A stretch of 64,000 nt of DNA from an uncultured Elusimicrobiales bacterium (GTDB taxonomy: Bacteria > Elusimicrobiota > Elusimicrobia > Elusimicrobiales > Elusimicrobiaceae). The notes beneath the pieces are model-generated. The model was given only the letters and a program-made list of their open reading frames with translations, was not told the DNA's origin and made no database searches. Shown piece after piece: positions 1 through 64,000 of this stretch (position 1 is the first letter of the stretch; the number at the start of each line of letters is the position of its first letter). The position numbers were made by a program, and so were the translations under genes. The DNA lies in contig CALUXE010000003.1 in NCBI GenBank assembly GCA_944324675.1, forward strand, positions 124,001-188,000, given 5' to 3'.

Positions 1-726
1 GGCACGATTTTCCCGATAAAAGACATTTGCGCTTTGGCGCATGAGGCGGGGGCATTGTTCCATACGGACGCAGTACAGGCCGTAGGCAAGATAGACGTAG
101 ATGTAAAGCTGGCGGGCGCGGATATGCTTTCGTGTTCTTCTCACAAGATAAACGGGCCTAAGGGAATAGGCGCTCTCTACATAAGGCAAGGGCTTAGATT
201 CTTCCCTTTTATGGTGGGTGGGCACCAGGAGCGGTTGCGCCGTGCGGGAACGGAAAATGTCCCCGCGATAGTAGGCTTCGGCGAAGCGGCGAGAATAGCA
301 AAGGAAACATTGTTTTTATATGAGGATAAAGTCCGCGTGTTAAGAGATAACTTGGAAAACGGCCTTCTTAAAGAAATACCCGATTGCCGTATCAACGGCG
401 ACAGGGAAAACCGTCTGCCCAATACCAGCAATATCAGTTTCGGATATGTGGAAGGCGAATCGATATTGATGATGTTGGACGAATATAATATTTGTGCGTC
501 TTCTGGATCGGCATGTACGTCGGGTTCTTTGGAGCCTTCGCACGTATTGATGGCGATGGGAGTGCCGTTCCAATTTGCGCACGGCTCGATAAGGTTTTCG
601 CTGGGCAAGTTCAATACGGAAGCGGAAGTGGAGCAAGTTATAAAGGTTCTTCCGCCGATAATAAAGAGGCTGAGGGAAATATCTCCGTTCCACGGGGAGA
701 AAAGGGCGTGCGCCGCCAGGCAATAA
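1..726 (+). CDS. Cysteine desulfurase, NifS/IscS class (5' end outside window)
   Basis: PLP-dependent enzyme that removes sulfur from cysteine for Fe-S cluster or thiolated-tRNA synthesis. The reading frame is open from base 1, so the gene starts upstream; the visible 241 residues are the C-terminal part. The motif SSHKINGPKG holds the PLP-binding lysine. The active-site loop SSGSACTSGSLEPSHVL, with its catalytic cysteine, is the class I (NifS/IscS) form. The tail is short and adds no domain. It lies 23 bp before secA on the same strand and probably leads the same operon. The family is certain; the specific pathway (ISC, NIF or tRNA thiolation with mnmA, found at 41.5 kb) cannot be told from the sequence. 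Confidence 0.93.
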   Translation, partial: GTIFPIKDICALAHEAGALFHTDAVQAVGKIDVDVKLAGADMLSCSSHKINGPKGIGALYIRQGLRFFPFMVGGHQERLRRAGTENVPAIVGFGEAARIAKETLFLYEDKVRVLRDNLENGLLKEIPDCRINGDRENRLPNTSNISFGYVEGESILMMLDEYNICASSGSACTSGSLEPSHVLMAMGVPFQFAHGSIRFSLGKFNTEAEVEQVIKVLPPIIKRLREISPFHGEKRACAARQ

Positions 727-749
727 AAATTTAAAGATAAAGAGGAAAT

Positions 750-3332
750 ATGCTTACCTATATAGTTGATAAAATAATCGGAACAAAAAGTGAAAGGCAG
801 TTAAAGAAATACCAACCTGCGGTAGAAAAGATAAATGCGCTGGAGAAGGATATTTCCTCTTTGAGTGACGAGGCTTTAAAAGCGAAGACGGAAGAATTTA
901 AACAAAGGCTCAACAAAGGCGAAACTTTAAACGACATTTTGCCCGAAGCCTTCGCCGCGGTAAGAGAAGCGGCGAAAAGGGTGTTGGGCCTAAGGCATTA
1001 CGACGTACAGCTTTTGGGCGGCATGGTCTTGCACAACGGCAAAATAGCGGAGATGAGAACGGGGGAAGGAAAGACTTTGGTAGCCACTTTGCCTTCCTAC
1101 CTCAACGCTTTGACGGGCAAAGGCGTTCACGTAGTTACGGTAAACGACTATTTGGCCAAACGCGACAGGCAGTGGATGGGCCCTATACATGAATTTTTGG
1201 GTTTGACGGTTGGTTATATCAGCCACGATATGGATAATGCCGAAAGGCGGGAGATGTACTTAAAAGACATAACCTACGTAACTAACAACGAACTCGGCTT
1301 TGACTATCTGCGCGACAATATGGTGGTGCGTGCGGGCGACAGAGTACAAAGGAAATTAAACTATTGTATAGTCGACGAGGTGGACTCCATCTTGATAGAT
1401 GAAGCCAGAACGCCTTTAATAATATCCGGTCCTTCGGACCAAAAGACGGACAAGTACTATATAGTAAACCGAATGATACCCTCTCTCAAGATCCGCAAGA
1501 TAACGGAAAAGGACGAAGTAAACGCCAAATACGCTGGCGAGGATTTATCCAAAGGATACGACGCTTTAATCGACGAAAAGAACCACACCGTAACCTTAAC
1601 CGACGAAGGCGTAGCCAAGGCCGAAAAAATGCTCGGCGTACCCAATTTGTATAACGACGTGGAATCGGAATGGGTGCACCATATCAATCAGGCATTGCGC
1701 GCGCATCACTTGTACGAGAAGGACGTGCATTACGTAATCAAAGACGGGGAAGTTATCATTGTAGACGAATTTACCGGCAGGCTTATGCCTGGGCGCCGCT
1801 GGTCGGACGGTTTGCATCAGGCGGTGGAAGCCAAAGAACATTTGCCGATAAAGGAAGAGAACCAAACTTTGGCTACGATAACTTTCCAGAACTTTTTTAA
1901 GCTGTACAACAAACTTTCGGGTATGACCGGTACGGCGATGACGGAAGCCAATGAGTTTTGGACTATTTACAAATTAGACGTGGTGGAGATACCGTCCAAC
2001 AAGCCTTGCAGGAGGAAGGACGACTCTGACATAATCTACAAGACCGAGCGGGAGAAGTTTAACGCCGTCATTGACGACGTGGAACAGCTTTGGCGCAAGG
2101 GCATGCCTGTATTGGTGGGCACCAGGTCTATAGAAAAATCGGAAAAACTTTCCGAACTGTTAAGAAAGCGCGGCATACCGCATAAAGTATTAAACGCGAA
2201 ATATCACGAGATGGAAGCGCAGATAATCAGCCAAGCGGGGCGCAAAGGCGCCGTAACGATAGCCACTAATATGGCGGGGCGCGGAACGGACATCGTCTTG
2301 GGCGGCAATCCGTGCGATAAGGCCGAGCAGGAATATGTGGCCGAACACGGCGGCCTTACGGTGATAGGCACCGAACGCCACGAAAGCAGACGCATAGACA
2401 ATCAGCTGCGCGGGCGCTGCGCGAGGCAGGGCGACAAAGGCTCAAGCAGGTTTTACGTTGCGCTGGACGACGAGCTTATGCGCTTGTTCGGCAGCGAAAG
2501 GATAGCCTCGGTAATGACGACCTTGGGTATGAAAGAGGGCGAAAGCATAAAATCGCGCATAATATCCAAGCAGATAGAAGGCGCGCAAAGGCGCGTGGAA
2601 GGGCACAACTTCGACATAAGAAAGCACCTCTTGGATTACGACAAGGTAATGAACCAGCAGAGGACTGCGGTATATAATCTTAGGAACGCCATTTTGGACG
2701 GGGCCAATTTTACCGAACGCATCAATCAGATGATAGAGGAAACTGCGGAAGAAATTTTCTATAAATTTTACAATCGCCACCATCCCAGGCAGAGCGATTT
2801 CGCCAGTTTAAACGCCGTATTAAAAAGACACTTTACTCTTGAGGAAAGCTACACGGCGGAAAACACCGCCGGCAGAAGCGACAAGGAACTGTTAAACGAG
2901 ATAATAGAGAAGATAAAAGCGATCTATACGCAAAGGGCGAACTATTTTCTGGAGCAGGGCATTTTGTTTGACGAGATAGAAAGAATGCTTCTCTTGCAGC
3001 TTCTGGATCAAAGCTGGAAACAACATTTATACGAGTTGGACCAAATCCAAAAGAGCGTAGGGCTTAGGGCTTACGGGCAGAAGGATCCGCTGATAGAATA
3101 TCAGAAGGAATCCTTCAATCTGTATCAGAATATGATGACGCGCGTAAGGGATATGTTTGTTGACTATATCTTCCGTTTGCAGTTGCCCCCGCAAAGACGC
3201 CAGCCGATAGTAAAGAGAACGGCGGAAAACGAAAAAGGAGAAAAATCTTCGCAGGAACAGCACAAAATCGGACGAAACGATTTGTGTCCTTGCGGGAGCG
3301 GTAAAAAATACAAAAAATGTTGCGGAAGATAA
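750..3332 (+). CDS. secA: Preprotein translocase ATPase SecA
   Basis: Motor ATPase that pushes unfolded preproteins through SecYEG at the inner membrane. The protein has 860 residues, a normal SecA length. The Walker A segment MRTGEGKTLVATL lies near residue 102 and the Walker B-like DEVDSILIDEART near residue 209. The second helicase domain carries TNMAGRGTDIVLGG. The C-terminus ends in the zinc-binding tail [13 protein letters not shown], the SecB/ribosome-interaction motif of full-length SecA. The ATG is preceded by an AGAGGAA site. Its end overlaps the next frame by 16 bp, so it is translationally coupled to lnt or at least co-transcribed. The many predicted secreted and lipid-modified proteins in the window are likely clients. 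Confidence 0.98.
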   Translation: MLTYIVDKIIGTKSERQLKKYQPAVEKINALEKDISSLSDEALKAKTEEFKQRLNKGETLNDILPEAFAAVREAAKRVLGLRHYDVQLLGGMVLHNGKIAEMRTGEGKTLVATLPSYLNALTGKGVHVVTVNDYLAKRDRQWMGPIHEFLGLTVGYISHDMDNAERREMYLKDITYVTNNELGFDYLRDNMVVRAGDRVQRKLNYCIVDEVDSILIDEARTPLIISGPSDQKTDKYYIVNRMIPSLKIRKITEKDEVNAKYAGEDLSKGYDALIDEKNHTVTLTDEGVAKAEKMLGVPNLYNDVESEWVHHINQALRAHHLYEKDVHYVIKDGEVIIVDEFTGRLMPGRRWSDGLHQAVEAKEHLPIKEENQTLATITFQNFFKLYNKLSGMTGTAMTEANEFWTIYKLDVVEIPSNKPCRRKDDSDIIYKTEREKFNAVIDDVEQLWRKGMPVLVGTRSIEKSEKLSELLRKRGIPHKVLNAKYHEMEAQIISQAGRKGAVTIATNMAGRGTDIVLGGNPCDKAEQEYVAEHGGLTVIGTERHESRRIDNQLRGRCARQGDKGSSRFYVALDDELMRLFGSERIASVMTTLGMKEGESIKSRIISKQIEGAQRRVEGHNFDIRKHLLDYDKVMNQQRTAVYNLRNAILDGANFTERINQMIEETAEEIFYKFYNRHHPRQSDFASLNAVLKRHFTLEESYTAENTAGRSDKELLNEIIEKIKAIYTQRANYFLEQGILFDEIERMLLLQLLDQSWKQHLYELDQIQKSVGLRAYGQKDPLIEYQKESFNLYQNMMTRVRDMFVDYIFRLQLPPQRRQPIVKRTAENEKGEKSSQEQHKIGRNDLCPCGSGKKYKKCCGR

Positions 3333-5302
3333 ATTTTGATTTTCTGAAAAACAAGATAAACGCCTTGCGCCGTAAGGCAAGCAGTTTGATCAAGGGGAAG
3401 TCTTTAGGCAAATCCGCAGACAAAAAAGCCCTTAGGCCGCCTATTCCCGCCGCGGCGCCGTCGGCGCAAAACCCTCAAAAGGCGGAGAGGGGGCGCTATC
3501 CCGAAACGGTGGCGGGGATTATCCCGGAAGAAGATATATATGGACCGGCGGAGCGGCAAAATCCTTCCCTAAAAATAAAAGAAGAGGATTTGTTCATGGG
3601 CAACAGCGGTGATTTTCTAAGGCCGGTATCCGCCTCCACGGTGGAAGATATAGATTTAAAGCCTTTGGGAAACGACCTTCCGCAGGTTGTGAAAACAAGG
3701 AAGAAAATTTTTATTTCCCAGATTTTCCGGGACTTGTTTTCCGGTTTGATAGTGGCGCTGTGCGCCGTAACATGCGCCTTGCTGTTGGCCGAGAGTTATA
3801 TAACCAAGCCTGCGCCGGTCTACGCGTGGCTGGCTTTCATTCCTTTTGCGATAGCGATATTTAATATAAGGAGCGCGATATTCAGCCTTATAGTAGGCTG
3901 GCTTACGGGTGTGGTATTTTATTTTGTCATATTGCACTGGATATCGGGTACGGTTTTTGAGGGGTTGGGCAATAATGGTATAGCGACGTTGAGTCTTGCG
4001 GCTTTGTCTTCGCTCTTGGCGATACAGTTTGCGCTGTTCTCTGCGGGGGCTTATTATCTTAAGAGAATGCCGCTTCTTTGGCCTTTGGCTTGCGCTTGTT
4101 TGTGGGTTGGATTGGAAATACTTCATCAGCTGATAGCTTTAAAGTTTATGGCTTTTCCGTGGTTTGTATTGGGATACACTCAGTTTAACTTTTTGTATTT
4201 GATCCAGATAAGTTCCTATACGGGGGTTTACGGCGTCAGTTTTGTGGTGATTTTTACTTCGCTCGTCGCCGCGTATATGGTGTTGAGAATAAACCGTACG
4301 GTCAAAATTTTCTATTTTATATTGGCGTTTTGCCTTCTTCTGCTTACTGTAAGCTTTGGCCACAAGGTAATACAGGAGCAGTTAAGACATATACAGTCTT
4401 CGCCAAAAGAATTAAGGGTTGCTTTAATGCAGCCTTATACGCATAAGCTGTTTATTTCCGGGTATGACGAGGACGTCGTCTATACGATAGCGGGGCAAAT
4501 GGAGGCGCTTAAAGACAAGAAGGCGGCTTTTGTGATATGGCCGGAGAGTTCTCTTCCGGGCGATTTGCTTAGCAGCGAGTATATGGACTATATAAAAGAG
4601 CAGAGCAAAGAACTTAACGTTTGGCAGATATTCGGCGGGACTGAAGAAATTGACGGGGAACAATACGTTGCTGCGGTGCTTGTCGACGAAGAAGGCATTG
4701 CCGACGATTATAAAAAGACGCAGTTGGTTCCATTTGGAGAGTTTTTGCCTTTCCAAGGCCTTTTGGGCGGATTTTACAAAGCTAATGGAATAACGTCTTT
4801 AACGGGAACTTTTAGCGCGGGCAAGGAACCGGGCAAGATTTTCAGCATAATGGCGGATGCCCCCGGCGAGAGCAAACAGACGCAATACAAATTCGGCACG
4901 GAAATTTGTTTTGAATCGATCTTCCCTTCTATTTACAGGGCGCAGGCTTTAAGCGGGGCGGACTTTTTCGTGAACATATCCAACGACGGGTGGTTTTTGG
5001 TAAGCGCGGCGCCGTATCAGCATTTGCGCGCGAATGTATTTAGGGCGGTGGAGAATCGCAGGCCTTTATTGCGTTCGACCAATACGGGCGTTTCCGCCTG
5101 GATAGACAGTCTGGGCAGGATAAGGGTCGAAACGGGTTTGGACAAGCAGGAAAGCTTGGTTTTCGATTTTATTTTTAAAGAAGGCAACACAAAGACCTTT
5201 TATACCTCTCACGGCGATTTGTTCGCGTATATTTGCTTGGCTTTAGCGGCGCTTTTGGTAATGTTCGGCATGGTGTTTTTGAGGGCTAGAAATGAGTATT
5301 GA
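3317..5302 (+). CDS. lnt: Apolipoprotein N-acyltransferase Lnt, with N-terminal extension
   Basis: Inner-membrane enzyme that N-acylates the lipid-modified cysteine of lipoproteins. Membrane segments start near residue 137 and are followed by a carbon-nitrogen hydrolase domain. The catalytic triad is visible: E410 (WPES), K467 ([12 protein letters not shown]) and C531 (GTEICFES). At 661 residues it exceeds the usual ~510. The first ~130 residues are hydrophilic, basic and Pro/Ala-rich and match nothing I know. The start at 3317 overlaps secA and has a poor ribosome-binding site. An in-frame ATG at 3596 with AGAGGA seven bases upstream would give a more usual 568-residue protein, so the true start is uncertain. 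Its substrates are probably the several lipobox proteins in this window. Confidence 0.93.
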
Positions 5303-6401
5303 AATAAAAGATTTACATCAGCTTACCGAGAATATATCTAAAAGGCTGGATAAACTCTTTGAGATACAGCACCTATCCTCCAAGCAGGATTTGCTTAAGG
5401 AGAAAGAAGCGCTTAGCGCCGCGCCCGATTTTTGGCAGGACGCGGATAAAGCCAAAGCGGTATCAAAGGAGATAGACTCTTTAAAAACGGATATAGAAAC
5501 GTACAAAGAGATGCGCCGCTCTTTGGAGGACGCGCAGATTTTGATTTCTTTGGCGGAGGAGATGTCCGACGAAACCGAACTGGAAAACGCCGCTTCCGCT
5601 TTAAAGAAGCTGGACGAAACTTTAAAATCGGTCGAGTTTAAAACCAAACTTTCCCGCCCGGAAGACAAACTTAACGCCATAGTGAGCATACACGCCGGCG
5701 CGGGCGGCACGGAATCGTGCGATTGGGCGGATATGCTTTTAAGAATGTATACCCGCTGGGCCGAGCAGCATAACTTTAAAGTACACATTACCGATATTTT
5801 GCCAGGCGAAGAAGCGGGCGTAAAGAATGTTACTTTGTTTATAGAAGGCCCTTACGCCTACGGTTTTTTAAAGAGCGAAAACGGCGTACACAGGCTTGTG
5901 AGAATATCGCCCTTTGACGCAAACAGCCGCAGGCATACCTCTTTCGCTTCCTTGGATATTCTGCCCGATATTGAAGACGAAATCAACATAGAAATATCCG
6001 ATAAAGATATAGAAGTTACCACCTGCCGAAGCGGCGGCGCTGGCGGGCAAAACGTAAACAAAGTGGAAACGGCGGTGCGCATTTTGCATAAGCCGACGGG
6101 GATAGTGGTGGCGTGCCAGGTGGAGCGCTCCCAGTTGCAGAACAAGACCCGCGCGATGAAGATGTTAAAGGCCAAACTCTACGAAATGGAACTGGACAAA
6201 AAACGCTCCGAGATGGAACGCCATTACAGCGAAAAGGGCGATATAGCCTGGGGCCATCAAATCCGATCCTATGTCTTTATGCCTTACCAAATGGTAAAAG
6301 ATTTGCGGACGGGCTATGAAACTTCCAACATACAAGGCGTGATGGACGGCGATTTGGACCCGTTTATGCAGGCCTATCTTGATTATAAAGCCGGTGCTTA
6401 A
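5292..6401 (+). CDS. prfB: Peptide chain release factor 2 (RF2)
   Basis: Recognises UGA/UAA stop codons and triggers peptide release. The protein has 369 residues. The stop-codon-reading motif is SPF (residues 206-208), which defines RF2 rather than RF1, and the catalytic GGQ is at 251-253 in [10 protein letters not shown]. Many bacteria need a programmed +1 frameshift near codon 25 to express RF2. Here the frame is continuous from the ATG, with no in-frame TGA, so that autoregulation is absent. The gene overlaps the end of lnt by 11 bp and abuts hemW through a TAATG stop-start overlap, so it sits inside the secA operon. Confidence 0.97.
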
Positions 6402-7483
6402 TGTCTGGTCTTTACATACACATTCCCTTTTGCGTCAGCAAATGTTTTTACTGCGATTTCGTATCGTACGGCGGCAAGCTGGCGCTTGCAAAAGAATATC
6501 TTAAAGCGGTAAAAAAAGAGTCTTCTTTTTACGATACTCTCCGCCCGCGGACGGTGTATATCGGCGGCGGAACGCCGAGCTTCTTGCCCGCTGGAGAGCT
6601 GGATTTTCTTCTTAAATTCATTAACGAAAAATACGGAGCAGGCTTTAAGGAATTTACCTTTGAATGCAATCCCGAAAGCGTAAACGAGGAAAAACTTGCC
6701 CTGCTTAAAAATTACGGGGTGAACAGAATTAGCTTGGGCCTTCAGAGTTTTAACGACGAGGAACTAAAACTTATAGGGCGAGCTCACCGCGCGGCGGATT
6801 TTTTAAAATCGTATGAGGCGGCGTCAAAATATTTCGATAATATAAACGTGGATCTTATAGCAGCGCTGCCTTCTCAAACAGAGGATAGCTTCCTTACAAG
6901 CCTTAAAAAACTTATAACTTTAAAACCCAAACATATCTCTATTTATGGCCTTCAGATTGAGGAAGGGACAGCCCTTTATGAACAGGGATATTCCTATGAC
7001 GAAGATTTTTATGTCCGTCTTTTGGAGCTCGGTTACAAAGAACTTGCGGCCAACGGATTTAAGCAGTATGAAATTTCCAATTACGCGCGCGAAGGCTTTG
7101 AAAGTATCCACAATACCAACTATTGGTTTAACAAGGAATATCTGGGGCTTGGCGCGGCGGCAAGTGGATATTTAAATAGAGTGCGTTATCAAAATATTTG
7201 CGGGATAGAGGAATATATCAAAAGCGTAAACGAAGGCCGCCGCCCCATTTTGTCGGAGGAGAAACTTAAAGGCAAGGCGAAAATCGGGGAAGAAATTTTA
7301 TTGCGCTTTAGGTATCTTAAAGGTTTTAAACCCTGCTCCCAAATGTTAAAATATTTTGGCGGCGAATTTGAAATTCTAAAAGAAGAAGGGCTGATAGAAG
7401 CCGACGGCGAATTGCTTAAACTGTCGCAGCGCGGCAAATATCTGGCCAATGAAGTATTCCGCCGCTTCGTGGAGCCTTTTTAA
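6401..7483 (+). CDS. hemW: Radical SAM protein HemW (heme chaperone)
   Basis: Member of the HemN/HemW radical SAM family. The iron-sulfur motif is C11-x3-C15-x2-C18 in HIPFCVSKCFYCDF. The fourth cysteine found in true coproporphyrinogen oxidase HemN is absent, and the length (360 residues) fits HemW, which delivers heme to membrane proteins. The GGGTPSFL and NPES motifs typical of the family follow. No other heme gene is visible here, so a heme-trafficking role is inferred only from family membership. The start codon overlaps the prfB stop (TAATG), and the next gene starts directly after the stop. Confidence 0.93.
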   Translation: MSGLYIHIPFCVSKCFYCDFVSYGGKLALAKEYLKAVKKESSFYDTLRPRTVYIGGGTPSFLPAGELDFLLKFINEKYGAGFKEFTFECNPESVNEEKLALLKNYGVNRISLGLQSFNDEELKLIGRAHRAADFLKSYEAASKYFDNINVDLIAALPSQTEDSFLTSLKKLITLKPKHISIYGLQIEEGTALYEQGYSYDEDFYVRLLELGYKELAANGFKQYEISNYAREGFESIHNTNYWFNKEYLGLGAAASGYLNRVRYQNICGIEEYIKSVNEGRRPILSEEKLKGKAKIGEEILLRFRYLKGFKPCSQMLKYFGGEFEILKEEGLIEADGELLKLSQRGKYLANEVFRRFVEPF

Positions 7484-8197
7484 ATGCAAATAAAAGCCTA
7501 TAAAACGCGTTTGTTTAAGGAGGGAGAGGATCTCCCCTTGTTTATAAAGGAACATCTGCCCGCCTTAAAAGAGGGCGTTGTAATAGCGGTATCTTCCAAG
7601 GTTGCTGGCCTTTGGGAAGGGCGTACGGCGCCTTTGTCACACAAAGAAGAAATAATAAAAAAAGAAAGCGACTTTTGTTTAAAGACAGCCCTTTGCCATT
7701 TTACAGTAAAGGACGGAATGGTAATGACGAACGCCGGCGTGGACGAGAGCAATATAAAAGGGAAACTTTCTCTGCTCCCTAAGCGCCCTTACAAGACGGC
7801 GGAAGTTTTAAGGAAAGAACTAAAAAAGATTTACGGCGTAAAGAAGCTGGGCGTTATTTTGACCGACAGTATGATACTGCCTTTGAGGGCCGGGGTAATA
7901 TCTGCGGCGGTCGGCTATGCTGGTTTTAGGGGCGTAAAGGATTACCGCGGCAAGGGCGACATATTCGGGCGGCAACTTAAGATGACGATGGTAAATATCG
8001 CCGATACTTTGGCGGCGGGCGCGGGGCTGCTGATGGGAGAGGGCCGGGAGAAGAAACCTTTTGCCGTAATAGAAGACGCGCCCGTAGTTTTTTGCGCCAA
8101 ACAAAAAGAGGGTGAAATAAAATACCCTCTTAAAGACGATTTATACTATCCGTTTTTTAAGCCTTATCTAAAAAAGAAGGGAGCTTATTTTTTGTAG
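7484..8197 (+). CDS. CofE-like protein (F420-0:gamma-glutamyl ligase family)
   Basis: 237-residue protein resembling coenzyme F420-0:gamma-L-glutamyl ligase. Family-like segments are SSKVAGLWEGR (the SK-x-EGR signature), the TNAGVDESNI segment (NAGID-SN in CofE), LTDSMILPLRAG where CofE has TDTFGRPWR, and YRGKGDIFGRQL. The overall order matches CofE, but the GRPWR part of the substrate motif is changed. No F420 gene (cofC, cofD, fbiC) lies in the window. Homologs are known in bacteria that do not make F420; their amino-acid acceptor is unknown to me. The gene follows hemW with no gap and overlaps the convergent coaD by 13 bp at its 3' end. Confidence 0.72.
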   Translation: MQIKAYKTRLFKEGEDLPLFIKEHLPALKEGVVIAVSSKVAGLWEGRTAPLSHKEEIIKKESDFCLKTALCHFTVKDGMVMTNAGVDESNIKGKLSLLPKRPYKTAEVLRKELKKIYGVKKLGVILTDSMILPLRAGVISAAVGYAGFRGVKDYRGKGDIFGRQLKMTMVNIADTLAAGAGLLMGEGREKKPFAVIEDAPVVFCAKQKEGEIKYPLKDDLYYPFFKPYLKKKGAYFL

Positions 8198-8667
8198 ATT
8201 TTGAGCAGTTCCTTTTCAACGTAAGGCGGCACGCTGTTTTTAAGGCGTCCGCCGAAGGCGTAGGCCTCGCGCACCATTGAGGAAGTAAGATAAGTATACT
8301 TCGCGCTGGGCATAAGGAAAACGGTTTCCATATCGGGGTTGAGTTCGCTGTTGGTGTTGGCGAGGATAAATTCGTATTCCAAATCGGTCAAAGCGCGCAG
8401 GCCGCGTATGGCCACTTTGGCTTTTTTCAGCCGCATATAGTCGGCAAGAAGGCCGTCGAAGCTGTCCACCGTAACGTTTTTAAATTGTTTTGTGCAGTGT
8501 TTAAGATGGTCAAGGCGCTGCTTTGCGGTAAAAATCGGCTTCTTGTTTTTGTTTATCAAAACGGCGACGATGACTTTGTCGAATATCTCGGCCGCGCGGC
8601 GGATAATATCAAGATGTCCGTTGGTTACGGGGTCAAAAGTTCCGGGGTATACGGCAATATTTTTCAT
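8185..8667 (-). CDS. coaD: Pantetheine-phosphate adenylyltransferase
   Basis: Catalyses the fourth step of coenzyme A synthesis, 4'-phosphopantetheine plus ATP to dephospho-CoA. The protein has 160 residues, the usual size. It opens with the nucleotidyltransferase motif YPGTFDPVTNGHLD and ends with the YLTSSMVREAY segment equivalent to ISSTxVRE. The ATG has an AGAGAGGTG site upstream. A TATAAT on the minus strand at 8687-8692 would give a leader of about 14 nt. The 3' end overlaps the convergent CofE-like gene by 13 bp, and only 33 bp separate it from dgt. Confidence 0.96.
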   Translation of the reverse strand: MKNIAVYPGTFDPVTNGHLDIIRRAAEIFDKVIVAVLINKNKKPIFTAKQRLDHLKHCTKQFKNVTVDSFDGLLADYMRLKKAKVAIRGLRALTDLEYEFILANTNSELNPDMETVFLMPSAKYTYLTSSMVREAYAFGGRLKNSVPPYVEKELLKIYKK

Positions 8668-8686
8668 AAAACACCTCTCTAACTTT

Positions 8687-8694
8687 ATTATAAT
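8687..8694. promoter_or_regulatory. Back-to-back -10 boxes between coaD and dgt
   Basis: The sequence here reads as TATAAT on both strands: 8689-8694 on the plus strand and 8687-8692 on the minus strand. On the plus side the box ends six bases before the dgt ATG, so transcription would begin at or next to the start codon. On the minus side it gives coaD a short leader with a Shine-Dalgarno. No clear -35 box is seen for either. Confidence 0.55.
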
Positions 8695-8700
8695 AATTCT

Positions 8701-9810
8701 ATGAACAAAAATCCCTTTTCAGATGAGATATACTTAAAAAGAACTTATAAGGCCGAGCCGGATTTCCGCGGGGAATATTTTAGGGACCAAACAAAAATAA
8801 TCCATTCCCAGCCGTTTAGGAGATTGAAAAGCAAGACGCAAGTCTTCGCCGCGCCCGATAATGACCATATCTGCACCCGCATAGAGCACGTTTTGCACGT
8901 AGCGACCATAGCCGCATCCATCTGCAAGGGCTTGAACAGGACAGGCAACTGGCAGCTTAACGAGGAGCTTGCCTATGCCATCGGCCTCGCGCACGATTTG
9001 GGCCATGCGCCGTTCGGGCATGAAGGCGAAAGAGCGATAGCCAAGAAAATAGCGCCCGCCAATTTTATGCATGAAGTAAACGGATACCGCGTGGTGGAAC
9101 ATCTTACCTGCTACGGTAAAGGGTTAAATCTCACCTATGCGGTAAAGGACGGGATTTTGTGCCACTGCGGGGAGGATTTTAACAATAATGCTCTAAAACC
9201 CGGCCTTAAGCCGAATGATTTGGAAGCGATAAAAGACAGAAAACACCTGCCTTCCACCTATGAAGGCTGCGTAGTGCGCCTTTCAGATAAAATAGCCTAT
9301 CTCGGCAGGGATATAGAAGACGCGGTGCGCGCGGGCATAATAACTTATAACGACGTGCCTTCCATAATCAAGAAAGAACTCGGCGGAAACAACGGCGAAA
9401 TAATCAATACCCTGGTGCTGGACCTTACGAACAATTCCGCAGACAAAGATTGTTTGGGGTTTTCGGACGAGAAATTCGCGATAATGGGCGAACTTAAAAC
9501 TTTCAATTATAAGCATATTTACAATCATTCCTCGATAGCCAAACAAAAAGACGTTTTAACTTACGCCGTAGGCGAACTGTTCGACTATTATATGGAGCTG
9601 TTCGGGAGATATTCTTTGGGGCCTGGTTACGAAAAAGAACAGAAAAAGGCCGCCAGAAGTTTTGGGCATTATATAGATTCCATGAGGGAAATATACAAAG
9701 GTGTCGACCCGAAAGTTATAGTAACCGATTATATAGCGGGTATGACGGATTCCTACGCGCAGGAGTGCATAAAGCAAGCGCTGGGCATAAATCTTAACTT
9801 CAACTTTTAG
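8701..9810 (+). CDS. dgt: Deoxyguanosinetriphosphate triphosphohydrolase-like HD protein
   Basis: HD-superfamily enzyme that hydrolyses dNTPs to nucleoside and triphosphate. The N-terminal motif IIHSQPFRRLKSKTQVF is diagnostic of Dgt proteins. The metal-binding histidines follow in RIEHVLHV and the HD pair in AHDLGHAPFGHEGE, with a later SDKIAYLGRDIEDA. At 369 residues it belongs to the shorter, widespread dGTPase-like group. Start choice: the ATG lies six bases after TATAAT and has no Shine-Dalgarno, which suggests a leaderless mRNA. It is a single-gene unit closed by the terminator at 9838. Confidence 0.93.
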   Translation: MNKNPFSDEIYLKRTYKAEPDFRGEYFRDQTKIIHSQPFRRLKSKTQVFAAPDNDHICTRIEHVLHVATIAASICKGLNRTGNWQLNEELAYAIGLAHDLGHAPFGHEGERAIAKKIAPANFMHEVNGYRVVEHLTCYGKGLNLTYAVKDGILCHCGEDFNNNALKPGLKPNDLEAIKDRKHLPSTYEGCVVRLSDKIAYLGRDIEDAVRAGIITYNDVPSIIKKELGGNNGEIINTLVLDLTNNSADKDCLGFSDEKFAIMGELKTFNYKHIYNHSSIAKQKDVLTYAVGELFDYYMELFGRYSLGPGYEKEQKKAARSFGHYIDSMREIYKGVDPKVIVTDYIAGMTDSYAQECIKQALGINLNFNF

Positions 9811-9837
9811 TTTTTCAAGCCGGATTTTGCAGATTAA

Positions 9838-9868
9838 AAAGCCGCGCGAAAGCGCGGCTTGATTTTTT
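9838..9868. terminator. Bidirectional intrinsic terminator between dgt and mutL
   Basis: Perfect 7-bp stem GCCGCGC/GCGCGGC (9841-9847 and 9852-9858) with a GAAA tetraloop. T-rich sequence follows on the plus side and a run of A precedes it, so it can end both the dgt (+) and mutL (-) transcripts. Confidence 0.85.
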
Positions 9869-9987
9869 GCCTAAAGCGCTTGACGGGGAAAAACGTAAAG
9901 AGAACCTAATCGAAACAGAAAACGAAGTTTTGATTTTAACTCTTTAACTTCCAAGCGCGCGGCGAAGCTTTTTTGTAAACTTTTCTT

Positions 9988-11895
9988 TTAAGAGCGTCCG
10001 AATTTGCGCGTAATTTCCTTCATTTCCAGGGTAATCAAAGTCGGGCGGCCGTGCGGACAGTGCAGAGCGTCTTTACATTTTTTCATATTTTCCAGAAGGG
10101 CAAGAGCTTGCGTTTTTTCCAATTTCTCGCCCGCCTTTATGGCCTTTTTGCAGGCCATGGTGGAAATTAGGCGATACTTTAGGCTGTCGTCGGATTTGAC
10201 GGGATCGCCGATAACGTCGGAAAGCGAAAGAATAAAATCCTTTATGTTTTCTTCTTTAAATTTGAGCAAATGGGGGACGGAATTTATCGTCAAAGTGCCG
10301 CTTGAAAAGCGCGAAATTTCAAAACCGGCTTTATGCAAGGTTTTGCTCCAAGATAGTACGGTTTCCAGTTTGCTCGCCGGCAGATGAAGGCTTACCGGGA
10401 ACATTAAAGGCTGGATTTGTACGGAAGAATTTTCTATTTGCTCCATATACTTTTCGAAGTAAATTCTTTCCTGCGCGGCGTGTTGGTCTATCATTACCAA
10501 ACCTTGCGGGTTTTCAAACAAGAGATAACTTTGCTGAAGCTGCCCGATATAAGTATAAGGCCCTTTAAACCATAGCGGCAGGTCTTGTTGGGGCTCATCT
10601 ATGAGGGAGGGGGTTGCCCGCGGCGTTTGATTTGTTTGTTCGGGCAAATCTCCTTTTGGTTCGGCGGCATTGTTAAAAGAATAGGAGGGCGGGGCTTCAA
10701 AGTCTCGAGCCTGCACCGTGTGAAAAGTTTTTTGAGCCGTATCGTTCAGCAGCTGCACTAAACACTGTGCCTGTTCTTTAAAGTCGGGCTTTTTCTCAAA
10801 AGCGGGGACAGGCGGACAAATAAAAGGGGTTTTCTTTTCGGCTTCATGCTGTTTGGCGGCATCAAGTTTAAAGCTTTGGCTTTGCGCCGTTTGTAAAAGG
10901 GCGTTTGCTATTTTCGAATATGCGAAATTAAAAATTTCGTTTTCCTTTACGAATTTGATGTCCTTCTTTTGAGGGTGGATATTTACGTCGAACTCGTTTG
11001 GCGGCAGCGTCATAAAAATGACGGCCGAGGGGTGTTTGTCCTTTTCTCTGTAGGGCTGGTAGGCTTTATATAAAGCCTGCTGTATCAGCTTGCAGGAAAC
11101 GGGGCGTTTATTAATAAAGAAGAACTGGCGGTCTCTTGCGGGATAAAGTTTGTCCGCGGGCGAAACGAAAGCCTTAAAGCCGTGGTTTTCGTCCTGTATA
11201 TAGAGCATTGTTTTTGCTATATCCTCGCCCAATATTTTGCCTAGGCGGTTTCTTAAACCTTGTTCGTCGTCTTTTTGCGCTGTGAGAGAATATATCTTTG
11301 AGCCGTCCGTCCGAATATTGAATACCACTTGCGGATTGGCCATGGCGGCTTCTTCCGCGCAGGAAAGAAGGTGGCTTCTTTCCACATTGTCCGATTTTAA
11401 AAATTTAAGTCTGGCCGGAGTATTAAAGAATAAATCCCGCACTTCCACGGTAGTGCCTTTTATGGCGGGCGCCTGCGCTTGATTTGTTATTTTGCCGCCT
11501 TCGGCCTGTATCATCGCGCCTTTTTGGCCCTGTACGCAGGAGGAAATGGTCAAACGGCTAATGGCCGCTATGGAGTAAAGCGCCTCGCCCCTAAAACCGA
11601 AAGTGTTTAGATTGTCCAAATCTTCAAAGTTTTCTATCTTGCTTGTAGAATGGCGCAGCAGCGCAAGCGGCAGTTCTTCCTGCTCTATTCCCTGCCCGTT
11701 GTCGTTTACGCGGATTAGCTTTTTGCCCGCTTTTTCTATATCTATATTGATAAGCGTCGCGCCCGAATCCAAGCTGTTTTCCAACAGTTCTTTTAATACG
11801 CCGCTGGGGCGTTCTATAACTTCGCCCGCGGCTATTTTGCCGGCTGTTTTGGAATCTAAAATTTTAATGTTTTTCACTCTAACCTCTTTTTCCAT
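9988..11895 (-). CDS. mutL: DNA mismatch repair protein MutL (endonuclease type)
   Basis: Couples mismatch recognition by MutS to strand incision. The N-terminal GHKL ATPase shows AGEVIERPSGVLKELLENSLD, DNGQGI and TFGFRGEALYSI. A variable Pro/Glu-rich linker follows. The C-terminal domain has the endonuclease metal motif DQHAAQERIYFE (DQHA-x2-E-x4-E, about residue 470) plus ACKKAIKAGEK and CPHGRPT. MutL with these motifs nicks DNA itself, so no MutH is needed. The start overlaps the end of mutS by 22 bp. A GTG six codons downstream, in front of KNIKILDS, is also possible. It is the last gene of a minus-strand run that begins near 18.4 kb. Confidence 0.97.
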   Translation of the reverse strand: MEKEVRVKNIKILDSKTAGKIAAGEVIERPSGVLKELLENSLDSGATLINIDIEKAGKKLIRVNDNGQGIEQEELPLALLRHSTSKIENFEDLDNLNTFGFRGEALYSIAAISRLTISSCVQGQKGAMIQAEGGKITNQAQAPAIKGTTVEVRDLFFNTPARLKFLKSDNVERSHLLSCAEEAAMANPQVVFNIRTDGSKIYSLTAQKDDEQGLRNRLGKILGEDIAKTMLYIQDENHGFKAFVSPADKLYPARDRQFFFINKRPVSCKLIQQALYKAYQPYREKDKHPSAVIFMTLPPNEFDVNIHPQKKDIKFVKENEIFNFAYSKIANALLQTAQSQSFKLDAAKQHEAEKKTPFICPPVPAFEKKPDFKEQAQCLVQLLNDTAQKTFHTVQARDFEAPPSYSFNNAAEPKGDLPEQTNQTPRATPSLIDEPQQDLPLWFKGPYTYIGQLQQSYLLFENPQGLVMIDQHAAQERIYFEKYMEQIENSSVQIQPLMFPVSLHLPASKLETVLSWSKTLHKAGFEISRFSSGTLTINSVPHLLKFKEENIKDFILSLSDVIGDPVKSDDSLKYRLISTMACKKAIKAGEKLEKTQALALLENMKKCKDALHCPHGRPTLITLEMKEITRKFGRS

Positions 11896-14420
11896 TCGGC
11901 GATAATCTGCAGAGCCTGCAGAGGGGTTATTTTATTTAAGTCTACCATTTTTATTTCCTCCACTATAGGGCTGGAGAACAAATCCGGGGCCTTGTCTTCC
12001 TGCAGGGTATTGCTCATAGTTTGTTTTTCGCCCAAGTCGGCCAGGATTTTCTTGGCTCTTAATATGCAGCTGTGAGGCAGACCGGCGATTTCGGCGACGT
12101 GTACGCCGTAGGATTTGTCGGCGCCGCCGGGTTGTATCTCAAAGAGGAAGTTTAATTTTATTTCGCCGCTCGGCGTTTTGTATTCGCTTGCCGTCACGTG
12201 GAAGTTCTTTATACGGGCGTATTTTTCTTCCAGCTCCGTCAGCTCAAAGTAATGAGTCGCAAAAAGCACTTTTGGCCCGTTGCCGTGCGGCTTATACAAA
12301 AATTCCGTTATGGCCCAGGCGATGGAAATGCCGTCGTAGGTGGAAGTGCCTCTGCCCACTTCGTCAAGCAGTATCAAAGTGGCGGGCGTGGCGCAGGCCA
12401 GGATATTGGCCGTTTCGCGCATTTCCACCATAAAGGTTGATTCCCCGCGGCTTAAAGCGTCTTGCGCGCCGATGCGGGTAAGTATTTTGTCGGTTAAAGG
12501 TATTTCGGCATTATCGGCCGGAACGAAGCTTCCCATCTGCGCCATAATGGTGATTAAAGCCGTCTGCTTTAAAAATACGCTTTTGCCGCCCATATTCGGG
12601 CCAGTCAGCAGTATGATTTGCGGCCCTTGCCCTCCCAAGAACAAATCATTTGGCACAAAGCTGCCGCTTGGAATATTCTGTTCCACTATCGGGTGGCGCC
12701 CCTTTTCTATAACCAAGGCCGAATTTGAAGGAGCGATTTGCGGCTTCTTATAATTGCCGTTAAGCGCGGCGCAGGCCAAAGAAAACAGGCAGTCGCTTTT
12801 GGCGATAATTTTGGCAGTCTTTTTCAATACCGCCAAGTTTTGATAAAGATAAGCCCGTATCTCTTCGAAAAGGGCAAGCTCTACGCGAAGGCTCTTTTCT
12901 TCCGCGGAGAGGATTTTCTTTTCCAGTTCCTTAAGCTCTTCCGTTACAAATCTTTCCGCCCCTGTAAGAGTTTGCTTGCGGATATAATCGTAAGGCACTT
13001 TGGATATGTGCGTTTTAGTTACTTCTATATAATAACCGAATACGGAATTAAACCCTACTTTCAAAGAGGGTATACCGGTGCGCTGCTTTTCCCTTTGGCA
13101 GATGTCCATAAGGGCTTGGTCGGCGTGTTGTTTAAGATTTACGATTTCGTCGAGTTCGGCATTATATCCGGGCTTTATTATGCCGCCGTCGGAAAGTTTG
13201 ACGGGCGGATTTTCGTTTAAAGCGCGGGAAAGTAAATCCGAAATTTCTTTTATTTTGTTAAAGTGATTGGCGAAGATGTCCCTTAGTTCCGGCAATAAGG
13301 AACCGTAATTTAGCAGCCAATCCTTAAATTTATCGCAGAGGTTTAAAGACTGTCTTAACCCCGCCAGGTCCCGCGGCGTGGCCGAAGAGGTGGCGACGCG
13401 GCTCATTATCCTTTCAATGTCGCAGACGTCTTTTAAGATTAAGGCGAGCTGGTCGCGCGCGGCTTCGTTTTCAAGAAGGGCCTGCACCGAGTTTTGTCTG
13501 GCCGATATTTCTTCTTTATCAAGCAGAGGCCTAAGTATCCACTCTTTTAAAGTCCTAGATCCCATAGGCGTTTTTGTATAATCCAATATCCCCCAAAGGG
13601 TATTCTTGCGCCCACCCAACGGGCTGGAGACAAGCTCCAAGGTGGCGACGGCGGCGCTGTCAAGTTGGAGATATTGCGATATTTCCTTGTAGAACGGAGC
13701 GAAATATTCCTTAAAATTATCATTTGTCCCGGCCATATATTTAAGGCAATTAAGGCCGGCTTTTAGAGCTAAAGGATAATTCATCAGAGTGCCGGGCCAA
13801 TTTTCGGGCAGTTTATCGGTTTCGCAAGAAGCCTCGCAGGGCGAAAGGGTAATATCTTGGGGGATAATTATTTTCGTTTTTAGTTTGTTTAGGCTGTCTT
13901 TCCCGCCGATAATTTCGGCGGGGTTTATGGTGGCCATCAACGCCGAAAGCCCCGTCATATCCGCGTCTTCGTCTTTTTGGGTTATCCAAAAATCGCCCGT
14001 GGAAGCCTCTAGGCACGCCACTCCCCAGCCGTTTTTGCCGGCTTCCACCGCCAAAAGATAGTTGGAATTGCCGGCCTCGAGCATAGAGTCCTCCAGCACC
14101 GTTCCCGGCGTTATTATCTTTACTATTTTCCTTTCGAACAGCTTGGTTTTGGGATTGGCGATATTGGAAGTCTGCTCGCAGATGGCTATTTTTTTGCCCG
14201 CTTTAAGCAGTTTCGCGATATAGGAATTGGCCGAATGGTACGGCACTCCGCACATCGGCTGATCGCCGCGTGCGGTTAAGGCGAGGCCGAGCAATCGGGA
14301 GCCTTCTTTGGCGTCCTCGTCGAACATCTCATAGAAATCGCCCAGCCTAAAGAATAGCAAAGCGTCGGGATTTTTTCTCTTTATTTCGTAATATTGACGC
14401 ATGAGGGGGGTTGTTGTCAT
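11874..14420 (-). CDS. mutS: DNA mismatch repair protein MutS
   Basis: Recognises mispaired or looped DNA and recruits MutL. The mismatch-binding Phe-x-Glu is F29-Y-E31 in RLGDFYEMF. The ATPase has Walker A TGPNMGGKSVFLKQTA (near residue 605) and Walker B LILLDEVGRGTSTYDG, followed by FATHYFELTEL. The length of 848 residues is normal for MutS1. It overlaps mutL, and dusB ends six bases upstream, so all three are probably co-transcribed. Confidence 0.98.
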   Translation of the reverse strand: MTTTPLMRQYYEIKRKNPDALLFFRLGDFYEMFDEDAKEGSRLLGLALTARGDQPMCGVPYHSANSYIAKLLKAGKKIAICEQTSNIANPKTKLFERKIVKIITPGTVLEDSMLEAGNSNYLLAVEAGKNGWGVACLEASTGDFWITQKDEDADMTGLSALMATINPAEIIGGKDSLNKLKTKIIIPQDITLSPCEASCETDKLPENWPGTLMNYPLALKAGLNCLKYMAGTNDNFKEYFAPFYKEISQYLQLDSAAVATLELVSSPLGGRKNTLWGILDYTKTPMGSRTLKEWILRPLLDKEEISARQNSVQALLENEAARDQLALILKDVCDIERIMSRVATSSATPRDLAGLRQSLNLCDKFKDWLLNYGSLLPELRDIFANHFNKIKEISDLLSRALNENPPVKLSDGGIIKPGYNAELDEIVNLKQHADQALMDICQREKQRTGIPSLKVGFNSVFGYYIEVTKTHISKVPYDYIRKQTLTGAERFVTEELKELEKKILSAEEKSLRVELALFEEIRAYLYQNLAVLKKTAKIIAKSDCLFSLACAALNGNYKKPQIAPSNSALVIEKGRHPIVEQNIPSGSFVPNDLFLGGQGPQIILLTGPNMGGKSVFLKQTALITIMAQMGSFVPADNAEIPLTDKILTRIGAQDALSRGESTFMVEMRETANILACATPATLILLDEVGRGTSTYDGISIAWAITEFLYKPHGNGPKVLFATHYFELTELEEKYARIKNFHVTASEYKTPSGEIKLNFLFEIQPGGADKSYGVHVAEIAGLPHSCILRAKKILADLGEKQTMSNTLQEDKAPDLFSSPIVEEIKMVDLNKITPLQALQIIAEWKKRLE

Positions 14421-14426
14421 AGCGAT

Positions 14427-15404
14427 TTATTGTTTCTCCTTTATAACGAGAGAAAGTATTTCCTTGGCGTCCGCGAGATTTTCGCAGCGGACGAATTTTT
14501 CCCTGACCGCGGCGGCATTGTTAAATCCGCTCAGCCAATAACCAACCGTTTTTTTGCTGCGGCTTATTCCTACTTTCTCTCCGTAAAATTTTACGTTTTC
14601 TTCAACAAGCGCAAGGAATATTTCTGCCCTGCGGGTATTGTCCATCGGCGGGCATTGCGTCCCGTTTAGGGTTTGCGCTATCTCTTTGAATATAAAAGGG
14701 TTGCCTATCGCGCCGCGCCCTATCATTACCGCTTTCGCGCCGGCTTCGAACATCGCTTTGGCGTCTTGCGCGTTTAATACTCCGCCGTTGGCTATGACGG
14801 GTATTTTGGCGACGCAGCAGGCGCTTTCCAAGAATTTTATGTTTGGCGCGCCGCTGTGGAAGTCTGCGGCCGCGCGAGCGTGTAAAGTTATGGCCGCGGC
14901 GCCGTTGTCCTGCGCTATTTTGGTAAGGAGCGGGGCTAAATTCTCTTGCCTATTAAGAGAAACTCTGGTCTTTAAAGTTACGGGGATTTTAACGCTTTTT
15001 GCGGCGGCTTGCAAAATCTCGGCTATTTTTTCGGGCGTTTTCATAAGTACGCAGCCCGCGCCCGCCTTGTTGACTTTCTTTACCGGGCAGCCCGCATTGA
15101 TATCTATTATGTCGGCGCCTTGCTCTTGAGCTTGTTTGCAGGCCAAAGCTATGCTTTGCGCGTCGCCCCCGAAAACTTGCATAGATATCGGATGTTCCTC
15201 TTTTGCCACTTTCAGCATTCTTACGCTTTTTTCGTCATTGTATTTTAAAGCCGAAGCCGATACCATCTCCGCGCAGACAAGCCCCGCTCCGCCTTTAAGA
15301 CATAAAATTCTAAAGGGCGTATCCGTTATACCCGCCATGGGCGCCAATACTAAATTTGAAGGACAGAGAAAATCCCCTATCTTTAATTCTTGCACGAAAT
15401 TCAT
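14427..15404 (-). CDS. dusB: tRNA-dihydrouridine synthase (DusB family)
   Basis: FMN-dependent reduction of uridine to dihydrouridine in tRNA D-loops. The TIM-barrel start LAPMAGITDTPFR, the catalytic-cysteine region NAGCPVKKVNKAGAG, the phosphate-binding NGGV and the MIGRGAIGNPFIF signature are all present over 325 residues. DusB is the best fit by length and motif form. The ATG directly follows the stop of the upstream lipoprotein gene, with GGAAGAA upstream as ribosome-binding site. Confidence 0.93.
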   Translation of the reverse strand: MNFVQELKIGDFLCPSNLVLAPMAGITDTPFRILCLKGGAGLVCAEMVSASALKYNDEKSVRMLKVAKEEHPISMQVFGGDAQSIALACKQAQEQGADIIDINAGCPVKKVNKAGAGCVLMKTPEKIAEILQAAAKSVKIPVTLKTRVSLNRQENLAPLLTKIAQDNGAAAITLHARAAADFHSGAPNIKFLESACCVAKIPVIANGGVLNAQDAKAMFEAGAKAVMIGRGAIGNPFIFKEIAQTLNGTQCPPMDNTRRAEIFLALVEENVKFYGEKVGISRSKKTVGYWLSGFNNAAAVREKFVRCENLADAKEILSLVIKEKQ

Positions 15405-16898
15405 TTATTCTTCCTTCCAAAAATCTTGCGTGACGGATAACACTTCCTTGTCCCTATTTAGGCACCAACGCAGTATGTCGCGTATCGTTCTGTCGGTGTT
15501 TTTAAATTCAAACACGTTTAAAAATTCGTTATGGCCCATTCCGCCAGCGACTATATGGTCCGATACGGATATGGAATAAAGCCGAGCCGCCTGCATGGGC
15601 GCGCCGTTTATGTATAGCTTCTTTATTTTCTTGCCCAGTGGGGCGTGCGCGTCGTAAATAACTCTTAAACCTGCGGTTTGCGGCCAGTTGTTTTTTGTTG
15701 CGATACTGTATTCCAAAGCGTTTTTAAGTTCGTCGCCGCGCATTTTGATGAACATTACTCTGTCATTAAAGGGTATGGCGTTGCCAAGCTGTACTTCGCT
15801 TAAGGGGCCTTGTTCAAATCCATTTAAAAAAGCGTCGGAGTTTATTATGCCCAGCTCATTCTTGCCCCAGCGTTTTATACATTGGGCGGTATAGGCGCCA
15901 AGCGGGGAGGGGCGGTCGCTGTAAGTCGGCAAATCTATGCCTAGAGAGGCGATTTTTCGGCTTGTCGTTTTAAGCGCCACCTTGCGCATATTTTCTATTT
16001 CCGAAGCTAATTCCTCGTCTTGCCCCAAGGTGTCTTTATCCAAGATTACGGGCTCAAACTGGTGGGAAGATAATTGTTTGTTCTTGTTGAATTTAAGTTT
16101 TATCAGGGCAGTTTCAAAAAGCATAGGCGGGCAGCGCGTCACCAAAGTTTTGGATATTTCTTCCGTTTCCGCGCCGGAAACGTCGCTGTTGCCGCCCAAT
16201 ATTACGGTAAGTTCGGGCAATTCTTCGGCAAGGGTTTTCTCATCTGTTTTTTTGCTGCTTAAATCCAAGTCGAACCCGATGCTGCTTAGAAGTATAATTA
16301 TGTCGGGATTATGTTTTTCTATTTGCGGAAGGAGCTCTCGTATTGCCGATATTTCGTCTTTTACCGAAAGAGAGGAATTCCTTAAAGTATCGGGGAAATC
16401 CTGTTTAGAGATCACACCCAAAACAGCAGCTTTTATTCCGTTTCCTTCCGTGATTATGTATTTCTTTATATATTTGGGCTGAGTGCCGTCCTTGTTTTCC
16501 AAATTGGATACCACTATCGGGAAATTAGCCTTTTTTAGGCCTGATTCCACCACGTCCCAACCCAAGGCCAAATCTGCCGAGCTTAAAGTCGCCGCGGTAT
16601 AGCCCAGTTTGTTCATCAGTTTGACCGCGCCGTCAAGTTTAAATTGTTTGCCCACTTGCGTTTTGGAAAAGGTATTGCCGCTGTCAAAGAGCATATAATC
16701 CCCTTCCCTGCCGGACAGTAAATTCTTCAGCACCGCTATGCCTCCGGTGGGGCGATTGTCGTTTTCTGCGGAATTGCGGGCCCAATAAAAACCTTGTATG
16801 TCGTTGGTGTGGAAAATATCAAGTTCTATTTCCGGGTCGCGGCTGCAGGCGCATAACAATATTAAGCACGCCGATACTAAAGGCAAAAAATATCTCAT
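15405..16898 (-). CDS. 5'-nucleotidase-family lipoprotein with degenerate active site
   Basis: 497-residue protein with a lipoprotein signal (lipobox LLCAC before Ser) and the two-domain layout of UshA-type 5'-nucleotidases. Compared with its neighbour downstream of 18379, the metal-binding motifs are altered. HTSDTHG is HTNDIQG, DSGD is DSGN, GNHE is SSAD, the LVHAS histidine is lost (LLSSIG), and GGHAH is GGNSD. The C-terminal substrate motif NTGGVR has become NSDAFL. It therefore looks like a non-catalytic paralog that kept the fold. It overlaps the active-type copy by 4 bp (ATGA), so the two are expected to be made together. A binding or regulatory role at the outer membrane is possible but is inference. 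Confidence 0.85.
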   Translation of the reverse strand: MRYFLPLVSACLILLCACSRDPEIELDIFHTNDIQGFYWARNSAENDNRPTGGIAVLKNLLSGREGDYMLFDSGNTFSKTQVGKQFKLDGAVKLMNKLGYTAATLSSADLALGWDVVESGLKKANFPIVVSNLENKDGTQPKYIKKYIITEGNGIKAAVLGVISKQDFPDTLRNSSLSVKDEISAIRELLPQIEKHNPDIIILLSSIGFDLDLSSKKTDEKTLAEELPELTVILGGNSDVSGAETEEISKTLVTRCPPMLFETALIKLKFNKNKQLSSHQFEPVILDKDTLGQDEELASEIENMRKVALKTTSRKIASLGIDLPTYSDRPSPLGAYTAQCIKRWGKNELGIINSDAFLNGFEQGPLSEVQLGNAIPFNDRVMFIKMRGDELKNALEYSIATKNNWPQTAGLRVIYDAHAPLGKKIKKLYINGAPMQAARLYSISVSDHIVAGGMGHNEFLNVFEFKNTDRTIRDILRWCLNRDKEVLSVTQDFWKEE

Positions 16899-18379
16899 TT
16901 TAAATCAACTTTCTTTATCCTTCCGTTCTTCACGCCTTTTATGCCCTTGGGATTGGCTTTGACATAATCGATAAAAAGTTCCGTGATGCCTTTTTGGGAA
17001 TAAGGTTTTTTATCTTCTATTTTCTTGAACATATATCCCTCGGATCCGCCTTTGGCGATATAATCGTTGGTTCCTATGGAATAAGTCCTTTCAAGGTCCA
17101 AAGGTTCGCCGTTGACTTTTATTGAAACTATCTGCGGCCTTTTATGTTTGTAGGCGTATTCCACTTCCACTCCGGAATATTGGAACAGGCTTCTATTCTC
17201 TTTTAAGCTTTTAAGTATCAGTTTCTTTAAGAAGTCGCCCTTTACCCTTACGACATAAGGTTTATTGGGGAAGGGGAAAATCTGATAGGCTATTCTGGTG
17301 GTTATTTCTCCTTTTGGCAAGTCCTCGCGCACGCCGCCCGTGTTTTGCAGGCCTATTTCCGCGCCCGTATGCTTCTTGACTAAATCGGCAAACAGATTGC
17401 CAAGCGGAGAATCGATATAATAGGCGTTTTTAGGCGCGGCGTTGGGGATAGGTTCCAAAGCTTTGCCTATGGGTTTATCCATATATTTGGCGCGGTTGGC
17501 TTCCGCAAATTCCTGCATATAAGGATCGGGGGTATATTTGTCGGCGTCTAGTTCTACAAACTCTGAGTAGGCTTTTACGAAATTTCCTGTTTCGTCGTCA
17601 AATTCCAGCGTGATGTGGCTGACATGCGTCAAAGCCGTTCCGCTTTCCACAAACAAGGTTTCGTTTTTGTACACGTTTTGGAACACTTTGTGGGCATGGC
17701 CGCCTAAAACAACATTAATTCCGTCAAGCCCTTTGATTAAGGATATATTGTTTTTCTCGTCGGTGTGTTTATCGTCTTTGATTGAGGCGTGCACAAGCAG
17801 GATAATGGCGTCGGGCTCCTGCTGTTTTAATTGGTGCAAGGCTTTTTTGAGGGCTTTCCTGTCGCCGGATATTTTTATGTTGTCGGCTTTGGTGGAAAAC
17901 TCCTTTCCTATGCCTATTACGCCTATTTTCTTTCCGTTTATAATGTAAGTTTTAAAGGGTATTACTTTGGATAGAGCGGCATTATCGGAGGAATCTTTCA
18001 AGTTTGCCGCCAGGACGTCAAAATCTGCGGATTCTATGTTCTTTATCAAATTGGCTTTGCCGAAATCGTTTTCGTGGTTGCCGATAGTCGCGGCATTATA
18101 TCCGAGTCTGTTCATAAACTGGACGGAAAGATTTCCGCCGGATTGTTTCGCCTCATAGGTGCCGGACGAAAAATCGCCGCTGTCAAGCAGCAAATATGGA
18201 TACGACTGTTGTTTTAAGTAAGCGTCCAAAACGGCAAATCCGCCGATATTTTTGCCGTTTATTTTCCTGGGGAAGTAGAAACCGTGGGTGTCTGACGTAT
18301 GGAAAATATTTACAGTCGCGGCGAAAGAGATAGAAGCGAAAATTAAAAGAAAGGCCAGGCAAAGGAATTTTTTAAGCAT
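16895..18379 (-). CDS. Secreted 5'-nucleotidase / metallophosphatase (UshA-like)
   Basis: 494-residue protein with a Sec signal peptide (MLKKFLCLAFLLIF...FA) and intact metallophosphatase motifs: HTSDTHGFYF, DSGDFSSG, GNHENDFG, LVHAS and GGHAH. The C-terminal nucleotidase domain has NTGGVRED and NDYIAKGGSEGY. It probably dephosphorylates nucleotides in the periplasm for salvage. Start choice: the frame is open further upstream, to 18775, but that would run through the divergent infC. The ATG at 18379 has a strong CGGAGG five bases before it and begins the signal peptide. It is the first gene of the run ending with mutL. Confidence 0.92.
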   Translation of the reverse strand: MLKKFLCLAFLLIFASISFAATVNIFHTSDTHGFYFPRKINGKNIGGFAVLDAYLKQQSYPYLLLDSGDFSSGTYEAKQSGGNLSVQFMNRLGYNAATIGNHENDFGKANLIKNIESADFDVLAANLKDSSDNAALSKVIPFKTYIINGKKIGVIGIGKEFSTKADNIKISGDRKALKKALHQLKQQEPDAIILLVHASIKDDKHTDEKNNISLIKGLDGINVVLGGHAHKVFQNVYKNETLFVESGTALTHVSHITLEFDDETGNFVKAYSEFVELDADKYTPDPYMQEFAEANRAKYMDKPIGKALEPIPNAAPKNAYYIDSPLGNLFADLVKKHTGAEIGLQNTGGVREDLPKGEITTRIAYQIFPFPNKPYVVRVKGDFLKKLILKSLKENRSLFQYSGVEVEYAYKHKRPQIVSIKVNGEPLDLERTYSIGTNDYIAKGGSEGYMFKKIEDKKPYSQKGITELFIDYVKANPKGIKGVKNGRIKKVDLK

Positions 18380-18484
18380 GAAACCTCCGTTTTTTAGAAG
18401 CGGCGTCGGTAACGCCGTCGAATAATTATATATAAAAAGGATAACAAAATTAGATATAATATGCAAAAGGGCCGGCGCGCCTAA

Positions 18485-18514
18485 TTGACAGCTCGGCACG
18501 CGGTTTAATATAAT
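18485..18514 (+). promoter_or_regulatory. Consensus sigma-70 promoter of infC-rpmI-rplT
   Basis: Perfect TTGACA (18485-18490), an 18-bp spacer and perfect TATAAT (18509-18514). The expected start is near 18521, giving a leader of about 40 nt that contains a small CCCTT/AAGGG hairpin (18523-18535). Confidence 0.85.
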
Positions 18515-18560
18515 ATATAAGTCCCTTAAAAAGGGCGGATTTATTTCAGTTAGGAAATAG

Positions 18561-19094
18561 ATGAAAACAAACAATAACAGAAGCAGTAAGGATCTTTTAA
18601 GAAAGAACGAACAAATCCGCGCCGCCGAAGTCAGATTAATAGACGAAGACGGAACAATGCTGGGCGTAGTGAACATCCGCGAAGCCCTGGCGAAAGCGAG
18701 AGAAAAAGAGCTTGACTTGGTGGAAATATCACCGACAGCGCAGCCTCCTGTTTGTAAGATATTGGAATACTCCAAATATATCTATGAGCAGGGAAAGAAG
18801 AATAAAGACGCTAAGAAGAAACAGAAGGCGGTCTCTTTAAAGGAGATACGTTTGAAGTCGAGAATAGCGTCCCACGACTTGGAAGTTAAAGTTAGGCAAA
18901 TAGAAGGATTTCTTAAAAAGAAAGACATGGTCCGCGTGTCCGTCGTGTTCTACGGGCGCGAGAATCAGCATAAAGATATCGGCTTTGCCATGCTTAACGA
19001 TATGAAAGCTAAGCTGGAGCAGATAGGCGATATTGATGGCAATATACAGACGCAAGGCAACAGGGTGACCGTTACCTTCGTCCCCAAAGCATAA
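18561..19094 (+). CDS. infC: Translation initiation factor IF-3
   Basis: Binds the 30S subunit and proofreads start codons. The 177-residue protein has the N-domain signature [16 protein letters not shown], the [17 protein letters not shown] segment and the C-domain with [18 protein letters not shown]. It starts with ATG rather than the AUU used for autoregulation in Escherichia coli. GTTAGGAAA serves as ribosome-binding site. It leads the classical infC-rpmI-rplT operon. Confidence 0.97.
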
Positions 19095-19117
19095 GAAAAG
19101 AGGTAAGGAAAGTTAAT

Positions 19118-19321
19118 ATGCCAAAACTAAAGAATCATACCGGAGCGAAGAAGAGATTTAGAGTTACGGCTTCCGGTAAATATAAAAACAGAAAAGCCGG
19201 CAGGCGGCACTTACTCGCCCCTGAAAAGGCAAGCATTAAGAGAGAAAGAAGAGAAGCCTCTATAATAGCGGCGAACTCGGCTGAAGGTAAATTCCTTAAG
19301 AAATACCTTCCCATGAAATAA
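19118..19321 (+). CDS. rpmI: 50S ribosomal protein L35
   Basis: 67-residue, highly basic protein starting [17 protein letters not shown], the standard L35 N-terminus. Second gene of the infC operon, 23 bp after infC, with AGGTAAGGAAAG upstream as ribosome-binding site. Confidence 0.97.
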
Positions 19322-19336
19322 GGTTGGAGTGGCAAA

Positions 19337-19693
19337 ATGAGAATAAAATTTAGCGTCGCGAGACACGCGAGAAAGAAAAAAGTTCTTAACAGAGCAAGCG
19401 GATACTACGGTGACAAATCCCGCCGCTTGAGAATGGCCACCCAGCAGGTGGACAAGTCCCTAGTACACGCGTATAGGGACAGGAAAGACAAAAAAGGCAA
19501 TTACCGCTCGCTCTGGATTACCAGAATCAACGCGGCGGTGCGCGAAGAAGGCATGAATTATTCAACCTTCATCAGCGGCCTTAGCAAAGCCAATATTACG
19601 CTTAACAGGAAGATGTTGTCTGAAATGGCTATTAAAGACCCTGCCTCATTTAAGCAGCTGGTTGATATAGCCAAAACCGCCGCGGCGAAATAA
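19337..19693 (+). CDS. rplT: 50S ribosomal protein L20
   Basis: 118-residue basic protein with the L20 pattern [20 protein letters not shown] near the N-terminus and [16 protein letters not shown] in the middle. It binds 23S rRNA early in 50S assembly and in some bacteria represses this operon. The order infC-rpmI-rplT is conserved. A strong terminator follows at 19712. Confidence 0.97.
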
Positions 19694-19711
19694 TCGGCTT
19701 GATACAATCTA

Positions 19712-19746
19712 AGCGCCCCCGCCTTTAAAAGCGGGGGCGCTTTTTA
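19712..19746 (+). terminator. Intrinsic terminator after rplT
   Basis: 11-bp perfect stem AGCGCCCCCGC/GCGGGGGCGCT (19712-19722 and 19731-19741) with an 8-nt loop and a T run. Confidence 0.93.
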
Positions 19747-19881
19747 TGGGGAAAAGAGGGTTTTTCTCGGTATGGTTTTATATTGATATTTGTGCGAAAG
19801 CCTTAAAAACGGCAAAGTAACAAGCCGATATTTGTTTATTGTAATATGTGGTTGAAATTATATGGGGCAATGGAATGGCTT

Positions 19882-20682
19882 TTATTTAAGCCTGTACAGC
19901 TCTATAGTGTTTTGGGTGGTAATATCGGCTGTTTTGTTTAGCGTTTCGCCTGTAATTTCCGCGATGGTTTGGGCTATTTCCGGGATATAGGCGGGGGAAT
20001 TTCTCCGTCCGCGTTTACTTTGCGGAGGCAGGTAGGGGCAGTCGGTTTCGAGGTGGATATACTTTAGGCCGACTTTTTTTACTATTTGGCGCAAGTCGTC
20101 ATTTCTTTTATATCCTATAATGCCGTTGATGCCAAGCTTAAAGCCCATATCAAGCGCTTTAAAAGCGTCCTGCTCCCTCCCGCTGAAGCAGTGCATAATA
20201 CCGCCGGTAAATACGGCTTTTTTGAGTATGGAGAACATATCTTCATAAGCGGAGAAATCTTGGGGGTCTCTGCTCTTTCTGCAATGCAGTATAACGGGCA
20301 GGTTTACTTTTGCCGCCAATTTTAACAAAGTTTCAAAGGCTTGTTTTTGTATTTCTCTGTCTTTTGGGGGTTCGTCGTATTCATTATAATCCAAGCCGAT
20401 TTCGCCCAGCGCTTTGACTTCCGGCTTAAGAAGATATTGCTCCAAATCGTTTAAGGAGTTATCGTTAAGAGTCGGGGCGTAATCGGGGTGTATCCCGCAG
20501 ACGGGAAAGATTATGCCTTTGTACTGGCGGCTTAACTCAAGGGCGGGCTGCCATTCTTCAATTTCGCAGGCGATTTCGGCTATGCGCTTGACGTCGGCTT
20601 TGAGGCATTGTTCAATAACCTCTTTGCGGTCGGCGTCAAAGGCCGGGTCGTTAATATGCGCGTGCGAATCTATAAATTCCAT
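19882..20682 (-). CDS. tatD: TatD-family metal-dependent hydrolase/deoxyribonuclease
   Basis: TIM-barrel metallohydrolase of the TatD DNase family. Metal ligands and signatures seen: IDSHAHIND, GEIGLDY, PVILHCR, MHCFSG and LETDCPYL. Length 266 residues, as expected. Start choice: two in-frame ATGs exist, at 20688 and 20682. The first lies directly against a TATAAT. The second is six bases after it and gives the family-typical N-terminus MEFIDSHAH, so 20682 is chosen; the mRNA is then probably leaderless. Biological role in this organism unknown; homologs act in DNA repair and oxidative stress. Confidence 0.94.
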   Translation of the reverse strand: MEFIDSHAHINDPAFDADRKEVIEQCLKADVKRIAEIACEIEEWQPALELSRQYKGIIFPVCGIHPDYAPTLNDNSLNDLEQYLLKPEVKALGEIGLDYNEYDEPPKDREIQKQAFETLLKLAAKVNLPVILHCRKSRDPQDFSAYEDMFSILKKAVFTGGIMHCFSGREQDAFKALDMGFKLGINGIIGYKRNDDLRQIVKKVGLKYIHLETDCPYLPPQSKRGRRNSPAYIPEIAQTIAEITGETLNKTADITTQNTIELYRLK

Positions 20683-20688
20683 ATTCAT

Positions 20689-20697
20689 ATTATACCA
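20689..20697 (-). promoter_or_regulatory. Extended -10 box of tatD
   Basis: On the minus strand TGG-TATAAT: an extended -10 (TGn) directly upstream, with TATAAT at 20689-20694, ending six bases before the chosen tatD ATG. No Shine-Dalgarno is present. Confidence 0.6.
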
Positions 20698-20824
20698 ATT
20701 TATAACCGCCGTTTTCTGTTTGGGGCGGTATTTCCTCCGACGTACTCAGGCTTTTATCAACCTTTGGCTCAGAGAGGGCGGGCAAGGATTTCGGCGGATT
20801 ATTTTTAGCAGACTAAAAAGGGGA

Positions 20825-20853
20825 TTGACAATTTTGATTTTATTAGCTAGAAT
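20825..20853 (+). promoter_or_regulatory. Promoter of the hrcA-grpE-dnaK operon
   Basis: TTGACA (20825-20830), a 17-bp spacer and TAGAAT (20848-20853). The expected transcription start near 20860 falls inside the CIRCE-like operator, the normal arrangement for HrcA repression. Confidence 0.85.
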
Positions 20854-20854
20854 A

Positions 20855-20881
20855 TTAGCAGTCGTGATAAAGGTTTGCTAA
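20855..20881 (+). promoter_or_regulatory. CIRCE-like operator (HrcA binding site)
   Basis: The left half TTAGCAGTC, a 9-bp spacer and the right half GTTTGCTAA reproduce the 9-9-9 layout of CIRCE (TTAGCACTC-N9-GAGTGCTAA), with one mismatch on the left and two on the right. It overlaps the start point of the promoter just upstream and precedes hrcA itself. Confidence 0.82.
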
Positions 20882-20907
20882 TAAATAAGCAAGAAGGTCG
20901 CCGAGAA

Positions 20908-22014
20908 ATGAGGATACTTAAACCTGAGATAGCCAAAGAACGGGAAGAGAAAATATTAAGAATGGTAATCCAAGAATATGTGGAAACCAGGAAACCCGTA
21001 GGCTCGGAACTGGTGGCGCAGAAAGGACTGCCCGGGGTATCCAGCGCGACGATAAGAAACACGATGAAGAAGCTGGAAGAGGAAGGCTATTTATATCAGC
21101 CGCACGCTTCCGGCGGGCGAATCCCCACCGACAAAGCATACCGCTTTTATGTGGACTATCTGTCCAAGATCCAAAAGATAGCCGTCAAGGAACGGGAAAG
21201 GATAGAAAGCGAATATAAACAGAGCCACGCGGAAATCAACCGCGTAATGGCGCAGACATGCAAAATGCTGTCGATGTTATCGCATTCGGCGGGCTTTGTG
21301 TTCAGGAGCAGCGTAGAGGATTTAAGCGTACAAAGGCTTGATTTTATACCGCTTGGGCCATATAATATTTTGGTCATATTGGTAACGGAAGAAGGGGTAA
21401 TAAAACATTGGCCTCTTAGAGTCAACCGCGCGGTATCGCCCGCTTGGCTTATGATGTTCAACCATTTCATCAACGAGCAAATATCGGGGCTGACGCTTAA
21501 AGACGCGCACAGGGTTCTTACGGATAATATGAGAAGGGGCCGCTCCGACAGGGAGGGCTTTACAGAGCTTGCCTGCGAGATATTAAACGAAATGTCGGCC
21601 AACCAGCATAGGGAGGAGCGTCTTTATATAGACGGGATAAGCCAGCTGGTGGATACGATGACGCAGGAAGAATACAGCCAGCTGGGGCAAATGATGCGCG
21701 TAATGGAAGAGCGGGAAAAATTTGCGGGGCTGCTTAACGAAAAGATGCAGCAGCTCGAAAATGAAGAAAGCAAGAAAGTAGACGTCAGTATCGGTTCGGA
21801 AAACGAACTGAGCGAAATGAGGAACCTGAGCATAATATCTTCGGCGTGCAAGGTTGGGGGAAAGACTATAGGGCTTATAGGAATAGTAGGGCCCAAACAT
21901 ATGGAATACAACAGAATGATGTCGCTGGTAAATTTTATTGGTGATATGCTTGGCGCGACGATAAGGAACTGGCAGGCCTCTTTGGAGTTAAAAGAAAGGA
22001 GCGACAATGAATAA
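20908..22014 (+). CDS. hrcA: Heat-inducible transcription repressor HrcA
   Basis: Represses the heat-shock operon through CIRCE and is kept active by GroEL in known systems. The N-terminal winged helix is recognisable: ILRMVIQEYVETRKPVGS, SSATIRNTMKKLEEEGYL and PHASGGRIPTDKAYRFYVD. The C-terminal part has the GPKHMEYNRMMSLVNFIG motif. Start choice: the frame is open to a TTG at 20875, inside the operator. The ATG at 20908 gives 368 residues and a family-like N-terminus. It overlaps grpE by 8 bp. No groEL is in this window, so any regulation of it cannot be judged. Confidence 0.95.
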   Translation: MRILKPEIAKEREEKILRMVIQEYVETRKPVGSELVAQKGLPGVSSATIRNTMKKLEEEGYLYQPHASGGRIPTDKAYRFYVDYLSKIQKIAVKERERIESEYKQSHAEINRVMAQTCKMLSMLSHSAGFVFRSSVEDLSVQRLDFIPLGPYNILVILVTEEGVIKHWPLRVNRAVSPAWLMMFNHFINEQISGLTLKDAHRVLTDNMRRGRSDREGFTELACEILNEMSANQHREERLYIDGISQLVDTMTQEEYSQLGQMMRVMEEREKFAGLLNEKMQQLENEESKKVDVSIGSENELSEMRNLSIISSACKVGGKTIGLIGIVGPKHMEYNRMMSLVNFIGDMLGATIRNWQASLELKERSDNE

Positions 22015-22600
22015 GAAGAAACATTCCAAAGCGCAGGGGGGCGAGGAAATTCCGCAAGGGAAACAGCCTTCGGAAGAACCTCGGCAAGAGGCCGCTTTGG
22101 AAGATGACGGAAAAGAAAAGCAAGAGGACAAAGCCGGACAATATTTGGAGCAGCTGGTAAGACTGCAGGCCGACTTTGAAAATTACCGCAAAAGGACGGA
22201 GAAGGAAAGACCGCAGCTTATAAATTACGGCAAGGTGGAAACTTTAAAGAAACTTTTGCCGTTGTACGACACGCTTTTAAAGGCTGAAGGCGAGAGCGCG
22301 AAGCCTGGTGCGAACGTAGAGCATATAAAACAAGGCCTTAAAATGATATTTGACCAGTTTGATAAGCTTTTTAAGGCTGAAGGCGTAAAAATAATAAGCG
22401 CCAAGGGCAAAGCGTACGATCCTATGACGCAGGAAGTGGTGACTACTATCGCCTGTCCGCCGGAACAGGACGGCTTGGTTCTGGAAGAACTGGCCGCGGG
22501 GGTGGAAATAGACGGAAGAACTGTCCGGCCGGCGCAGGTGATAGTAGGAAAAAGCAGTGAAGACGAGAAAGAAGAAGCAGAAAAACAAGAGATTTTATAA
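22007..22600 (+). CDS. grpE: Nucleotide exchange factor GrpE
   Basis: Releases ADP from DnaK. 197 residues: an acidic, disordered N-terminus, a coiled-coil helix ([21 protein letters not shown]) and the C-terminal beta domain with [10 protein letters not shown] and [12 protein letters not shown]. It overlaps hrcA and lies 11 bp before dnaK. Ordinary for the family. Confidence 0.95.
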
Positions 22601-22611
22601 GGAGAAATAAT

Positions 22612-24483
22612 ATGTCTAAAATAATAGGTATTGATTTAGGAACATCAAATACCGCCGCGGCGGTAATGGAGGGCGGACGCCCTACGATAATCCCTTCGGC
22701 GGAAGGCAGCTCTATAGGCGGTAAAGCGTTCCCTTCTTATGTGGCTTTTACCAAAGACGGGCAGCGTTTGGTTGGCGAGCCCGCCAGAAGACAGGCGGTA
22801 TCTAACCCGGAAGGCACTGCTACGGCTTTTAAGAGGAAGATGGGCGAGAATTTTAAATACAATTTAAGAGGCAATGAATTTACGCCTCAGCAGCTTTCGG
22901 CTTTCGTTTTGCAGAAAGTTAAGAAAGACGCCGAAGCCTTTTTGGGCCAGCCTGTAGAAAAAGCTGTAATTACTGTACCGGCCTACTTTAACGACAACCA
23001 GCGCCAAGCTACAAAAGACGCGGGCAAGATCGCGGGTTTGGAAGTGGTAAGACTTTTGAACGAGCCTACGGCCGCGGCTTTGGCTTACGGTATCGATAAG
23101 ACCGGCAAGGAACAGAAGATATTGGTCTTTGACTTGGGCGGCGGTACTTTGGATGTCACCATTATGGAAATGGGCAAGGAAGGCACGTTTGACGTATTGG
23201 CCACTTCCGGCGACACGAAACTCGGCGGCACCGATATGGATAATGCCATAATCGATTGGATAGTTGACGAATTTAAGAAGACTTCCGGCATCGACCTTAA
23301 AAACGACAAGCAGGCGATGATGCGTCTTAAAGACGCGGCGGAAAAAGCGAAGATTGAGCTTTCCACCACTATGGAAACGGATATCAACCTGCCGTTTATC
23401 ACGTCTGACAGCACGGGCGCGAAACACCTTGAGCTTAAACTTTCCAGAGCGAAACTTGAGAGCTTGGTAAGCCCGATAGTTGAACGCTGCGGCGCTTCTA
23501 TCGACAGAGCGGTAAGCGATTCGAAACTTTCGATGAGCAATATCGATAAGATTATTATGGTCGGCGGTCCTACCCGCATGCCGATAGTACAGGAGTATGT
23601 GGAAAAACATGTCGGCAAGAAAATAGAGCGCGGTATCGATCCTATGGAATGCGTCGCGGACGGCGCGGCGATACAGGCCGGCGTACTCACGGGCGACGTA
23701 AAAGACATTCTGTTATTGGACGTAACCCCTCTGTCTTTGGGTCTTGAAACCTTGGGCGGAGTATTTACGAAACTTATCGACAGGAACACGACTATACCGG
23801 TACGCAAGACGCAGGTATTTTCGACGGCGGCCGACAATCAGCCTGCCGTAACGGTAAACGTCTTGCAGGGCGAGCGCCCTATGGCAAAGGACAATGTTCC
23901 TTTGGGCAAATTCGACCTTGACGGCATACCGCCCGCTCCCAGAGGCGTACCTCAGATAGAGGTAACCTTCGATATAGACGCTAACGGTATATTGAAGGTA
24001 TCGGCCAAGGACTTGGGCACGAATAAAGAGCAGCATATAACAATTACGGCGCCCAACAAACTCAGCGAGGCCGAGGTTGAAAACTTCGTCAAACAAGCGG
24101 AGAAATTCGCCGAGGAAGACAAAAAGACAAAGGAAAGAATAGAGGCCAAGAACGAAGCCGACAGCGTGCTTTACCAGACTGAGAAAGCCTTAAAAGAGCA
24201 CGGCGACAAAGTGCCGCAGGACGAGCGCCTTAAAATAGACCAGGCTTTAAGCGAGCTTAGGGAGGCCATCAAGTCCGAGGATACCGACAGAATCAAAAAG
24301 GCCAAGGACGAAGCTTTGGCGGCCAGCCAAAAACTGGGCGAGATAATCTATAAAGAATCTCAGGCCAAAGCGCAGGCGGCGCAAGGCGCTGCCAACGCAA
24401 GCCAGGCGGGCGCGCAGGAAGCTCCGCAAGGCGAAGCCAAGAAAGACGACGTCGTAGAAGCGGAAGTCGTAGACGGTAAATAA
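22612..24483 (+). CDS. dnaK: Chaperone DnaK (Hsp70)
   Basis: ATP-driven chaperone. The N-terminal ATPase starts [18 protein letters not shown] and contains [14 protein letters not shown] and [10 protein letters not shown]. The substrate-binding domain has the [13 protein letters not shown] and NTTIPVRK motifs. The lid is followed by an Ala/Gln-rich tail ending VEAEVVDGK. 623 residues. A strong AAGGAGAA site precedes the ATG. Transcribed from the CIRCE-controlled promoter with hrcA and grpE; terminator at 24498. Confidence 0.98.
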
Positions 24484-24497
24484 GGAGTATTTAACGG

Positions 24498-24529
24498 ACA
24501 AGGGCGGGTAACTCCGCCCTTGTTTTTTT
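24498..24529 (+). terminator. Intrinsic terminator after dnaK
   Basis: 10-bp stem ACAAGGGCGG/CCGCCCTTGT (24498-24507 and 24514-24523), a 6-nt loop and a run of seven T. It separates dnaJ from the hrcA operon. Confidence 0.93.
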
Positions 24530-24640
24530 GTGGAAACGGTAAAATTAAAAAGCTTGGCGCAAGGGCGGCAAAGCGTCAAGTTTGATAAAATTTATATAGA
24601 GCCGCGAAGTTCAAAAAATTATAATGAACGGCAAAATAAT

Positions 24641-24660
24641 GCTCCATAGAGGAGCGCTAA
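24641..24660 (+). promoter_or_regulatory. Inverted repeat and CIRCE half-site upstream of dnaJ
   Basis: GCTCC-ATAGA-GGAGC (24641-24655) is a short inverted repeat. Its right part continues as GAGCGCTAA (24652-24660), which matches the CIRCE right half at 8 of 9 positions. No matching left half at the standard 9-bp spacing exists. A TATAAT at 24620-24625 upstream would place it in the leader of dnaJ. Control by HrcA is therefore only a possibility. Confidence 0.35.
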
Positions 24661-24690
24661 TAGCGGAAAACCAAACGGGAATTTTTGGAA

Positions 24691-25806
24691 ATGGCAAAGA
24701 AAGAAGACTATTATTCGGTACTTGGCGTAAACAGAAACGCCGACCAAAACGAACTTAAAAGCGCTTACAGGAAAATGGCGATGAAATACCACCCAGACAG
24801 GAATCCGGGCAATCCTGAAGCGGAAGAAAAATTTAAAACGATAAATGAAGCCTTTGAGGTTCTTTCCGATCCGCAGAAAAGGCAGATATACGACAATTAC
24901 GGCGCCGAAGGCTTAAACGGGGCCGGGGCGGGCGGATTTCACGGCGGATTTGGTGGATTTGAAGATATTTTCAGCTCGGTATTCGGGGATATGTTCGGCG
25001 GGAGTTTCGGCGGGGCGGCTTCTGGCGGCAGGCGCAGAGCCCAGCGCGGCGGCGATTTGAAAGAAGAAGTTGAAGTTTCCTTGGAAGAGGCTTACGACGG
25101 AATAGAAAAGGAAGTTTCTTATAGCCGCGTAGACACCTGCTCTACATGCCACGGTACGGGCGCGCAGGAAGGAAGCGGCCGCAAGACTTGCCCCACTTGC
25201 CGCGGCAGCGGGGTGGTGCAGTTCAGCCAAGGATTTTTCTCCATGAGGCAATCCTGCCCCGATTGCGGCGGGCAAGGCACTATCGTTGAGAAACCTTGCC
25301 GCGATTGTAAAGGCAGCGGGCGCCAGCGCGGCAAAGCGAAGTTTACCGTCAAGATACCGGCGGGCGTTAAAGAGGGCCTGGTTTTAAGAGTGCCCAACGG
25401 CGGCGACATCGGCACCAATGACGGCGGCTATGGTGATTTGTATATACAGACTCACGTAAAGAAACATAAAATCTTTCAGCGCGACGGTGACGATTTAGTG
25501 TTGGAAATACCGCTCTCTTATCCGCAGGCGGCTTTAGGCGCGGCGATTAAAATCCAAAATATTAAAAAGGAAGAGATACAGGTCGTTATACCGCAAGGGG
25601 CCAAACACGGGCGCGTGGTTACGGTTGACGGGGAAGGTATGCCGCTGCTTGGCAAAGCGGGCAAGAAGGGCAATTTGCGGGTTGTAGTAAATCTTGAAGT
25701 GCCCAAGAAGCTGACGCCAAGGCAAAAGAAACTTATAGAGGAACTCGGCCAAGCCTTTGAGGAAGAGGGCCAAAAGAAAACCTTGTTTGAAAAGATTTTC
25801 GGCTGA
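24691..25806 (+). CDS. dnaJ: Chaperone DnaJ (Hsp40)
   Basis: Stimulates DnaK ATPase and delivers clients. The J domain has the HPD motif (KYHPDRNPG). A Gly/Phe-rich linker follows. The zinc-binding domain has four CxxCxGxG repeats: [24 protein letters not shown] and CRDCKGSG. The C-terminal domains include [11 protein letters not shown]. Start choice: the ATG at 24691 gives the standard MAKKEDYY N-terminus; the frame also opens at a TTG two codons upstream. 371 residues. Transcribed separately from dnaK, since a terminator lies between them. Confidence 0.97.
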
Positions 25807-25825
25807 CTTGTTTATTTGAAATAAA

Positions 25826-25857
25826 ACCCCCGAGCTTTACCTCGGGGGTCCTTTTTA
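25826..25857 (+). terminator. Intrinsic terminator after dnaJ
   Basis: 9-bp stem ACCCCCGAG/CTCGGGGGT (25826-25834 and 25841-25849), a 6-nt loop and then CCTTTTTATT. Confidence 0.9.
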
Positions 25858-25912
25858 TTAACGGAAAGCCTTCTTATGATGGCAAGCAAAAAGTATTGCG
25901 GTTATTCATTTC

Positions 25913-26561
25913 TTAGTTGGATTCTTCAATGAAATTTATAGGAGCATTATTGGGGTCAAAGGTTATGTCTACGTTTTTTCGTTTTAAATAATCATAAACT
26001 TCTTTACTGGACGTGTTCAACGGTATATTTGGTATTCTTGCTCCATTGGCGAGTAAATATCGCATTGCTTCCATATAACCTTCCCTAATACTTAGGATTA
26101 AAGCGGGTGTCATATTAAAATCTTTGTATTTTCGTCCTTTGCCAACGATATATTTTATTGTCGGCATATCATTGAAGATGGCGGCGTTTAAAAGAGCGGG
26201 TGATAGATTTTTACCGTTTGCTTTATAGCCTTTGTTTATCAGAGCCGCATTTAATAAGATATTTCACTGTTCCGGGGGAGTTTGCGTAAATGGCCATATG
26301 TAAAGCCGATACGCCGTTGTAAAGGGCGTTTATATCCGCTCCGGCAATTAGGGCGTTGTAAATGCCGCGCAAGTGCATTTTATCAGCCGCCAAGACAAGC
26401 TGTTTGTTTAGATCCTCTTGTCTAACGGGCTTTTTTGCTTGTTTTTTAGGATGCATATCGGGGTTTTCTATGACGGGCCTTTCTATTTTTGGCAGAGTCA
26501 GTTCAGCGCGGCACAAATTAAAAGCGGGCACTAACAACAATAGTGCGATAATGTATTTCAT
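25913..26561 (-). pseudogene. Secreted ankyrin-repeat protein, broken by a frameshift
   Basis: Two frames together read as one ankyrin gene. The first (26561 down to 26223) starts MKYIIALLLLVPAF, a signal peptide, and runs into ankyrin repeats (IYNALIAGADINALYNGVSALHM) before a stop. The +1 frame picks up around 26250-26265 and continues in ankyrin style (ALLNAAIFND, KYIVGKG, EAMRYLLANGARIPN) to the stop at 25913. The two frames overlap, which supports a single-base indel. Each half alone (112 and 84 residues) lacks part of a repeat. It is the last gene of the minus-strand run from 30657. A sequencing error cannot be excluded. Confidence 0.72.
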
Positions 26562-26574
26562 AAATATTCCTCTT

Positions 26575-27804
26575 TTAGGACTCTTGCGCGAAGCAAACTC
26601 CGTCCCGCGCTTTTATTATTTTAACTTTGCGCAAGGCAGGTTGTAAAGACGCCCCTTTAATAAACGCTCTTTGAAAATTTGGTAACACCCCGCTTACGGA
26701 GTTGTTCGCTTTTATAAAAGTTTCGGCTAAAAATTCCGCCTCTTTGCCTATAAGGCTTTGCGCGGCTTTTTGTCTAAGCTGTTTGTCTTTTTGGTGCAGA
26801 ATTTCGGAGCGGCGTTTGATTTCTTCGGGCGGGATTTGCTTTAGCGCCGCCGCCTTTGTTCCTGTGCGCGGCGAATAGCTGAAGACGTGTAACCCCGCAA
26901 AACCTACTTCGTCCAGGAAAGACAAGGAGTTATTGAAGTCCGCCTCCGTTTCGGTGGGGTATCCGGCTATAATATCGCAATACAAAAAGATATTTTTAAA
27001 GCAGCTTCTGATATATTTTACGCGCTCAAGATATTCTTTTGTATCGTAATGGCGTCCCATATGTTTTAGGACGGCGTCGCTTCCGCTTTGAAGCGGCAAA
27101 TGCAGATAATCGCAGAATTTTTCCCCGCCGGAGGCCGCCGTTTTGATAAGTTTATCGGTTACGGTGTTTATCTCTATGGAGGAAAATCTTATTCTAAAAT
27201 CGCCTTCTATTTTAAAAACCTCGCCCAGTAAATCGGCCAAGTCCGCCCCGCTTTGCGGGCAGAGGTAATTGCCGATATTTATGCCTGTTAGCACTATCTC
27301 TTTATACCCGTTTTTTATCAGATTTTTTATTTCGGCCAAGGCGGTTTGCTTGGGTTTGGAAGTCTTTAAAGGGCGGGTGTAAGGCACTATACAGTAGGAG
27401 CAGAAATTATCGCAGCCGTCTTGTATTTTGACGAAGGCTCTTGTTTTGCCTTCGTGGTGTTTTACCGTCCAGTCCAAATCTTCTCCGAAAAGCGTTTTGC
27501 CCAAATCGGGCTTTAAAATTATTTGGGCTTGCGGGAAAAGGGCTTTAATTTTATCGGCGGAAGCCATGGCGTAACAGCCGGTAACAATAATCCTGCAATA
27601 GGGATTATCGCGCAGGATTTGGCGTATAAGTTTGTTGGCGTCCCTGTCCGCTTTGGCGGTAACCGAACAGGTGTTTATTAAGCAGAGTTCGGCGTTTTTA
27701 TGCTCTTGTACAAGGATAGCGCCGCCGTCTTTAAATTTTTCCAGCAGGGCTTCGCTTTCCACTTGGTTTACCCGGCAGCCGAAAGTTTTGATAAATACTT
27801 TCAT
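26575..27804 (-). CDS. mtaB: tRNA (t6A37) methylthiotransferase MtaB
   Basis: Radical SAM enzyme that adds a methylthio group to t6A37 of tRNAs. The N-terminal domain has TFGCRVNQVES and INTCSVTAKAD; the radical SAM cluster is in DNFCSYCIVPYTR; a C-terminal TRAM-like domain follows. The TFGCRVNQ N-terminus is the MtaB form rather than MiaB or RimO. 409 residues. Its start overlaps the rsmE stop by 4 bp (ATGA). Confidence 0.92.
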   Translation of the reverse strand: MKVFIKTFGCRVNQVESEALLEKFKDGGAILVQEHKNAELCLINTCSVTAKADRDANKLIRQILRDNPYCRIIVTGCYAMASADKIKALFPQAQIILKPDLGKTLFGEDLDWTVKHHEGKTRAFVKIQDGCDNFCSYCIVPYTRPLKTSKPKQTALAEIKNLIKNGYKEIVLTGINIGNYLCPQSGADLADLLGEVFKIEGDFRIRFSSIEINTVTDKLIKTAASGGEKFCDYLHLPLQSGSDAVLKHMGRHYDTKEYLERVKYIRSCFKNIFLYCDIIAGYPTETEADFNNSLSFLDEVGFAGLHVFSYSPRTGTKAAALKQIPPEEIKRRSEILHQKDKQLRQKAAQSLIGKEAEFLAETFIKANNSVSGVLPNFQRAFIKGASLQPALRKVKIIKARDGVCFAQES

Positions 27805-28496
27805 TGCAGGGCCGCCCAGCAGGCTGCGGCCGCGGCCGTTTCAGCGCGTAAAATATTTTGCCCTAAAGTTACGGGCACAATGCCTTTTTGTTTGGCGAAA
27901 GCTATTTCCGTTTTATCGTATCCGCCTTCCGGCCCGATGAAGATAGCCAAGGTTTTTGCTTCTATAGTTTGAAGATGGTCAAGCAAAGAAGTTTTGTTTT
28001 CGTCTTCGTAGCAGATTATGCCCGGATTAGAAAGAGTGTTTACGGCTTCTTCAAAGGGGAGCGGTTTTCCTATGAGAGGTATGGAGGGGTTTTCACACTG
28101 TTTGCAAGCGGCTAAAGCGAGTTGATGCCAGCGGAAATGTTTTGTATCCCATTTTTTAAGCAGGTCCTTTTCCGAGTATTTTGACAATACCGGCACAAAG
28201 CGCGAAACGCCCACTTGCGTACACTTGTCTATAATGTCTTCGGCGGCGGCGCGCGCCACCGCACTAAAGTAAAGGGTAATATCGCGTTTAAGCATAGGCG
28301 CCGGCAGAGCTTTTAGTATTTCGCCGCAGGCGGATTTATCGGACAGGGCCGTAAGCCTTGCCAGAAATTTTAAACCTTTACCGTCAAAGATTTTTATTTC
28401 CGCACCGATATACAGGCGCGCCACTTTGAGGTGATGCGCTTCTTCTTTATCCATAGTGAAACGTTCTTTAGATATATCCGCTAAATATTGGGGCAT
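27801..28496 (-). CDS. rsmE: 16S rRNA (uracil1498-N3)-methyltransferase RsmE
   Basis: SPOUT-class methyltransferase acting on 16S rRNA. Family features: HHLKVARLYIG near the N-terminus, the FIGPEGGYDKTEI cofactor motif and LGQNILRAETAA at the end. Start choice: the frame opens at a TTG at 28523, inside the preceding gene; the ATG at 28496, five bases after that gene's stop, gives 231 residues and the usual N-terminus. Co-transcribed with mtaB. Confidence 0.93.
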   Translation of the reverse strand: MPQYLADISKERFTMDKEEAHHLKVARLYIGAEIKIFDGKGLKFLARLTALSDKSACGEILKALPAPMLKRDITLYFSAVARAAAEDIIDKCTQVGVSRFVPVLSKYSEKDLLKKWDTKHFRWHQLALAACKQCENPSIPLIGKPLPFEEAVNTLSNPGIICYEDENKTSLLDHLQTIEAKTLAIFIGPEGGYDKTEIAFAKQKGIVPVTLGQNILRAETAAAAACWAALQ

Positions 28497-28501
28497 ATCA
28501 G

Positions 28502-29842
28502 TTAATCCGGCATACCGTCCCAATTAAGATTGCCGTCTTTTTTACACAATTTGGCGGCGGGCAAACCGTTGCCCAGCCCGAAGGCGTTGCCGTATACCGG
28601 CGCTTCGCTGTTGGCGATGCGGCGTTCTTGGCGGTATTGCTGAACGTAAAGATAGGGATAGTTTATAGGTTCCAAGGCGTCCGGGTGCGCAAATACAAAA
28701 TATCTTTTGTTGCCGCCGCCAATGTCTACGTATCTTACTTTAAGCTGGTTGCGCAAAGTATTTTCGGAACATTGAGTTCTGGTCATTAAAGCGGCGTATT
28801 CGGTATTAGTTATTTCTATATAATTTTGGGATATTAAATTGCGCACCTGCATTTCTATTTCCTTTTGGGTGGCGGGCAATTTCTCTCCGGGGCGGTAATA
28901 AGACTTTTCGCCGCGCAGCATTTTGGTAAAAGCGATCAGGCCTTCATCGGTCAGATTGCCCATATCGTTGAAAATGGGTTTTCTGTTTTCGTCCCTAAGG
29001 GCAAACAGATCGGCCACTGTAACGCCTTTATTTATTAAAAATTGTTTGGCGTCCGAAGATAATTTCCCCAATAAATCATTATAACCGGTAATGGTAAACA
29101 TTTTACGCACGTATACTTTATTGCTGTCGCGTTCCACAATCAGTCCGTTGGGTATTTTGCCTCCGTATTTCTGGGATAAATATTCTATTCCGTTGCTCTT
29201 TTCCGCCGTTATCATTTTGGAAAGGGTTTGCATGTCTTCGGCCGAAAAATCCTGCGCCGCCGGATCGATGATATTTCGTTCTTTCATCGTTCTTAAAAGT
29301 TCCTCTTTTGTTAAGATGTCGGGCTCCAACGCGATGAGCCTTTCTCTTGAAACCACATTGGTAAAATCCACCGCCAAGGCTTTTTTGTAGTATTCCACCG
29401 CCTGGGGTATATTGCCCGCTTTTTCCTCGCAAATACCCGCGCCGACAAGAGAGTTGATGTTTGCCGGTTCGTATTTTAGGGCCGTTTGGTAATATTTTTC
29501 CGCCTCTTTAAGATTGGCTTTTCTCATATAGATGTCGCCCAATCTCGAATAAATGTAGGCTTTATAGGGAGATTTCGCCTTCAAATAGTTCAGCGCTTTT
29601 TTAAAATTCTTTTCCGCGTTGTTAAACTTGCCCAAAATCATTTCCACGCCGGCCAGACTTATAAGGGCGTCTGCGTTTTTTGGATTTGTTTTTAGGCAGC
29701 CGGTTAAAGTCTTTTCGGCCAAAGAATATTCCTTTTCGTTAAAATACTCCTTACTTTTGGAAAGGCATGCGTCAATATTATTTTTTGCTTCGGCGGGCAA
29801 TAGCGCGAAAACTAAAATTAACAGGGCGGGAAGTAACTTCAT
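28502..29842 (-). CDS. Secreted TPR-repeat protein, function unknown
   Basis: 446 residues. A signal peptide (MKLLPALLILVFALLPAEA) is followed by about four tetratricopeptide repeats (roughly residues 25-180) such as EKNFKKALNYLKAKSPYKAYIYSRLG and AVEYYKKAL. The C-terminal half is globular, without a motif I recognise, and ends near an aspartate. TPRs usually mediate protein-protein contacts, here probably in the periplasm. Start choice: ATG at 29842 has GGAGA upstream; another ATG five codons earlier has none. It overlaps the synthase gene upstream by 4 bp, so the two are coupled. Confidence 0.8.
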   Translation of the reverse strand: MKLLPALLILVFALLPAEAKNNIDACLSKSKEYFNEKEYSLAEKTLTGCLKTNPKNADALISLAGVEMILGKFNNAEKNFKKALNYLKAKSPYKAYIYSRLGDIYMRKANLKEAEKYYQTALKYEPANINSLVGAGICEEKAGNIPQAVEYYKKALAVDFTNVVSRERLIALEPDILTKEELLRTMKERNIIDPAAQDFSAEDMQTLSKMITAEKSNGIEYLSQKYGGKIPNGLIVERDSNKVYVRKMFTITGYNDLLGKLSSDAKQFLINKGVTVADLFALRDENRKPIFNDMGNLTDEGLIAFTKMLRGEKSYYRPGEKLPATQKEIEMQVRNLISQNYIEITNTEYAALMTRTQCSENTLRNQLKVRYVDIGGGNKRYFVFAHPDALEPINYPYLYVQQYRQERRIANSEAPVYGNAFGLGNGLPAAKLCKKDGNLNWDGMPD

Positions 29843-30657
29843 AGACGGTTTCTCCATGTGTTAAAGAGTATTTTTATTTTTTCCATCTTATTTAACTTTA
29901 TCTTTTTATCGCCCAATCGGCAAGGGCGGGCGATAATTTTCGCCAATATGGCCTTATAGGTATTCCCCATCGCTCTGGCCGGGAGCATGGCTTTAAAGTC
30001 TTCTTTCGGGAGCAGTTTTTCCGCTTGGATAAAAAGGTCCTGCGCTTTTTGCGCCTCAAAGAAAAGCAGCGCTTTTGTCCTGCGGTTGTCTTTAAGGTTT
30101 AAGATGTCTTCTTCCTTTACTCCAAAAGTTTCCAAATCCTGTTTGGGTATATATATACGGTTTATCTTTGCGTCTTCGCTTACGTCCCTTACGATATTGG
30201 TGAGCTGTACCGCATAACCTAAAGCGACGGCGTATTTTTCCGTCCGCTCGTTTTTGTATCCGAAAATTTTTACGCACATCAGCCCTACGGACGATGCCAC
30301 CCTGTACATATACCATTGCAGATCGCCGAAGTTCTCATAGCGTACGGGAGTTTTTAAATCTCTTTCACAACCGTCCAGCAAGTCGGATAGATATTGTTTG
30401 GGAATATTAAAAGGCTTTACCGCTTTTAACAGTTCTTTGCCCAGTTCCGTCTTAGGGTGGTTGCCGTAGACATTGTCGAGCTCTTTTCTCAAATCGTCCA
30501 GTTTTTGCTTGGCGTCGGAATATCCTTCGTCTACAATGTCGTCTGCAAGGCGGCAAAACGCATAAATGACGCCTAAGGCTTGTTCCTTTTCTTTTGGCAG
30601 AAAGAAAAAAGCCCCGCCGAAATTAGATTTTTTGTAAGCAGGCATATTGTCGCTCAT
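29839..30657 (-). CDS. Squalene/phytoene synthase-family protein
   Basis: Head-to-head prenyl transferase fold. Both Asp-rich motifs are present: DDIVDE (first) and QLTNIVRDVSEDA (second, with the NxxRDxxED pattern), plus RVASSVGLM. 272 residues, in the range of bacterial phytoene synthase and HpnD/HpnC. No carotenoid or hopanoid partner gene is visible, so the product (presqualene diphosphate, dehydrosqualene or phytoene) cannot be named. First gene of the run to the ankyrin pseudogene. A TAGAAT at 30665-30670 ends seven bases before the ATG and there is no Shine-Dalgarno, which suggests a leaderless start. Confidence 0.88.
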   Translation of the reverse strand: MSDNMPAYKKSNFGGAFFFLPKEKEQALGVIYAFCRLADDIVDEGYSDAKQKLDDLRKELDNVYGNHPKTELGKELLKAVKPFNIPKQYLSDLLDGCERDLKTPVRYENFGDLQWYMYRVASSVGLMCVKIFGYKNERTEKYAVALGYAVQLTNIVRDVSEDAKINRIYIPKQDLETFGVKEEDILNLKDNRRTKALLFFEAQKAQDLFIQAEKLLPKEDFKAMLPARAMGNTYKAILAKIIARPCRLGDKKIKLNKMEKIKILFNTWRNRL

Positions 30658-30664
30658 TACTAAA

Positions 30665-30670
30665 ATTCTA
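30665..30670 (-). promoter_or_regulatory. -10 box of the synthase-TPR-rsmE-mtaB run
   Basis: TAGAAT on the minus strand, seven bases before the ATG at 30657. No -35 consensus and no ribosome-binding site are seen. Confidence 0.5.
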
Positions 30671-30720
30671 CTAAAAAACCGTATAAAAAACAGCCCGTTG
30701 TTTATGTTTTGGGGGAGAAA

Positions 30721-30756
30721 GAAAACCCGGCTCTTTAAAGCCGGGTTTTCTTTTTT
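30721..30756 (-). terminator. Intrinsic terminator after the pilin gene
   Basis: 12-bp stem GAAAACCCGGCT/AGCCGGGTTTTC (30721-30732 and 30739-30750). Read on the minus strand, the stem ends in TTTTC followed by TTTC. A run of six T follows on the plus strand, so it may act in both directions. Confidence 0.8.
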
Positions 30757-30765
30757 GGAAGAAGT

Positions 30766-31272
30766 TTATTTCAGCAGATAACCTTCCCCGGTTCTTGTCC
30801 AGCCGGAAGATTCCGCCACTTTATTAAAGACCTCCCCCCTGTCTCCCTGAGCCAAAACCACAAAGTATTTCCCCGCGCCGAATATTGTGCCCGAGGCATT
30901 GATGTTATATTTAAATACGAATTTGTACTCCTCGCCACTGCCTTTGCCGCAAACCATGATCACTGCCCTTTGCGAGGAATCTATCGACACTCTGCAAGAT
31001 CCGTCGTCGGAGGTGGCGGTAAGCCCGCTGACGCGATAGCTTGCCGGCAGGGAAACGGGCAGTTTCTTTAAGCTGTCCGGGAATTCGTCATTAAAACTAT
31101 AATATTGCAATGCCGAATCGTATATCGGTTTTAACACGCTCATATTGCTTGTTACTCTGGCTCTTTCAACCGAGACCGTATATTGCGGCAGAGCTATAGC
31201 CCCCAATATGCCTATTATCAGCACCACGACAAGAACTTCTAGCAAGGTAAAGCCTTTCCTGTTTTTTGACAT
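30766..31272 (-). CDS. Type IV pilin-like protein
   Basis: 168 residues with a class III signal: KNRKG followed by FTLLEVLVVVLIIGILGAIALP. Prepilin peptidase cuts after the glycine; the Glu at position 5 of the mature protein and the hydrophobic helix are present. The globular part has two cysteines (CRVSID, VMVCGKG) that could form a disulfide. It is a pilin or pseudopilin of a type IV pilus or type II secretion machine; no assembly genes are nearby. AAGGAG upstream of the ATG. Related in layout to the pilin at the right end of the window. Confidence 0.9.
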   Translation of the reverse strand: MSKNRKGFTLLEVLVVVLIIGILGAIALPQYTVSVERARVTSNMSVLKPIYDSALQYYSFNDEFPDSLKKLPVSLPASYRVSGLTATSDDGSCRVSIDSSQRAVIMVCGKGSGEEYKFVFKYNINASGTIFGAGKYFVVLAQGDRGEVFNKVAESSGWTRTGEGYLLK

Positions 31273-31285
31273 TTTAATTGCTCCT

Positions 31286-33355
31286 TTACTTTATTAAAGG
31301 TTGTATCAGGTTGAGTATCGGCGCTATCGTAAGGGAAACTATGGCTATAAGCTTCATTAGCACGTTTAAGCTTGGCCCCGCGGTGTCTTTGAAGGGATCC
31401 CCGACCGTATCGCCTATTACGGCGGCCTTATGTTGCTCGGAGCCTTTGCCGCCGGCCGTTTTTTCTATGTGTTTTTTTGCATTGTCCCACGCGCCGCCGG
31501 CATTGGCCATAAACAAGGCCAGCATAACGCCGGTTATGGTGGTGCCGATTACCAGCCCGCAAAGCATATCTTTGCCGAAAATCAGCCCCGTCAAAGCCGG
31601 CGCCATCACTCCTATTAACGCGGGCAGAACCATTTTCTTTATGGCCGATTTGGTGGATATGTCAACACAGCGCGCGTAGTTCGGCATGGCGGTGCCTTGT
31701 AAAATACCGCTGTTTTGCCTAAATTGGCTTCTTACTTCCTGAACCATATCGTTTGCCGCCGAACCTACCGCGCGCATAGCCAAGGCAGAAAACAGAAAAG
31801 GCAGCATCGCTCCGACAAACAAACCAGCCATTATATAAGGATTTGCCATATCCACCTGTTCTATTTTTGCGGCTACGCGATATGCCTCAAATAAAGCCAG
31901 AGCGGTCAAGGCGGCCGATCCTATGGCAAAGCCTTTGCCTATGGCGGCGGTAGTATTTCCGACGGCGTCCAGGCGGTCTGTCCTTTCGCGGACCTCGGGA
32001 TTCATTTTCGCCATTTGCGCTATGCCGCCGGCATTGTCGGCGATAGGGCCGTAGGCGTCTACCGCAAGCTGTATGCCGGTGGTGGAAAGCATGCCGAGGC
32101 CTGCTATCGCCACGCCGTACAGTCCGCTGAATTTGTAAGAGAGTATTATCGCCGCCGCTATAAAAAGCGCGGGCCACATTGTGGAAAGCATACCTACGCC
32201 CAAGCCCGATATTATATTGGTCGCCGCGCCGCTTTTTGAGCTTTGAGCTATCTCTGCCGTACAGGCTTTGCCTTCCGCGGTATAATGGTCGGTTATAAGG
32301 CCTATGAGCACTCCGCAGGCAAGCCCCGCTATTACGGCGGCGTAAACGCCGCCCGCTTTATAATATTCGCCCGAGAAAGAGAAAACTTCCGGCGAATAAT
32401 GCATTATTATAGGGTAAGCCGCAACGGCGAACAATACAGCCGCCAAATACATTCCCCTGTTAAGGGCGCTTTGAGGATTGCCTTTTTCGTGCGTTTTTAC
32501 TATAAAATTACCTAGAACGGAAGCTATTATGCCGGCGGCGGCCAAAATGAACGGCAGTACAGCAAGCATTATATTGCCGCCAGCCGCGGCCGCGCTCGCG
32601 CCTATTACCACGGCGCTTATTATCGCGCCGCTGTAAGACTCAAACAAGTCCGCGCCCATGCCAGCTACGTCGCCGACATTGTCGCCCACATTATCTGCTA
32701 TGGTAGCCGGATTCCTGGCGTCGTCTTCCGGAATGCCCGCTTCCACCTTGCCTACCAAATCCGCGCCTACGTCGGCCGCTTTTGTGTAAATGCCGCCTCC
32801 CACTCTGGCAAAGAGCGCCACCAAGCTGGCCCCAAGCGAAAAGCCCGTAATTACTGGTAAAATGGTGAGGGTTAAAGCTTCCTGGTCCGCTCCGAAGATT
32901 TTCGTAAACAATATAAATAAAGACGATATGCCCAGCAGAGAAAGCCCTACCACGCTCAGCCCCATCACCGACCCGCCGTTAAACGCCACTTTTAAAGCCG
33001 CGTTTAAGGATTTTTGCGCCGCGTTGGCCGTTCTGGCGTTGGAGAAGGTGGCAACCCTCATTCCTATTACGCCCGCCAAGCCGGAAAATATCGATCCGCA
33101 TATAAAAGCGGCGGCCACCAAACGCACTTCGCCTTTGTTAAAAACGGCTAGCAACGCCGCAACTATTATTATCACCACTCCCAATACTTTGTATTCCCTT
33201 TTAAGAAAAGCCTTCGCTCCGTCCTGTATCGCGTGGCTGATTTGTTTCATCTCGTCGGTGCCCTGCGGCTGACTGTAAACCCACACTCCTTTGACATAAG
33301 CCACAGCCAAAGCCAAAATCGCGGCCGCTATGGCAAAAGCGATTATTAAATTCAT
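31286..33355 (-). CDS. hppA: Membrane pyrophosphatase, K+-dependent type
   Basis: Couples pyrophosphate hydrolysis to H+ or Na+ export across the inner membrane. 689 residues with about 16 membrane segments. The catalytic loop has [26 protein letters not shown] and [12 protein letters not shown]. The ion-type motif [10 protein letters not shown] (about 466-475) has Ala and Gly where K+-independent enzymes have Lys and Thr, so this is a K+-dependent pump. Whether it moves Na+ or H+ cannot be settled by eye. The ATG follows GGAGG. It probably recovers energy from pyrophosphate made in biosynthesis. Confidence 0.97.
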
Positions 33356-33417
33356 AAAACCTCCATACCAAATTATCCGTACAAAAGTAACGGTAAAGTG
33401 CTAATATAATAACAAAT

Positions 33418-34554
33418 TTACAAATCTTTACAAGACTTATATATCTCTTTTATCTCGGAGAAATTTCTCCTGAATGCTTTTACCGCCCTGGGATCAAAAG
33501 CTTTTTCGCTTTGGCTTACTATAAATTGATAAGCCTGCATTATGTCCCAAGGTTTTTTGTAACAGCGCTTCATACATAAAGCGTCGAACACGTCTGCCAC
33601 GGCTACTATTCTGGCTTCAAGGGGGATATCCTCCCCTTTTAGTCCTTCCGGGTAACCGCTCCCGTCAAAATGTTCGTGGTGGTACAAACTCATTTTATGC
33701 GCTATTTTAAGCAAGGAAGATTGAGCCCCGCCCAATATTTTGCCGCCGTATACGGTATGGCTTTTCATTATTTCAAATTCTTCGGGCGATAATTTCCCTG
33801 GTTTCAGCAGAATATTATCTGGTATGGCTATTTTGCCTATATCATGCAGCGCGCTGGCGTGTTTTATCGTCTGCGCTCTATTTTCTTCCAACCCCAGTCC
33901 GCGCGCTATCAGATAGCTTATCTGTTCTATATTTCTAATATGCTGTTTTGTGTCGGATTGATCCCGGTATTCGGCGGTTATAGCCAAGCGGTAAATAGTT
34001 TCCAGGTTGGATAGTTTTACTTCTTCGTAAAGCTTCGCTATTTCTATTTTCCCTGCCGCCAAATTAGCCATGAGTTTTAATAAGCCTTCGTCTTTTTTGG
34101 AAAAGGGCGTTGAGTCTGTTTTATTGTTTACCTGCAAAACCCCGATTGTTGTGTTTTCCTTGTTTTTCAAAGGCACGGCCAAAAGAGAAGTGGTTTTGAA
34201 GCCCGTCACCAAGTCCACTTCTTTCGAAAATCTTTTGTCCGCGTAAGCGTCGGACAGATTGATGGTGTGTCCGCTTCGGCAGACTTGGGCGGCTATGCTG
34301 GCTCCTTTAAGCGGAAGATGGATTTCCGCGTATTCCAAGCCCTTGCCCCGCACCGTTTTGGACCACAATTCGCTGCCGTCTTCGTTTTTAATGAAAATGA
34401 AACACCTTTTTGCGCCTAGGATATTGGTTACTTGTTTTGCGGTTAGTTTTAAAAGAGAGTCGAGGTTGGTTTCGTGCGAGACTCTCCACCCGAACTCCAC
34501 CAGGAGATCGAGTTTGTTCTTATCGGTGAGGGTTTGACTCTGAGTTCTTGCCAT
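33418..34554 (-). CDS. GAF-HD-GYP protein (putative c-di-GMP phosphodiesterase)
   Basis: 378 residues. The N-terminal GAF sensor domain covers about residues 20-165. An HD-GYP domain follows with ALHDIGKIAIPD and the full signature HHEHFDGSGYPEG, then ARIVAVADVFDAL. HD-GYP enzymes degrade cyclic di-GMP; the signature is intact, so activity is likely. No signal peptide or membrane segment, hence cytosolic. The start overlaps GlcF by 35 bp and has GGAAGAG upstream, so it is made together with the GlcDE/GlcF oxidase. GAF ligand unknown. Confidence 0.93.
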   Translation of the reverse strand: MARTQSQTLTDKNKLDLLVEFGWRVSHETNLDSLLKLTAKQVTNILGAKRCFIFIKNEDGSELWSKTVRGKGLEYAEIHLPLKGASIAAQVCRSGHTINLSDAYADKRFSKEVDLVTGFKTTSLLAVPLKNKENTTIGVLQVNNKTDSTPFSKKDEGLLKLMANLAAGKIEIAKLYEEVKLSNLETIYRLAITAEYRDQSDTKQHIRNIEQISYLIARGLGLEENRAQTIKHASALHDIGKIAIPDNILLKPGKLSPEEFEIMKSHTVYGGKILGGAQSSLLKIAHKMSLYHHEHFDGSGYPEGLKGEDIPLEARIVAVADVFDALCMKRCYKKPWDIMQAYQFIVSQSEKAFDPRAVKAFRRNFSEIKEIYKSCKDL

Positions 34555-35701
34555 AAAACTCTTCCGCTATTTGGGATACGTGTAAAATTTTAAGCCGTTT
34601 TTGCTTGGCGCTATGGACGGATTTTTCAAACATGTTTTTATCCGCGTAAGAATAGACCATAAGATAATCCGCCTCAAGCCCTTCAAGCGTATCGGCGATT
34701 TGCGCTATTATGTTTTTCTCGCCTTTTACTTTCGTCCAATAAGATGCGCCCGCCGACGGCAGCTCCTTGCTTTGAATACACTCTAGCAAAAAAATATTTC
34801 GCGGGCAAATGAAAAGTTCGCAGTCTTTTTGCGCTATGGCTTTTAATTCGGGCGAAAAAGAGTTTTGATGAATAATTATTTTCTTGCCCGAAAGAGTGTC
34901 TTTAAAACTTTTTGATGGGTTTATATATTGGGTTATAAATTTCACCCTGGTTGAAAGGGCGGTAAATTCCTTGCCGAACAGCTGGGCTTTTTTTAATATC
35001 GAAAAAATCTCCGCCGAATCCGAGACCATCTCGGCGGCGGTTTTTTCGCTTAATTTCAGAAGAAGTGAAAGTGCTTTTCTCAAGCCGGTAATATCGGCGC
35101 AGAAATATAGCTGGTCCAATTCAGCGGCGCTTAAGACTATCAGCGCTTTAAAGCCGGCGGTATTTAGTATTTTTAAAGAGTCTTTTATATGCCTAAAACC
35201 CAATATGGAGGGCAGAAATATAATTTCTTTTCCCAAGGGAGGCTGTTCCTTGGCCGCTCGCAGGATCTTGTGTCGGGCATAAGCGCGGGAAAAAGCCTTC
35301 TTTAAAGCGGAGGCTTTAGTTTTTTTCTTGCCCAAAAGATAATGGTTTAAAGCCGACATTAAATCGGCCGTGGGTGTTTTTGCCGGGCAAAAATCCGTAC
35401 AGGCCCCGCACATCAGGCAGGAGAGGGAAGTGTTTAAAATATCGGTTTTATCTTGTTTTAAATTCAGTTTCCGTTCGCAAACATATTTTATCAGTTGGTT
35501 GCGTCCGCGGGGCGAATAAATTTCGTTCTTTAGGGCTTTAAAAGAGGGGCATCTTTGCAAACAGGCTCCGCAGCGCGTGCAAGTGCGTGCCGCGCCGCCC
35601 GCCTGGAAGGGTCCTTCCCCCCTGATATAAAAATCAAGAGTTTGGTCGCGGCCCAAGTTTAAGGGCGCTGGGGGCAGCCTAAGATGTTTTATCTTTTTCA
35701 T
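34520..35701 (-). CDS. glcF: Iron-sulfur subunit of a glycolate/lactate-type oxidase (GlcF-like)
   Basis: 393 residues. Two ferredoxin-type clusters: CTRCGACLQRCP and CLMCGACTDFCP. The C-terminal part resembles the CCG (heterodisulfide reductase-like) region of GlcF only weakly; I do not see two clear CCG motifs. It should pass electrons from the FAD subunit encoded just upstream to a membrane acceptor. Start choice: the frame opens at a TTG at 35716; the ATG at 35701 has AAGGCG upstream. The start lies within the end of the GlcDE gene (23 bp overlap). Confidence 0.85.
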   Translation of the reverse strand: MKKIKHLRLPPAPLNLGRDQTLDFYIRGEGPFQAGGAARTCTRCGACLQRCPSFKALKNEIYSPRGRNQLIKYVCERKLNLKQDKTDILNTSLSCLMCGACTDFCPAKTPTADLMSALNHYLLGKKKTKASALKKAFSRAYARHKILRAAKEQPPLGKEIIFLPSILGFRHIKDSLKILNTAGFKALIVLSAAELDQLYFCADITGLRKALSLLLKLSEKTAAEMVSDSAEIFSILKKAQLFGKEFTALSTRVKFITQYINPSKSFKDTLSGKKIIIHQNSFSPELKAIAQKDCELFICPRNIFLLECIQSKELPSAGASYWTKVKGEKNIIAQIADTLEGLEADYLMVYSYADKNMFEKSVHSAKQKRLKILHVSQIAEEFYGKNSESNPHR

Positions 35702-37685
35702 TTTCAACGCCTTCAAAAAGGAAAGGATTTAAAATATTGTTTGGATCCAAAGCTTTCTTTAATTTGATTTGGGCCGTATTAGGATGCCATTTGTCAAAAG
35801 GGACGGCATCGCTTTTTCCCGATTTATAAGGCAAAAGCCTCAAAGTCAGCGAGGTTGCTATCCCATAGCTTCCTCTTGCGCCGCACATAAGAGCTATTAA
35901 ATCGTAGCCGGCGGTGTTTTTGACGTATTTCCCGCCGTAAGATATAAAAGAACCGTCCGGCATAACAGCCTCTATCGCGGTTACGTAATCTTTAAGCGCG
36001 GGTAAAGTTTTAGCGGAGAATACTCCGCCGATACTTCCTTTCACCGCGGGTACGGGCAGATATAAATTGTGTTTTTTGAGCTCATCTTCCAGCTCTTTCA
36101 TGCAAACCGCGGGCTGAAGTGTTATGGTATAGTCGGTTTTGTCTATCTCAATGATTCTGTTTAAATTCTTTAAAGACAGAATATTGCCCTTTTTTAATTT
36201 CAGTTTCGTGTTCAGTCCGATAATATTTAGCGGTTTGTTTTCCGCATTGGCTCGTTTGACGGCTTCAATCAGCGGTATAATGTCTTGCGCTGGTATGGAT
36301 TTCTTTGCGGAAACGGAGGCTATCGGCAGAACTTTATCGGGATTAGCGACGTTTTTTGGATCCAGCGCTGTTTTTATACAGCGAAAGACTTTCAGAGTAT
36401 TGTTATCGAACATCAAGGCCATTGCCGCACGTTTTTCAACGCCTATTCCGTGTTCTGCACTGATTGTTCCGCCAAGCGCGCAAATGGCTTGATGAATTTC
36501 TTTTATCGCCTTTTTGATATTTGAAAGTTCGTATAGATTGTCATCGTCGAAAGCTATATTGGGGTGTAAATTGCCGTCGCCCGCGTGGAAAACTATTCCC
36601 GCCCTAAGGGTGTATTTGCCGAATATGGCGGAAATTTCTTCTATCGTTTTTGGCAAATTGGCTCTGCTTACGGCGCAATCCAAGGAAAAGAGGCCTTTTC
36701 CCAAACTCGCGAGCGCGGCCGCGGCGCAAAGGCGTATCTGCCATAGGGCGCGGCGTTTATTTTCATCTTGGGCAATTTCCAGTTTTAGGGCTTTGTTTGC
36801 TTGGCACAAGGCCTCTATCTGCTTGGCCTGTTTTGGCAGTTCGTTTTTTTTACCGTCAAGTTCTATTATCAGCAAGGCTTGCGCCTGTATAGGGCAGGCG
36901 CTTGCTTGCAGAGTCGCCCGGTCAATAGCTTCCAAAGCGGAAGGGATTATGCCTGCCGAGATTATTTCCTTGACGCAGGCCATCGCGGACGTGAGTGATG
37001 GAAAGTATGCCAGAAAAGTTCTTTTAAACTGAGGTTTGGGCAGTATTTTCAGGCGCAGCTTTGTTATTAAGCCAAGAGTGCCTTCGCTTCTTAAAAGTAA
37101 AGAAAGCAAATCCGGCCCCTGGGAATTTTTTGACAAAGACATTTCCGTTCCGTCCGGCAAAATGAAGTCCGCCCCCAATACATTTGCCAAAGAGGCGCCG
37201 TATTTTAAAGTCTTTGGGCCGCCCGCGCCAAGCGCGCAGTTGCCGCCTATGGTGGAAAATTCTTTGCTTGCCGGGTCGGGCGCGTAGAAAAAGCCTTCTT
37301 TATCCAGCATTTTCTGTAAATTGCCGTTTACCGTAGAACATTGTACAACGGCATAGCCTTGCTTTATATTGATTTCTTCCACGGCGTCCAAGTGGTTTAA
37401 ATTTAATATCGCCCCGCCTTTAATGGCAACGGCTCCGCCGTCGTGATTGGTGGCCGCGGCCCGCGGCACAAAGGGAACTTTATGCTTGTTTAAAATGGCG
37501 ATTAAGGCGGGCAATTTGGATATGTCTTTTATTTCCAATACGGCTTCCGGCAGGCTTTTTACGGGACTGCCGTCAAAGCTGTTTAGCAGTAAAGCCGTTT
37601 TGTTTGTAAGGACGTTTTCCTTTCCCAGAAGTTTTTCCGCCTCTTTTTTTGCGCCTTTAAATTTGCTGGATTGTATCATGGCCAT
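35679..37685 (-). CDS. FAD-linked oxidase, GlcD-GlcE fusion
   Basis: 668 residues carrying two FAD-binding modules. Residues 1-460 are a complete GlcD-like oxidase: the PCMH FAD domain with FVPRAAATNHDGGA, STIGGNCALGAGG and SEGTLGLITKLRL, then GIVFHAGDGNLHPN and TISAEHGIGVEKR. Residues 465-640 resemble the FAD-binding part of GlcE (NRIIEIDKTDYTITLQP, KGSIGGVFSA, GKYVKNTAGYDL). The usual separate glcD and glcE are thus one gene. Substrate is a 2-hydroxy acid such as glycolate or lactate, by family only. A nearby glycerate kinase (56.8 kb) may or may not be linked. Two start ATGs, 37685 and 37679; TATAAT is very close upstream. Confidence 0.88.
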   Translation of the reverse strand: MAMIQSSKFKGAKKEAEKLLGKENVLTNKTALLLNSFDGSPVKSLPEAVLEIKDISKLPALIAILNKHKVPFVPRAAATNHDGGAVAIKGGAILNLNHLDAVEEINIKQGYAVVQCSTVNGNLQKMLDKEGFFYAPDPASKEFSTIGGNCALGAGGPKTLKYGASLANVLGADFILPDGTEMSLSKNSQGPDLLSLLLRSEGTLGLITKLRLKILPKPQFKRTFLAYFPSLTSAMACVKEIISAGIIPSALEAIDRATLQASACPIQAQALLIIELDGKKNELPKQAKQIEALCQANKALKLEIAQDENKRRALWQIRLCAAAALASLGKGLFSLDCAVSRANLPKTIEEISAIFGKYTLRAGIVFHAGDGNLHPNIAFDDDNLYELSNIKKAIKEIHQAICALGGTISAEHGIGVEKRAAMALMFDNNTLKVFRCIKTALDPKNVANPDKVLPIASVSAKKSIPAQDIIPLIEAVKRANAENKPLNIIGLNTKLKLKKGNILSLKNLNRIIEIDKTDYTITLQPAVCMKELEDELKKHNLYLPVPAVKGSIGGVFSAKTLPALKDYVTAIEAVMPDGSFISYGGKYVKNTAGYDLIALMCGARGSYGIATSLTLRLLPYKSGKSDAVPFDKWHPNTAQIKLKKALDPNNILNPFLFEGVENEKDKTS

Positions 37686-37689
37686 TACT

Positions 37690-37714
37690 ATTATAGTATT
37701 TACATTTGTATAAT
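37690..37714. promoter_or_regulatory. Divergent -10 boxes between GlcDE and the phosphatase gene
   Basis: TATAAT on the minus strand (37690-37695) and on the plus strand (37709-37714) in a 35-bp gap. The plus box ends six bases before the ATG at 37721; the minus box ends four or ten bases before the two candidate GlcDE starts. No -35 boxes or Shine-Dalgarno sites are seen. Confidence 0.55.
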
Positions 37715-37720
37715 TAAAAT

Positions 37721-38518
37721 ATGGCGAAAAGCAAATTCCGCAAAATATACGCTATAGGCGACGCGCACGGCAATTACTATTCTTTCAGCGCGGTTTTGAT
37801 TTGCGCCGGCATAATGGATCCGGAGCTTAATTGGACGGCGGGTAATTCGATAGTGGTGCAGATGGGCGACATCTTGGACAGGGGCGACAGCCCGTTGGAA
37901 ATAGACCGCCTTTTAGATGTACTTGCCATTCAAGCCAAGAAAGCGGGCGGGCAAATTATAAGGCTTGTCGGCAATCACGAATTGGAAATTTTAAGAAAGA
38001 ATTATCATATAACCTCGCTGCCCTATTTTCATATAGAAGCGTTCAGGCGCAAGCTTATAAGGGGCATTCTTAACGGCAGTTGGCAGGCGGCCTACGGCGC
38101 GCGGCATTATCTTTTTACGCATGCGGGCGTATGCGACGGGCTTTATCCCGTCCTTAAAGAAGAGATTGGCGAAAAAAGGCCAAGCCTTTCCCAAATAGCC
38201 AAGCGCATAAACGAAGTCTTTTTGGAATCGGTGCGGACGGACAGCTACCACCACGCCATATTTAACGTCAGCCATATGCGCGGCGGGCGCGACAGATACG
38301 GCGGCATATTTTGGGAAGATTTGGCTTCTCTTATCGCGGAGCACGAGTATATGCCCTATAAACAGATAGTCGGGCATACGCGCACCGGCCAAATAGTGCG
38401 CAGCGAGGACAGCAAAATTTTGGCGATAGATGTCGGGATGGAAAAAGTCTTTGACGGAGATTTTGAATATTTGGAATTTAATTCTTCGGGCAAGCCCGAA
38501 GTAGTGGGAGTAAAATAA
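37721..38518 (+). CDS. PPP-type metallophosphoesterase (calcineurin-like)
   Basis: 265 residues with all phosphoprotein-phosphatase motifs in order: GDAHGN, GDILDRGD, GNHELE, THAGV and VGHTRTG. This PPP pattern is found in bacterial Ser/Thr phosphatases, including the Shewanella-like (Shelph) group. Cytosolic, since no signal peptide is seen. Target unknown. It is the first gene of a three-gene run with mazG (TAATG overlap) and a beta-barrel protein. The start seems leaderless (TATAAT six bases upstream, no Shine-Dalgarno). Confidence 0.9.
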   Translation: MAKSKFRKIYAIGDAHGNYYSFSAVLICAGIMDPELNWTAGNSIVVQMGDILDRGDSPLEIDRLLDVLAIQAKKAGGQIIRLVGNHELEILRKNYHITSLPYFHIEAFRRKLIRGILNGSWQAAYGARHYLFTHAGVCDGLYPVLKEEIGEKRPSLSQIAKRINEVFLESVRTDSYHHAIFNVSHMRGGRDRYGGIFWEDLASLIAEHEYMPYKQIVGHTRTGQIVRSEDSKILAIDVGMEKVFDGDFEYLEFNSSGKPEVVGVK

Positions 38519-38937
38519 TGAAAGACGACAAAGAAGCCTGCCGCCTATTTGGCGAGCTTAATAATACTATTCTTGCCTTGCGCGCGCCCGGCGGCTGTAA
38601 ATGGGACCGCGCCCAAACGCACGAAAGCCTTATAAAGAACCTTAGGGAAGAATCTCAAGAAGTCATAGACGCCATAGAGAATAAAGACGACGATAATTTC
38701 TGCGAGGAGCTTGGTGATTTGCTTCTGCAAGTTTTATTCCACGCCGCGATAGCCGAGGAACAAAACAGATTTTCCATAAGGGAAGTAATAGACGGGGTAA
38801 ATCAAAAACTTATTCGCAGGCACCCGCATGTGTTTGGAGGGGAGAAGGCGTCTTCGCCGGAAGAGGCCCTTGCCATGTGGAAGGCCGCAAAAGCCAAAGA
38901 GAAAGCCCTGAAAGAGGCTAAGAAGAAAGATAAATGA
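38518..38937 (+). CDS. mazG: Nucleoside triphosphate pyrophosphohydrolase MazG, single domain
   Basis: House-cleaning enzyme that hydrolyses NTPs and dNTPs to NMP and PPi. The metal-binding pattern ExxE-x12-ExxD is seen as NLREESQEVIDAI and CEELGDLLLQ. HPHVFGG and MWKAAKA are typical of MazG. At 139 residues it is half the length of the two-domain Escherichia coli protein and contains only the first domain. The ATG overlaps the stop of the phosphatase gene, and the next gene overlaps its end by 4 bp. Its pyrophosphate product could feed hppA; that is an inference. Confidence 0.92.
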   Translation: MKDDKEACRLFGELNNTILALRAPGGCKWDRAQTHESLIKNLREESQEVIDAIENKDDDNFCEELGDLLLQVLFHAAIAEEQNRFSIREVIDGVNQKLIRRHPHVFGGEKASSPEEALAMWKAAKAKEKALKEAKKKDK

Positions 38938-39599
38938 GAAAAATAAAAATAATTTCGGCTTTATTGCTGTGCTTTTCTTTGCAGAATGTTTTTGCCTATC
39001 AAGGTTTTGATGTAAACGGCGGATACGTTATGCCGATGGAAGTGTCTTTATACGGCGGCGCGGCGTTTTCCGATACGCAAAAGACTTGGCGCGGAAGAGA
39101 GGCCGATTTCGGCGGCAGCGGCTTTGTTTTGGGCACCACTCTTATGGGGCTGATAAACAATTATTTCAGCGTTGGTTTTGACTTTTCTTACATCAATTCG
39201 GGTTATGGCAAGAGTTTGGCTTTGCCGCTGGGCGATTTTGATTTTCGTATGGAACAATACAGGCCTATGCTGTTTACGAAGCTTTATCTTGTTTCGCCGG
39301 CATATTCCAGGTTTTCCTTATATGTCCCGCTTGGCGCGGGGCTGGACTTTGCCAGGATAAGCCAAAGGCAAAGCGGCGTTGAAGATAAAAAAGCCGATAC
39401 GCTTTCGGGTTTTGCTCTTTCGGCAGGCTTGGGCGCGGAATTTAATTTCGACAATAATACTTTTATCTCTTTTGAGGGGCGTTATAACTTCAGTTGGTAT
39501 CCCGGCTCAAACGATTATGATTTATCCTCGGCCAAAAGCGCATTTGCCGCTGTTAAGCTGGGCATAAGGTTCGACAGCGGATACGAATTTTTCTACTGA
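38934..39599 (+). CDS. Outer-membrane beta-barrel protein, OmpA/opacity-like
   Basis: 221 residues. Signal peptide MRKIKIISALLLCFSLQNVFA, followed by amphipathic strands (GFDFSYINSG, YVPLGAGLDFARIS, LSAGLGAEFNF, FEGRYNFSWY). The C-terminal strand ends GYEFFY, with an aromatic last residue as in BAM substrates. About eight strands would fit. Function unknown. Last gene of the phosphatase-mazG run, meeting the convergent ankyrin gene tail to tail with a 7-bp overlap. Confidence 0.82.
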   Translation: MRKIKIISALLLCFSLQNVFAYQGFDVNGGYVMPMEVSLYGGAAFSDTQKTWRGREADFGGSGFVLGTTLMGLINNYFSVGFDFSYINSGYGKSLALPLGDFDFRMEQYRPMLFTKLYLVSPAYSRFSLYVPLGAGLDFARISQRQSGVEDKKADTLSGFALSAGLGAEFNFDNNTFISFEGRYNFSWYPGSNDYDLSSAKSAFAAVKLGIRFDSGYEFFY

Positions 39600-41512
39600 T
39601 TATTGGCCTGCTGCGCCGGGACGGTAAAGAGTTTCTTCAGCAATTCGTAAACTTTTTTGTTCGGGTTGCCCTGCGCGTATTGGAGCAGGGCCCTTGTATC
39701 GGGTACGGTGGCGCCGCTTTGCAAAAGCAGGGCGGGTACTTTCTCGTTTGGATTTTTGTTTGTTGCGGCCATAATTATGCTTGTGCCGTTGTTATCCGTT
39801 GCGTTTACATCTGCGCCGGCGGAAATAAGGGCTTGTATTACCGGTAAATTTTTGTTTGTCAGAACGGCGGTCATCAGGGGCGTGTCGCCGTTATTGTTTG
39901 TGCCGTTTACGTCCGCGCCCGCCCGCACCAGGGCGTTTATCGGCTCCGCCGTTTTGCTGAACGCGGCCGCGAGCATAAGCGCGTTGATTTGGCCTTTCAT
40001 TAAGGCCTCAAGATTTAAATCTTTTTTAAGTTCTCGCTTAATGACGGCGGCATTGCCGCTTCTTATCGCCGAAACGAGCGCGGCGTTATTGAACCAGAGT
40101 GAACTGTCGTTAAGATTTTTTGGGTTTTTGCGTTCCTCAAATTCGGCGTTAAGCTGCTTGATTACGGCATTGTATACGTCTTGGTTTTGGTTTTGCGCAG
40201 CGAAATCCGCAACATGGCCGGTATCAAGTTTATTTTTGCTTTTTTCCATAAGGGCCAAAGTCACTTCCGGAACGGGATTGCTTGTCGCGGCGGTAAGAAG
40301 GGCGGTAAAACCCTGATTGTTTTTGGAATCGATATTGGCGTTATTTTCCAAAAGCAGGTTGATGATTTTGTCGTCCTTTGCGGTTGCCGCGGCCAAGATC
40401 AGGGGAGTATTGCCCCTTGCGTTTTTTAAGTTGATTTCCGCTCCGTTTTTAATCAGAAATTCTATCAATTTAGAGTCCTTGTTTTCCTCTATGAGTTTAA
40501 AAATCAGGGTAGATCCTTCCCTGTTATAACCGGCGTTAAGGTTGGCGCCGGCTTGTATGAGGGCTTTTATATTATCTAGTTTTTCGGGCTGATTCAAGGC
40601 GGCGGCCATTAGGGGCGTGGAGGCGTCTTTGGCGCGGATATTGGGGTCGGCCTTAACGGCTATTAAAGCTTTAAGCCACGCGCCGTCGCCGTCTTGCGCG
40701 GCTTTATAGAGCAAAGTTTTTCCGTCTTTATCCTGCGTATTTATGTTCACTCCGTTTTTTACGAAAAGGACGAGTTCCTCTATGTTTTTGTGTTCGCTTA
40801 AAAGCGAAGAAGCGTCCATTCCAGAGGCTTCATCTTTCGCGGTTAAATCCGTTTTTCTTACGGCTCTCATAAGTTTCTTAGTATCGCCCGATTGGAAAGC
40901 CGCTTTAAATTCCGCACTGTTGTACCACGGTATTTTTACCGTGTTTTCGATTTTCCCCATAAGCAGGAAGTTTATGTCCGCCTGCGTAAGATTGACGTTT
41001 TGGACAAGCGCCTGCCTGAAGGCGGGTTCGTTCCTGCCTTGCGCGCCCGCCTGCAAAAATAGCAATATTACATTTTTGTTTTTATTATTTTCGGCGGCCA
41101 GCATCAAGGGCGTTTTGCCGGAAGGGTCGGCCTGCTCTATGTCCGCGCCCGCCAGTATTATGGCTTTGGCGATATTGGGGTTGATATTGTTTTTCGCGGC
41201 AAGCATAAGGGCGTTATATCCTTGTTTGTTTACGGCGTTTGGGTCTATGCCGACGTCTATCAGTGTCTGGATAAGTTCGGCGTCGGTTGAGTACTGTACG
41301 GCCAAAGTAAGCGGGGTGTCGCCGTTTTTGTCTTGGCTTTTTACGTTTATGTTCGAGGTGTAAATATATCCGCTTACCGATTTGAAATCTGACAATTGTA
41401 AAGCCTTGAGGAAAGATTGGTTTTCATACCATTCATTGTTTTTCCCGCCGGAGGAGCAGGCCGCCCCAAAAAAAGATGATAAAATCAGACAGATAAACAA
41501 AAAATGTTTCAT
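39593..41512 (-). CDS. Ankyrin-repeat lipoprotein
   Basis: 639 residues. Lipoprotein signal peptide (MKHFLFICLILSSFFGAAC, lipobox GAAC before Ser). The mature part is almost entirely ankyrin repeats, a dozen or more, with lines such as NGDTPLTLAVQ, QGYNALMLAAKNN, SGKTPLMLAAENN, DGKTLLYKAAQDG, RGNTPLILAAATA and NNGDTPLMTAVLTN. It should be exported and lipid-anchored, where repeats mediate protein contacts. Partner unknown. AGAGG precedes the ATG. It is related in type to the broken ankyrin gene at 26 kb. Ankyrin-rich proteins are common in host-associated bacteria, but that alone is not proof of lifestyle. Confidence 0.88.
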   Translation of the reverse strand: MKHFLFICLILSSFFGAACSSGGKNNEWYENQSFLKALQLSDFKSVSGYIYTSNINVKSQDKNGDTPLTLAVQYSTDAELIQTLIDVGIDPNAVNKQGYNALMLAAKNNINPNIAKAIILAGADIEQADPSGKTPLMLAAENNKNKNVILLFLQAGAQGRNEPAFRQALVQNVNLTQADINFLLMGKIENTVKIPWYNSAEFKAAFQSGDTKKLMRAVRKTDLTAKDEASGMDASSLLSEHKNIEELVLFVKNGVNINTQDKDGKTLLYKAAQDGDGAWLKALIAVKADPNIRAKDASTPLMAAALNQPEKLDNIKALIQAGANLNAGYNREGSTLIFKLIEENKDSKLIEFLIKNGAEINLKNARGNTPLILAAATAKDDKIINLLLENNANIDSKNNQGFTALLTAATSNPVPEVTLALMEKSKNKLDTGHVADFAAQNQNQDVYNAVIKQLNAEFEERKNPKNLNDSSLWFNNAALVSAIRSGNAAVIKRELKKDLNLEALMKGQINALMLAAAFSKTAEPINALVRAGADVNGTNNNGDTPLMTAVLTNKNLPVIQALISAGADVNATDNNGTSIIMAATNKNPNEKVPALLLQSGATVPDTRALLQYAQGNPNKKVYELLKKLFTVPAQQANNQ

Positions 41513-41523
41513 ATAGAACCTCT

Positions 41524-42591
41524 TTATTGTATTATGCCGCCGCCCAAGACGGTATCTCCGTCGTAAAACACCGCGCTTTGCCCGGCGGTAATCGACATTT
41601 GCGGTTCGTCAAAAATTACCCGCGCCTTGTCTTCCCCCAAAGGCTTTACGGAAGCCAAAGCAGGGATATGCTGGCGCCTTATTTTTACCATAGCTTTAAA
41701 CTCTCCCTGCGGCTTTCGCACCGAACACCAACTAACCAAAGCTGCGGTTAATCCGTCGGAGAATAAATCTTCCTTAAAGCCCGCCACTATTTGATTGTTT
41801 TTGGCGTCTATTTTAATTACGTATAAAGGCTTTTGGCTGCCGCCGCCGGTAAGCCCCTTTCTTTTGCCGATGGTGTAATTCCATATTCCGTTGTGCGTAC
41901 CGATAACTTTGCCCGTTTTATCCACTATTTTGCCGGGCTTGGGAGGGAATTTTAAAATATCGTTATAATCCCCGCAGTAGAAATCTTGGCTGTCGGCCTT
42001 ATCGGCTACGGGCAAAGCGTATTTTAAAGCCATTTCGCGCACCTCTTTTTTTGTATAGGCGCCGAGCGGGAATAAAATTTTCGCAAGCTGCTCTTGGCCC
42101 AACCGGTAAAGGAAATAGCTTTGGTCCTTGGTTTCATCTTTGCCCTTTTTCAGTTGCCACAGGTCGGCTTTCGGGTCGAATTCTATGATAGAATAATGGC
42201 CTGTGGCGAACTTGTCGAAATCGATACCGTTTTGTCTTGCGGCATTGGGCAAAGCGCCGAATTTAACGTAACTGTTGCACCATACACAGGGATTGGGCGT
42301 CCTGCCAAGGCGGTATTCGTCCTTAAAATTGCCCAGCACGATGTTTTTGTATTGTTCGCGGCAATCTATAACTTTAAGCGGGATTTTGAGGAAATCGGCT
42401 ACTTTCTGGGCTGTGGCGATATCGTTTTCCTCCGGGCCGAGGCAGGCTTTATTGGGCACCTTGGGCGCAGGCATGGATTCGTCCCAAATGGACATAATCG
42501 CGCCAATGACTTCATAACCTTGCTCTTTAAGCAGCAAAGCCGCCATAGCCGAATCTACGCCCCCGCTTAAACCCACCAATACTTTTTGCAT
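41524..42591 (-). CDS. mnmA: tRNA-specific 2-thiouridylase MnmA
   Basis: Thiolates U34 of Lys, Glu and Gln tRNAs. The PP-loop is LSGGVDSAMAALLL. The nucleophilic cysteines lie in NPCVWCNSYVKFG and SQDFYCGDY. 355 residues, as usual. Sulfur would come from a cysteine desulfurase such as the one at the left edge. Start choice: the ATG lies six bases after TAGAAT with an upstream TG (extended -10) and no Shine-Dalgarno, which suggests a leaderless mRNA. Confidence 0.96.
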   Translation of the reverse strand: MQKVLVGLSGGVDSAMAALLLKEQGYEVIGAIMSIWDESMPAPKVPNKACLGPEENDIATAQKVADFLKIPLKVIDCREQYKNIVLGNFKDEYRLGRTPNPCVWCNSYVKFGALPNAARQNGIDFDKFATGHYSIIEFDPKADLWQLKKGKDETKDQSYFLYRLGQEQLAKILFPLGAYTKKEVREMALKYALPVADKADSQDFYCGDYNDILKFPPKPGKIVDKTGKVIGTHNGIWNYTIGKRKGLTGGGSQKPLYVIKIDAKNNQIVAGFKEDLFSDGLTAALVSWCSVRKPQGEFKAMVKIRRQHIPALASVKPLGEDKARVIFDEPQMSITAGQSAVFYDGDTVLGGGIIQ

Positions 42592-42597
42592 AAAGAT

Positions 42598-42606
42598 ATT
42601 CTACCA
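42598..42606 (-). promoter_or_regulatory. Extended -10 box of mnmA
   Basis: TGG-TAGAAT on the minus strand, with the hexamer at 42598-42603, ending six bases before the mnmA ATG. It overlaps the stop codon region of the preceding glycosyltransferase gene, so mnmA has its own promoter. Confidence 0.58.
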
Positions 42607-43629
42607 TTAAAGCATGTTTGTTAGCTCATTAAAAACAAGTTCTGGTTTAAGGTTTACTAAACATGGCGCAGTAACCGGGTTGCAAATTGTTTTATCACAA
42701 TATAAGCAATCAAGGCCTTGTGCACTTACAAGACGGTGCTTGGGGTTGCCGGAGGGATGCCAAGTGTTAGGATTTGTGATTGTTTGTATTGTAATTGTAG
42801 GCACGTCAAGAGCTATTGCTATATGTTTTGTGCCGGTGCATACGGTTACGGCTAAATTGAGGAAACTGATATAAGAGGAAAGTTGAGTTAAATTCTCACA
42901 TTGCGGTATAAAAATATTTTTTACATCACGCGGACACATTCTTTTTGCAAAATCCTGTCCGTTTTTGTCAATAAATATGAAAATCTTAGCTTTTGCGGAA
43001 TATTTTTGAATGATCAGCTCTGCAAGCCGTTTCCAGCTTTCTGCCGGCCACATTTTTAATGGATGTGAACCTTGCGGTACAAAACCTATAAGAAGATTAT
43101 CCGAAGAGATGTTATATTTTTTAAAAAAGGCTTTTTTTATATCATGAATATCAGGGGGGAGAATCAAAGTCATTTTGGGAAAAGTTTTTACTTTCTTAAA
43201 TAGAATTCCTTCTAAGAATTTTATCTGTCTGTTAGCCGCATAAGTTTGGTTAGTAGCGTAATAGTCCGGTCGTATATTATAAATGCGGTGATATAGTTTT
43301 GGCCTTAAGAAGTAACCTCTTATTTTGTTTTCGCATTTGCTTAAAGCGCAAATAAGGGCGGTTTTTTCAGTGGGATATAAATCTATTATAAAATCATACC
43401 TTTTCTTCCTTATTTCCGATATCAATTTTAACCACGGAGTTTTATTTATTATGTAGATTTTGTTTATATCAGGGTTCCTTTCCAGTATTTCTGAAGCGGG
43501 ATATTTAGCCAAGAAGTCTATATCGGCGTTTGAAAGTTCTTCTTTTATTGCGCTTAGAAGCGGCGTGCATAGTAGGGTGTCGCCTATCTTTTTTGTCATT
43601 ATGACAAGTATTTTCAACGGTTTTTGCAT
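42607..43629 (-). CDS. Glycosyltransferase family 9 (heptosyltransferase-like)
   Basis: 340 residues. Family 9 features: ILVIMTKKIGDTLLCTPLLSA at the N-terminus (the KIGD start typical of heptosyltransferases), FVPQGSHPLKMWPAESWKRLAEL in the C-domain and CTGTKHIAIAL followed by a threonine-rich stretch. Likely adds a sugar to LPS or a related glycan. Composition is Lys/Ile/Asn-rich and clearly more AT-rich than its neighbours; no other LPS gene is next to it. Together with the odd noncoding stretch upstream, this suggests acquisition by transfer. AATGGAG precedes the ATG. Confidence 0.87.
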   Translation of the reverse strand: MQKPLKILVIMTKKIGDTLLCTPLLSAIKEELSNADIDFLAKYPASEILERNPDINKIYIINKTPWLKLISEIRKKRYDFIIDLYPTEKTALICALSKCENKIRGYFLRPKLYHRIYNIRPDYYATNQTYAANRQIKFLEGILFKKVKTFPKMTLILPPDIHDIKKAFFKKYNISSDNLLIGFVPQGSHPLKMWPAESWKRLAELIIQKYSAKAKIFIFIDKNGQDFAKRMCPRDVKNIFIPQCENLTQLSSYISFLNLAVTVCTGTKHIAIALDVPTITIQTITNPNTWHPSGNPKHRLVSAQGLDCLYCDKTICNPVTAPCLVNLKPELVFNELTNML

Positions 43630-43643
43630 TATTTACTCCATTG

Positions 43644-43777
43644 TTTAGTAACGGAATAAATTTTTGCCAATAAACAAACCTCTCCCGTAAAGAGGCGTGT
43701 AAATGCACAATTATATTTAGTTCCGTTAGGATCGCCTTTTACGGCGATACTCTATATGCGTGACATATAGTCCTAAA
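43644..43777. ncRNA. Structured element, copy 1 (three-way junction)
   Basis: Downstream part, 43726-43776: TTAGG pairs with CCTAA and closes a junction with two hairpins, ATCGCC/GGCGAT (6 bp) and CTATATG/CATATAG (7 bp), joined by ACT. Upstream part: TAACGGAA (43649-43656) can pair with TTCCGTTA (43721-43728), and a CCTCT/AGAGG hairpin lies between. The same plan recurs 183 bp away with different stem sequences. Whether it works as RNA or as folded DNA, and on which strand, is unknown. It does not match a riboswitch I know. Confidence 0.55.
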
Positions 43778-43815
43778 GTAATTGTTGTATTGTTGAGGCT
43801 GAACATTGAGGGTAT

Positions 43816-43864
43816 AAAAAAGCGATGGTATATCAGCCTAACGGAGTACCAATAAAACCATCGC
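43816..43864 (-). terminator. Terminator-like hairpin on the minus strand
   Basis: Read on the minus strand, GCGATGGT/ACCATCGC (8 bp, 27-nt loop) is followed at once by six T (43821-43816). This would end a minus-strand transcript crossing copy 2, for instance one from the TATAAT at 44041-44046. The long loop makes it a weaker terminator than others here. Confidence 0.45.
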
Positions 43865-43959
43865 CCCCTGTATAAATACAGGGAAAGCAATGATTATTCT
43901 TAGTTCCGTTAGGCTTTTACTTGCGTAAAAGACTCTATACCCTTCAGTATAGCCCTAAA
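43822..43959. ncRNA. Structured element, copy 2 (three-way junction)
   Basis: Junction part, 43909-43958: TTAGG/CCTAA closes two hairpins, CTTTTAC/GTAAAAG (7 bp) and CTATAC/GTATAG (6 bp), joined by ACT exactly as in copy 1. Upstream, GCCTAACGGA (43836-43845) is complementary to TCCGTTAGGC (43905-43914), with a CCCTGTAT/ATACAGGG hairpin between. In addition GCGATGGT (43822-43829) pairs with ACCATCGC (43857-43864). Stems that differ between copies but remain paired argue for selection on structure. Confidence 0.55.
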
Positions 43960-44136
43960 AACAATCTGAAATTATTTAAAATCTGTTAATGTTTGTCGCC
44001 TATAGCCTCCGGCAATAATTTGTATTTTTAATACGGAAATATTATAATAAATTAAGAAGCAGCGATGCTTCAAAATCAGAAAGAGCCGGCCTTGCGCTTT
44101 GCAGTAAAAGCGCAAATGGCTATTTTCCGCTTTTTT

Positions 44137-44145
44137 TGATAAAAT
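44137..44145 (+). promoter_or_regulatory. Extended -10 box of rplU
   Basis: TGA-TAAAAT with the hexamer at 44140-44145, six bases before the rplU ATG. No Shine-Dalgarno. A transcript from an earlier promoter, including the 44092-44115 hairpin as a leader, is an alternative. Confidence 0.5.
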
Positions 44146-44151
44146 AAAGTT

Positions 44152-44460
44152 ATGTATTCAATAATAGAAACAGGTGGAAAACAGTACTGGGTAACCCCCG
44201 GTCAAAATCTGCAGGTTGAAAAACTGGAAGCTGAGGTCGGTTCTACCGTAGAGCTTAAAGCTCTGTGGGCGGCTGAAGCGGAAGGTACCTCGTCAGATGC
44301 CAAGGCGGCGAAAACCGCCAAGGTCACCGCGGAAGTCGTAAGACATTTGCGCGGTCGCAAGATTATTGTTTTCAAGAAAAGACCCAAAAAAGGTTACGAA
44401 AGGACCATGGGCCACAGACAAAATCTTACAGAAATCAAGATTAAAGAAATAATCTTATAA
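44152..44460 (+). CDS. rplU: 50S ribosomal protein L21
   Basis: 102 residues, beginning [20 protein letters not shown] and ending with the RNA-binding [16 protein letters not shown]. Standard L21. The middle has a small Ala/Lys-rich stretch typical of variation in this region. First gene of rplU-rpmA, and obgE follows after two lipoprotein genes. No ribosome-binding site is visible before its ATG, unlike rpmA. Confidence 0.97.
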
Positions 44461-44491
44461 CCGGCTTAAAGCCAAGAATAGGTGGATAACA

Positions 44492-44761
44492 ATGGCACAT
44501 ACTAAAGCGCAAGGTTCCTCTTCCAACGGAAGGGACAGTCACGGTCAGAGGCTTGGTGTTAAGAGATACGGTTCACAGTTCGTGAACGCCGGCGAGATTA
44601 TTCTTAAACAGCGCGGCACCAAAATATTGCCGGGCAACAATGTCTCGAAAGCCAGCGATGACAGCCTCTTTGCCAGAGTTTCGGGTATCGTTACCTTCGA
44701 ATGGGCTAAAAAGGGCAAACAGCAAGTTTCTGTTTATCCTAAAGAGGAAGCTAAAAAATAG
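44492..44761 (+). CDS. rpmA: 50S ribosomal protein L27
   Basis: 89 residues starting [22 protein letters not shown], the L27 N-terminus that reaches the peptidyl-transferase centre; no cleavable N-terminal extension as seen in Firmicutes. ATAGGTGG serves as ribosome-binding site. Terminator at 44776. Confidence 0.97.
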
Positions 44762-44775
44762 ACTTTTTTAGTCTT

Positions 44776-44806
44776 AAAAGGCGGCCTTTTAAGGCCGCCT
44801 TTTTTG
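44776..44806 (+). terminator. Intrinsic terminator after rpmA
   Basis: 11-bp stem AAAAGGCGGCC/GGCCGCCTTTT (44776-44786 and 44793-44803) with TTTTAA loop and T run. Confidence 0.92.
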
Positions 44807-44963
44807 TTTTGGGGAAGCCTTAATCGCTGTGCGGCGGACGAGTTTCCCCTTATAGTCGGAACAATGTCTTGTATGAGCCCGGGCGGAGATTTTTTGAGCG
44901 CGGACTGAACTAAAAAGCGGAATGGTTTTATACTTGCTTTCGGCTTAGTATAATATCTGTTAT

Positions 44964-45491
44964 ATGCGTAGACTGTTTTTATTTGTTTTGCTCGCGGCCC
45001 CGCTTGCGGCGGGCTGCGGCGGGAAGGCCAATATTTACGAGCGTCAAAAGGCGGACGCGAAGGCGGGGCAAGATTGCGCCGAAACGCCGTCTTATTCTTT
45101 TCCTTTCCCTCAAGACGAAGTGCTAAAGGCCTGCCGCCAAATATTGGAAAGTTACGAATATAAAGTAAATGAGGAACTCTCCGAGTACGGCTTTCTTTAC
45201 GCCCAAAGCGGGAAAGAAGATTCTTTGGTTGCGACCCGCATCTTTATCACCCCTTGGAATTTGTTTGGAGTCGGCGTTACCAAGTATGAAGATAAAGTTT
45301 CTCTTTCGGCGAATGTATTTGTTAAAGAGGAAAACGCGGGCAGCATTGTCAAGATTTCCTTTTTTAGGGAAGCTTGGGATAATAATGGCGAAGCTCTAAA
45401 AAAAGATAAAATAAACGATACGGTTTTGTACGATAAGTTTATTGGGGATTTGGGAAAAGCTCTTTCCCCCGCTAAATCGGAACGGGAATGA
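44964..45491 (+). CDS. Small lipoprotein, function unknown
   Basis: 175 residues. Lipobox LAAGC before Gly at the end of the signal peptide (MRRLFLFVLLAAPLAAGC). The mature domain is alpha/beta in look (DEVLKACRQILESYEYKVNE, then LVATRIFITPW) and resembles no family I can name. A TATAAT at 44949-44954 lies nine bases before the ATG, and no Shine-Dalgarno is seen. It overlaps the next lipoprotein gene by 4 bp (ATGA), so the pair is coupled. The two sit between rpmA and obgE, which are neighbours in most bacteria. Confidence 0.78.
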   Translation: MRRLFLFVLLAAPLAAGCGGKANIYERQKADAKAGQDCAETPSYSFPFPQDEVLKACRQILESYEYKVNEELSEYGFLYAQSGKEDSLVATRIFITPWNLFGVGVTKYEDKVSLSANVFVKEENAGSIVKISFFREAWDNNGEALKKDKINDTVLYDKFIGDLGKALSPAKSERE

Positions 45492-45862
45492 AGAACATCT
45501 TTTTTATTTTATTTTTCTCGGGTTTTTTATGCGCCTGCGCGCATAGCGGCGGTGCTGCTGGGAACGAGAATTTTCGTTTCAGACATTATGGCTCCGCTTA
45601 TCGAGATCTCGCGGCGCGCTCTCTGCTTGAAACGCTTGGCGAAGCGGGATTCGCTTTGGAAAAACCCGAAAGCGAAGATCTTTTTGCCAAAGGCATTTCT
45701 CAAGACGGGAAAACCGAGATTGTGGTCTTTATGACGGAACGGCCGAAAGAAGTGCTTTTTGAGCTTTCTTTCTATTACAAGGGCGGGGCGGTAAGGAAAG
45801 CTAAGCCGTATGACGATCTTTTTGCCGATATGGAAGAACGCATCTTCTCTTACGGGAGATAG
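45488..45862 (+). CDS. Small lipoprotein, function unknown (second of pair)
   Basis: 124 residues. Signal peptide MKNIFFILFFSGFLCAC with lipobox LCAC before Ala. The mature part (SAYRDLAARSLLETLGEAGFALEKPES, then EIVVFMTERPKEVLFELSFYY) has a similar helix-then-strands order to the preceding lipoprotein, so they may be distant paralogs. No known domain. Translationally coupled to the gene before it. Confidence 0.75.
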   Translation: MKNIFFILFFSGFLCACAHSGGAAGNENFRFRHYGSAYRDLAARSLLETLGEAGFALEKPESEDLFAKGISQDGKTEIVVFMTERPKEVLFELSFYYKGGAVRKAKPYDDLFADMEERIFSYGR

Positions 45863-45977
45863 TAATGTAAGCTTTTATCTTCTTGTTTTTTCAAAGCGAT
45901 AAGGCTATATAATATGTACTATATATTTGATAAAAGGTAAAATATAAATAATATGGAGTTTTTAGCGGAATAGGAAT

Positions 45978-47369
45978 ATGCAGGCCAACAATTTTTTAGA
46001 TAGGGTTAAAATATACGTAAAAGCGGGCAAAGGCGGGGACGGCTGTCTTTCGTTTAGGCGCGAGAAGTTTATAGAATTCGGCGGGCCCAACGGGGGCAAC
46101 GGCGGGCGCGGCGGAGACGTCTATTTACAGGCCGAACCCAACCTTACCACTTTGCAGGAGCTTGCCTATAATCCGCATATAGAGGCGGGCAACGGCGCCA
46201 AAGGCGGCACTTACAATAAGACGGGCGAGGACGCGGAAGATAAAATAATACTTGTCCCGCTTGGTACGGTAGTAAAGCAGGAGGGCAATATAATAGCGGA
46301 TTTGACTTTGCCCGGCCAAAGGGCGCTGGTAGCGCGCGGCGGGCGCGGCGGCCGCGGCAATCAAAGCTTTAAGACCAGAAACAACACCGCCCCGCGCATA
46401 GCCGAAAACGGCCAGCCCGGAGAAGAGGTAACCCTTATATTGGAACTTAAAGTATTGGCCGACGTCGGTTTGGTGGGTTTCCCCAATGCCGGCAAAAGCA
46501 CGTTTTTAAGCGCGGTATCGGCCGCGCGGCCGAAAGTGGCAGATTACCCTTTTACCACTTTAAACCCGAATTTGGGGATATGTACGCATAAGGGCAAGAG
46601 TTTTATAGTGGCCGATATCCCCGGCATAATAGAAGGGGCGAGCGAGGGCAAAGGCTTGGGTCATCAGTTCCTTAAGCATATAGAGCGCACAAGGGTATTG
46701 GTGCATATGATAGATCCGCAGGGTTTTGAAGATATGGACGCTTTGAAATCGGTCAAGGTGATAGAGGGCGAACTTAAAAATTTCAGCAAGGAGCTGTCCA
46801 AAAAGCCCAGGATACTCGTCGTAAACAAAGCGGATTTGCCCGATGCCAAAGAAGTTTTTGAGAAGATAAAAAAGAAATACGCCAAATATCCTGTCTTTTT
46901 GATTTCGGCTGCGGCGGGAACGGGGGTAAACAAGGTATTGGACGAGGTAATAAAAACTTTGGCAAAGAACCCGATAGCCGCGCCGAAAGAAGTAAAGACG
47001 GGCGGCCCTGTAATCCACTCGGTGGAGCCTATGTTCAGGATAACCAGGCTAGATGAAGAGCGGGTGCAAATAAGCGGCAAGAAGATAGAGGAATTTATTT
47101 CTATGACGAACTTCTCTCAGCCGGAGGCGGTGCAAAGGCTTAGGGGGATTTTCAAGAAGGTTGGTCTTGAGAAAGCCTTGCTTAAAGAAGGCGTAACGGA
47201 CGGCAGCGTGATAGTTGCCTGCGGGCGCGAATTTGAATGGAACGGCAGCGAGGTAGACGAGGAAGTTTCCGCCCTGCCCGATAGAATAGGCGGATACAAA
47301 CGGCGCGAAACCAAGGCCGAGCGTCTTGCCAAGCGCAAAGCGCGGCGCTCCGCCAAAGAAGGTTTATAA
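45978..47369 (+). CDS. obgE: GTPase Obg (CgtA)
   Basis: Ribosome-assembly and stress GTPase. The N-terminal Obg fold is Gly-rich (AGKGGDGCLSFRREKF, GPNGGNGGRGG). The G domain has G1 GFPNAGKSTF, the PFTTL switch, G3 DIPGIIEGAS and G4 NKADLP. A C-terminal OCT domain and a basic Arg/Lys tail follow; 463 residues. A TATAAT at 45908-45913 is a likely promoter. ATAGGA precedes the ATG. Confidence 0.97.
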   Translation: MQANNFLDRVKIYVKAGKGGDGCLSFRREKFIEFGGPNGGNGGRGGDVYLQAEPNLTTLQELAYNPHIEAGNGAKGGTYNKTGEDAEDKIILVPLGTVVKQEGNIIADLTLPGQRALVARGGRGGRGNQSFKTRNNTAPRIAENGQPGEEVTLILELKVLADVGLVGFPNAGKSTFLSAVSAARPKVADYPFTTLNPNLGICTHKGKSFIVADIPGIIEGASEGKGLGHQFLKHIERTRVLVHMIDPQGFEDMDALKSVKVIEGELKNFSKELSKKPRILVVNKADLPDAKEVFEKIKKKYAKYPVFLISAAAGTGVNKVLDEVIKTLAKNPIAAPKEVKTGGPVIHSVEPMFRITRLDEERVQISGKKIEEFISMTNFSQPEAVQRLRGIFKKVGLEKALLKEGVTDGSVIVACGREFEWNGSEVDEEVSALPDRIGGYKRRETKAERLAKRKARRSAKEGL

Positions 47370-47379
47370 GGGGGGATAT

Positions 47380-47856
47380 ATGGAATTGGCCGAGAAGGCT
47401 TTAAAACATTATTTTGATTTTAAGGGGCGCGCCGGAATAAGGGAATTTATTTTGGCGCATATAATGATAGCGCTTGTAAATGTATGTTTGCTTGCGGTAT
47501 TATTGGGTATTATCTTTGTAATAAATCTTATAGTTACGCAAATAGGAGGGCTTAGAGCCTCTTACGCCTTTTTGGATTCCGCCCAAATATTTATGAGTAT
47601 AATAATGGTATTTTCGATAGGGCTGGGCATAGCGGCGATAGATTCCCGCAGACTGCACGATTTAAATTTAAGTTCCTGGTGGCTGGTCGGCGCGGTGGCG
47701 CTGCTGGTCGCCTTAAACATATACGGCTTTTTTACTTTCGCGACTTATTTGCATCTTTTCTTTATAATCGTATTGCTCTTCCCCGCGGACAAACGGGCCA
47801 ACAGATACGGCCCCGCGCGCGTTTCGGTGCTTAGGGAAGAGGACGAAGACTTATAA
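47380..47856 (+). CDS. DUF805 membrane protein
   Basis: 158 residues. DUF805 features: YFDFKGRAGIREFIL at the N-terminus, about four membrane helices, DSRRLHDLNLSSWW and NRYGP near the end. An inner-membrane protein of unknown function. Start choice: the frame is open through the end of obgE, but the ATG at 47380 has AGGGGGGAT directly upstream and gives the family N-terminus. Probably co-transcribed with obgE. Confidence 0.85.
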   Translation: MELAEKALKHYFDFKGRAGIREFILAHIMIALVNVCLLAVLLGIIFVINLIVTQIGGLRASYAFLDSAQIFMSIIMVFSIGLGIAAIDSRRLHDLNLSSWWLVGAVALLVALNIYGFFTFATYLHLFFIIVLLFPADKRANRYGPARVSVLREEDEDL

Positions 47857-47858
47857 TC

Positions 47859-48287
47859 TTATAAGAACAAACTTACTATTTTTTCGGCTTTGGCGTTCAT
47901 AGCGTTTCTAAGCTTAGGGGTATTGTCTTGGTATCCTACCAGGTGCAGGGTTCCGTGCGCGGCGAGAACGGCGGTTTCAAACAGGGCGCCGTGGCCTTGC
48001 TCTTGGGCCTGCCTTTTTGCCTGCTCGACACAGACGAATACGTCGCCAAAGGCGCCGCCTATCTTCTTGTCGTAGGGATAATTGAATGATATAACGTCCG
48101 TCACATAATCGTGGCCGATATATTCGCGGTTCATTTTATGTATTTCGGCCTCGCCTACAAAAACGATATTTACTTCGCCTTTAAAGTTCGCCGCCTTGCC
48201 CAAGGCTTTTAGAACAATGTTTTTGTAGACGGAAGTTTTCCTGTAATATTTTGGTATCTGCGGCCGATAGAAGATGTTTACTTGCAT
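47859..48287 (-). CDS. ybeY: Endoribonuclease YbeY
   Basis: rRNA maturation and quality-control metal protein. 142 residues. The metal site HGTLHLVGYQD has the first two histidines, but the third is replaced (usual HGLLHLLGYDH), leaving Asp at that position. A similar change is known to me from some Bacteroidetes YbeY, so it may still bind metal. VTDVISFNYP is also typical. Start choice: ATG at 48287 follows GGGAGA; the frame opens four codons earlier. It overlaps phoH by 10 bp. Confidence 0.9.
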   Translation of the reverse strand: MQVNIFYRPQIPKYYRKTSVYKNIVLKALGKAANFKGEVNIVFVGEAEIHKMNREYIGHDYVTDVISFNYPYDKKIGGAFGDVFVCVEQAKRQAQEQGHGALFETAVLAAHGTLHLVGYQDNTPKLRNAMNAKAEKIVSLFL

Positions 48288-49213
48288 TTTTTCTCCCATT
48301 TGTCGTAGGCTTGTATAATGTCTTTTACCAGCGGGTGGCGGACAATATCCTCGTTTTCAAACTCGAAGAACCCTATCTGCGGCACTTTGCCCAATATTTT
48401 TTTTACGCTTAAAAGCCCGCTTTGTTTGGAATTGGGTAAATCTATTTGCGTTATGTCGCCCGTAACTATTATCTTGGAGTTAAGGCCCATACGGGTAAGG
48501 AACATTTTCATCTGTTCGGGCTGGGTGTTTTGGGCTTCGTCCAAAATGATAAAAGCGTTTTCTAGCGTGCGGCCCCTCATATAGGCAAGGGGCACTATTT
48601 CTATTACGTTGGCGTAGCGAAGCGCGTTAAATTTTTCCGCGCCGAGCATAGCCTGGAAGGCGTCATATACCGGCCGCAAATAAGGGTCTACTTTCTCGTT
48701 TATGTCGCCGGGCAGAAAGCCGAGTTTTTCGCCCGCTTCCACTATGGGGCGGGTAACGACTATTTTGCCTATCATGCCAAGCTGCAGCGCCCTAAGCGCG
48801 CAAGCGGCGGCAAGGAAAGTTTTGCCCGTACCCGCAGGGCCCGTGCAGATGATAAGGTCCCGCTCCCAAATCAGTTTGACGTATTCATTCTGGTTTAATG
48901 TGCGCGGCTTTATAGGGGAGGCGTGAGCGGGACGGAAAACCACTCCGTCCGCGAAAGGCACTTTTTGGGAAGCGGAGGCATTAGGGGCGGGCGGCACTCT
49001 GAGCAAGTCCAAATTTTTTTGTATTTTTGAATAAGCCTTATCCACGCGGGAGTGTATCCCGCTGATAGAGAGTTCCGCCCCGCCGTCTTCGTCGGTGTGT
49101 TTCACGTTGAGGGCTATTTTAAATTCCTTCTCCAAGGCGCGGAGATTTCTGTCCTGTATGCCGAGTACGGCGTAAATTTCGTCTTTGTTTAGGAGCTTTA
49201 TTTTCTTTATCAC
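48278..49213 (-). CDS. phoH: PhoH-family ATPase (YbeZ-like)
   Basis: 311 residues. An N-terminal KH-like region is followed by the PhoH ATPase domain: Walker A TGPAGTGKTFLAAACAL, RPIVEAGEKLGFLPGD, Walker B FIILDEAQNT and GDITQID. Usually paired with YbeY, as here, in ribosome and RNA metabolism. Start choice: the frame is open into glgC to 49378. A GTG at 49213 overlaps the glgC stop (GTGA), gives the normal family length and is preceded by GGAAGGA. Confidence 0.9.
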   Translation of the reverse strand: MIKKIKLLNKDEIYAVLGIQDRNLRALEKEFKIALNVKHTDEDGGAELSISGIHSRVDKAYSKIQKNLDLLRVPPAPNASASQKVPFADGVVFRPAHASPIKPRTLNQNEYVKLIWERDLIICTGPAGTGKTFLAAACALRALQLGMIGKIVVTRPIVEAGEKLGFLPGDINEKVDPYLRPVYDAFQAMLGAEKFNALRYANVIEIVPLAYMRGRTLENAFIILDEAQNTQPEQMKMFLTRMGLNSKIIVTGDITQIDLPNSKQSGLLSVKKILGKVPQIGFFEFENEDIVRHPLVKDIIQAYDKWEKKCK

Positions 49214-50421
49214 AGAAATTTCGTCCTTCCGCGCGGTATTACCACAATGCCCGAAGGATCGATATAGTAATTTTGGATATCGTCCTCGTGGTTTATGCCG
49301 ATTTTGCTGCCCGCGGGTATATTGTTGAAGCGGTCCATAATGGTCTTTTTGATATGGCAGTTTTTGCCTATCACGCAAGAGTCCATTATGACGCTGTCCT
49401 CAATTACCGCGCCGTCCATTACCACCACATTGCTGGCCAGGACGCTGTTTTTGATTAATGTTTTTGGGTGAATGACGCAGCCGTTGCTCAGCATACTGTT
49501 TTCCACCGCGCCGCCCAAATAAGCCGTAGGCGGAAGGTTATGGACGGAGGTGTTTATGGGCCAATGAGGGTTATTTAAATCAAATTTCGGTTTTTCGCCC
49601 AACAGATCCATATTGGCCTGCCAATACGCTTCTATGGTGCCGACGTCGCGCCAATAGCCTTGCTCCTCGTAGGGCCTTAACCCGGCGAGTTTATCGGACG
49701 GGAAATCATAGGCAAAGGTCCTGTGTGTTTTAAGTATAACGGGGATAATATTCTTGCCGAAGTCCAAAGAGGGAATATCGCAGTATTTTTGCTGAAGGAT
49801 TTTCAGCAGGACATTTTTGTCAAAGATATAATTGCCCATGGATATATATGCGCTTTTAGATTTGCCGGGTATGGGATGGGGGTTTGGGGGTTTTTCCTCG
49901 AAGTTGACAATTCTGTTATTGTCGTCTACCGCCATAACGCCGAAGGAAGAGGCTTCTTTAAGCGGGACCACGTTTGCCGCGACGGTAACATCGGCTTTGT
50001 TTTTGATGTGGAAATCTATCATTTTGGAAATATCCATTCTGTAAATGTGGTCCGCGCCGAAGATTACCACCAAATCGGGGTTAAAGTCGTTAATCAGGCT
50101 GATGTTTTGGCGGATGGAATCGGCGGTGCCTCTGTACCAATGTTCGCCCAGTCGCATTTGGGGTGGCACGACGGTAAGGAAGTGGTCCCTGCTGATGCCT
50201 TGCGTGGGCCAGCTTGTCCTTAGATATTCTATAAGCGATTGCGATAAATACTGCACCAATATATAGGAAGAAAATATGTTTGAGTTGACGAAGTTGGACA
50301 GCACAAAGTCTATAATTCTGTATTTCCCGCCGAAAGGGACCGCCGGTTTAGATCTTTCTTTTGTCAGGGGGAAAAGCCTTTCTCCTTTTCCGCCGGCCAT
50401 AATCATACCCAATACTCTCAT
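49210..50421 (-). CDS. glgC: Glucose-1-phosphate adenylyltransferase
   Basis: Makes ADP-glucose for glycogen synthesis. 403 residues. The nucleotidyltransferase start is MAGGKGERLFPLTKERSKPAVPFGGKYRIIDF, cut here as MAGGKGERL and KPAVPFGGKYRIIDF. VIFGADHIYRMD and a C-terminal left-handed helix follow. No glgA or glgB in the window. AAGGAG precedes the ATG. It overlaps phoH by a GTGA junction, an odd partner for glycogen metabolism. Confidence 0.95.
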   Translation of the reverse strand: MRVLGMIMAGGKGERLFPLTKERSKPAVPFGGKYRIIDFVLSNFVNSNIFSSYILVQYLSQSLIEYLRTSWPTQGISRDHFLTVVPPQMRLGEHWYRGTADSIRQNISLINDFNPDLVVIFGADHIYRMDISKMIDFHIKNKADVTVAANVVPLKEASSFGVMAVDDNNRIVNFEEKPPNPHPIPGKSKSAYISMGNYIFDKNVLLKILQQKYCDIPSLDFGKNIIPVILKTHRTFAYDFPSDKLAGLRPYEEQGYWRDVGTIEAYWQANMDLLGEKPKFDLNNPHWPINTSVHNLPPTAYLGGAVENSMLSNGCVIHPKTLIKNSVLASNVVVMDGAVIEDSVIMDSCVIGKNCHIKKTIMDRFNNIPAGSKIGINHEDDIQNYYIDPSGIVVIPRGRTKFL

Positions 50422-50451
50422 AAAATCTCCTTAAAAAGCCTTATGGGGCTT

Positions 50452-51144
50452 TTATTTTTTATGTAAAAGTTCAAAAGCGGCCCAAGTCCAGGGCAGTTTT
50501 TGTTTAAAAATCTTTTCTATGGCTTGCGCGTATACGCGTATTTCGTATTGGGCGTGGCCGTCGGCCCTGAGTGAAAGGAAGTTAAGCAGGCTTCTGGCGT
50601 TGACGGTCCAATAGAACTGCGTATACTGGCTTACCGGCAGAAGACCGCGGGCCATTTCTCTGGCGACGCCCGCGTTTAATAACTTCTGATAGGCTTGATA
50701 AGAGGCTTCAATGCTGTCTGCATATATTTTTAAAAGGGTTGCGTTGTCCAAGTCCTTGCTGGATATGGAACCTTGTTTGTTGTGGGTGTCCTGGACTCGG
50801 AATTCAGTCGGTATATAAAATTCGTCTTTGACTTCGGTATACCTTGCGCTGACTTCGTTGTAAGAGGCCATTCTGTGCCTCATCCATTGCCTTGCTACGA
50901 AAATCGGGCATTTTATGTGAAATTGAAACGTGCAGTGCTCAAACGGCGAAAGATGTTGATGCTCCATAAGATATTTTATTAAGGCTTTATCCTTTTCCTC
51001 GCCTTTGCTTACTCCGCCGAAGGATACTCTCGCGGCGTTTACGGTTCTTAGATCGCTGCCCATGAAATCTATCAATTTGACGAAACCGTGGTCCAGAAGA
51101 TGGACTATTTCCTCCTGTTCGGTTTGCGGGTAAGTTGTATTCAT
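50452..51144 (-). CDS. thyX: Flavin-dependent thymidylate synthase ThyX
   Basis: Methylates dUMP to dTMP using FAD and methylenetetrahydrofolate. The ThyX signature RHR-x7-S is R89-H-R91 to S99 in RHRMASYNEVS. 230 residues. ThyX differs from ThyA by not using folate as reductant. No thyA in this window. TCAGGAGAT precedes the ATG. Confidence 0.96.
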   Translation of the reverse strand: MNTTYPQTEQEEIVHLLDHGFVKLIDFMGSDLRTVNAARVSFGGVSKGEEKDKALIKYLMEHQHLSPFEHCTFQFHIKCPIFVARQWMRHRMASYNEVSARYTEVKDEFYIPTEFRVQDTHNKQGSISSKDLDNATLLKIYADSIEASYQAYQKLLNAGVAREMARGLLPVSQYTQFYWTVNARSLLNFLSLRADGHAQYEIRVYAQAIEKIFKQKLPWTWAAFELLHKK

Positions 51145-51211
51145 AAATATCTCCTGAAGTTAAAAAGTTAAATCTAAATTGTCTGCGGGTTATCCGCTTT
51201 AATTTAATATA

Positions 51212-52561
51212 TTAAAAATTATCCGCCGCGTAAACCGCCATAAATCCGCCCTCGGCGGTATCGTAAACGGCCGCCAGCGTGTTTTTAAACGGGCCGAAAT
51301 CGCCCTGCTTCATATCGTAAAGCGTGCCTTGCAGCGGCAGTACTTTATATTTGCCGAAATTGCTTCCCGTCCATTTAAGTATATAAATATTTGCCGAGGG
51401 ATTGGTTTTGTCCATATTATTTTGCGCGGCGGCCAAATAAGTGGCGCCGTCTTCCCCGCCGTTAAATATCGGCAGGGGCAGATAAAGGGCGTGTTCGGTT
51501 TTGTTAAATTCAAAGACATTGGGCGAAACGGAAAAATTAGCTCCGCCGTCGGACAGAGAGAAGTCTGTCGGCTCGCCAAGGCGCGTTCTTATCTTGCCGT
51601 CTTGGGTGATGTATATGGGAGTCAATATGCCGTCGCCTTCCAAATCCGCCATATTAAAGCCGAAGATGGTGTTCAAACCTTTTACCTCCAGAGGTTGGCC
51701 GGGTTGGTATGCGCCGTTTTCAAAAATCAATTTGGCGGGCGAGGTAAGATTATTTCTTTTACCCGTTTTTACCACTTTTTGCGTATAAAGCACTCTTGGC
51801 CTGTTGTAAGGCGCAAGGCCTTGGGTTAGTCCGTCGAAGACTTTTCCCTCTTTGAGTTCGCCGCCCTCCATTGAAAGGGGCAGCGTTTGGAAGGTATTGT
51901 CCAACGGGTTAAAAACGGTAGCAAACAGCGTCGCCTTTCCGGTATCGGGCAGCGGCGCGCAGTCTAGTGCGAGGATATTTTTTACCCGCGGGATTTTGTA
52001 AGACGCTTTTTCAAGAAGTTTTTTATTTTCCGAAAGCGAAAAGACTTTTATTTCATTGTCGCGCCCAAAGGATAGTACGGCTTCGTTTATATTGTCGCCG
52101 TTTATATCGCACAAAGCCGCTAATCTGGGCGCCTCTTTAAAAGCCGGGCTTTGCCAAAGCGGTTTTACGGCGTTTTGTTCGGGAAATTCGGCTTCTAAAA
52201 ATAAGATAGCCCCGTCTTCTTGTTTGCTTTTGTTTCTAAATTGCGCTTTTAAGCCGAGCACATCTATATTTTTATCCAGTTCGCCTACGGCGAAAAGGTC
52301 TTTGGCTCGGGCAACGGTGCCGTTTATTCTTTCGCCCTCTTCCCGGCCGAGCGACTTGCCCGTTTTGGGGTTGATTATTTCTTCACCGGGCAATATGATT
52401 TCAAACAAATCGCCGCCGCGGGGGAGCTTTTTGACTTCCGAGAGGTCAAAATAAACGGTTTTTCCTTCTTGTTTTATCACTTCGGCGCCTTGCGCGAAAA
52501 GTGGCGCGCCAAAAGCGAAAAACGCGAAAGCGGAAAGCAGAATTTTTAAGGGAGTTTTCAT
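51212..52561 (-). CDS. Secreted protein with FG-GAP/VCBS-like repeats
   Basis: 449 residues. Signal peptide MKTPLKILLSAFAFFAFGAPLFA. The N-terminal part (KTVYFDL, GGDLFEII) is a small beta domain. Further on, segments such as LAALCDINGDNINEAVLSFG and NMADLEGDGILTPIYIT are FG-GAP-like calcium-binding repeats, suggesting a beta-propeller. Exported; partner unknown. Start choice: ATG six bases after TAGAAT (52568-52573), no Shine-Dalgarno, hence probably leaderless. Divergent from nadK. Confidence 0.8.
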   Translation of the reverse strand: MKTPLKILLSAFAFFAFGAPLFAQGAEVIKQEGKTVYFDLSEVKKLPRGGDLFEIILPGEEIINPKTGKSLGREEGERINGTVARAKDLFAVGELDKNIDVLGLKAQFRNKSKQEDGAILFLEAEFPEQNAVKPLWQSPAFKEAPRLAALCDINGDNINEAVLSFGRDNEIKVFSLSENKKLLEKASYKIPRVKNILALDCAPLPDTGKATLFATVFNPLDNTFQTLPLSMEGGELKEGKVFDGLTQGLAPYNRPRVLYTQKVVKTGKRNNLTSPAKLIFENGAYQPGQPLEVKGLNTIFGFNMADLEGDGILTPIYITQDGKIRTRLGEPTDFSLSDGGANFSVSPNVFEFNKTEHALYLPLPIFNGGEDGATYLAAAQNNMDKTNPSANIYILKWTGSNFGKYKVLPLQGTLYDMKQGDFGPFKNTLAAVYDTAEGGFMAVYAADNF

Positions 52562-52567
52562 AAAATT

Positions 52568-52614
52568 ATTCTAGCTTATTTGTCTAATAAATAGGAAGAG
52601 TAATTTGCTAGAAT
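52568..52614. promoter_or_regulatory. Divergent -10 boxes between the FG-GAP protein and nadK
   Basis: TAGAAT on the minus strand (52568-52573), six bases before the ATG at 52561, and TGC-TAGAAT on the plus strand (hexamer 52609-52614), seven bases before the ATG at 52622. Neither gene has a Shine-Dalgarno. Confidence 0.55.
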
Positions 52615-52621
52615 TATGTAT

Positions 52622-53461
52622 ATGGAAATAAAGAAAGCGGCGATATTTTTTAATCCTTCGCGCGAAAGCTGCTCGGCGGCGGCTTCTATGCTGGCCGAAG
52701 CGGCGCAAAAAAGCGGGATAAATTATTATTTCGCCGATTATGCTTCATCGTTAGGGGACGTTAAACCCGATACCGATATTATATTTTCGGTCGGCGGGGA
52801 CGGAACTATTTTGAAAACGGCTCGCGCGGCGGCCAAAAGCAATATAAAGATTTTGGGCATAAACGCGGGGCATTTGGGGTTTTTGGCGGCGGCGGAGCGC
52901 GGGCTGGACTTCCTTAAACTTTTTGAAGATATAAAAAAAGACAGTTTCATTTCCCAAAGCCGTATGATGTTAAATTGCCGCGTATACAGGCAAGGGCGGG
53001 AAGTGTTTTGCGACTTGGCTTTAAACGAAGCCGCGGTGAGGGCTGTTTCGCCAAGAAGCGTCAAACTGAGCGCGCAATATTGTTCTCTACCCATAAAGGA
53101 ATATACGGGCGACGGACTTTTGGCGGCCACTCCTACGGGGTCGACCGCTTACAATTTGGCGGCGGGCGGGCCGATAGCCATGCCGGAACTTGACGTTTTT
53201 ATTTTAACGCCGATATGTCCGCATACTTTAAACCAGCGTCCTTTGCTGCTGCCGAGCGCGGGCGAGCTGCGCGTTAAGGTTATGTCGGAAAAGAGCCAAT
53301 CTGACGCGGCGCTCAGCTTGGACGGGCAAATAAACTTCCCTTTGGATTGCGGCGACGAAATATCGATAAAAAACTATGAGGGCGGAGTAAACATTTTATT
53401 TCCCAAGGGATACGATTTTTTTAATATATTGAGCATAAAGCTTAAGTGGGACAGCAGATAA
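52622..53461 (+). CDS. nadK: NAD kinase
   Basis: Phosphorylates NAD to NADP. The GGDGT motif is in FSVGGDGTILKTAR; LALNEAAVR and YTGDGLLAATPTGSTAYNLAAGGP follow. 279 residues. Start choice: ATG at 52622 (MEIKKAAIFF) lies seven bases after an extended -10 TAGAAT; an ATG two codons earlier would overlap that box. The stop overlaps the recN ATG (TAATG). Confidence 0.95.
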   Translation: MEIKKAAIFFNPSRESCSAAASMLAEAAQKSGINYYFADYASSLGDVKPDTDIIFSVGGDGTILKTARAAAKSNIKILGINAGHLGFLAAAERGLDFLKLFEDIKKDSFISQSRMMLNCRVYRQGREVFCDLALNEAAVRAVSPRSVKLSAQYCSLPIKEYTGDGLLAATPTGSTAYNLAAGGPIAMPELDVFILTPICPHTLNQRPLLLPSAGELRVKVMSEKSQSDAALSLDGQINFPLDCGDEISIKNYEGGVNILFPKGYDFFNILSIKLKWDSR

Positions 53462-55122
53462 TGCTAAAGAGTTTGGAAATAAAGAATTTTGCGATAATAA
53501 GTTCCGTGAAGGTGGATTTCGGCGCGGGCCTGAATATTTTTACGGGCGAAACGGGCGCGGGCAAATCGATAGTGATAGAGGCTTTGGGTTTTCTGCTCGG
53601 TGCGCGCGGCGACAGCGGCCTGATAAAACAAGGTTCTTCCAAGATGACGGTATGCGGGGAATTTTCTTCCGATTCTTTGCCGAAAGCGCAGCTGGATAAA
53701 TACGGCATAAAGGGCGACGGGTTTACCTTAAAGAGGGAGCTCGACGTAAAAGGCCGCAACAAGGCTTGGATAAACGATAAAGCGGTATTGGTGGCGGACT
53801 TGGCGGAGTTGGGGGCGGATTTGGTTGATTTCCACGGACAGCACGAACATCAAACATTATTTAAGGCCGCCGCGCATTTGGATTTGCTTGACGAATTTGC
53901 GGGGCTTGGCGAAGATTTGGCGTCATTTAAAAAGGAATATGATGCCTTTGTGGATTTAAAGCATAAGATTGCGGCTTTGGAAATGTCCTCGGAAGAAAAG
54001 CAAAGAGCTTTGGATTTGTACAAATATCAGCTTGAGGAAATAGAAAAGCTGAACATCAAGGAAGGCGAAGACGAGGAAATTGAAGAAGTTTTGCCCAAAA
54101 TGAAGAACTCCGGCCGTTTAATGCAGGACGCTCAAACGGTATACGGCTATTTAAGCGAGATGGAAGGCTCGGCGGTAGAAACGCTGGCCAAGGCTTTAAA
54201 CGCGCTGAGGCAGATGGCGGAAACGGACAAGACGCTTCAAAGCGCGGCGGAAGAATTGGAAAGCGCGCTGAACTCCGCGGAAGATACGGCCTCCACCATA
54301 TCTGCGTATCAAGAGGGTTTGGACGCGGACCCCGAACGCTTGGACAAGCTGTTGGGCAGACAGGAGGATTTGCGCCGCGCCAAAGCGAAATACGGCGCCA
54401 CTCTTAAAGACGTTTTGACTTTTGCGGACACTCTGCGGGGGAAAATATCGGCGCTGGACTGCAGCGGCGAGAATGTAGCCAAACTAAAGCAAGCCCTTGA
54501 AAAACAGGATAAAAAACTTCTATGCTTAAATGAGGAGCTTTTTAAACGCAGGCAAGACGCGGCCAAAGCGCTGGCGTCGCGCATTAAGGAGGAAATATCT
54601 CCGCTCGGGTTCGGGAAGGTGCGCTTTGAGGTCAGTTTGGACAAGCGCGGCGAAATCGGCCCGAAAGGCGACATAACGGCGGAGTTTTTGTTCTCCTCAA
54701 ACGCGGGGCAGGCTTTACGGCCTCTTAGAAACATAGCCAGCGGCGGCGAAATATCCAGGTTGATGCTGGGTTTAAAGACGGTGCTTGCCGGGGCCTGCGG
54801 GACGATGGTCTTTGACGAAATAGACGCGGGCATCAGCGGCCTCACGGGCAAGCTGGTGGGAAGAAAAATGCGGGCTTTGGCCAAGAGCAGGCAGATAATC
54901 TGCGTGACGCATTTGGCGCAAGTCGCGGCCTGCGGAGAAAAGAATTTCAATATAAGTAAAAAGGAAAAGGGTCAGGGAACGGAAGTACAGGTTCGCCGGC
55001 TTGAGGGTGAGGACATAATCCTGGAGGTAGCCAGAATGATTGGCAGCAGCGAAGGCGCCAAAGCCGGCTACCAACACGCGGCGGACTTGATAGAGGAAGC
55101 CCTGTCTGGAGATTTAAAATAA
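53461..55122 (+). CDS. recN: DNA repair protein RecN
   Basis: SMC-like ATPase for double-strand break repair. Walker A is FTGETGAGKSIVIEAL; the coiled coil covers about residues 150-370; the ABC signature RNIASGGEISRLML and Walker B MVFDEIDAGISG follow. 553 residues. Start choice: ATG at 53461 (MLKSLEIKNFAII) overlaps the nadK stop and gives the family N-terminus. nadK-recN adjacency is common in bacteria. Confidence 0.96.
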   Translation: MLKSLEIKNFAIISSVKVDFGAGLNIFTGETGAGKSIVIEALGFLLGARGDSGLIKQGSSKMTVCGEFSSDSLPKAQLDKYGIKGDGFTLKRELDVKGRNKAWINDKAVLVADLAELGADLVDFHGQHEHQTLFKAAAHLDLLDEFAGLGEDLASFKKEYDAFVDLKHKIAALEMSSEEKQRALDLYKYQLEEIEKLNIKEGEDEEIEEVLPKMKNSGRLMQDAQTVYGYLSEMEGSAVETLAKALNALRQMAETDKTLQSAAEELESALNSAEDTASTISAYQEGLDADPERLDKLLGRQEDLRRAKAKYGATLKDVLTFADTLRGKISALDCSGENVAKLKQALEKQDKKLLCLNEELFKRRQDAAKALASRIKEEISPLGFGKVRFEVSLDKRGEIGPKGDITAEFLFSSNAGQALRPLRNIASGGEISRLMLGLKTVLAGACGTMVFDEIDAGISGLTGKLVGRKMRALAKSRQIICVTHLAQVAACGEKNFNISKKEKGQGTEVQVRRLEGEDIILEVARMIGSSEGAKAGYQHAADLIEEALSGDLK

Positions 55123-55136
55123 AAGGAGAATTATTT

Positions 55137-55484
55137 ATGTCAGAAAGAGAAGAAAAAGTACAGGAACAAGAAACTGCGGCTACTGAATGCGCGAAGGAAA
55201 ATTGCTGCGCGAAACGCAAATGCTGTATTACTCACAAATTATTCGGTCTTAAAGGGCTGAGTATAATATATAAGGTGCTGAGCGTACTCGCTTTGCTTTA
55301 TATGGTATATATACTTGCGATGCTTTGGTACTACGCATTTAAAGAAAGCGCGCCTATAATGGATTCTTTGGTAATTACGCTGCAGGTAGTTATGACATAC
55401 GGTTTCTTCGCTTTGGTTATGATTACTATTTCCAGAATACTTAGGGTGCTTAAGAAGATCAAACACGCGGTAGAACACAAATAA
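55137..55484 (+). CDS. Small cysteine-rich two-helix membrane protein, unknown
   Basis: 115 residues. A charged N-terminus (SEREEKVQEQE) leads into a cysteine cluster, CAKENCCAKRKCC, then two predicted membrane helices (VLSVLALLYMVYILAMLWYY and VVMTYGFFALVMITISRIL) and a basic tail. The six cysteines in about 14 residues could bind metal or an Fe-S cluster. I do not recognise a family. AAAAGGAG precedes the ATG; it follows recN by 14 bp. Confidence 0.72.
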   Translation: MSEREEKVQEQETAATECAKENCCAKRKCCITHKLFGLKGLSIIYKVLSVLALLYMVYILAMLWYYAFKESAPIMDSLVITLQVVMTYGFFALVMITISRILRVLKKIKHAVEHK

Positions 55485-55499
55485 GCGTTTTTGACTGTG

Positions 55500-55525
55500 C
55501 GGCGCGGCCGGTAAAGGCCGCGCCG
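55500..55525. other. Strong GC hairpin without T run
   Basis: Perfect 10-bp stem CGGCGCGGCC/GGCCGCGCCG with a GGTAAA loop, 15 bp after the membrane-protein gene. No T tract follows on the plus strand, so it is not a standard intrinsic terminator. It could stabilise the upstream mRNA end. Confidence 0.5.
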
Positions 55526-55557
55526 TCTGACGGTAAAACAGTAAGTTTAAGCGGTTT

Positions 55558-56847
55558 ATGAAAAGATTTTTACTTTTAATTTTAGTTTTTTCCCTGCTTC
55601 CTTTGGTATCCAACGCCGAAGCCATCAAACTTAAAAACGGGACTATAATAAACGGATCGATCTTGGATAGGGGGGAATATATTTTAAGGGTGCAGACGAG
55701 CTACGGCCCCATATCGATAAATCAGGGCGAGGTTGAAGCCATAATGCCGGATTTGCACCGCGTGCTGTTGAAGGGCGGCGGGGAGTTCGTCGGAACAGTG
55801 GTCGATTTGGACGAATTTAATCTGACGTTAAATACGGACAGCGGGATAGTAAATTTGGACGTGGCGGAGATTTCCTCCATGGAAGTCTACGATTACGAAA
55901 GTGCGGAAAAGCAAAAGAAGTATATAACCAAAAAGCAGGAACTTGAACAGGCCGCTAAGGAAGAGGCCAAAGCCGCACAGGAAAACGGAGCTGCGGCCTC
56001 TGGAGCCGCGGCGGCTGGCGCGTTGGTATCATCTTCGGGACTTTCGTTTGATGAAGATCTGGAAAAAGTTTTTCCGTCCAAACCCGAAGTGATTGAGCCT
56101 AAAATAACCTACAAATATCACGTCCACAGCACTCAGCAGCAAGCGGAAGAGCCCGAAGAAGAGGAAGAGAAGCCTGCCCTGACGGAAGAAGAAAAGAAAC
56201 AGCAGGAGCAGGAAGACGCCTTGATTACCGATCAAATAAAGAAAAAGGATACGGGCAAAAACTATTTCGCCGTGAATCTTGGTATGATGAGCAGCAATCT
56301 TAATTTGGATTTATCCGAATATGGCGGTGCGGAAGAAAAAATCAGCGGTGCTAATGTAGCGTTTTCTTTAGCGTATATGAGGAAGATGACCAATCGTCTG
56401 TGGTTTGGCGGCTCAATAGGATACGCCATGCTGCCCGGCGGGGAATTTGAGTTCCCTTTAAGCGGAGCGGAAAAGATGTATGTGGAAACTTCCGGGCAGG
56501 TATACGATATCAACTTGTTAAGCAATTTTTATCTTAATACTCAAAGTGCTTTAAGGTTTTATCTTACCGGCGGGCTTGGATACACCAGCTCAAGCGTGGA
56601 GGAAAGCCCCTCTAAATATGAATTGCTAAACGTTGAAACGGGCGAATACGGTTGGACTACGCAAGAAACGCACAGTATAAGCGGCGGCAATTTCAACGCT
56701 ATGTTCGGGCTGGGCGCGGAATACGCCATTGACGACGTCAATTTGGGCTTTGAGGTTAAGGGCAAGTATTTCGGCTTTAAAGACGAGTTGGAGAACAGCT
56801 CGAAGATGAGCGTTTACGCGATGTTAAAGATAAACTGGTTCTTCTGA
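55558..56847 (+). CDS. Secreted protein: SH3/Sm-like N-domain plus outer-membrane barrel
   Basis: 429 residues. Signal peptide MKRFLLLILVFSLLPLVSNA. Then two Sm/SH3-like beta units (IKLKNGTIINGSILDRGEY and LLKGGGEFVGTVVDLDEF), an Ala/Lys/Glu-rich linker (about residues 115-240) and a C-terminal beta-barrel with strands such as NYFAVNLGMMSS, LRFYLTGGLGY and FEVKGKYFGF, ending KINWFF. The final Phe fits BAM recognition. A periplasmic domain tethered to a barrel is the likely layout. Function unknown. Its stop overlaps the glycerate kinase start. Confidence 0.8.
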   Translation: MKRFLLLILVFSLLPLVSNAEAIKLKNGTIINGSILDRGEYILRVQTSYGPISINQGEVEAIMPDLHRVLLKGGGEFVGTVVDLDEFNLTLNTDSGIVNLDVAEISSMEVYDYESAEKQKKYITKKQELEQAAKEEAKAAQENGAAASGAAAAGALVSSSGLSFDEDLEKVFPSKPEVIEPKITYKYHVHSTQQQAEEPEEEEEKPALTEEEKKQQEQEDALITDQIKKKDTGKNYFAVNLGMMSSNLNLDLSEYGGAEEKISGANVAFSLAYMRKMTNRLWFGGSIGYAMLPGGEFEFPLSGAEKMYVETSGQVYDINLLSNFYLNTQSALRFYLTGGLGYTSSSVEESPSKYELLNVETGEYGWTTQETHSISGGNFNAMFGLGAEYAIDDVNLGFEVKGKYFGFKDELENSSKMSVYAMLKINWFF

Positions 56848-57944
56848 TGAGGATTTTATTTGCGCCAAATTCTTTTAAAGGCAGTATAAGCGCGCGGGAT
56901 ATATGTGCCCGCGCGTCTTTTTTGTCGGGCAGGCACAAGATAAAATTTATGCCGTTTTCCGATGGCGGCGACGGCGTGCTTGACGTCTTTGCCGCTTCTT
57001 TCCCGTCAGCTAAAATCTATAGGGTAAAAGCTATGGACGCTTTGGGGCGGACGAAAGAGGCGCCATATTTATTTTTACCGGACGGCAAAACTTGCGTGAT
57101 AGAAAGCGCCAAAGTTTGCGGGCTCGGCGCTTTGAAGAAAAGCGAACTTGATATTATGCATGCCTCTTCCTACGGTATTGGAGAGGTAATAAAGGCGGCG
57201 TATAAAAAAGGCGCGCGAACATTTTATATAGGGCTTGGCGGAGTTGCTTTTAACGATGGCGGTACGGGTATGGCCAGGGCTTTGGACTATAAATTTTTTG
57301 ACGCTTCCGGCAGAGAGATTCCTACAGACATTAAAGCCTTGCGTTCTTTGGCGGAGATTAAAAGAAGCTCTTTCGGGCGGGATATAAAAGTATACGGATT
57401 GAGCGATGTGGATAATCCTTTGTTGGGGGAGAAGGGTTCCGCGCGGGTATACGGCCCGCAGAAAGGGGCAAATGCGGCGCAAGTGGCTGAGCTTGAAGAA
57501 GCTATGGCGGCTTTATGCCGCGCAGCCCAAAAAAGTTTAGGCGTGAACATCAATACAAGGCATTGCGGCGCGGCGGGCGCTTTGGGCGCGGGCCTTAAAG
57601 GATTTCTTGGCGGCAAACTGGTAAGCGGGGCTCCGTTTATCGCCGCGCGGCTTAATTTGGAGCGCGAAGTCAAACGGGCGGACTTAATAATTACGGGCGA
57701 GGGGAAACTTGACGGACAGACTTTTTACGGCAAGGGCCCGTTTTATATCTGCAAGACGGCGGCGCGTCTGGGCAAACCCGTAATATTTATATGCGGTCTT
57801 AACGAAATAAAAGATAAGGCTTTGCTGAGCAAATATTCAATTATCAAAGTAGTTGAAACAAGCCTCATAGCGGGCGGCGCTGATAAGTCTTATAAAAAGG
57901 CGGGTTTTTATATACAAGCGGCGCTTAAAGATTTGTTCGGGTAA
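56847..57944 (+). CDS. Glycerate kinase (GarK/GlxK family)
   Basis: Phosphorylates glycerate, probably to 2-phosphoglycerate in this class. The family start ILFAPNSFKGSISA, SDGGDGVLD, GLGGVAFNDGGTGMARALDY and ITGEGKLDGQTFYGKGP are present. 365 residues. The ATG overlaps the stop of the barrel protein gene (TGATG). A link to the GlcDE/GlcF oxidase through glyoxylate metabolism is conceivable but nothing at the locus supports it directly. Confidence 0.92.
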   Translation: MRILFAPNSFKGSISARDICARASFLSGRHKIKFMPFSDGGDGVLDVFAASFPSAKIYRVKAMDALGRTKEAPYLFLPDGKTCVIESAKVCGLGALKKSELDIMHASSYGIGEVIKAAYKKGARTFYIGLGGVAFNDGGTGMARALDYKFFDASGREIPTDIKALRSLAEIKRSSFGRDIKVYGLSDVDNPLLGEKGSARVYGPQKGANAAQVAELEEAMAALCRAAQKSLGVNINTRHCGAAGALGAGLKGFLGGKLVSGAPFIAARLNLEREVKRADLIITGEGKLDGQTFYGKGPFYICKTAARLGKPVIFICGLNEIKDKALLSKYSIIKVVETSLIAGGADKSYKKAGFYIQAALKDLFG

Positions 57945-57983
57945 AAACGGGGAATTTAAGTTCTTTTCGCGGTGGATTTTGAC

Positions 57984-58018
57984 GGCTGTGCAAATGATGC
58001 ATAGCCATTTTATTTTTT
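57984..58018 (+). terminator. Intrinsic terminator after glycerate kinase
   Basis: 9-bp stem GGCTGTGCA/TGCATAGCC (57984-57992 and 57998-58006, one G-T pair), 5-nt loop, then ATTTTATTTTTT. Confidence 0.85.
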
Positions 58019-58094
58019 AAGTGGCAGTACGAAGCGAAGGTGTAGAAAACGGATCTAAATTTTATTGCCTTTGGAAAGATTTTTTTGTTTTGCG

Positions 58095-58124
58095 TTGACA
58101 ATAAGGCTTGCTAATTTTTAGACT
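58095..58124 (+). promoter_or_regulatory. Promoter of tspO-DJ-1 pair
   Basis: TTGACA (58095-58100), an 18-bp spacer and TAGACT (58119-58124), a four-of-six -10 match. Leader of about 20 nt to the GGGGGT ribosome-binding site. Confidence 0.55.
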
Positions 58125-58150
58125 AAGATATATTAAACTTGGGGGTAGCA

Positions 58151-58624
58151 ATGAAAAACAAATACATTATGTTTTTTGTTTGTTTGATAATATGTTTCCT
58201 GCCGATGCTTGGCGGGTTCGCGATAAGCGCGGATTCATTGGGCAAATGGTACGCCGCTTTAACAAAACCTGCTTTTACGCCGCCGGGGTGGCTGTTCGGG
58301 CCGATGTGGACTTTGCTTTACATCCTTCTAAGCGTGGTGCTATACAAGCTTGTGCGCGCGGATATTGAACACGGCCTGAGAAAGCTTCTGATGGCATACT
58401 TTGGCTGGCAACTGTTTTTGAATTTTCTGTGGACGCCGGTTTTCTTTGGGTTTCACGCGGTGTTTTTGGCTTTATGTGTAATAGCTGTAATGATAGCCTT
58501 GTGTATAGATTTTATCAGGCAGGCTTGGCGGGCAAAGCCCGTATTGGCATATTTGATGATGCCTTACACGTTTTGGCTTTGCTATGCCGGGTATCTTAAC
58601 TGCGGGATATATATATTAAATTAA
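58151..58624 (+). CDS. tspO: TspO/MBR family membrane protein
   Basis: 157 residues, five membrane helices. Tryptophan-rich signature: WYAALTKPAFTPPGWLFGP, MWTLLYILLS, FLWTPVFFG and FWLCYAGYLN. TspO proteins bind tetrapyrroles and cholesterol-like ligands and respond to stress. Start choice: ATG at 58151 with GGGGGT four bases upstream; the frame opens at a TTG four codons earlier. Co-transcribed with the DJ-1 gene 12 bp downstream. Confidence 0.93.
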   Translation: MKNKYIMFFVCLIICFLPMLGGFAISADSLGKWYAALTKPAFTPPGWLFGPMWTLLYILLSVVLYKLVRADIEHGLRKLLMAYFGWQLFLNFLWTPVFFGFHAVFLALCVIAVMIALCIDFIRQAWRAKPVLAYLMMPYTFWLCYAGYLNCGIYILN

Positions 58625-58636
58625 AGGAGAAAAGAG

Positions 58637-59173
58637 ATGAAAGTATGTATGATAGTAGCCGACGGTTTTGAGGAAATGGAGGCGATGGCGTCTTTTTCGG
58701 TAATGACGCGCGGCGGACTGGATGTTGATTTATACGGCCTTAACGGCGCTGAGGCGCTAAGCAAGCACGGGGTGAAGGTATGCGGATTAAAGCCTTTTGC
58801 TCTTTTTAAAGATGAAGATTATTCCGCCTTGGTATTGCCGGGCGGGCCGCATTACGCCGCTTTGGAAAGCAGCGAGGCCGTGCAATCTTTGATAAAAGAT
58901 TTTTTGGCCAAGGGCAAGAAGGTGGCCGCGATTTGCGCCAGCCCTACAATACTTGGGCATATGGGCCTATTAAAGGGTAAGAACTATACCTGCTATACTT
59001 CCATGAACGAGGATTTTGGCGGAACTTATAAAGAGGATTACGCCGTTACCGACGGCCAAATAATAACGGGCAAAGGCCCCGCCGCGGCGATAGACTTCGG
59101 CTTAGAAATAGTGAAGCAATTAAAAGGCGAAGCCGCGGCCAAGGAAGCGAAAGAGGGAATGTATTATAGATAA
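58637..59173 (+). CDS. DJ-1/PfpI family protein
   Basis: 178 residues. The nucleophilic cysteine is in KKVAAICASPTILG, the glutamate partner is in VADGFEEMEA, and LVLPGGPHYA is present. This is the YajL/DJ-1 subfamily, linked to protection against oxidative or carbonyl damage. AAGGAGAA precedes the ATG. Paired with tspO, which may suggest a stress-related unit (inference). Confidence 0.93.
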   Translation: MKVCMIVADGFEEMEAMASFSVMTRGGLDVDLYGLNGAEALSKHGVKVCGLKPFALFKDEDYSALVLPGGPHYAALESSEAVQSLIKDFLAKGKKVAAICASPTILGHMGLLKGKNYTCYTSMNEDFGGTYKEDYAVTDGQIITGKGPAAAIDFGLEIVKQLKGEAAAKEAKEGMYYR

Positions 59174-59229
59174 TTTTTTACGCTTTGTGTAAAGAATTTT
59201 GATTAGAAAATAAAGCATCTTTTTGGGGC

Positions 59230-59259
59230 TTGCCAAAACGGGTTTTATTTTGTTATATG
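59230..59259 (+). promoter_or_regulatory. Promoter of the porin gene
   Basis: TTGCCA (59230-59235), 18-bp spacer and TGT-TATATG (hexamer 59254-59259, extended -10). A leader of about 30 nt ends in AAAGGAGGAG, the strongest ribosome-binding site in the window. Confidence 0.6.
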
Positions 59260-59298
59260 GAAGTGTAAGCTGTATAACACACAGAAAGGAGGAGTAGC

Positions 59299-60543
59299 AT
59301 GAAGAAACTACTTGGCTTGTTTATGGCATTGGCAATCGCGATGCCTGCAAGCGCAGAGCTGTTAAGAAACTTTGAGCTAACCGGGGATGTGCAGGTTATA
59401 GCTTCGGACGTCAGGCATAATGCCTCTGGCGAGTTCACCACGGGCACCAATATGCGTGTTTTGGCGGGCGGTTCATTTGACGTGGCGGAAAATGTACGCG
59501 CCAATTTAATGTTCCAGTACCTCAATCAATGGGGTTCCGGCCCTACGGTAGATGGTGGCACGCCCGGTACCATAGGCAAGAGCGCCAATGACTATTTGGA
59601 TCAAATCCGCTTGGTGGAAGCCAATGTGGAGATGAAGGAACTCTTCGGCTGGCTGGATATGAAAGTAGGCCGCCAGTTCTACGGAGACGAGGACAGCACG
59701 GTAATGTATATCGGGCCGAGATATTATAACTCGGAAGTAAACAGAGGCACCGATTTTAATTATGCCACCTCCATTGACGCGGTGAAATTGGCCTATGCCA
59801 ATGACTTTGTAAACGCCAATGTGATTATGGGTGAGTTAGAGTTTTATAATGGTGGCGGAGCAGGCGTATTCCCTCCGATTTCCGCTACTGGCAACAAACA
59901 TTATGTGTACGGTTTGGACGCAAAGTTTAAAATTACCGATCCGCTCGCTTTCCAATTATACGGCTATAATATAAAAGATCTCGGTGAAGACTATAGCGGT
60001 TTTTACGGCGGCAAATTAACTTTCGCGCCGGAGGCTTTCCTCGTCAGCGCGGAATATGCCCGCACCCATGGGGGCAACAGGCTGATAAAAGAGTCGCACG
60101 ATAATCCTTACCTGTTGAAATTGGACGCCAAACTCAATATGGACGCGTTTACGCCCAGAGCGGCTTTTGTATACAGCAAAGACTTTGCATCGCCCTTTGG
60201 CAATTACAGGCCGGGCTTGTTGATGGGCGATTTGGCTCCGACGGACATATTGATGGACCCTTTGGCTCCGAGGGGCATATTAGCTTATGGCAGGATATAT
60301 AATATCGGCTTGGATTACAACTGGGAGAAATGGAACTTCGCTTTGGACGGCTATGCCTTCCAGGACAGAACCGCCCAGCATTCCGCTTCTTTGGAGGCGG
60401 ACCTTGTAGTCAAGTATGACTATAACGACAATATCCAGCTATTCGCGGGCGCCGGTTATATCAAATATAATTCTAACGATAGCAATACATTTGATGCCCC
60501 CGACAACACCAAAGGGCAGGTCGGCGTACTCGTAAGGCTTTAA
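59299..60543 (+). CDS. Outer-membrane porin-like beta-barrel protein
   Basis: 414 residues. Signal peptide MKKLLGLFMALAIAMPASA. Mature protein is strands throughout: VRANLMFQYLN, MKVGRQFYGDED, NVIMGELEFYN, YGLDAKFKI, LFAGAGYIKYN, and a final GVLVRL. It probably forms a 16- to 18-strand pore. The GRQ-Y-D segment recurs in the second porin at 62 kb. The very strong ribosome-binding site and tandem terminators suggest an abundant protein, perhaps a major surface protein. Substrate unknown. Confidence 0.85.
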   Translation: MKKLLGLFMALAIAMPASAELLRNFELTGDVQVIASDVRHNASGEFTTGTNMRVLAGGSFDVAENVRANLMFQYLNQWGSGPTVDGGTPGTIGKSANDYLDQIRLVEANVEMKELFGWLDMKVGRQFYGDEDSTVMYIGPRYYNSEVNRGTDFNYATSIDAVKLAYANDFVNANVIMGELEFYNGGGAGVFPPISATGNKHYVYGLDAKFKITDPLAFQLYGYNIKDLGEDYSGFYGGKLTFAPEAFLVSAEYARTHGGNRLIKESHDNPYLLKLDAKLNMDAFTPRAAFVYSKDFASPFGNYRPGLLMGDLAPTDILMDPLAPRGILAYGRIYNIGLDYNWEKWNFALDGYAFQDRTAQHSASLEADLVVKYDYNDNIQLFAGAGYIKYNSNDSNTFDAPDNTKGQVGVLVRL

Positions 60544-60561
60544 TATATAAGGCTTTAAATA

Positions 60562-60590
60562 AAAGCGGGGCTTTTAAAGCCCCGCTTTTT
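60562..60590 (+). terminator. Intrinsic terminator after the porin gene (first)
   Basis: 10-bp stem AGCGGGGCTT/AAGCCCCGCT (60564-60573 and 60577-60586) and T run. Confidence 0.92.
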
Positions 60591-60602
60591 GTATGTTGTG
60601 AA

Positions 60603-60633
60603 AACCCCCAGCTAGGCCGGGGGATTTTTATTT
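60603..60633 (+). terminator. Intrinsic terminator after the porin gene (second)
   Basis: CCCCC/GGGGG stem (60605-60609 and 60619-60623) followed by ATTTTTATTTTT, 13 bp after the first terminator. A tandem backup. Confidence 0.75.
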
Positions 60634-61010
60634 TTGTTGTCTGACGGATAGAAAAATCGGTTTATAAAGAGGATTCTCCTTTCTTTATTTATTCAAAGAC
60701 ACATCTCCGCGCCGCTTGCCGAAAAAGGGCCGCTTAGGCAAATAAAAAACTCCGCTTTTTACAACAGTTCGCAAATATATTTGAATTTTCAAAAAAGTCT
60801 TAAAGTATAAAATATATAAATAATCTTTTTAATTGCGTCTAAATATGGGGGGTAAAATGTTTTTGGCAAGGCGTCGGGCTTGTTGGAAGTGGATGCAAAG
60901 CGCGGCGCTGGCGGAGAAGCCGCGGAAAAGTAAAAATGCTTGCCTTTGGAGTAGCTCCAAGTATTAAAATATAAATAGCAGGGAATATTTTAAGGGGAGG
61001 AGTTTTTTTG
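60634..61010. other. Noncoding stretch before the DUF362 gene
   Basis: 377 bp, AT-rich on the left side. It contains the small possible open reading frame at 60857-60967 and, near 60801, TATA-rich sequence that could hold a promoter. Otherwise I see nothing clear. Confidence 0.5.
60857..60967 (+). CDS. Possible 36-residue small protein
   Basis: Short frame with a strong GGGGGGT four bases before its ATG (in frame with another ATG at 60845). The product is basic and Trp/Cys-containing (MFLARRRACWKWMQS...). It ends 43 bp before the DUF362 gene. No homology is recognised. The Shine-Dalgarno is the only support, so it may be chance or an upstream regulatory frame. Confidence 0.25.
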   Translation: MFLARRRACWKWMQSAALAEKPRKSKNACLWSSSKY

Positions 61011-62006
61011 ATGAAGAACGTTAATAAAACGGCATTGTTTGTTCTTGGTGTATGTGCTTCTGCATTAGGCTGCGGCGGAACAGCGGCGAACAAGGCGGAT
61101 AATCCCGCCGAACCTTTGCCCGGCAAACAGACTAAAGCGATAGTATACTTTACAGAGGACATCAGCCCCGAGGGGCTTGTAAAGATTTACGATAAAGTTG
61201 GTGCCAACATTAAAGGCAAGACGGCGATAAAAATACACACCGGCGAGCCAAACGGGCCAAACATAATACCGCGTGATATGGTAAAGGCCTTGCAGGCGCA
61301 TGTGCCCAACAGTAATTTGGTGGAAACGAACACTTATTATAAAGGTGCTCGGCATAACACAAAAGACCATTTGGAAACTATAAAGACCAACGGTTGGGAT
61401 TTCTGCGAAGTTGACATAATGGACGCCGACGGTGCCGTTATGCTGCCTATAAATGGCGGCAAGCATTTTAAGGAAATGTCCGTCGGGAAGAATTTGCTCA
61501 ACTATGATTCAATGATAGCCCTTACTCACTTTAAAGGGCATACCATGGGCGGATTCGGAGGCTCTTTAAAGAACATCTCCATAGGCTGCGCCGACGGTAA
61601 AATCGGCAAGAAAATGATGCACGAGAAAAGTATGCAGAGCAAAGACGAAAGTTGGAGCGTTTCGGGCGCCGCTTTTCAGGAAAATATGGTTGAAGGAGGC
61701 AAAGCGGTGACGGATTTCTTCGGCGATAATATAGTTTACATCAATGTGCTTAGGAATATGTCGGTAGACTGCGATTGCGCGGGCGTAAGCGCGGCGGAGC
61801 CCAAAACTCGCAATATAGGGATATTGGCTTCCACCGATATTTTGGCGGTGGATCAGGCTTCTGTCGATATGGTCTACGCTTTGCCCGATGAAGAATCCCA
61901 CGACTTAAAGGAACGTATAGAAAGCCGGGAAGGTTTAAGGCAGCTTAGCTATATGAAAGAACTCGGTATGGGCAATAATGAATACGAGCTTGTGAATATA
62001 GACTGA
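61011..62006 (+). CDS. DUF362 lipoprotein
   Basis: 331 residues. Lipobox ALGC before Gly in the signal peptide. The mature protein is a DUF362 domain: AIKIHTGEPNGPN, ALTHFKGHTMGGFGG and SLKNISIGCADGKIGK. Many DUF362 proteins carry ferredoxin-like clusters; here none is seen, and CDCAG is the only close cysteine pair besides scattered ones. Activity unknown. Start choice: ATG at 61011 follows AGGGGAGGAG. Single gene with its own terminator at 62028. Confidence 0.87.
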   Translation: MKNVNKTALFVLGVCASALGCGGTAANKADNPAEPLPGKQTKAIVYFTEDISPEGLVKIYDKVGANIKGKTAIKIHTGEPNGPNIIPRDMVKALQAHVPNSNLVETNTYYKGARHNTKDHLETIKTNGWDFCEVDIMDADGAVMLPINGGKHFKEMSVGKNLLNYDSMIALTHFKGHTMGGFGGSLKNISIGCADGKIGKKMMHEKSMQSKDESWSVSGAAFQENMVEGGKAVTDFFGDNIVYINVLRNMSVDCDCAGVSAAEPKTRNIGILASTDILAVDQASVDMVYALPDEESHDLKERIESREGLRQLSYMKELGMGNNEYELVNID

Positions 62007-62027
62007 GAAGGGAATTGTTTCTCTGAT

Positions 62028-62056
62028 AAGCGGGCCTTTGGAAGGCCCGCTTTTTT
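62028..62056. terminator. Terminator between the DUF362 and second porin genes
   Basis: 11-bp stem AAGCGGGCCTT/AAGGCCCGCTT (62028-62038 and 62042-62052), then T run on the plus strand. The two genes converge here, so it may also end the minus-strand transcript. Confidence 0.9.
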
Positions 62057-62057
62057 G

Positions 62058-63251
62058 TCAGAAAAGTTTATCAATACACAGGTAAAGCCCCAGCATATGA
62101 ATATATTTATTTATATCGTAGCTGGATAGGGAAGCCTCCTCAAGAAAGCCCGTATCGGGGTAAAAATAGGCGTAATTCAGTCTTAAAGAGAAATCCTCAA
62201 AAGCGTAGGCGGCCGACAAATTTATTTCCGAACCTATATATTGATTAAAAGAATCTTTAAAAGAGGAAGAGTAGTAAAATATTTCGAAATCCAAATTTAG
62301 GCGCGGCATCGCCTGGGGCGAAATATTCGCCCCGAAAGACAGCGCCTGTACCGCGTTGGAAAACAAATTTTGTCCGCCCGCTATGTCGCCGTAGATATTG
62401 TAAGCGGATATGGGGGTAAAGGGCTCGGAGGAGCTGTCGCTGGGGGAAGCGAAAGTCCAATTTAAATATAAGAGCGCGGATAAAGAATCGGATGACAAAT
62501 CCGCCTCGGAATTGACTCCAAGGAAATAGCCGTCGTACTCCTTTTTGAAGGTGTGGTTGAACATTTGATATTCTTCGCTGCCCGCGTTAAAAGCGAAATA
62601 GGCCGCCGCGCTTAGGCGCGAGGTGAGATTGACCTTCGCCCCAATTCCGAAAAGATAAAGCGTTTCTTCTTTGGGCAGCTGCGTGAAGTAAGAAAATAAG
62701 GAAACTTTCCAAAAGGCATAAGGGTAAATATCCAAATTAAATCCGCCGGTCAAATCTTCGGTCTTTCCTAAGATGATGTCATAAGAAAGAATATCGCCCC
62801 CGAAAGAAAACGCCGCTCCGTCGATATAAGAGGGAAAGGAAAAATCATAATTATCGTCCGGGCCGAAATATACGGCAAAATTGGTATCACTGTCTGCGTA
62901 ATACTGCCGCCCCAACTTTAAGGAATATTGGCCGAAATTCAAAAGCAAAAAAGCATTGGCGAAGGCGAGCTTTTGCTCTTCCTCAAAGGCCTTGGAGTAA
63001 TAAGTTTTAAAATAAGGCTCCGCGTATAAGGCCGCGGGCAGAAGGTCAAAAGAGTATTGCAGCGGCGCGGTGACAAAAAGATATGCAAGAGAATAATTCT
63101 CCCCGTTATATATTGCCGATTTGTTGTTGGAGGCGGCCGCGTAAGATTGCAAAGACGGTTTGAAATCAAAATTGTTTACTGAAAACGAATTCGCCGCAGT
63201 CAAAAACGCCGAAATAAAAGCGGCGGCCAAAAGGAACCGGTTAAAGGACAT
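62058..63251 (-). CDS. Outer-membrane porin-like protein, second copy
   Basis: 397 residues. Signal peptide MSFNRFLLAAAFISAFLTAANS, then beta strands rich in Tyr, Phe and Ser (YSLKLGRQYYADSDTNF, LYLFGIGAKVNL, FSLRLNYAYFYPD), ending LCIDKLF with a terminal Phe. The segment LKLGRQYYADSD followed by VYFGP matches MKVGRQFYGDED and MYIGP of the porin at 59.3 kb, so the two are diverged relatives. No Shine-Dalgarno is obvious; the upstream region is very AT-rich. Confidence 0.82.
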   Translation of the reverse strand: MSFNRFLLAAAFISAFLTAANSFSVNNFDFKPSLQSYAAASNNKSAIYNGENYSLAYLFVTAPLQYSFDLLPAALYAEPYFKTYYSKAFEEEQKLAFANAFLLLNFGQYSLKLGRQYYADSDTNFAVYFGPDDNYDFSFPSYIDGAAFSFGGDILSYDIILGKTEDLTGGFNLDIYPYAFWKVSLFSYFTQLPKEETLYLFGIGAKVNLTSRLSAAAYFAFNAGSEEYQMFNHTFKKEYDGYFLGVNSEADLSSDSLSALLYLNWTFASPSDSSSEPFTPISAYNIYGDIAGGQNLFSNAVQALSFGANISPQAMPRLNLDFEIFYYSSSFKDSFNQYIGSEINLSAAYAFEDFSLRLNYAYFYPDTGFLEEASLSSYDINKYIHMLGLYLCIDKLF

Positions 63252-63592
63252 AAAATAAAAATCCGAAAATTTAATAACAAAAATATTTTAGATAAAAATA
63301 AGAAATAAATATGTAATCAAAAAATATTATAAAAATAAAAAATATCCATAAAAAGGGAATATATCGATAATATTTTTTAAAGTTATTATTTTTAATCCGC
63401 TTGTGAACCGGCGATAAAGTGTATTTTAGGCTATTTTATATTTTTAATGTATGTAAAGCATAACTGTTAAAGCTCCCTATGAGTTGCGGTTGGCTTTTTT
63501 GAAGAGGATTTATCTTTTTTGGATATGATGTTTATTTTTTGATGAGATTTTTAATGATATTAATTCCATATAATTCTCACCCGCCCGAGCGG
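63252..63592. other. Very AT-rich noncoding spacer
   Basis: About 340 bp between the divergent porin and pilin genes. 63252-63400 is almost only A and T with A-runs, which should be bent or easily melted. No gene is seen; it may hold promoters for both sides and sites for nucleoid proteins. Confidence 0.6.
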
Positions 63593-63620
63593 TTGACTTG
63601 TTTTTTTTTTTTGATAAACT
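63593..63620 (+). promoter_or_regulatory. Pilin promoter with a T12 spacer tract
   Basis: TTGACT (63593-63598), a 16-bp spacer that includes twelve T in a row (63601-63612), and TAAACT (63615-63620). Leader of about 30 nt ends in GAGGAGCAGGGG before the ATG. A change in the T run would change the spacer length. Confidence 0.6.
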
Positions 63621-63656
63621 ACTCCTGTAATCCACCGAGGAGCAGGGGTATTTTTT

Positions 63657-64000
63657 ATGTCAAAGAAGAAAGGTTTTACTCTTATAGAGATGTTGGTAGT
63701 GGTGCTGATAATCGGGATAATTGCGGCGATAGCCTTCCCGCAGTATCAGAAGGCGGTTTTAAAAAGCCGTTTTGCTTTAGCGCAAATCACTGCCCGTAAT
63801 ATGTATGACGCCCTGCAGAGTTATTATATGGCTAACGGGAAATATCCGGCCGAATTGAATGAATTGGATATTTCTTTTCCCGGGGGTAGTTATGTAAACG
63901 ATGATACTCTATCTTTTAAAAAATATACTTGCACTTACTTCCCGATAGGGGCTCCTTCCGTTTTACCCTCGGTGTATTGCACGGTGCCTGTTTATGGGAT
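63657..64000 (+). CDS. Type IV pilin (3' end outside window)
   Basis: Open to the window edge; 114 residues visible. Class III signal SKKKG followed by FTLIEMLVVVLIIGIIAAIAFP; cleavage after Gly, Glu5 present. Then ALAQITARNMYDALQSYYMANGKYP, typical of pilin helices, and cysteines (YTCTYF, VYCTVP) that may form a disulfide. AGGAGCAGGGG precedes the ATG. Compared with the pilin at 30.8 kb it has the same layout but a different globular part. Pilin versus pseudopilin is not decidable here. Confidence 0.9.
   Translation, partial: MSKKKGFTLIEMLVVVLIIGIIAAIAFPQYQKAVLKSRFALAQITARNMYDALQSYYMANGKYPAELNELDISFPGGSYVNDDTLSFKKYTCTYFPIGAPSVLPSVYCTVPVYG

What the first reader, a model, noticed from the sequence alone, without database searches (positions are those of the whole stretch)
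8689..8701. dgt appears to be leaderless
TATAAT ends six bases before the ATG, so the transcription start would fall at the start codon. No Shine-Dalgarno is present. The same spacing recurs at tatD, the synthase, the phosphatase, mnmA, rplU, the FG-GAP protein and nadK, while many other genes here have strong AGGAG sites.
Basis: partly seen in the sequence, partly recalled or inferred. Interest (0 to 1): 0.55.

Follow-up and report, generated by a model that had tools for sequence, protein, structure and literature searches.

The report
Leaderless genes in gut Elusimicrobia
In this gut bacterium a minority of genes, dgt among them, carry their RNA-polymerase signal so close to the start codon that the messenger RNA probably begins at the start codon itself, a known mode of expression that sequence data here extend to a little-studied group.

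Summary
TATAAT (8689-8694) lies exactly 6 bases before the dgt ATG (8701), without a Shine-Dalgarno (SD). The other seven genes named show N6 or N7 (tatD and nadK from their second ATG). In 402 genes called from 464 kb of this genome, TANAAT peaks at spacing 6: 21 genes, 2.8 per spacing elsewhere, shuffles averaging 1.8 (maximum 7). These genes lack an SD (0/21 vs 122/381), are mostly first in their transcription unit, and have a pyrimidine before the ATG. At dgt, 24 of 30 loci in the family keep N6 (3 more N7/N8). TATAAT-N6-ATG exceeds TATAAT-N10-ATG in 134 of 142 genomes of the class but 18 of 105 of other classes. Best reading: a sigma-70-type promoter whose +1 is the A of ATG gives a leaderless mRNA, a minority mode (about 5% of genes). 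Also seen: dgt faces coaD across a palindromic -10; in 6 of 26 loci their start codons are only 20-24 bp apart, both directly behind a -10, neither with an SD. Leaderless genes are known elsewhere; this is a new member. No transcript ends were available.

The parts
8701..9810 (+). dgt, dGTP triphosphohydrolase family, 369 aa; proposed leaderless, +1 = A of ATG
   Evidence: TIGR01353 E 1.6e-54, above its cut-off. The alignment starts at residue 1 in 27 of the 30 loci read, own included, and at residue 2-3 in the other 3.
8689..8694 (+). -10 element TATAAT of dgt, 6 bases before ATG
   Evidence: kept in relatives.
8685..8696 (.). palindrome TTATTATAATAA containing the -10 on both strands
   Evidence: Read directly.
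8687..8692 (-). same -10 read on the minus strand (TATAAT), predicted for coaD; implied coaD start site 8680, 13-nt leader
   Evidence: inference from canonical spacing.
8672..8679 (-). Shine-Dalgarno GAGAGGTG of coaD
8185..8667 (-). coaD, pantetheine-phosphate adenylyltransferase, divergent neighbour with a leader
   Evidence: TIGR01510 E 2.5e-57.
19882..20682 (-). tatD, proposed leaderless from the second ATG; -10 TATAAT 20689-20694
   Evidence: N6 in 11 of 27 loci, own included.
29839..30657 (-). squalene/phytoene synthase, TAGAAT 7 bases before ATG
37721..38518 (+). metallophosphatase, TATAAT (37709-37714) 6 bases before ATG
   Evidence: relatives.
35679..37685 (-). FAD-linked oxidase, divergent partner 35 bp from 37721, -10-like TACTAT at N7 (TATAAT at N4)
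41524..42591 (-). mnmA, TAGAAT (42598-42603) 6 bases before ATG
   Evidence: lies 15 bp behind another gene.
44152..44460 (+). rplU, TAAAAT (44140-44145) 6 bases before ATG
   Evidence: N6 in 12 of 30 loci, own included.
51212..52561 (-). FG-GAP-like protein (Pfam match below its cut-off), TAGAAT (52568-52573) 6 bases before ATG
52622..53461 (+). nadK from its second ATG, TAGAAT (52609-52614) 7 bases before it

Best explanation
The hexamer upstream of dgt is the -10 element of a sigma-70-type promoter, and transcription starts at the A of the ATG, so the mRNA has no leader and is translated without an SD. Shown here: the exact position, the statistical excess of this one spacing, absence of SD, promoter-like context and conservation. 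Inferred: the start site, and translation from the 5'-terminal AUG (published models: 70S ribosome, or 30S with initiator tRNA and IF2). It is a minority mode (21 of 402 genes, 17 of 178 operon-first genes by the strict motif, chance matches included) beside SD-led initiation. The signal is seen in the class Elusimicrobia and not in the sampled other classes of the phylum. At dgt the -10 is palindromic and probably also drives coaD in the other direction with a 13-nt SD leader.
For: Spacing peak, 21 of 402 genes vs 2.8, shuffles max 7 in 300 runs. Motif-specific: at spacing 6 TATAAT 8, TAAAAT 7, TAGAAT 5, while TAATAT, ATTAAT, TTAAAT, AATTAT give 1, 0, 0, 1; ATAATT gives 2 at spacing 6 and 5 at spacing 5, where it overlaps TATAAT-T. 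SD 0/21 vs 122/381, P 9e-4; extended -10 TGn 8/21 vs 21/381, P 3e-5. Operon-first: 17 of 178 first genes vs 4 of 228 others, P 5e-4. Pyrimidine at -1: 18/21 vs 223/385 (P 0.012); G018 23/25 vs 203/334 (P 0.001); G203 27/32 vs 151/273 (P 0.002). Same peak in two relatives: G018 25 of 359 genes vs 3.2; G203, 69% GC, TANNNT 32 of 305 vs 2.4. dgt: N6 in 24 of 30 loci, own included, N7/N8 in 3. N6 vs N10 across 247 genomes.
Against: No transcript 5' ends. Of 30 dgt loci 2 lack a near -10 (G009, G016) and G021 has only an SD-like site. Orthologues switch: N6 in 12 of 30 rplU, 6 of 29 mnmA, 11 of 27 tatD loci. mnmA lies 15 bp after an upstream gene and may be co-transcribed. With a looser 4-base SD definition 2 of the 21 genes have one (197 of 381 others). 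The loose motif TANNNT is less striking in this AT-richer genome: 32 at spacing 6 vs 13.9. AUG preference is not visible in the own genome (19/21 vs 355/381). By the tool's own control (pattern reversed) genomes of other classes also show an N6 excess (for example G060 40 vs 16); I discount it because they show as much at N10 (57 vs 31). No 16S rRNA was found in the own assembly, so its anti-SD was not read.
Confidence: 0.78

Rival explanations
1. Not strictly leaderless: RNA polymerase starts 1-4 nt up- or downstream, leaving a tiny leader or several start sites.
For: Two dgt relatives have N8 and one N7; synthase and nadK have N7.
Against: Sharp peak at 6 (3, 21, 4 genes at 5, 6, 7) and pyrimidine at -1.
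Confidence: 0.11
2. The TATAAT belongs to the divergent coaD only; because it is palindromic it merely looks like a dgt promoter, and dgt is transcribed from inside coaD with a long SD-less leader.
For: The palindrome gives a perfect TATAAT on the minus strand, and the implied coaD leader carries an SD.
Against: The distance to dgt is N6 in 24 of 30 loci while the gap to coaD varies from 20 to 64 bp; in the 12 loci of genus g6 the element is TATCAT preceded by TGG, an extended -10 in the dgt direction.
Confidence: 0.06
3. AT-rich upstream sequence (for example an S1-binding stretch or open structure) favoured for translation, with TATAAT arising by composition.
For: Bases -6 to -1 in the 21 genes are mostly A or T.
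Against: Four of five tested rearrangements of the hexamer show no peak and the fifth overlaps TATAAT; the 69% GC relative G203 has the peak too, with C at -1 in 23 of 32.
Confidence: 0.03
4. Chance coincidence at dgt.
For: TANAAT-N6-ATG also occurs at non-starts: 3 of 9 sites in the window.
Against: Conservation at dgt across genera and the genome-wide peak.
Confidence: 0.02

Closest known systems
Leaderless (-10-motif or TA-led) genes of Deinococcus-Thermus (PMC12340547: outline, first third of Results, Discussion read) and of Actinobacteria and others (PMC3160421: passages and section 7 read)
   Same: TANNNT-type -10 about six to seven bases before the start codon, no SD, SD-led genes alongside; in PMC3160421 the signal is TANNNT at high GC and has a TG before the -10 in several low-GC genomes, as here in G203 and G000.
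   Different: Here about 5% of genes by the strict motif rather than around 20% (Actinobacteria) to 40% (Deinococcus-Thermus) in PMC3160421; another phylum. The list of groups with leaderless genes in its section 7 does not name Elusimicrobia, though it includes one genome unclassified in RefSeq.
Bidirectional promoters with a near-symmetric -10 (PMC10268837, first third read; PMC12825309, search listing with the start of the abstract only)
   Different: Reported start sites are usually 18 bp apart; here the implied distance is 21 bp in the window and 21-25 bp in the six compact relatives, with leaderless mRNA on one or both sides.

Membership tests
Leaderless gene | -10 element at a distance that puts +1 on the start codon | tested here: met
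   N6 at dgt; peak at 6 in 402 genes.
Leaderless gene | No Shine-Dalgarno | tested here: met
   None at dgt; 0/21 vs 122/381; with a looser definition 2/21 vs 197/381.
Leaderless gene | Mostly single or operon-first genes | tested here: met
   17 of 21 after refined calling; dgt is divergent from coaD.
Leaderless gene | AUG start | tested here: met
   19/21 in G000 (not enriched: 355/381 of the rest); 25/25 in G018 (344/359 overall); 31/32 in G203 (231/305 overall). My start choice favours ATG.
Leaderless gene | mRNA 5' end mapped at the start codon | not testable with these tools
   No RNA data.
Leaderless gene | Translation without a leader, SD-independent | not testable with these tools
   Needs reporter or in vitro translation.
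Bidirectional promoter | Symmetric -10 (here between divergent genes) | tested here: met
   Palindrome 8685-8696; in relatives.
Bidirectional promoter | Divergent start sites about 18 bp apart (commonest arrangement, others are reported) | tested here: inconclusive
   Implied 8701 and 8680, 21 bp; start sites are inferred, not mapped.
Bidirectional promoter | Transcripts detected in both directions | not testable with these tools
   No RNA data.

The most novel reading that the evidence does not exclude
In this lineage one symmetric core promoter of about 20-35 bp, lying wholly between two start codons, makes two leaderless mRNAs. The two genes are then coupled by which way RNA polymerase binds. 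The pair can be relaxed in evolution by giving one side an SD leader (coaD in the window species) while the other side stays leaderless at fixed spacing.
Probability: 0.5. Interest if true: 0.6.

Novelty: new member of a known kind. Interest (0 to 1): 0.45.

Why it matters
It extends leaderless expression, by sequence evidence, to the class Elusimicrobia, with no such excess in the sampled other classes of the phylum. Orthologous genes differ between leaderless-type and SD-led starts within one family, a natural series for how the switch happens. It suggests other start codons for tatD and nadK. The compact divergent pairs suggest a minimal two-way promoter that could be tested in a cultured relative.

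Tried and rejected
Chance and AT-richness: rejected by shuffles, rearranged hexamers and the GC-rich relative. A known RNA element: no Rfam match at gathering score anywhere in the window. A class-specific excess of the exact 20-bp double arrangement (CATNNNNNNANTATANTNNNNNNATG): by my hand count, each palindromic site counted once, 31 hits vs 8 for the reversed control in the 142 class genomes and 35 vs 12 in the 105 others, so it is not class-specific and is not used as support. A consensus -35: only a weak trend at -35 to -30 in 21 genes, not claimed. Reading the own anti-SD: no 16S rRNA match in the assembly (the control search rang in 9 of 14 known genomes). Papers joining 'leaderless' with Elusimicrobi*: 2; passages of PMC10783764 read (Elusimicrobia appear there in a table of anti-SD types, CCUCCUUU); the other, a mycobacterial chaperone paper, seen as listing only.

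Limits of my gene calls: a simple codon-usage caller of my own with a built-in preference for ATG, not a standard program. The first version missed the heptosyltransferase before mnmA, so operon-first counts were redone: first version 18 of 21, refined 17 of 21. Divergent pairs were inspected only for gaps up to 70 bp.

Full report
What the window is. The window is C3:124001-188000 of a 1,399,677-base, 17-contig genome. Of the nine best loci encoding a relative of its dgt (98 to 61% identity), eight have titles naming Elusimicrobiales, Elusimicrobia, Elusimicrobiota or Elusimicrobium and one reads 'uncultured bacterium'. So this is an Elusimicrobiota genome; the class name Elusimicrobia is inferred from those titles and the kinship labels.

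The site. TATAAT stands at 8689-8694, AATTCT follows, and the dgt ATG is at 8701. With a canonical sigma-70 geometry (positions -7 and -11 best conserved; PMC10268837, first third read) the +1 is the A of the ATG. No SD is present. The divergent gene coaD (8185-8667, minus) starts 33 bp away and has the SD GAGAGGTG. The sequence 8685-8696, TTATTATAATAA, is a perfect palindrome, so the same element reads TATAAT on the minus strand (8692 to 8687); its implied coaD start is 8680, giving a 13-nt leader with that SD (start sites inferred).

More than chance. I called 402 genes with complete upstream regions in 464 kb (400 kb from contigs C1 and C2 plus the window), choosing starts by coding score and start codon only, without looking upstream. 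TANAAT at spacings 4 to 9 before the start codon: 3, 3, 21, 4, 3, 2; mean at spacings 9-49: 2.8; P 3e-12; 300 dinucleotide shuffles: mean 1.8, maximum 7. In the 347 genes outside the window: 16 at spacing 6 vs 2.5. Four rearrangements of the hexamer do not peak; ATAATT, which overlaps TATAAT-T, gives 5 at spacing 5. The loose motif TANNNT gives 32 at spacing 6 vs 13.9. The 21 genes: SD 0 of 21 against 122 of 381, or 2 of 21 against 197 of 381 by a looser definition; TGn extended -10 in 8 of 21 against 21 of 381; 17 of 21 first in their transcription unit after refined calling (17 of 178 first genes vs 4 of 228 others, P 5e-4). A pyrimidine stands at -1 in 18 of 21 against 223 of 385, as at a pyrimidine-purine start site (recalled preference). 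Two further genes, tatD among them, fit from another in-frame ATG, so strict cases are 23 of 402, about 3 of which chance would give.

All eight named genes hold: dgt and four others at N6, tatD at N6 from its second ATG, the synthase at N7, nadK at N7 from its second ATG. For mnmA there is a caveat: it follows a heptosyltransferase gene by 15 bp.

Relatives. dgt was found in 31 of 60 genomes searched, the own one included (in none of the 24 genomes of family f2 at E 0.001), and 30 loci were read: N6 in 24, N7 or N8 in 3, an SD-like site in 1, nothing near in 2. Some are near-identical to the own one (G001, G008, G017) and are not independent. In the 12 loci of genus g6 the element is TATCAT preceded by TGG, while sequence further upstream differs visibly between species. 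rplU, mnmA and tatD orthologues are N6 in 12 of 30, 6 of 29 and 11 of 27 loci; the others have N5/N7/N8, an SD-like site or neither.

Class signal. TATAAT-N6-ATG against TATAAT-N10-ATG in 247 genomes of the phylum (summed by hand): class Elusimicrobia 142 genomes, 5956 vs 2892, N6 higher in 134; other classes 105 genomes, 4335 vs 5520, N6 higher in 18. The 8 class genomes without N6 above N10 are 5 of f2, 2 of f4 and 1 of f9. Against the reversed-pattern control, genomes of other classes also show some N6 excess (G060: 40 vs 16), but as much at N10 (57 vs 31). Gene-level checks: G018, 25 of 359 genes at N6 vs 3.2 per spacing, all ATG, 23 of 25 operon-first, SD 0 of 25 vs 110 of 334; G203 (69% GC, family f7), TANNNT 32 of 305 vs 2.4, C at -1 in 23 of 32, SD 2 of 32 vs 56 of 273; G067 (another class), no peak, but only 99 genes.

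Divergent pairs. coaD was found beside dgt in 26 of the 30 loci. In 6 (G015 20 bp; G023 22; G018 23; G006, G007, G013 24) the two start codons are 20-24 bp apart, neither gene has an SD, and a -10-like hexamer lies N6 (N7 for coaD in G018) from both. In the other 20 the gap is 33-64 bp and coaD has an SD-like site in 16; the dgt side there is N6 in 17, N8 in 2, none in 1. So the dgt side is nearly fixed while the coaD side changes. The FAD-oxidase/metallophosphatase pair of the window (gap 35) shows a -10 adjacent to both starts in 12 of the 15 loci of its own genus that I examined, with gaps of 24-45 bp, and on both sides in none of 7 of genus g6 (23 of 30 loci examined). In the own sample 5 of the 14 divergent pairs with gaps of 1-70 bp (44 divergent pairs in all) look leaderless on both sides, counting nadK from its second ATG and spacings 5 to 7. 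The exact 20-bp arrangement is not class-specific.

How it most likely works. RNA polymerase with the housekeeping sigma factor binds an extended or plain -10, starts at the A of ATG, and the ribosome initiates on the 5'-terminal AUG. Where the -10 is symmetric between divergent genes, polymerase can bind either way. The promoter geometry and its conservation are shown; the start site, translation and two-way transcription are inferred. On re-checking I lowered the main odds from 0.85 to 0.78 and the tiny-leader rival from 0.2 to 0.11, only because the first set added up to more than one.

Known or new. Leaderless genes with a -10 motif 6-7 bp before the ORF are established in Deinococcus-Thermus (PMC12340547, parts read) and were inferred in 207 of 953 bacterial genomes in 2011 (PMC3160421, section 7), whose list of groups does not name Elusimicrobia. 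Among the rows listed by my searches (the lists of 10, 43 and 49 were capped below the number of papers found) I saw no paper reporting leaderless genes in Elusimicrobia or two-way leaderless promoters; the library holds open-licence papers only. This is a new member of a known kind, with the compact two-way arrangement as a possible variant.

Noticed in passing
window 20682-20688 and 52616-52622: The first ATG of tatD directly abuts the -10 and that of nadK lies one base behind it; the second in-frame ATG of each is the better start, so automatic annotation may give both proteins two extra residues.
   Followed up: partly
window 41524-43629, minus strand: mnmA starts 15 bp behind a heptosyltransferase gene, with an extended -10 (TGG-TAGAAT) just after that gene's stop codon.
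   Followed up: partly
G063, G070, G078, G081, G136, G172 and, with small differences, G204: A nearly fixed 26-base sequence containing CATATCATTATAATC recurs in genomes of other Elusimicrobiota classes; it may be a conserved divergent promoter or a coding stretch.
   Followed up: no
G000, whole genome: No 16S rRNA match in an assembly rated 99.74% complete; probably an assembly gap.
   Followed up: no
L205, L208, L215: The match to the FAD-linked oxidase contains one stop codon in several relatives; frameshifted or split genes, or assembly errors.
   Followed up: no

What the first reader, a model, noticed from the sequence alone, without database searches (positions are those of the whole stretch)
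43644..43959. Two copies of a three-way-junction element with covarying stems
In both copies TTAGG is followed at once by hairpin 1, then ACT, hairpin 2, one base and CCTAA. The hairpin 1 stems share no sequence (ATCGCC/GGCGAT versus CTTTTAC/GTAAAAG), and the hairpin 2 stems differ at a pair that still matches (TATG/CATA versus TAC/GTA). TCCGTTAGG and TAACGGA arms add a further long-range pairing in each copy. Paired changes point to selection on structure. I cannot match it to a riboswitch, tRNA-like or CRISPR element, so it may be a new noncoding RNA, a genome-repeat family (REP/MITE type) or a folded DNA site.
Basis: partly seen in the sequence, partly recalled or inferred. Interest (0 to 1): 0.78.

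Follow-up and report, generated by a model that had tools for sequence, protein, structure and literature searches.

The report
New pseudoknotted leader RNA controlling pilins
The two folded elements are tandem copies of a previously uncatalogued RNA switch that sits at the start of messenger RNAs, mostly for surface-pilus proteins, in gut bacteria of the phylum Elusimicrobiota, and probably decides whether transcription and translation of the gene go ahead.

Summary
It is the 5' leader of a GT9 (heptosyltransferase)-mnmA-ankyrin gene cluster. It holds two tandem copies of a roughly 120-200-nt RNA: P1 encloses hairpins P2 and P3 and the 5' arm of P4. The 3' arm of P4 lies downstream, making a pseudoknot. 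In copy A that arm sits in the loop of an intrinsic terminator; in copy B it overlaps a hairpin that hides the ribosome-binding site.

Covariance searches from these copies found a large family: 103 of 341 Elusimicrobiota genomes, up to 29 copies in one genome, upstream of type IV pilin genes (67 of 113), glycosyltransferases, outer-membrane proteins and DNA methylases. P4 was held out of the search models, yet all 93 testable copies of the first set have it, nearly every one with a different sequence. 135 of 142 copies end in a U-tract terminator. No Rfam family matches.

Best reading: a new class of cis-acting attenuation switch (riboswitch-like) with P4/P5 as antiterminator. The signal is unknown. 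REP/MITE and folded-DNA readings are not supported.

The parts
43955..43966 (-). Copy A, P1 5' strand GAUUGUUUUUAG (near the 5' end of the RNA)
   Evidence: 12 pairs with 43892-43903; helix conserved with compensatory changes in 94 copies
43935..43952 (-). Copy A, hairpin P2 (CUAUAC..GUAUAG)
43914..43931 (-). Copy A, hairpin P3 (CUUUUAC..GUAAAAG)
43905..43913 (-). Copy A, P4 5' strand CCUAACGGA (pseudoknot)
   Evidence: 9 perfect pairs with 43837-43845; held out of models R2/R3
43892..43903 (-). Copy A, P1 3' strand CUAAGAAUAAUC; its end overlaps the P5 5' strand
43887..43895 (-). Copy A, P5 (candidate antiterminator) 5' strand AAUCAUUGC
   Evidence: pairs with 43856-43865 GGCGAUGGUU
43866..43883 (-). 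Copy A, hairpin P6 CCCUGUAUUUAUACAGGG, short subtype
   Evidence: fold
43816..43865 (-). Copy A, intrinsic terminator: 5' arm GGCGAUGG (= P5 3' strand), loop holding P4 3' strand, 3' arm ACCAUCGC 43822-43829, U6 43816-43821
   Evidence: -17.7 kcal/mol hairpin followed by TTTTTT; family-wide test
43837..43845 (-). Copy A, P4 3' strand UCCGUUAGG inside the terminator loop
43773..43784 (-). Copy B, P1 5' strand CAAUUACUUUAG
   Evidence: pairs with 43708-43720 with one small internal loop
43752..43770 (-). Copy B, hairpin P2 (CUAUAUG..CAUAUAG)
43731..43748 (-). Copy B, hairpin P3 (AUCGCC..GGCGAU)
43721..43728 (-). Copy B, P4 5' strand UAACGGAA
   Evidence: 8 perfect pairs with 43649-43656
43708..43720 (-). 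Copy B, P1 3' strand CUAAAUAUAAUUG
43649..43656 (-). Copy B, P4 3' strand UUCCGUUA; its UUCC is also the anti-Shine-Dalgarno
43631..43661 (-). Copy B, Shine-Dalgarno-hiding hairpin AUUUAUUCC / GGAGUAAAU (mutually exclusive with P4 of copy B)
   Evidence: -10.4 kcal/mol; conserved in G017; same design in other members
42607..43629 (-). Regulated gene: GT9 family glycosyltransferase (heptosyltransferase), start codon 43627-43629
   Evidence: PF01075 E 1.8e-16; SD GGAG 43636-43639
41524..42591 (-). mnmA (tRNA 2-thiouridylase), 15 bp after GT9, probably the same transcript
   Evidence: PF03054 E 2.3e-65

Best explanation
A new family of cis-regulatory 5'-leader RNA. The transcript begins at or near P1-5'. 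P1 encloses hairpins P2 and P3 and the 5' strand of P4. Downstream, the intrinsic terminator's loop carries the 3' strand of P4, and the terminator's 5' arm is also the 3' strand of P5. When P4 and P5 form first they hold the loop and the ascending arm of the terminator, so RNA polymerase reads through (ON). When P1 is kept whole, or P4 is blocked, the terminator forms (OFF). In the window copy A works this way. Copy B has no terminator; its P4-3' strand overlaps the anti-Shine-Dalgarno of a hairpin that hides the ribosome site, so P4 formation would also free translation: two like sensors in series at two levels. Shown here by sequence: the leader position, P1-P4, the P5/terminator overlap, the terminator, the SD hairpin and the target genes. 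Inferred: that P4/P5 is the ON state, that the fold answers a signal, and what the signal is (a metabolite such as c-di-GMP, a protein or a temperature/ion cue).
For: Minus strand folds better than plus; sense matches outscore antisense ones, and only sense copies carry P4 and a terminator. P4 was not in models R2/R3: 93 of 93 testable copies of the first set have an 8-11 bp perfect partner, 4% of mismatched controls reach the same score; 57 of 61 testable hits in a second set, including another class of the phylum. P1-P3: 18 of 24 pairs change on both sides, 327 doubly changed cells against 76 in shuffles, slid structures at 40-53% paired against 92% (the alignment was fitted to the structure). 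U-tract just after the P4-3' strand in 135 of 142 copies, terminator stem score >=20 in 98% against 13% shuffled. P5 3' strand overlaps the terminator 5' arm in 126 of 142. -10-like hexamers peak 6-8 nt upstream of the element. Start codon with SD usually 50-100 nt downstream, same strand. SD-hiding hairpins 29% against 5%. Regulon: 67 of 113 downstream proteins are N_methyl pilins, others GT8/GT9, OMPs, EcoRI-type methylases.
Against: No expression, probing or ligand data exist here; the direction of the switch is inferred. Copy B has no terminator and an imperfect P1. The regulon is mixed, so no single ligand is suggested. Ordinary attenuation without any sensed signal cannot be excluded. 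Scripts that scored P4, terminator and SD hairpins are simple ungapped or local duplex scores.
Confidence: 0.8

Rival explanations
1. A processive-antitermination RNA (EAR/put/nut-like): the leader folds constitutively and acts on RNA polymerase directly or through a protein; the hairpin P2 with its GNRGA pentaloop is the protein-binding site.
For: P2 loop is GNRGA in 50 of 56 five-nt loops, like lambda boxB GAAGA (own knowledge); targets are surface polysaccharide and pilus genes, as for EAR (own knowledge).
Against: Each copy carries its own terminator overlapping P5 and P4, the layout of a local switch rather than of a signal for distant terminators; no Rfam EAR match.
Confidence: 0.15
2. 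A stand-alone small RNA gene with its own promoter and terminator that happens to lie upstream of genes.
For: Promoter-like -10 and terminator bracket the element.
Against: Nearly always co-oriented with an SD-preceded gene, typically about 60 nt after P4-3'; the terminator shares its arm with P5 and its loop with P4, and SD hairpins and distal P1-like sites are wired in; copy B in the window has no terminator.
Confidence: 0.1
3. A mobile repeat (REP/MITE or cassette recombination site) spread upstream of genes.
For: Many copies per genome, targets include accessory genes such as methylases; a P1-like inverted repeat recurs near the SD in about 40%.
Against: Copies within a genome are diverged, with private P4 sequences (77 distinct of 93); promoter on one side and terminator on the other; strand bias in search scores.
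Confidence: 0.04
4. A diverged member of a known riboswitch class, for example c-di-GMP sensing.
For: Pilin-rich regulon and GGDEF proteins in all 10 tested genomes would suit c-di-GMP.
Against: No Rfam match at gathering threshold for the window or 13 loci, nor a meaningful one at E<=5-10. RF01051 found nothing in the 10 genomes, but its control genomes were also silent, so that test is weak.
Confidence: 0.05

Closest known systems
Terminator-type riboswitches with pseudoknotted aptamers (preQ1, ZTP, fluoride, c-di-GMP-II)
   Same: 5' leader, pseudoknot, intrinsic terminator sharing an arm with an alternative helix, tandem copies in one leader, second level of control at the SD
   Different: No Rfam match; P4 joins the upstream fold to the terminator's own loop; P4 has no conserved sequence; no ligand known; found only in Elusimicrobiota in the searches made
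EAR (RF01735) and put/nut processive antitermination RNAs
   Same: Leader RNA of surface-structure operons, pseudoknot or boxB-like pentaloop
   Different: No sequence or model match; every copy has its own terminator built into the fold
c-di-GMP-I (GEMM, RF01051) riboswitch
   Same: Known (own knowledge) for pilin and surface genes, sometimes in tandem
   Different: No covariance match to window or family members; different junction and no conserved GEMM core
Ribosomal-protein L21 leader (neighbouring gene rplU)
   Same: Lies in the same intergenic region
   Different: Element is on the opposite strand, folds on the strand of GT9 and recurs at genes unrelated to rplU

Membership tests
cis-regulatory leader RNA (attenuator) | Upstream of and co-oriented with a gene, within one leader | tested here: met
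   SD-preceded gene found downstream on the same strand for 124 copies, mostly 50-150 nt after P4-3'
cis-regulatory leader RNA (attenuator) | Intrinsic terminator exclusive with an alternative helix | tested here: met
   U-tract in 135/142, stem 98% vs 13%; overlap with P5 in 126/142
cis-regulatory leader RNA (attenuator) | Termination changes in the cell | not testable with these tools
   needs RNA-seq or reporters
riboswitch | Structured aptamer with covariation and pseudoknot | tested here: met
riboswitch | Direct binding of a small ligand | not testable with these tools
   no ligand data; conserved unpaired bases are few
Any Rfam family | Score at or above gathering threshold | tested here: not met
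   permissive scans
c-di-GMP-I (RF01051) | Covariance match | tested here: not met
   no match in window or 13 loci; the genome-wide search had a silent control
REP/MITE | Near-identical dispersed copies, no fixed relation to genes | tested here: not met
   diverged copies with private P4, fixed relation to genes
integron attC or other folded DNA site | Cassette arrays with an integrase, function of one DNA strand | not tested
   not searched for directly; terminator, -10 and SD wiring argue against

The most novel reading that the evidence does not exclude
A new RNA switch class that works through RNA-RNA contact: long-subtype copies carry a hairpin whose 9-11-nt loop is palindromic (UAAUUA, UUAUAA, UCAUGA, UUCGAA, CUCGAG, GAUC and others), as in retroviral kissing-loop dimers, while P4 is almost private to each copy. 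Leaders could dimerise or compete so that a few of the many pilin genes are expressed at a time.
Probability: 0.12. Interest if true: 0.95.

Novelty: new variant of a known kind. Interest (0 to 1): 0.8.

Why it matters
It adds an RNA family that is large (up to 29 copies in one genome, 103 genomes), has a strongly supported pseudoknot, and ties together transcription termination and translation in a phylum with almost no known RNA regulation. It gives a handle on how gut Elusimicrobiota choose among dozens to more than a hundred pilin genes, and an orphan switch whose ligand or partner can be sought directly.

Tried and rejected
Plus-strand reading and a DNA element: the minus strand folds better and carries promoter, terminator and SD logic. 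TTAGG/CCTAA as the closing stem (used in model R1): replaced after homologues showed P1 pairs further 3'. Exact-motif searches with CCTAACGGAACTAA: hits outside G000, G001 and G017 were chance. Plain DNA similarity finds only the orthologous locus. Phage origin: four IMG/VR pattern hits, and a Eubacterium contig, lack P4 and terminator and look like chance inverted repeats. R1 hits L046 and L048 are not in the family: L046 lies inside coding sequence. Four second-set hits do not reach the P4 threshold (L362, L310:1501, L325, L356). c-di-GMP-I membership. No paper on such an RNA in Elusimicrobia was found.

Full report
The observation. Rfam has no match, and there is no tRNA or tmRNA. Folded as RNA, the minus strand is far more stable than its shuffles (z = -9.5) and more so than the plus strand (z = -6.25).

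Finding relatives. Plain DNA similarity only reaches the same locus in two genomes of the genus, 100% and 96% identical. A covariance model of the two copies (R1) found weak but real relatives at unlinked loci, each followed by a terminator and a gene: pilins in L044 and L045, GT8 glycosyltransferases in L047 and L071. Comparing them corrected the structure. P1 pairs a GAUU.UUUU.GG strand near the 5' end with the strand after the TAACGGA arm. The TAACGGA/TCCGTTA arms form P4, which crosses P1 and is thus a pseudoknot. A second model of the core P1-P2-P3 only (R2) then found about a hundred copies in 39 relatives and more in the family. R3 found members in 103 of 341 genomes of the phylum: 82 of 90 in the window's family f1, 18 in family f21 of another class, one in f2, and two weak matches elsewhere. 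The searches used stricter filters, so counts per genome are lower bounds. One search gave 29 places in G318 (a few are antisense or overlapping reports) and 6 in the window's own genome: the two here and four others, upstream of a GT8 gene (L121), a zinc-ribbon protein (L122), a pilin (L334) and a small lipoprotein-like gene (L335).

Tests. P4 was not part of R2 or R3. In all 93 testable copies of the first set the 10-nt segment between P3 and P1-3' has an 8-11-bp perfect partner within 150 nt (mean score 23.6 against 13.1 for partners taken from other copies; 4% of controls reach the lowest observed class). In a second set, including f21, 57 of 61 testable hits pass. P4 differs in almost every copy: 77 distinct 5' arms of 93, against 26 for P2 and 48 for P3. 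The near-identical GT8 leaders L121 and L071 differ by three adjacent compensated pairs (CACGCUAA/UUAGCGUG and CACUCGAA/UUCGAGUG). P1-P3 covary well beyond shuffles and slid controls, with the caveat that the alignment was fitted to the structure. Of 142 unique copies, 135 have a U-tract within 45 nt of P4-3', and 98% have a terminator stem scoring at least 20 (13% shuffled). The P4-3' strand lies in the terminator loop. The terminator's 5' arm overlaps the 3' arm of P5 in 126 of 142, and P5's 5' arm overlaps P1-3' in 135 of 142. A -10-like hexamer peaks 6-8 nt upstream of the core, which would put the transcript's 5' end at about P1-5'.

Second level. Between terminator and start codon many copies have a hairpin hiding the Shine-Dalgarno (score >=18 in 29%, 5% shuffled) and about 41% have a second P1-3'-like strand (UUCCAAAAACAG; 4% shuffled) that could let P1-5' open that hairpin. 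In the window, copy B has no terminator but a 9-bp hairpin AUUUAUUCC/GGAGUAAAU over the SD, whose UUCC is part of P4-3'.

Targets. Of 113 downstream proteins 67 carry the type IV pilin N-terminal motif. Others are GT8, GT9, GT61, sulfatase, outer-membrane beta-barrel, TM2/zinc-ribbon and EcoRI-type methylase proteins. The ten genomes tested hold 7 to at least 150 pilin-motif matches, so the leader marks a subset. GGDEF proteins occur in all ten genomes, so a c-di-GMP signal is possible but untested.

Mechanism. Shown from sequence: leader position, the pseudoknot, exclusive helices, terminator, SD hairpin. Inferred: P4 plus P5 is the antiterminated state, whole P1 plus terminator is the terminated state, and some signal shifts the balance. 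Two copies in series, one acting on transcription and one on translation, resemble tandem riboswitches. Membership in the riboswitch class needs a ligand and is not claimed.

Extra feature of the long subtype. Hairpin P6, absent in this form from the window's short copies, ends in loops with a palindrome of at least 4 nt in 92% and 6 nt in 52% (P7 loops as control: 30% and 6%; same-composition shuffles: 58% and 17%). Different palindromes at one place suggest kissing-loop contact between RNA molecules; this is a lead only.

Limits. No expression data; nearly all genomes are metagenome-assembled; E-values of the models are rough; pairing scores are from simple scripts; the literature search covers open-access papers only.

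Noticed in passing
L149, L045, L131 and other long-subtype loci, P6 hairpin: 9-11-nt loops with varied palindromes (UAAUUA, UUAUAA, UCAUGA, UUCGAA, CUCGAG, UUGCAA, GAUC, AGCU), reminiscent of dimer-initiation kissing loops.
   Followed up: partly
A5 alignment, P2 loops: P2 pentaloops are GNRGA in 50 of 56 cases, like lambda boxB GAAGA; could be a protein or tertiary contact site.
   Followed up: partly
L121 vs L071 (GT8 leaders in G000 and G001): Near-identical leaders differ by three adjacent, fully compensated P4 base pairs.
   Followed up: partly
between terminator and SD in about 40% of copies: A further copy of the P1 3' strand (UUCCAAAAACAG) next to the SD that could pair with the RNA's 5' end.
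   Followed up: partly
window 31189-31266 (-) and 63657-63737 (+): Two type IV pilin N-terminal motifs in the window without this leader; the genome holds 39 such matches.
   Followed up: no
window 39593-41512 (-): 639-aa lipoprotein-like ankyrin-repeat protein 11 bp after mnmA, probably in the same transcript as the regulated GT9 gene.
   Followed up: no
family f21 genomes (G312, G318): Same RNA family with many copies in a second, distant host-associated-looking lineage of the phylum but nearly absent from family f2; loss or lateral transfer not examined.
   Followed up: no
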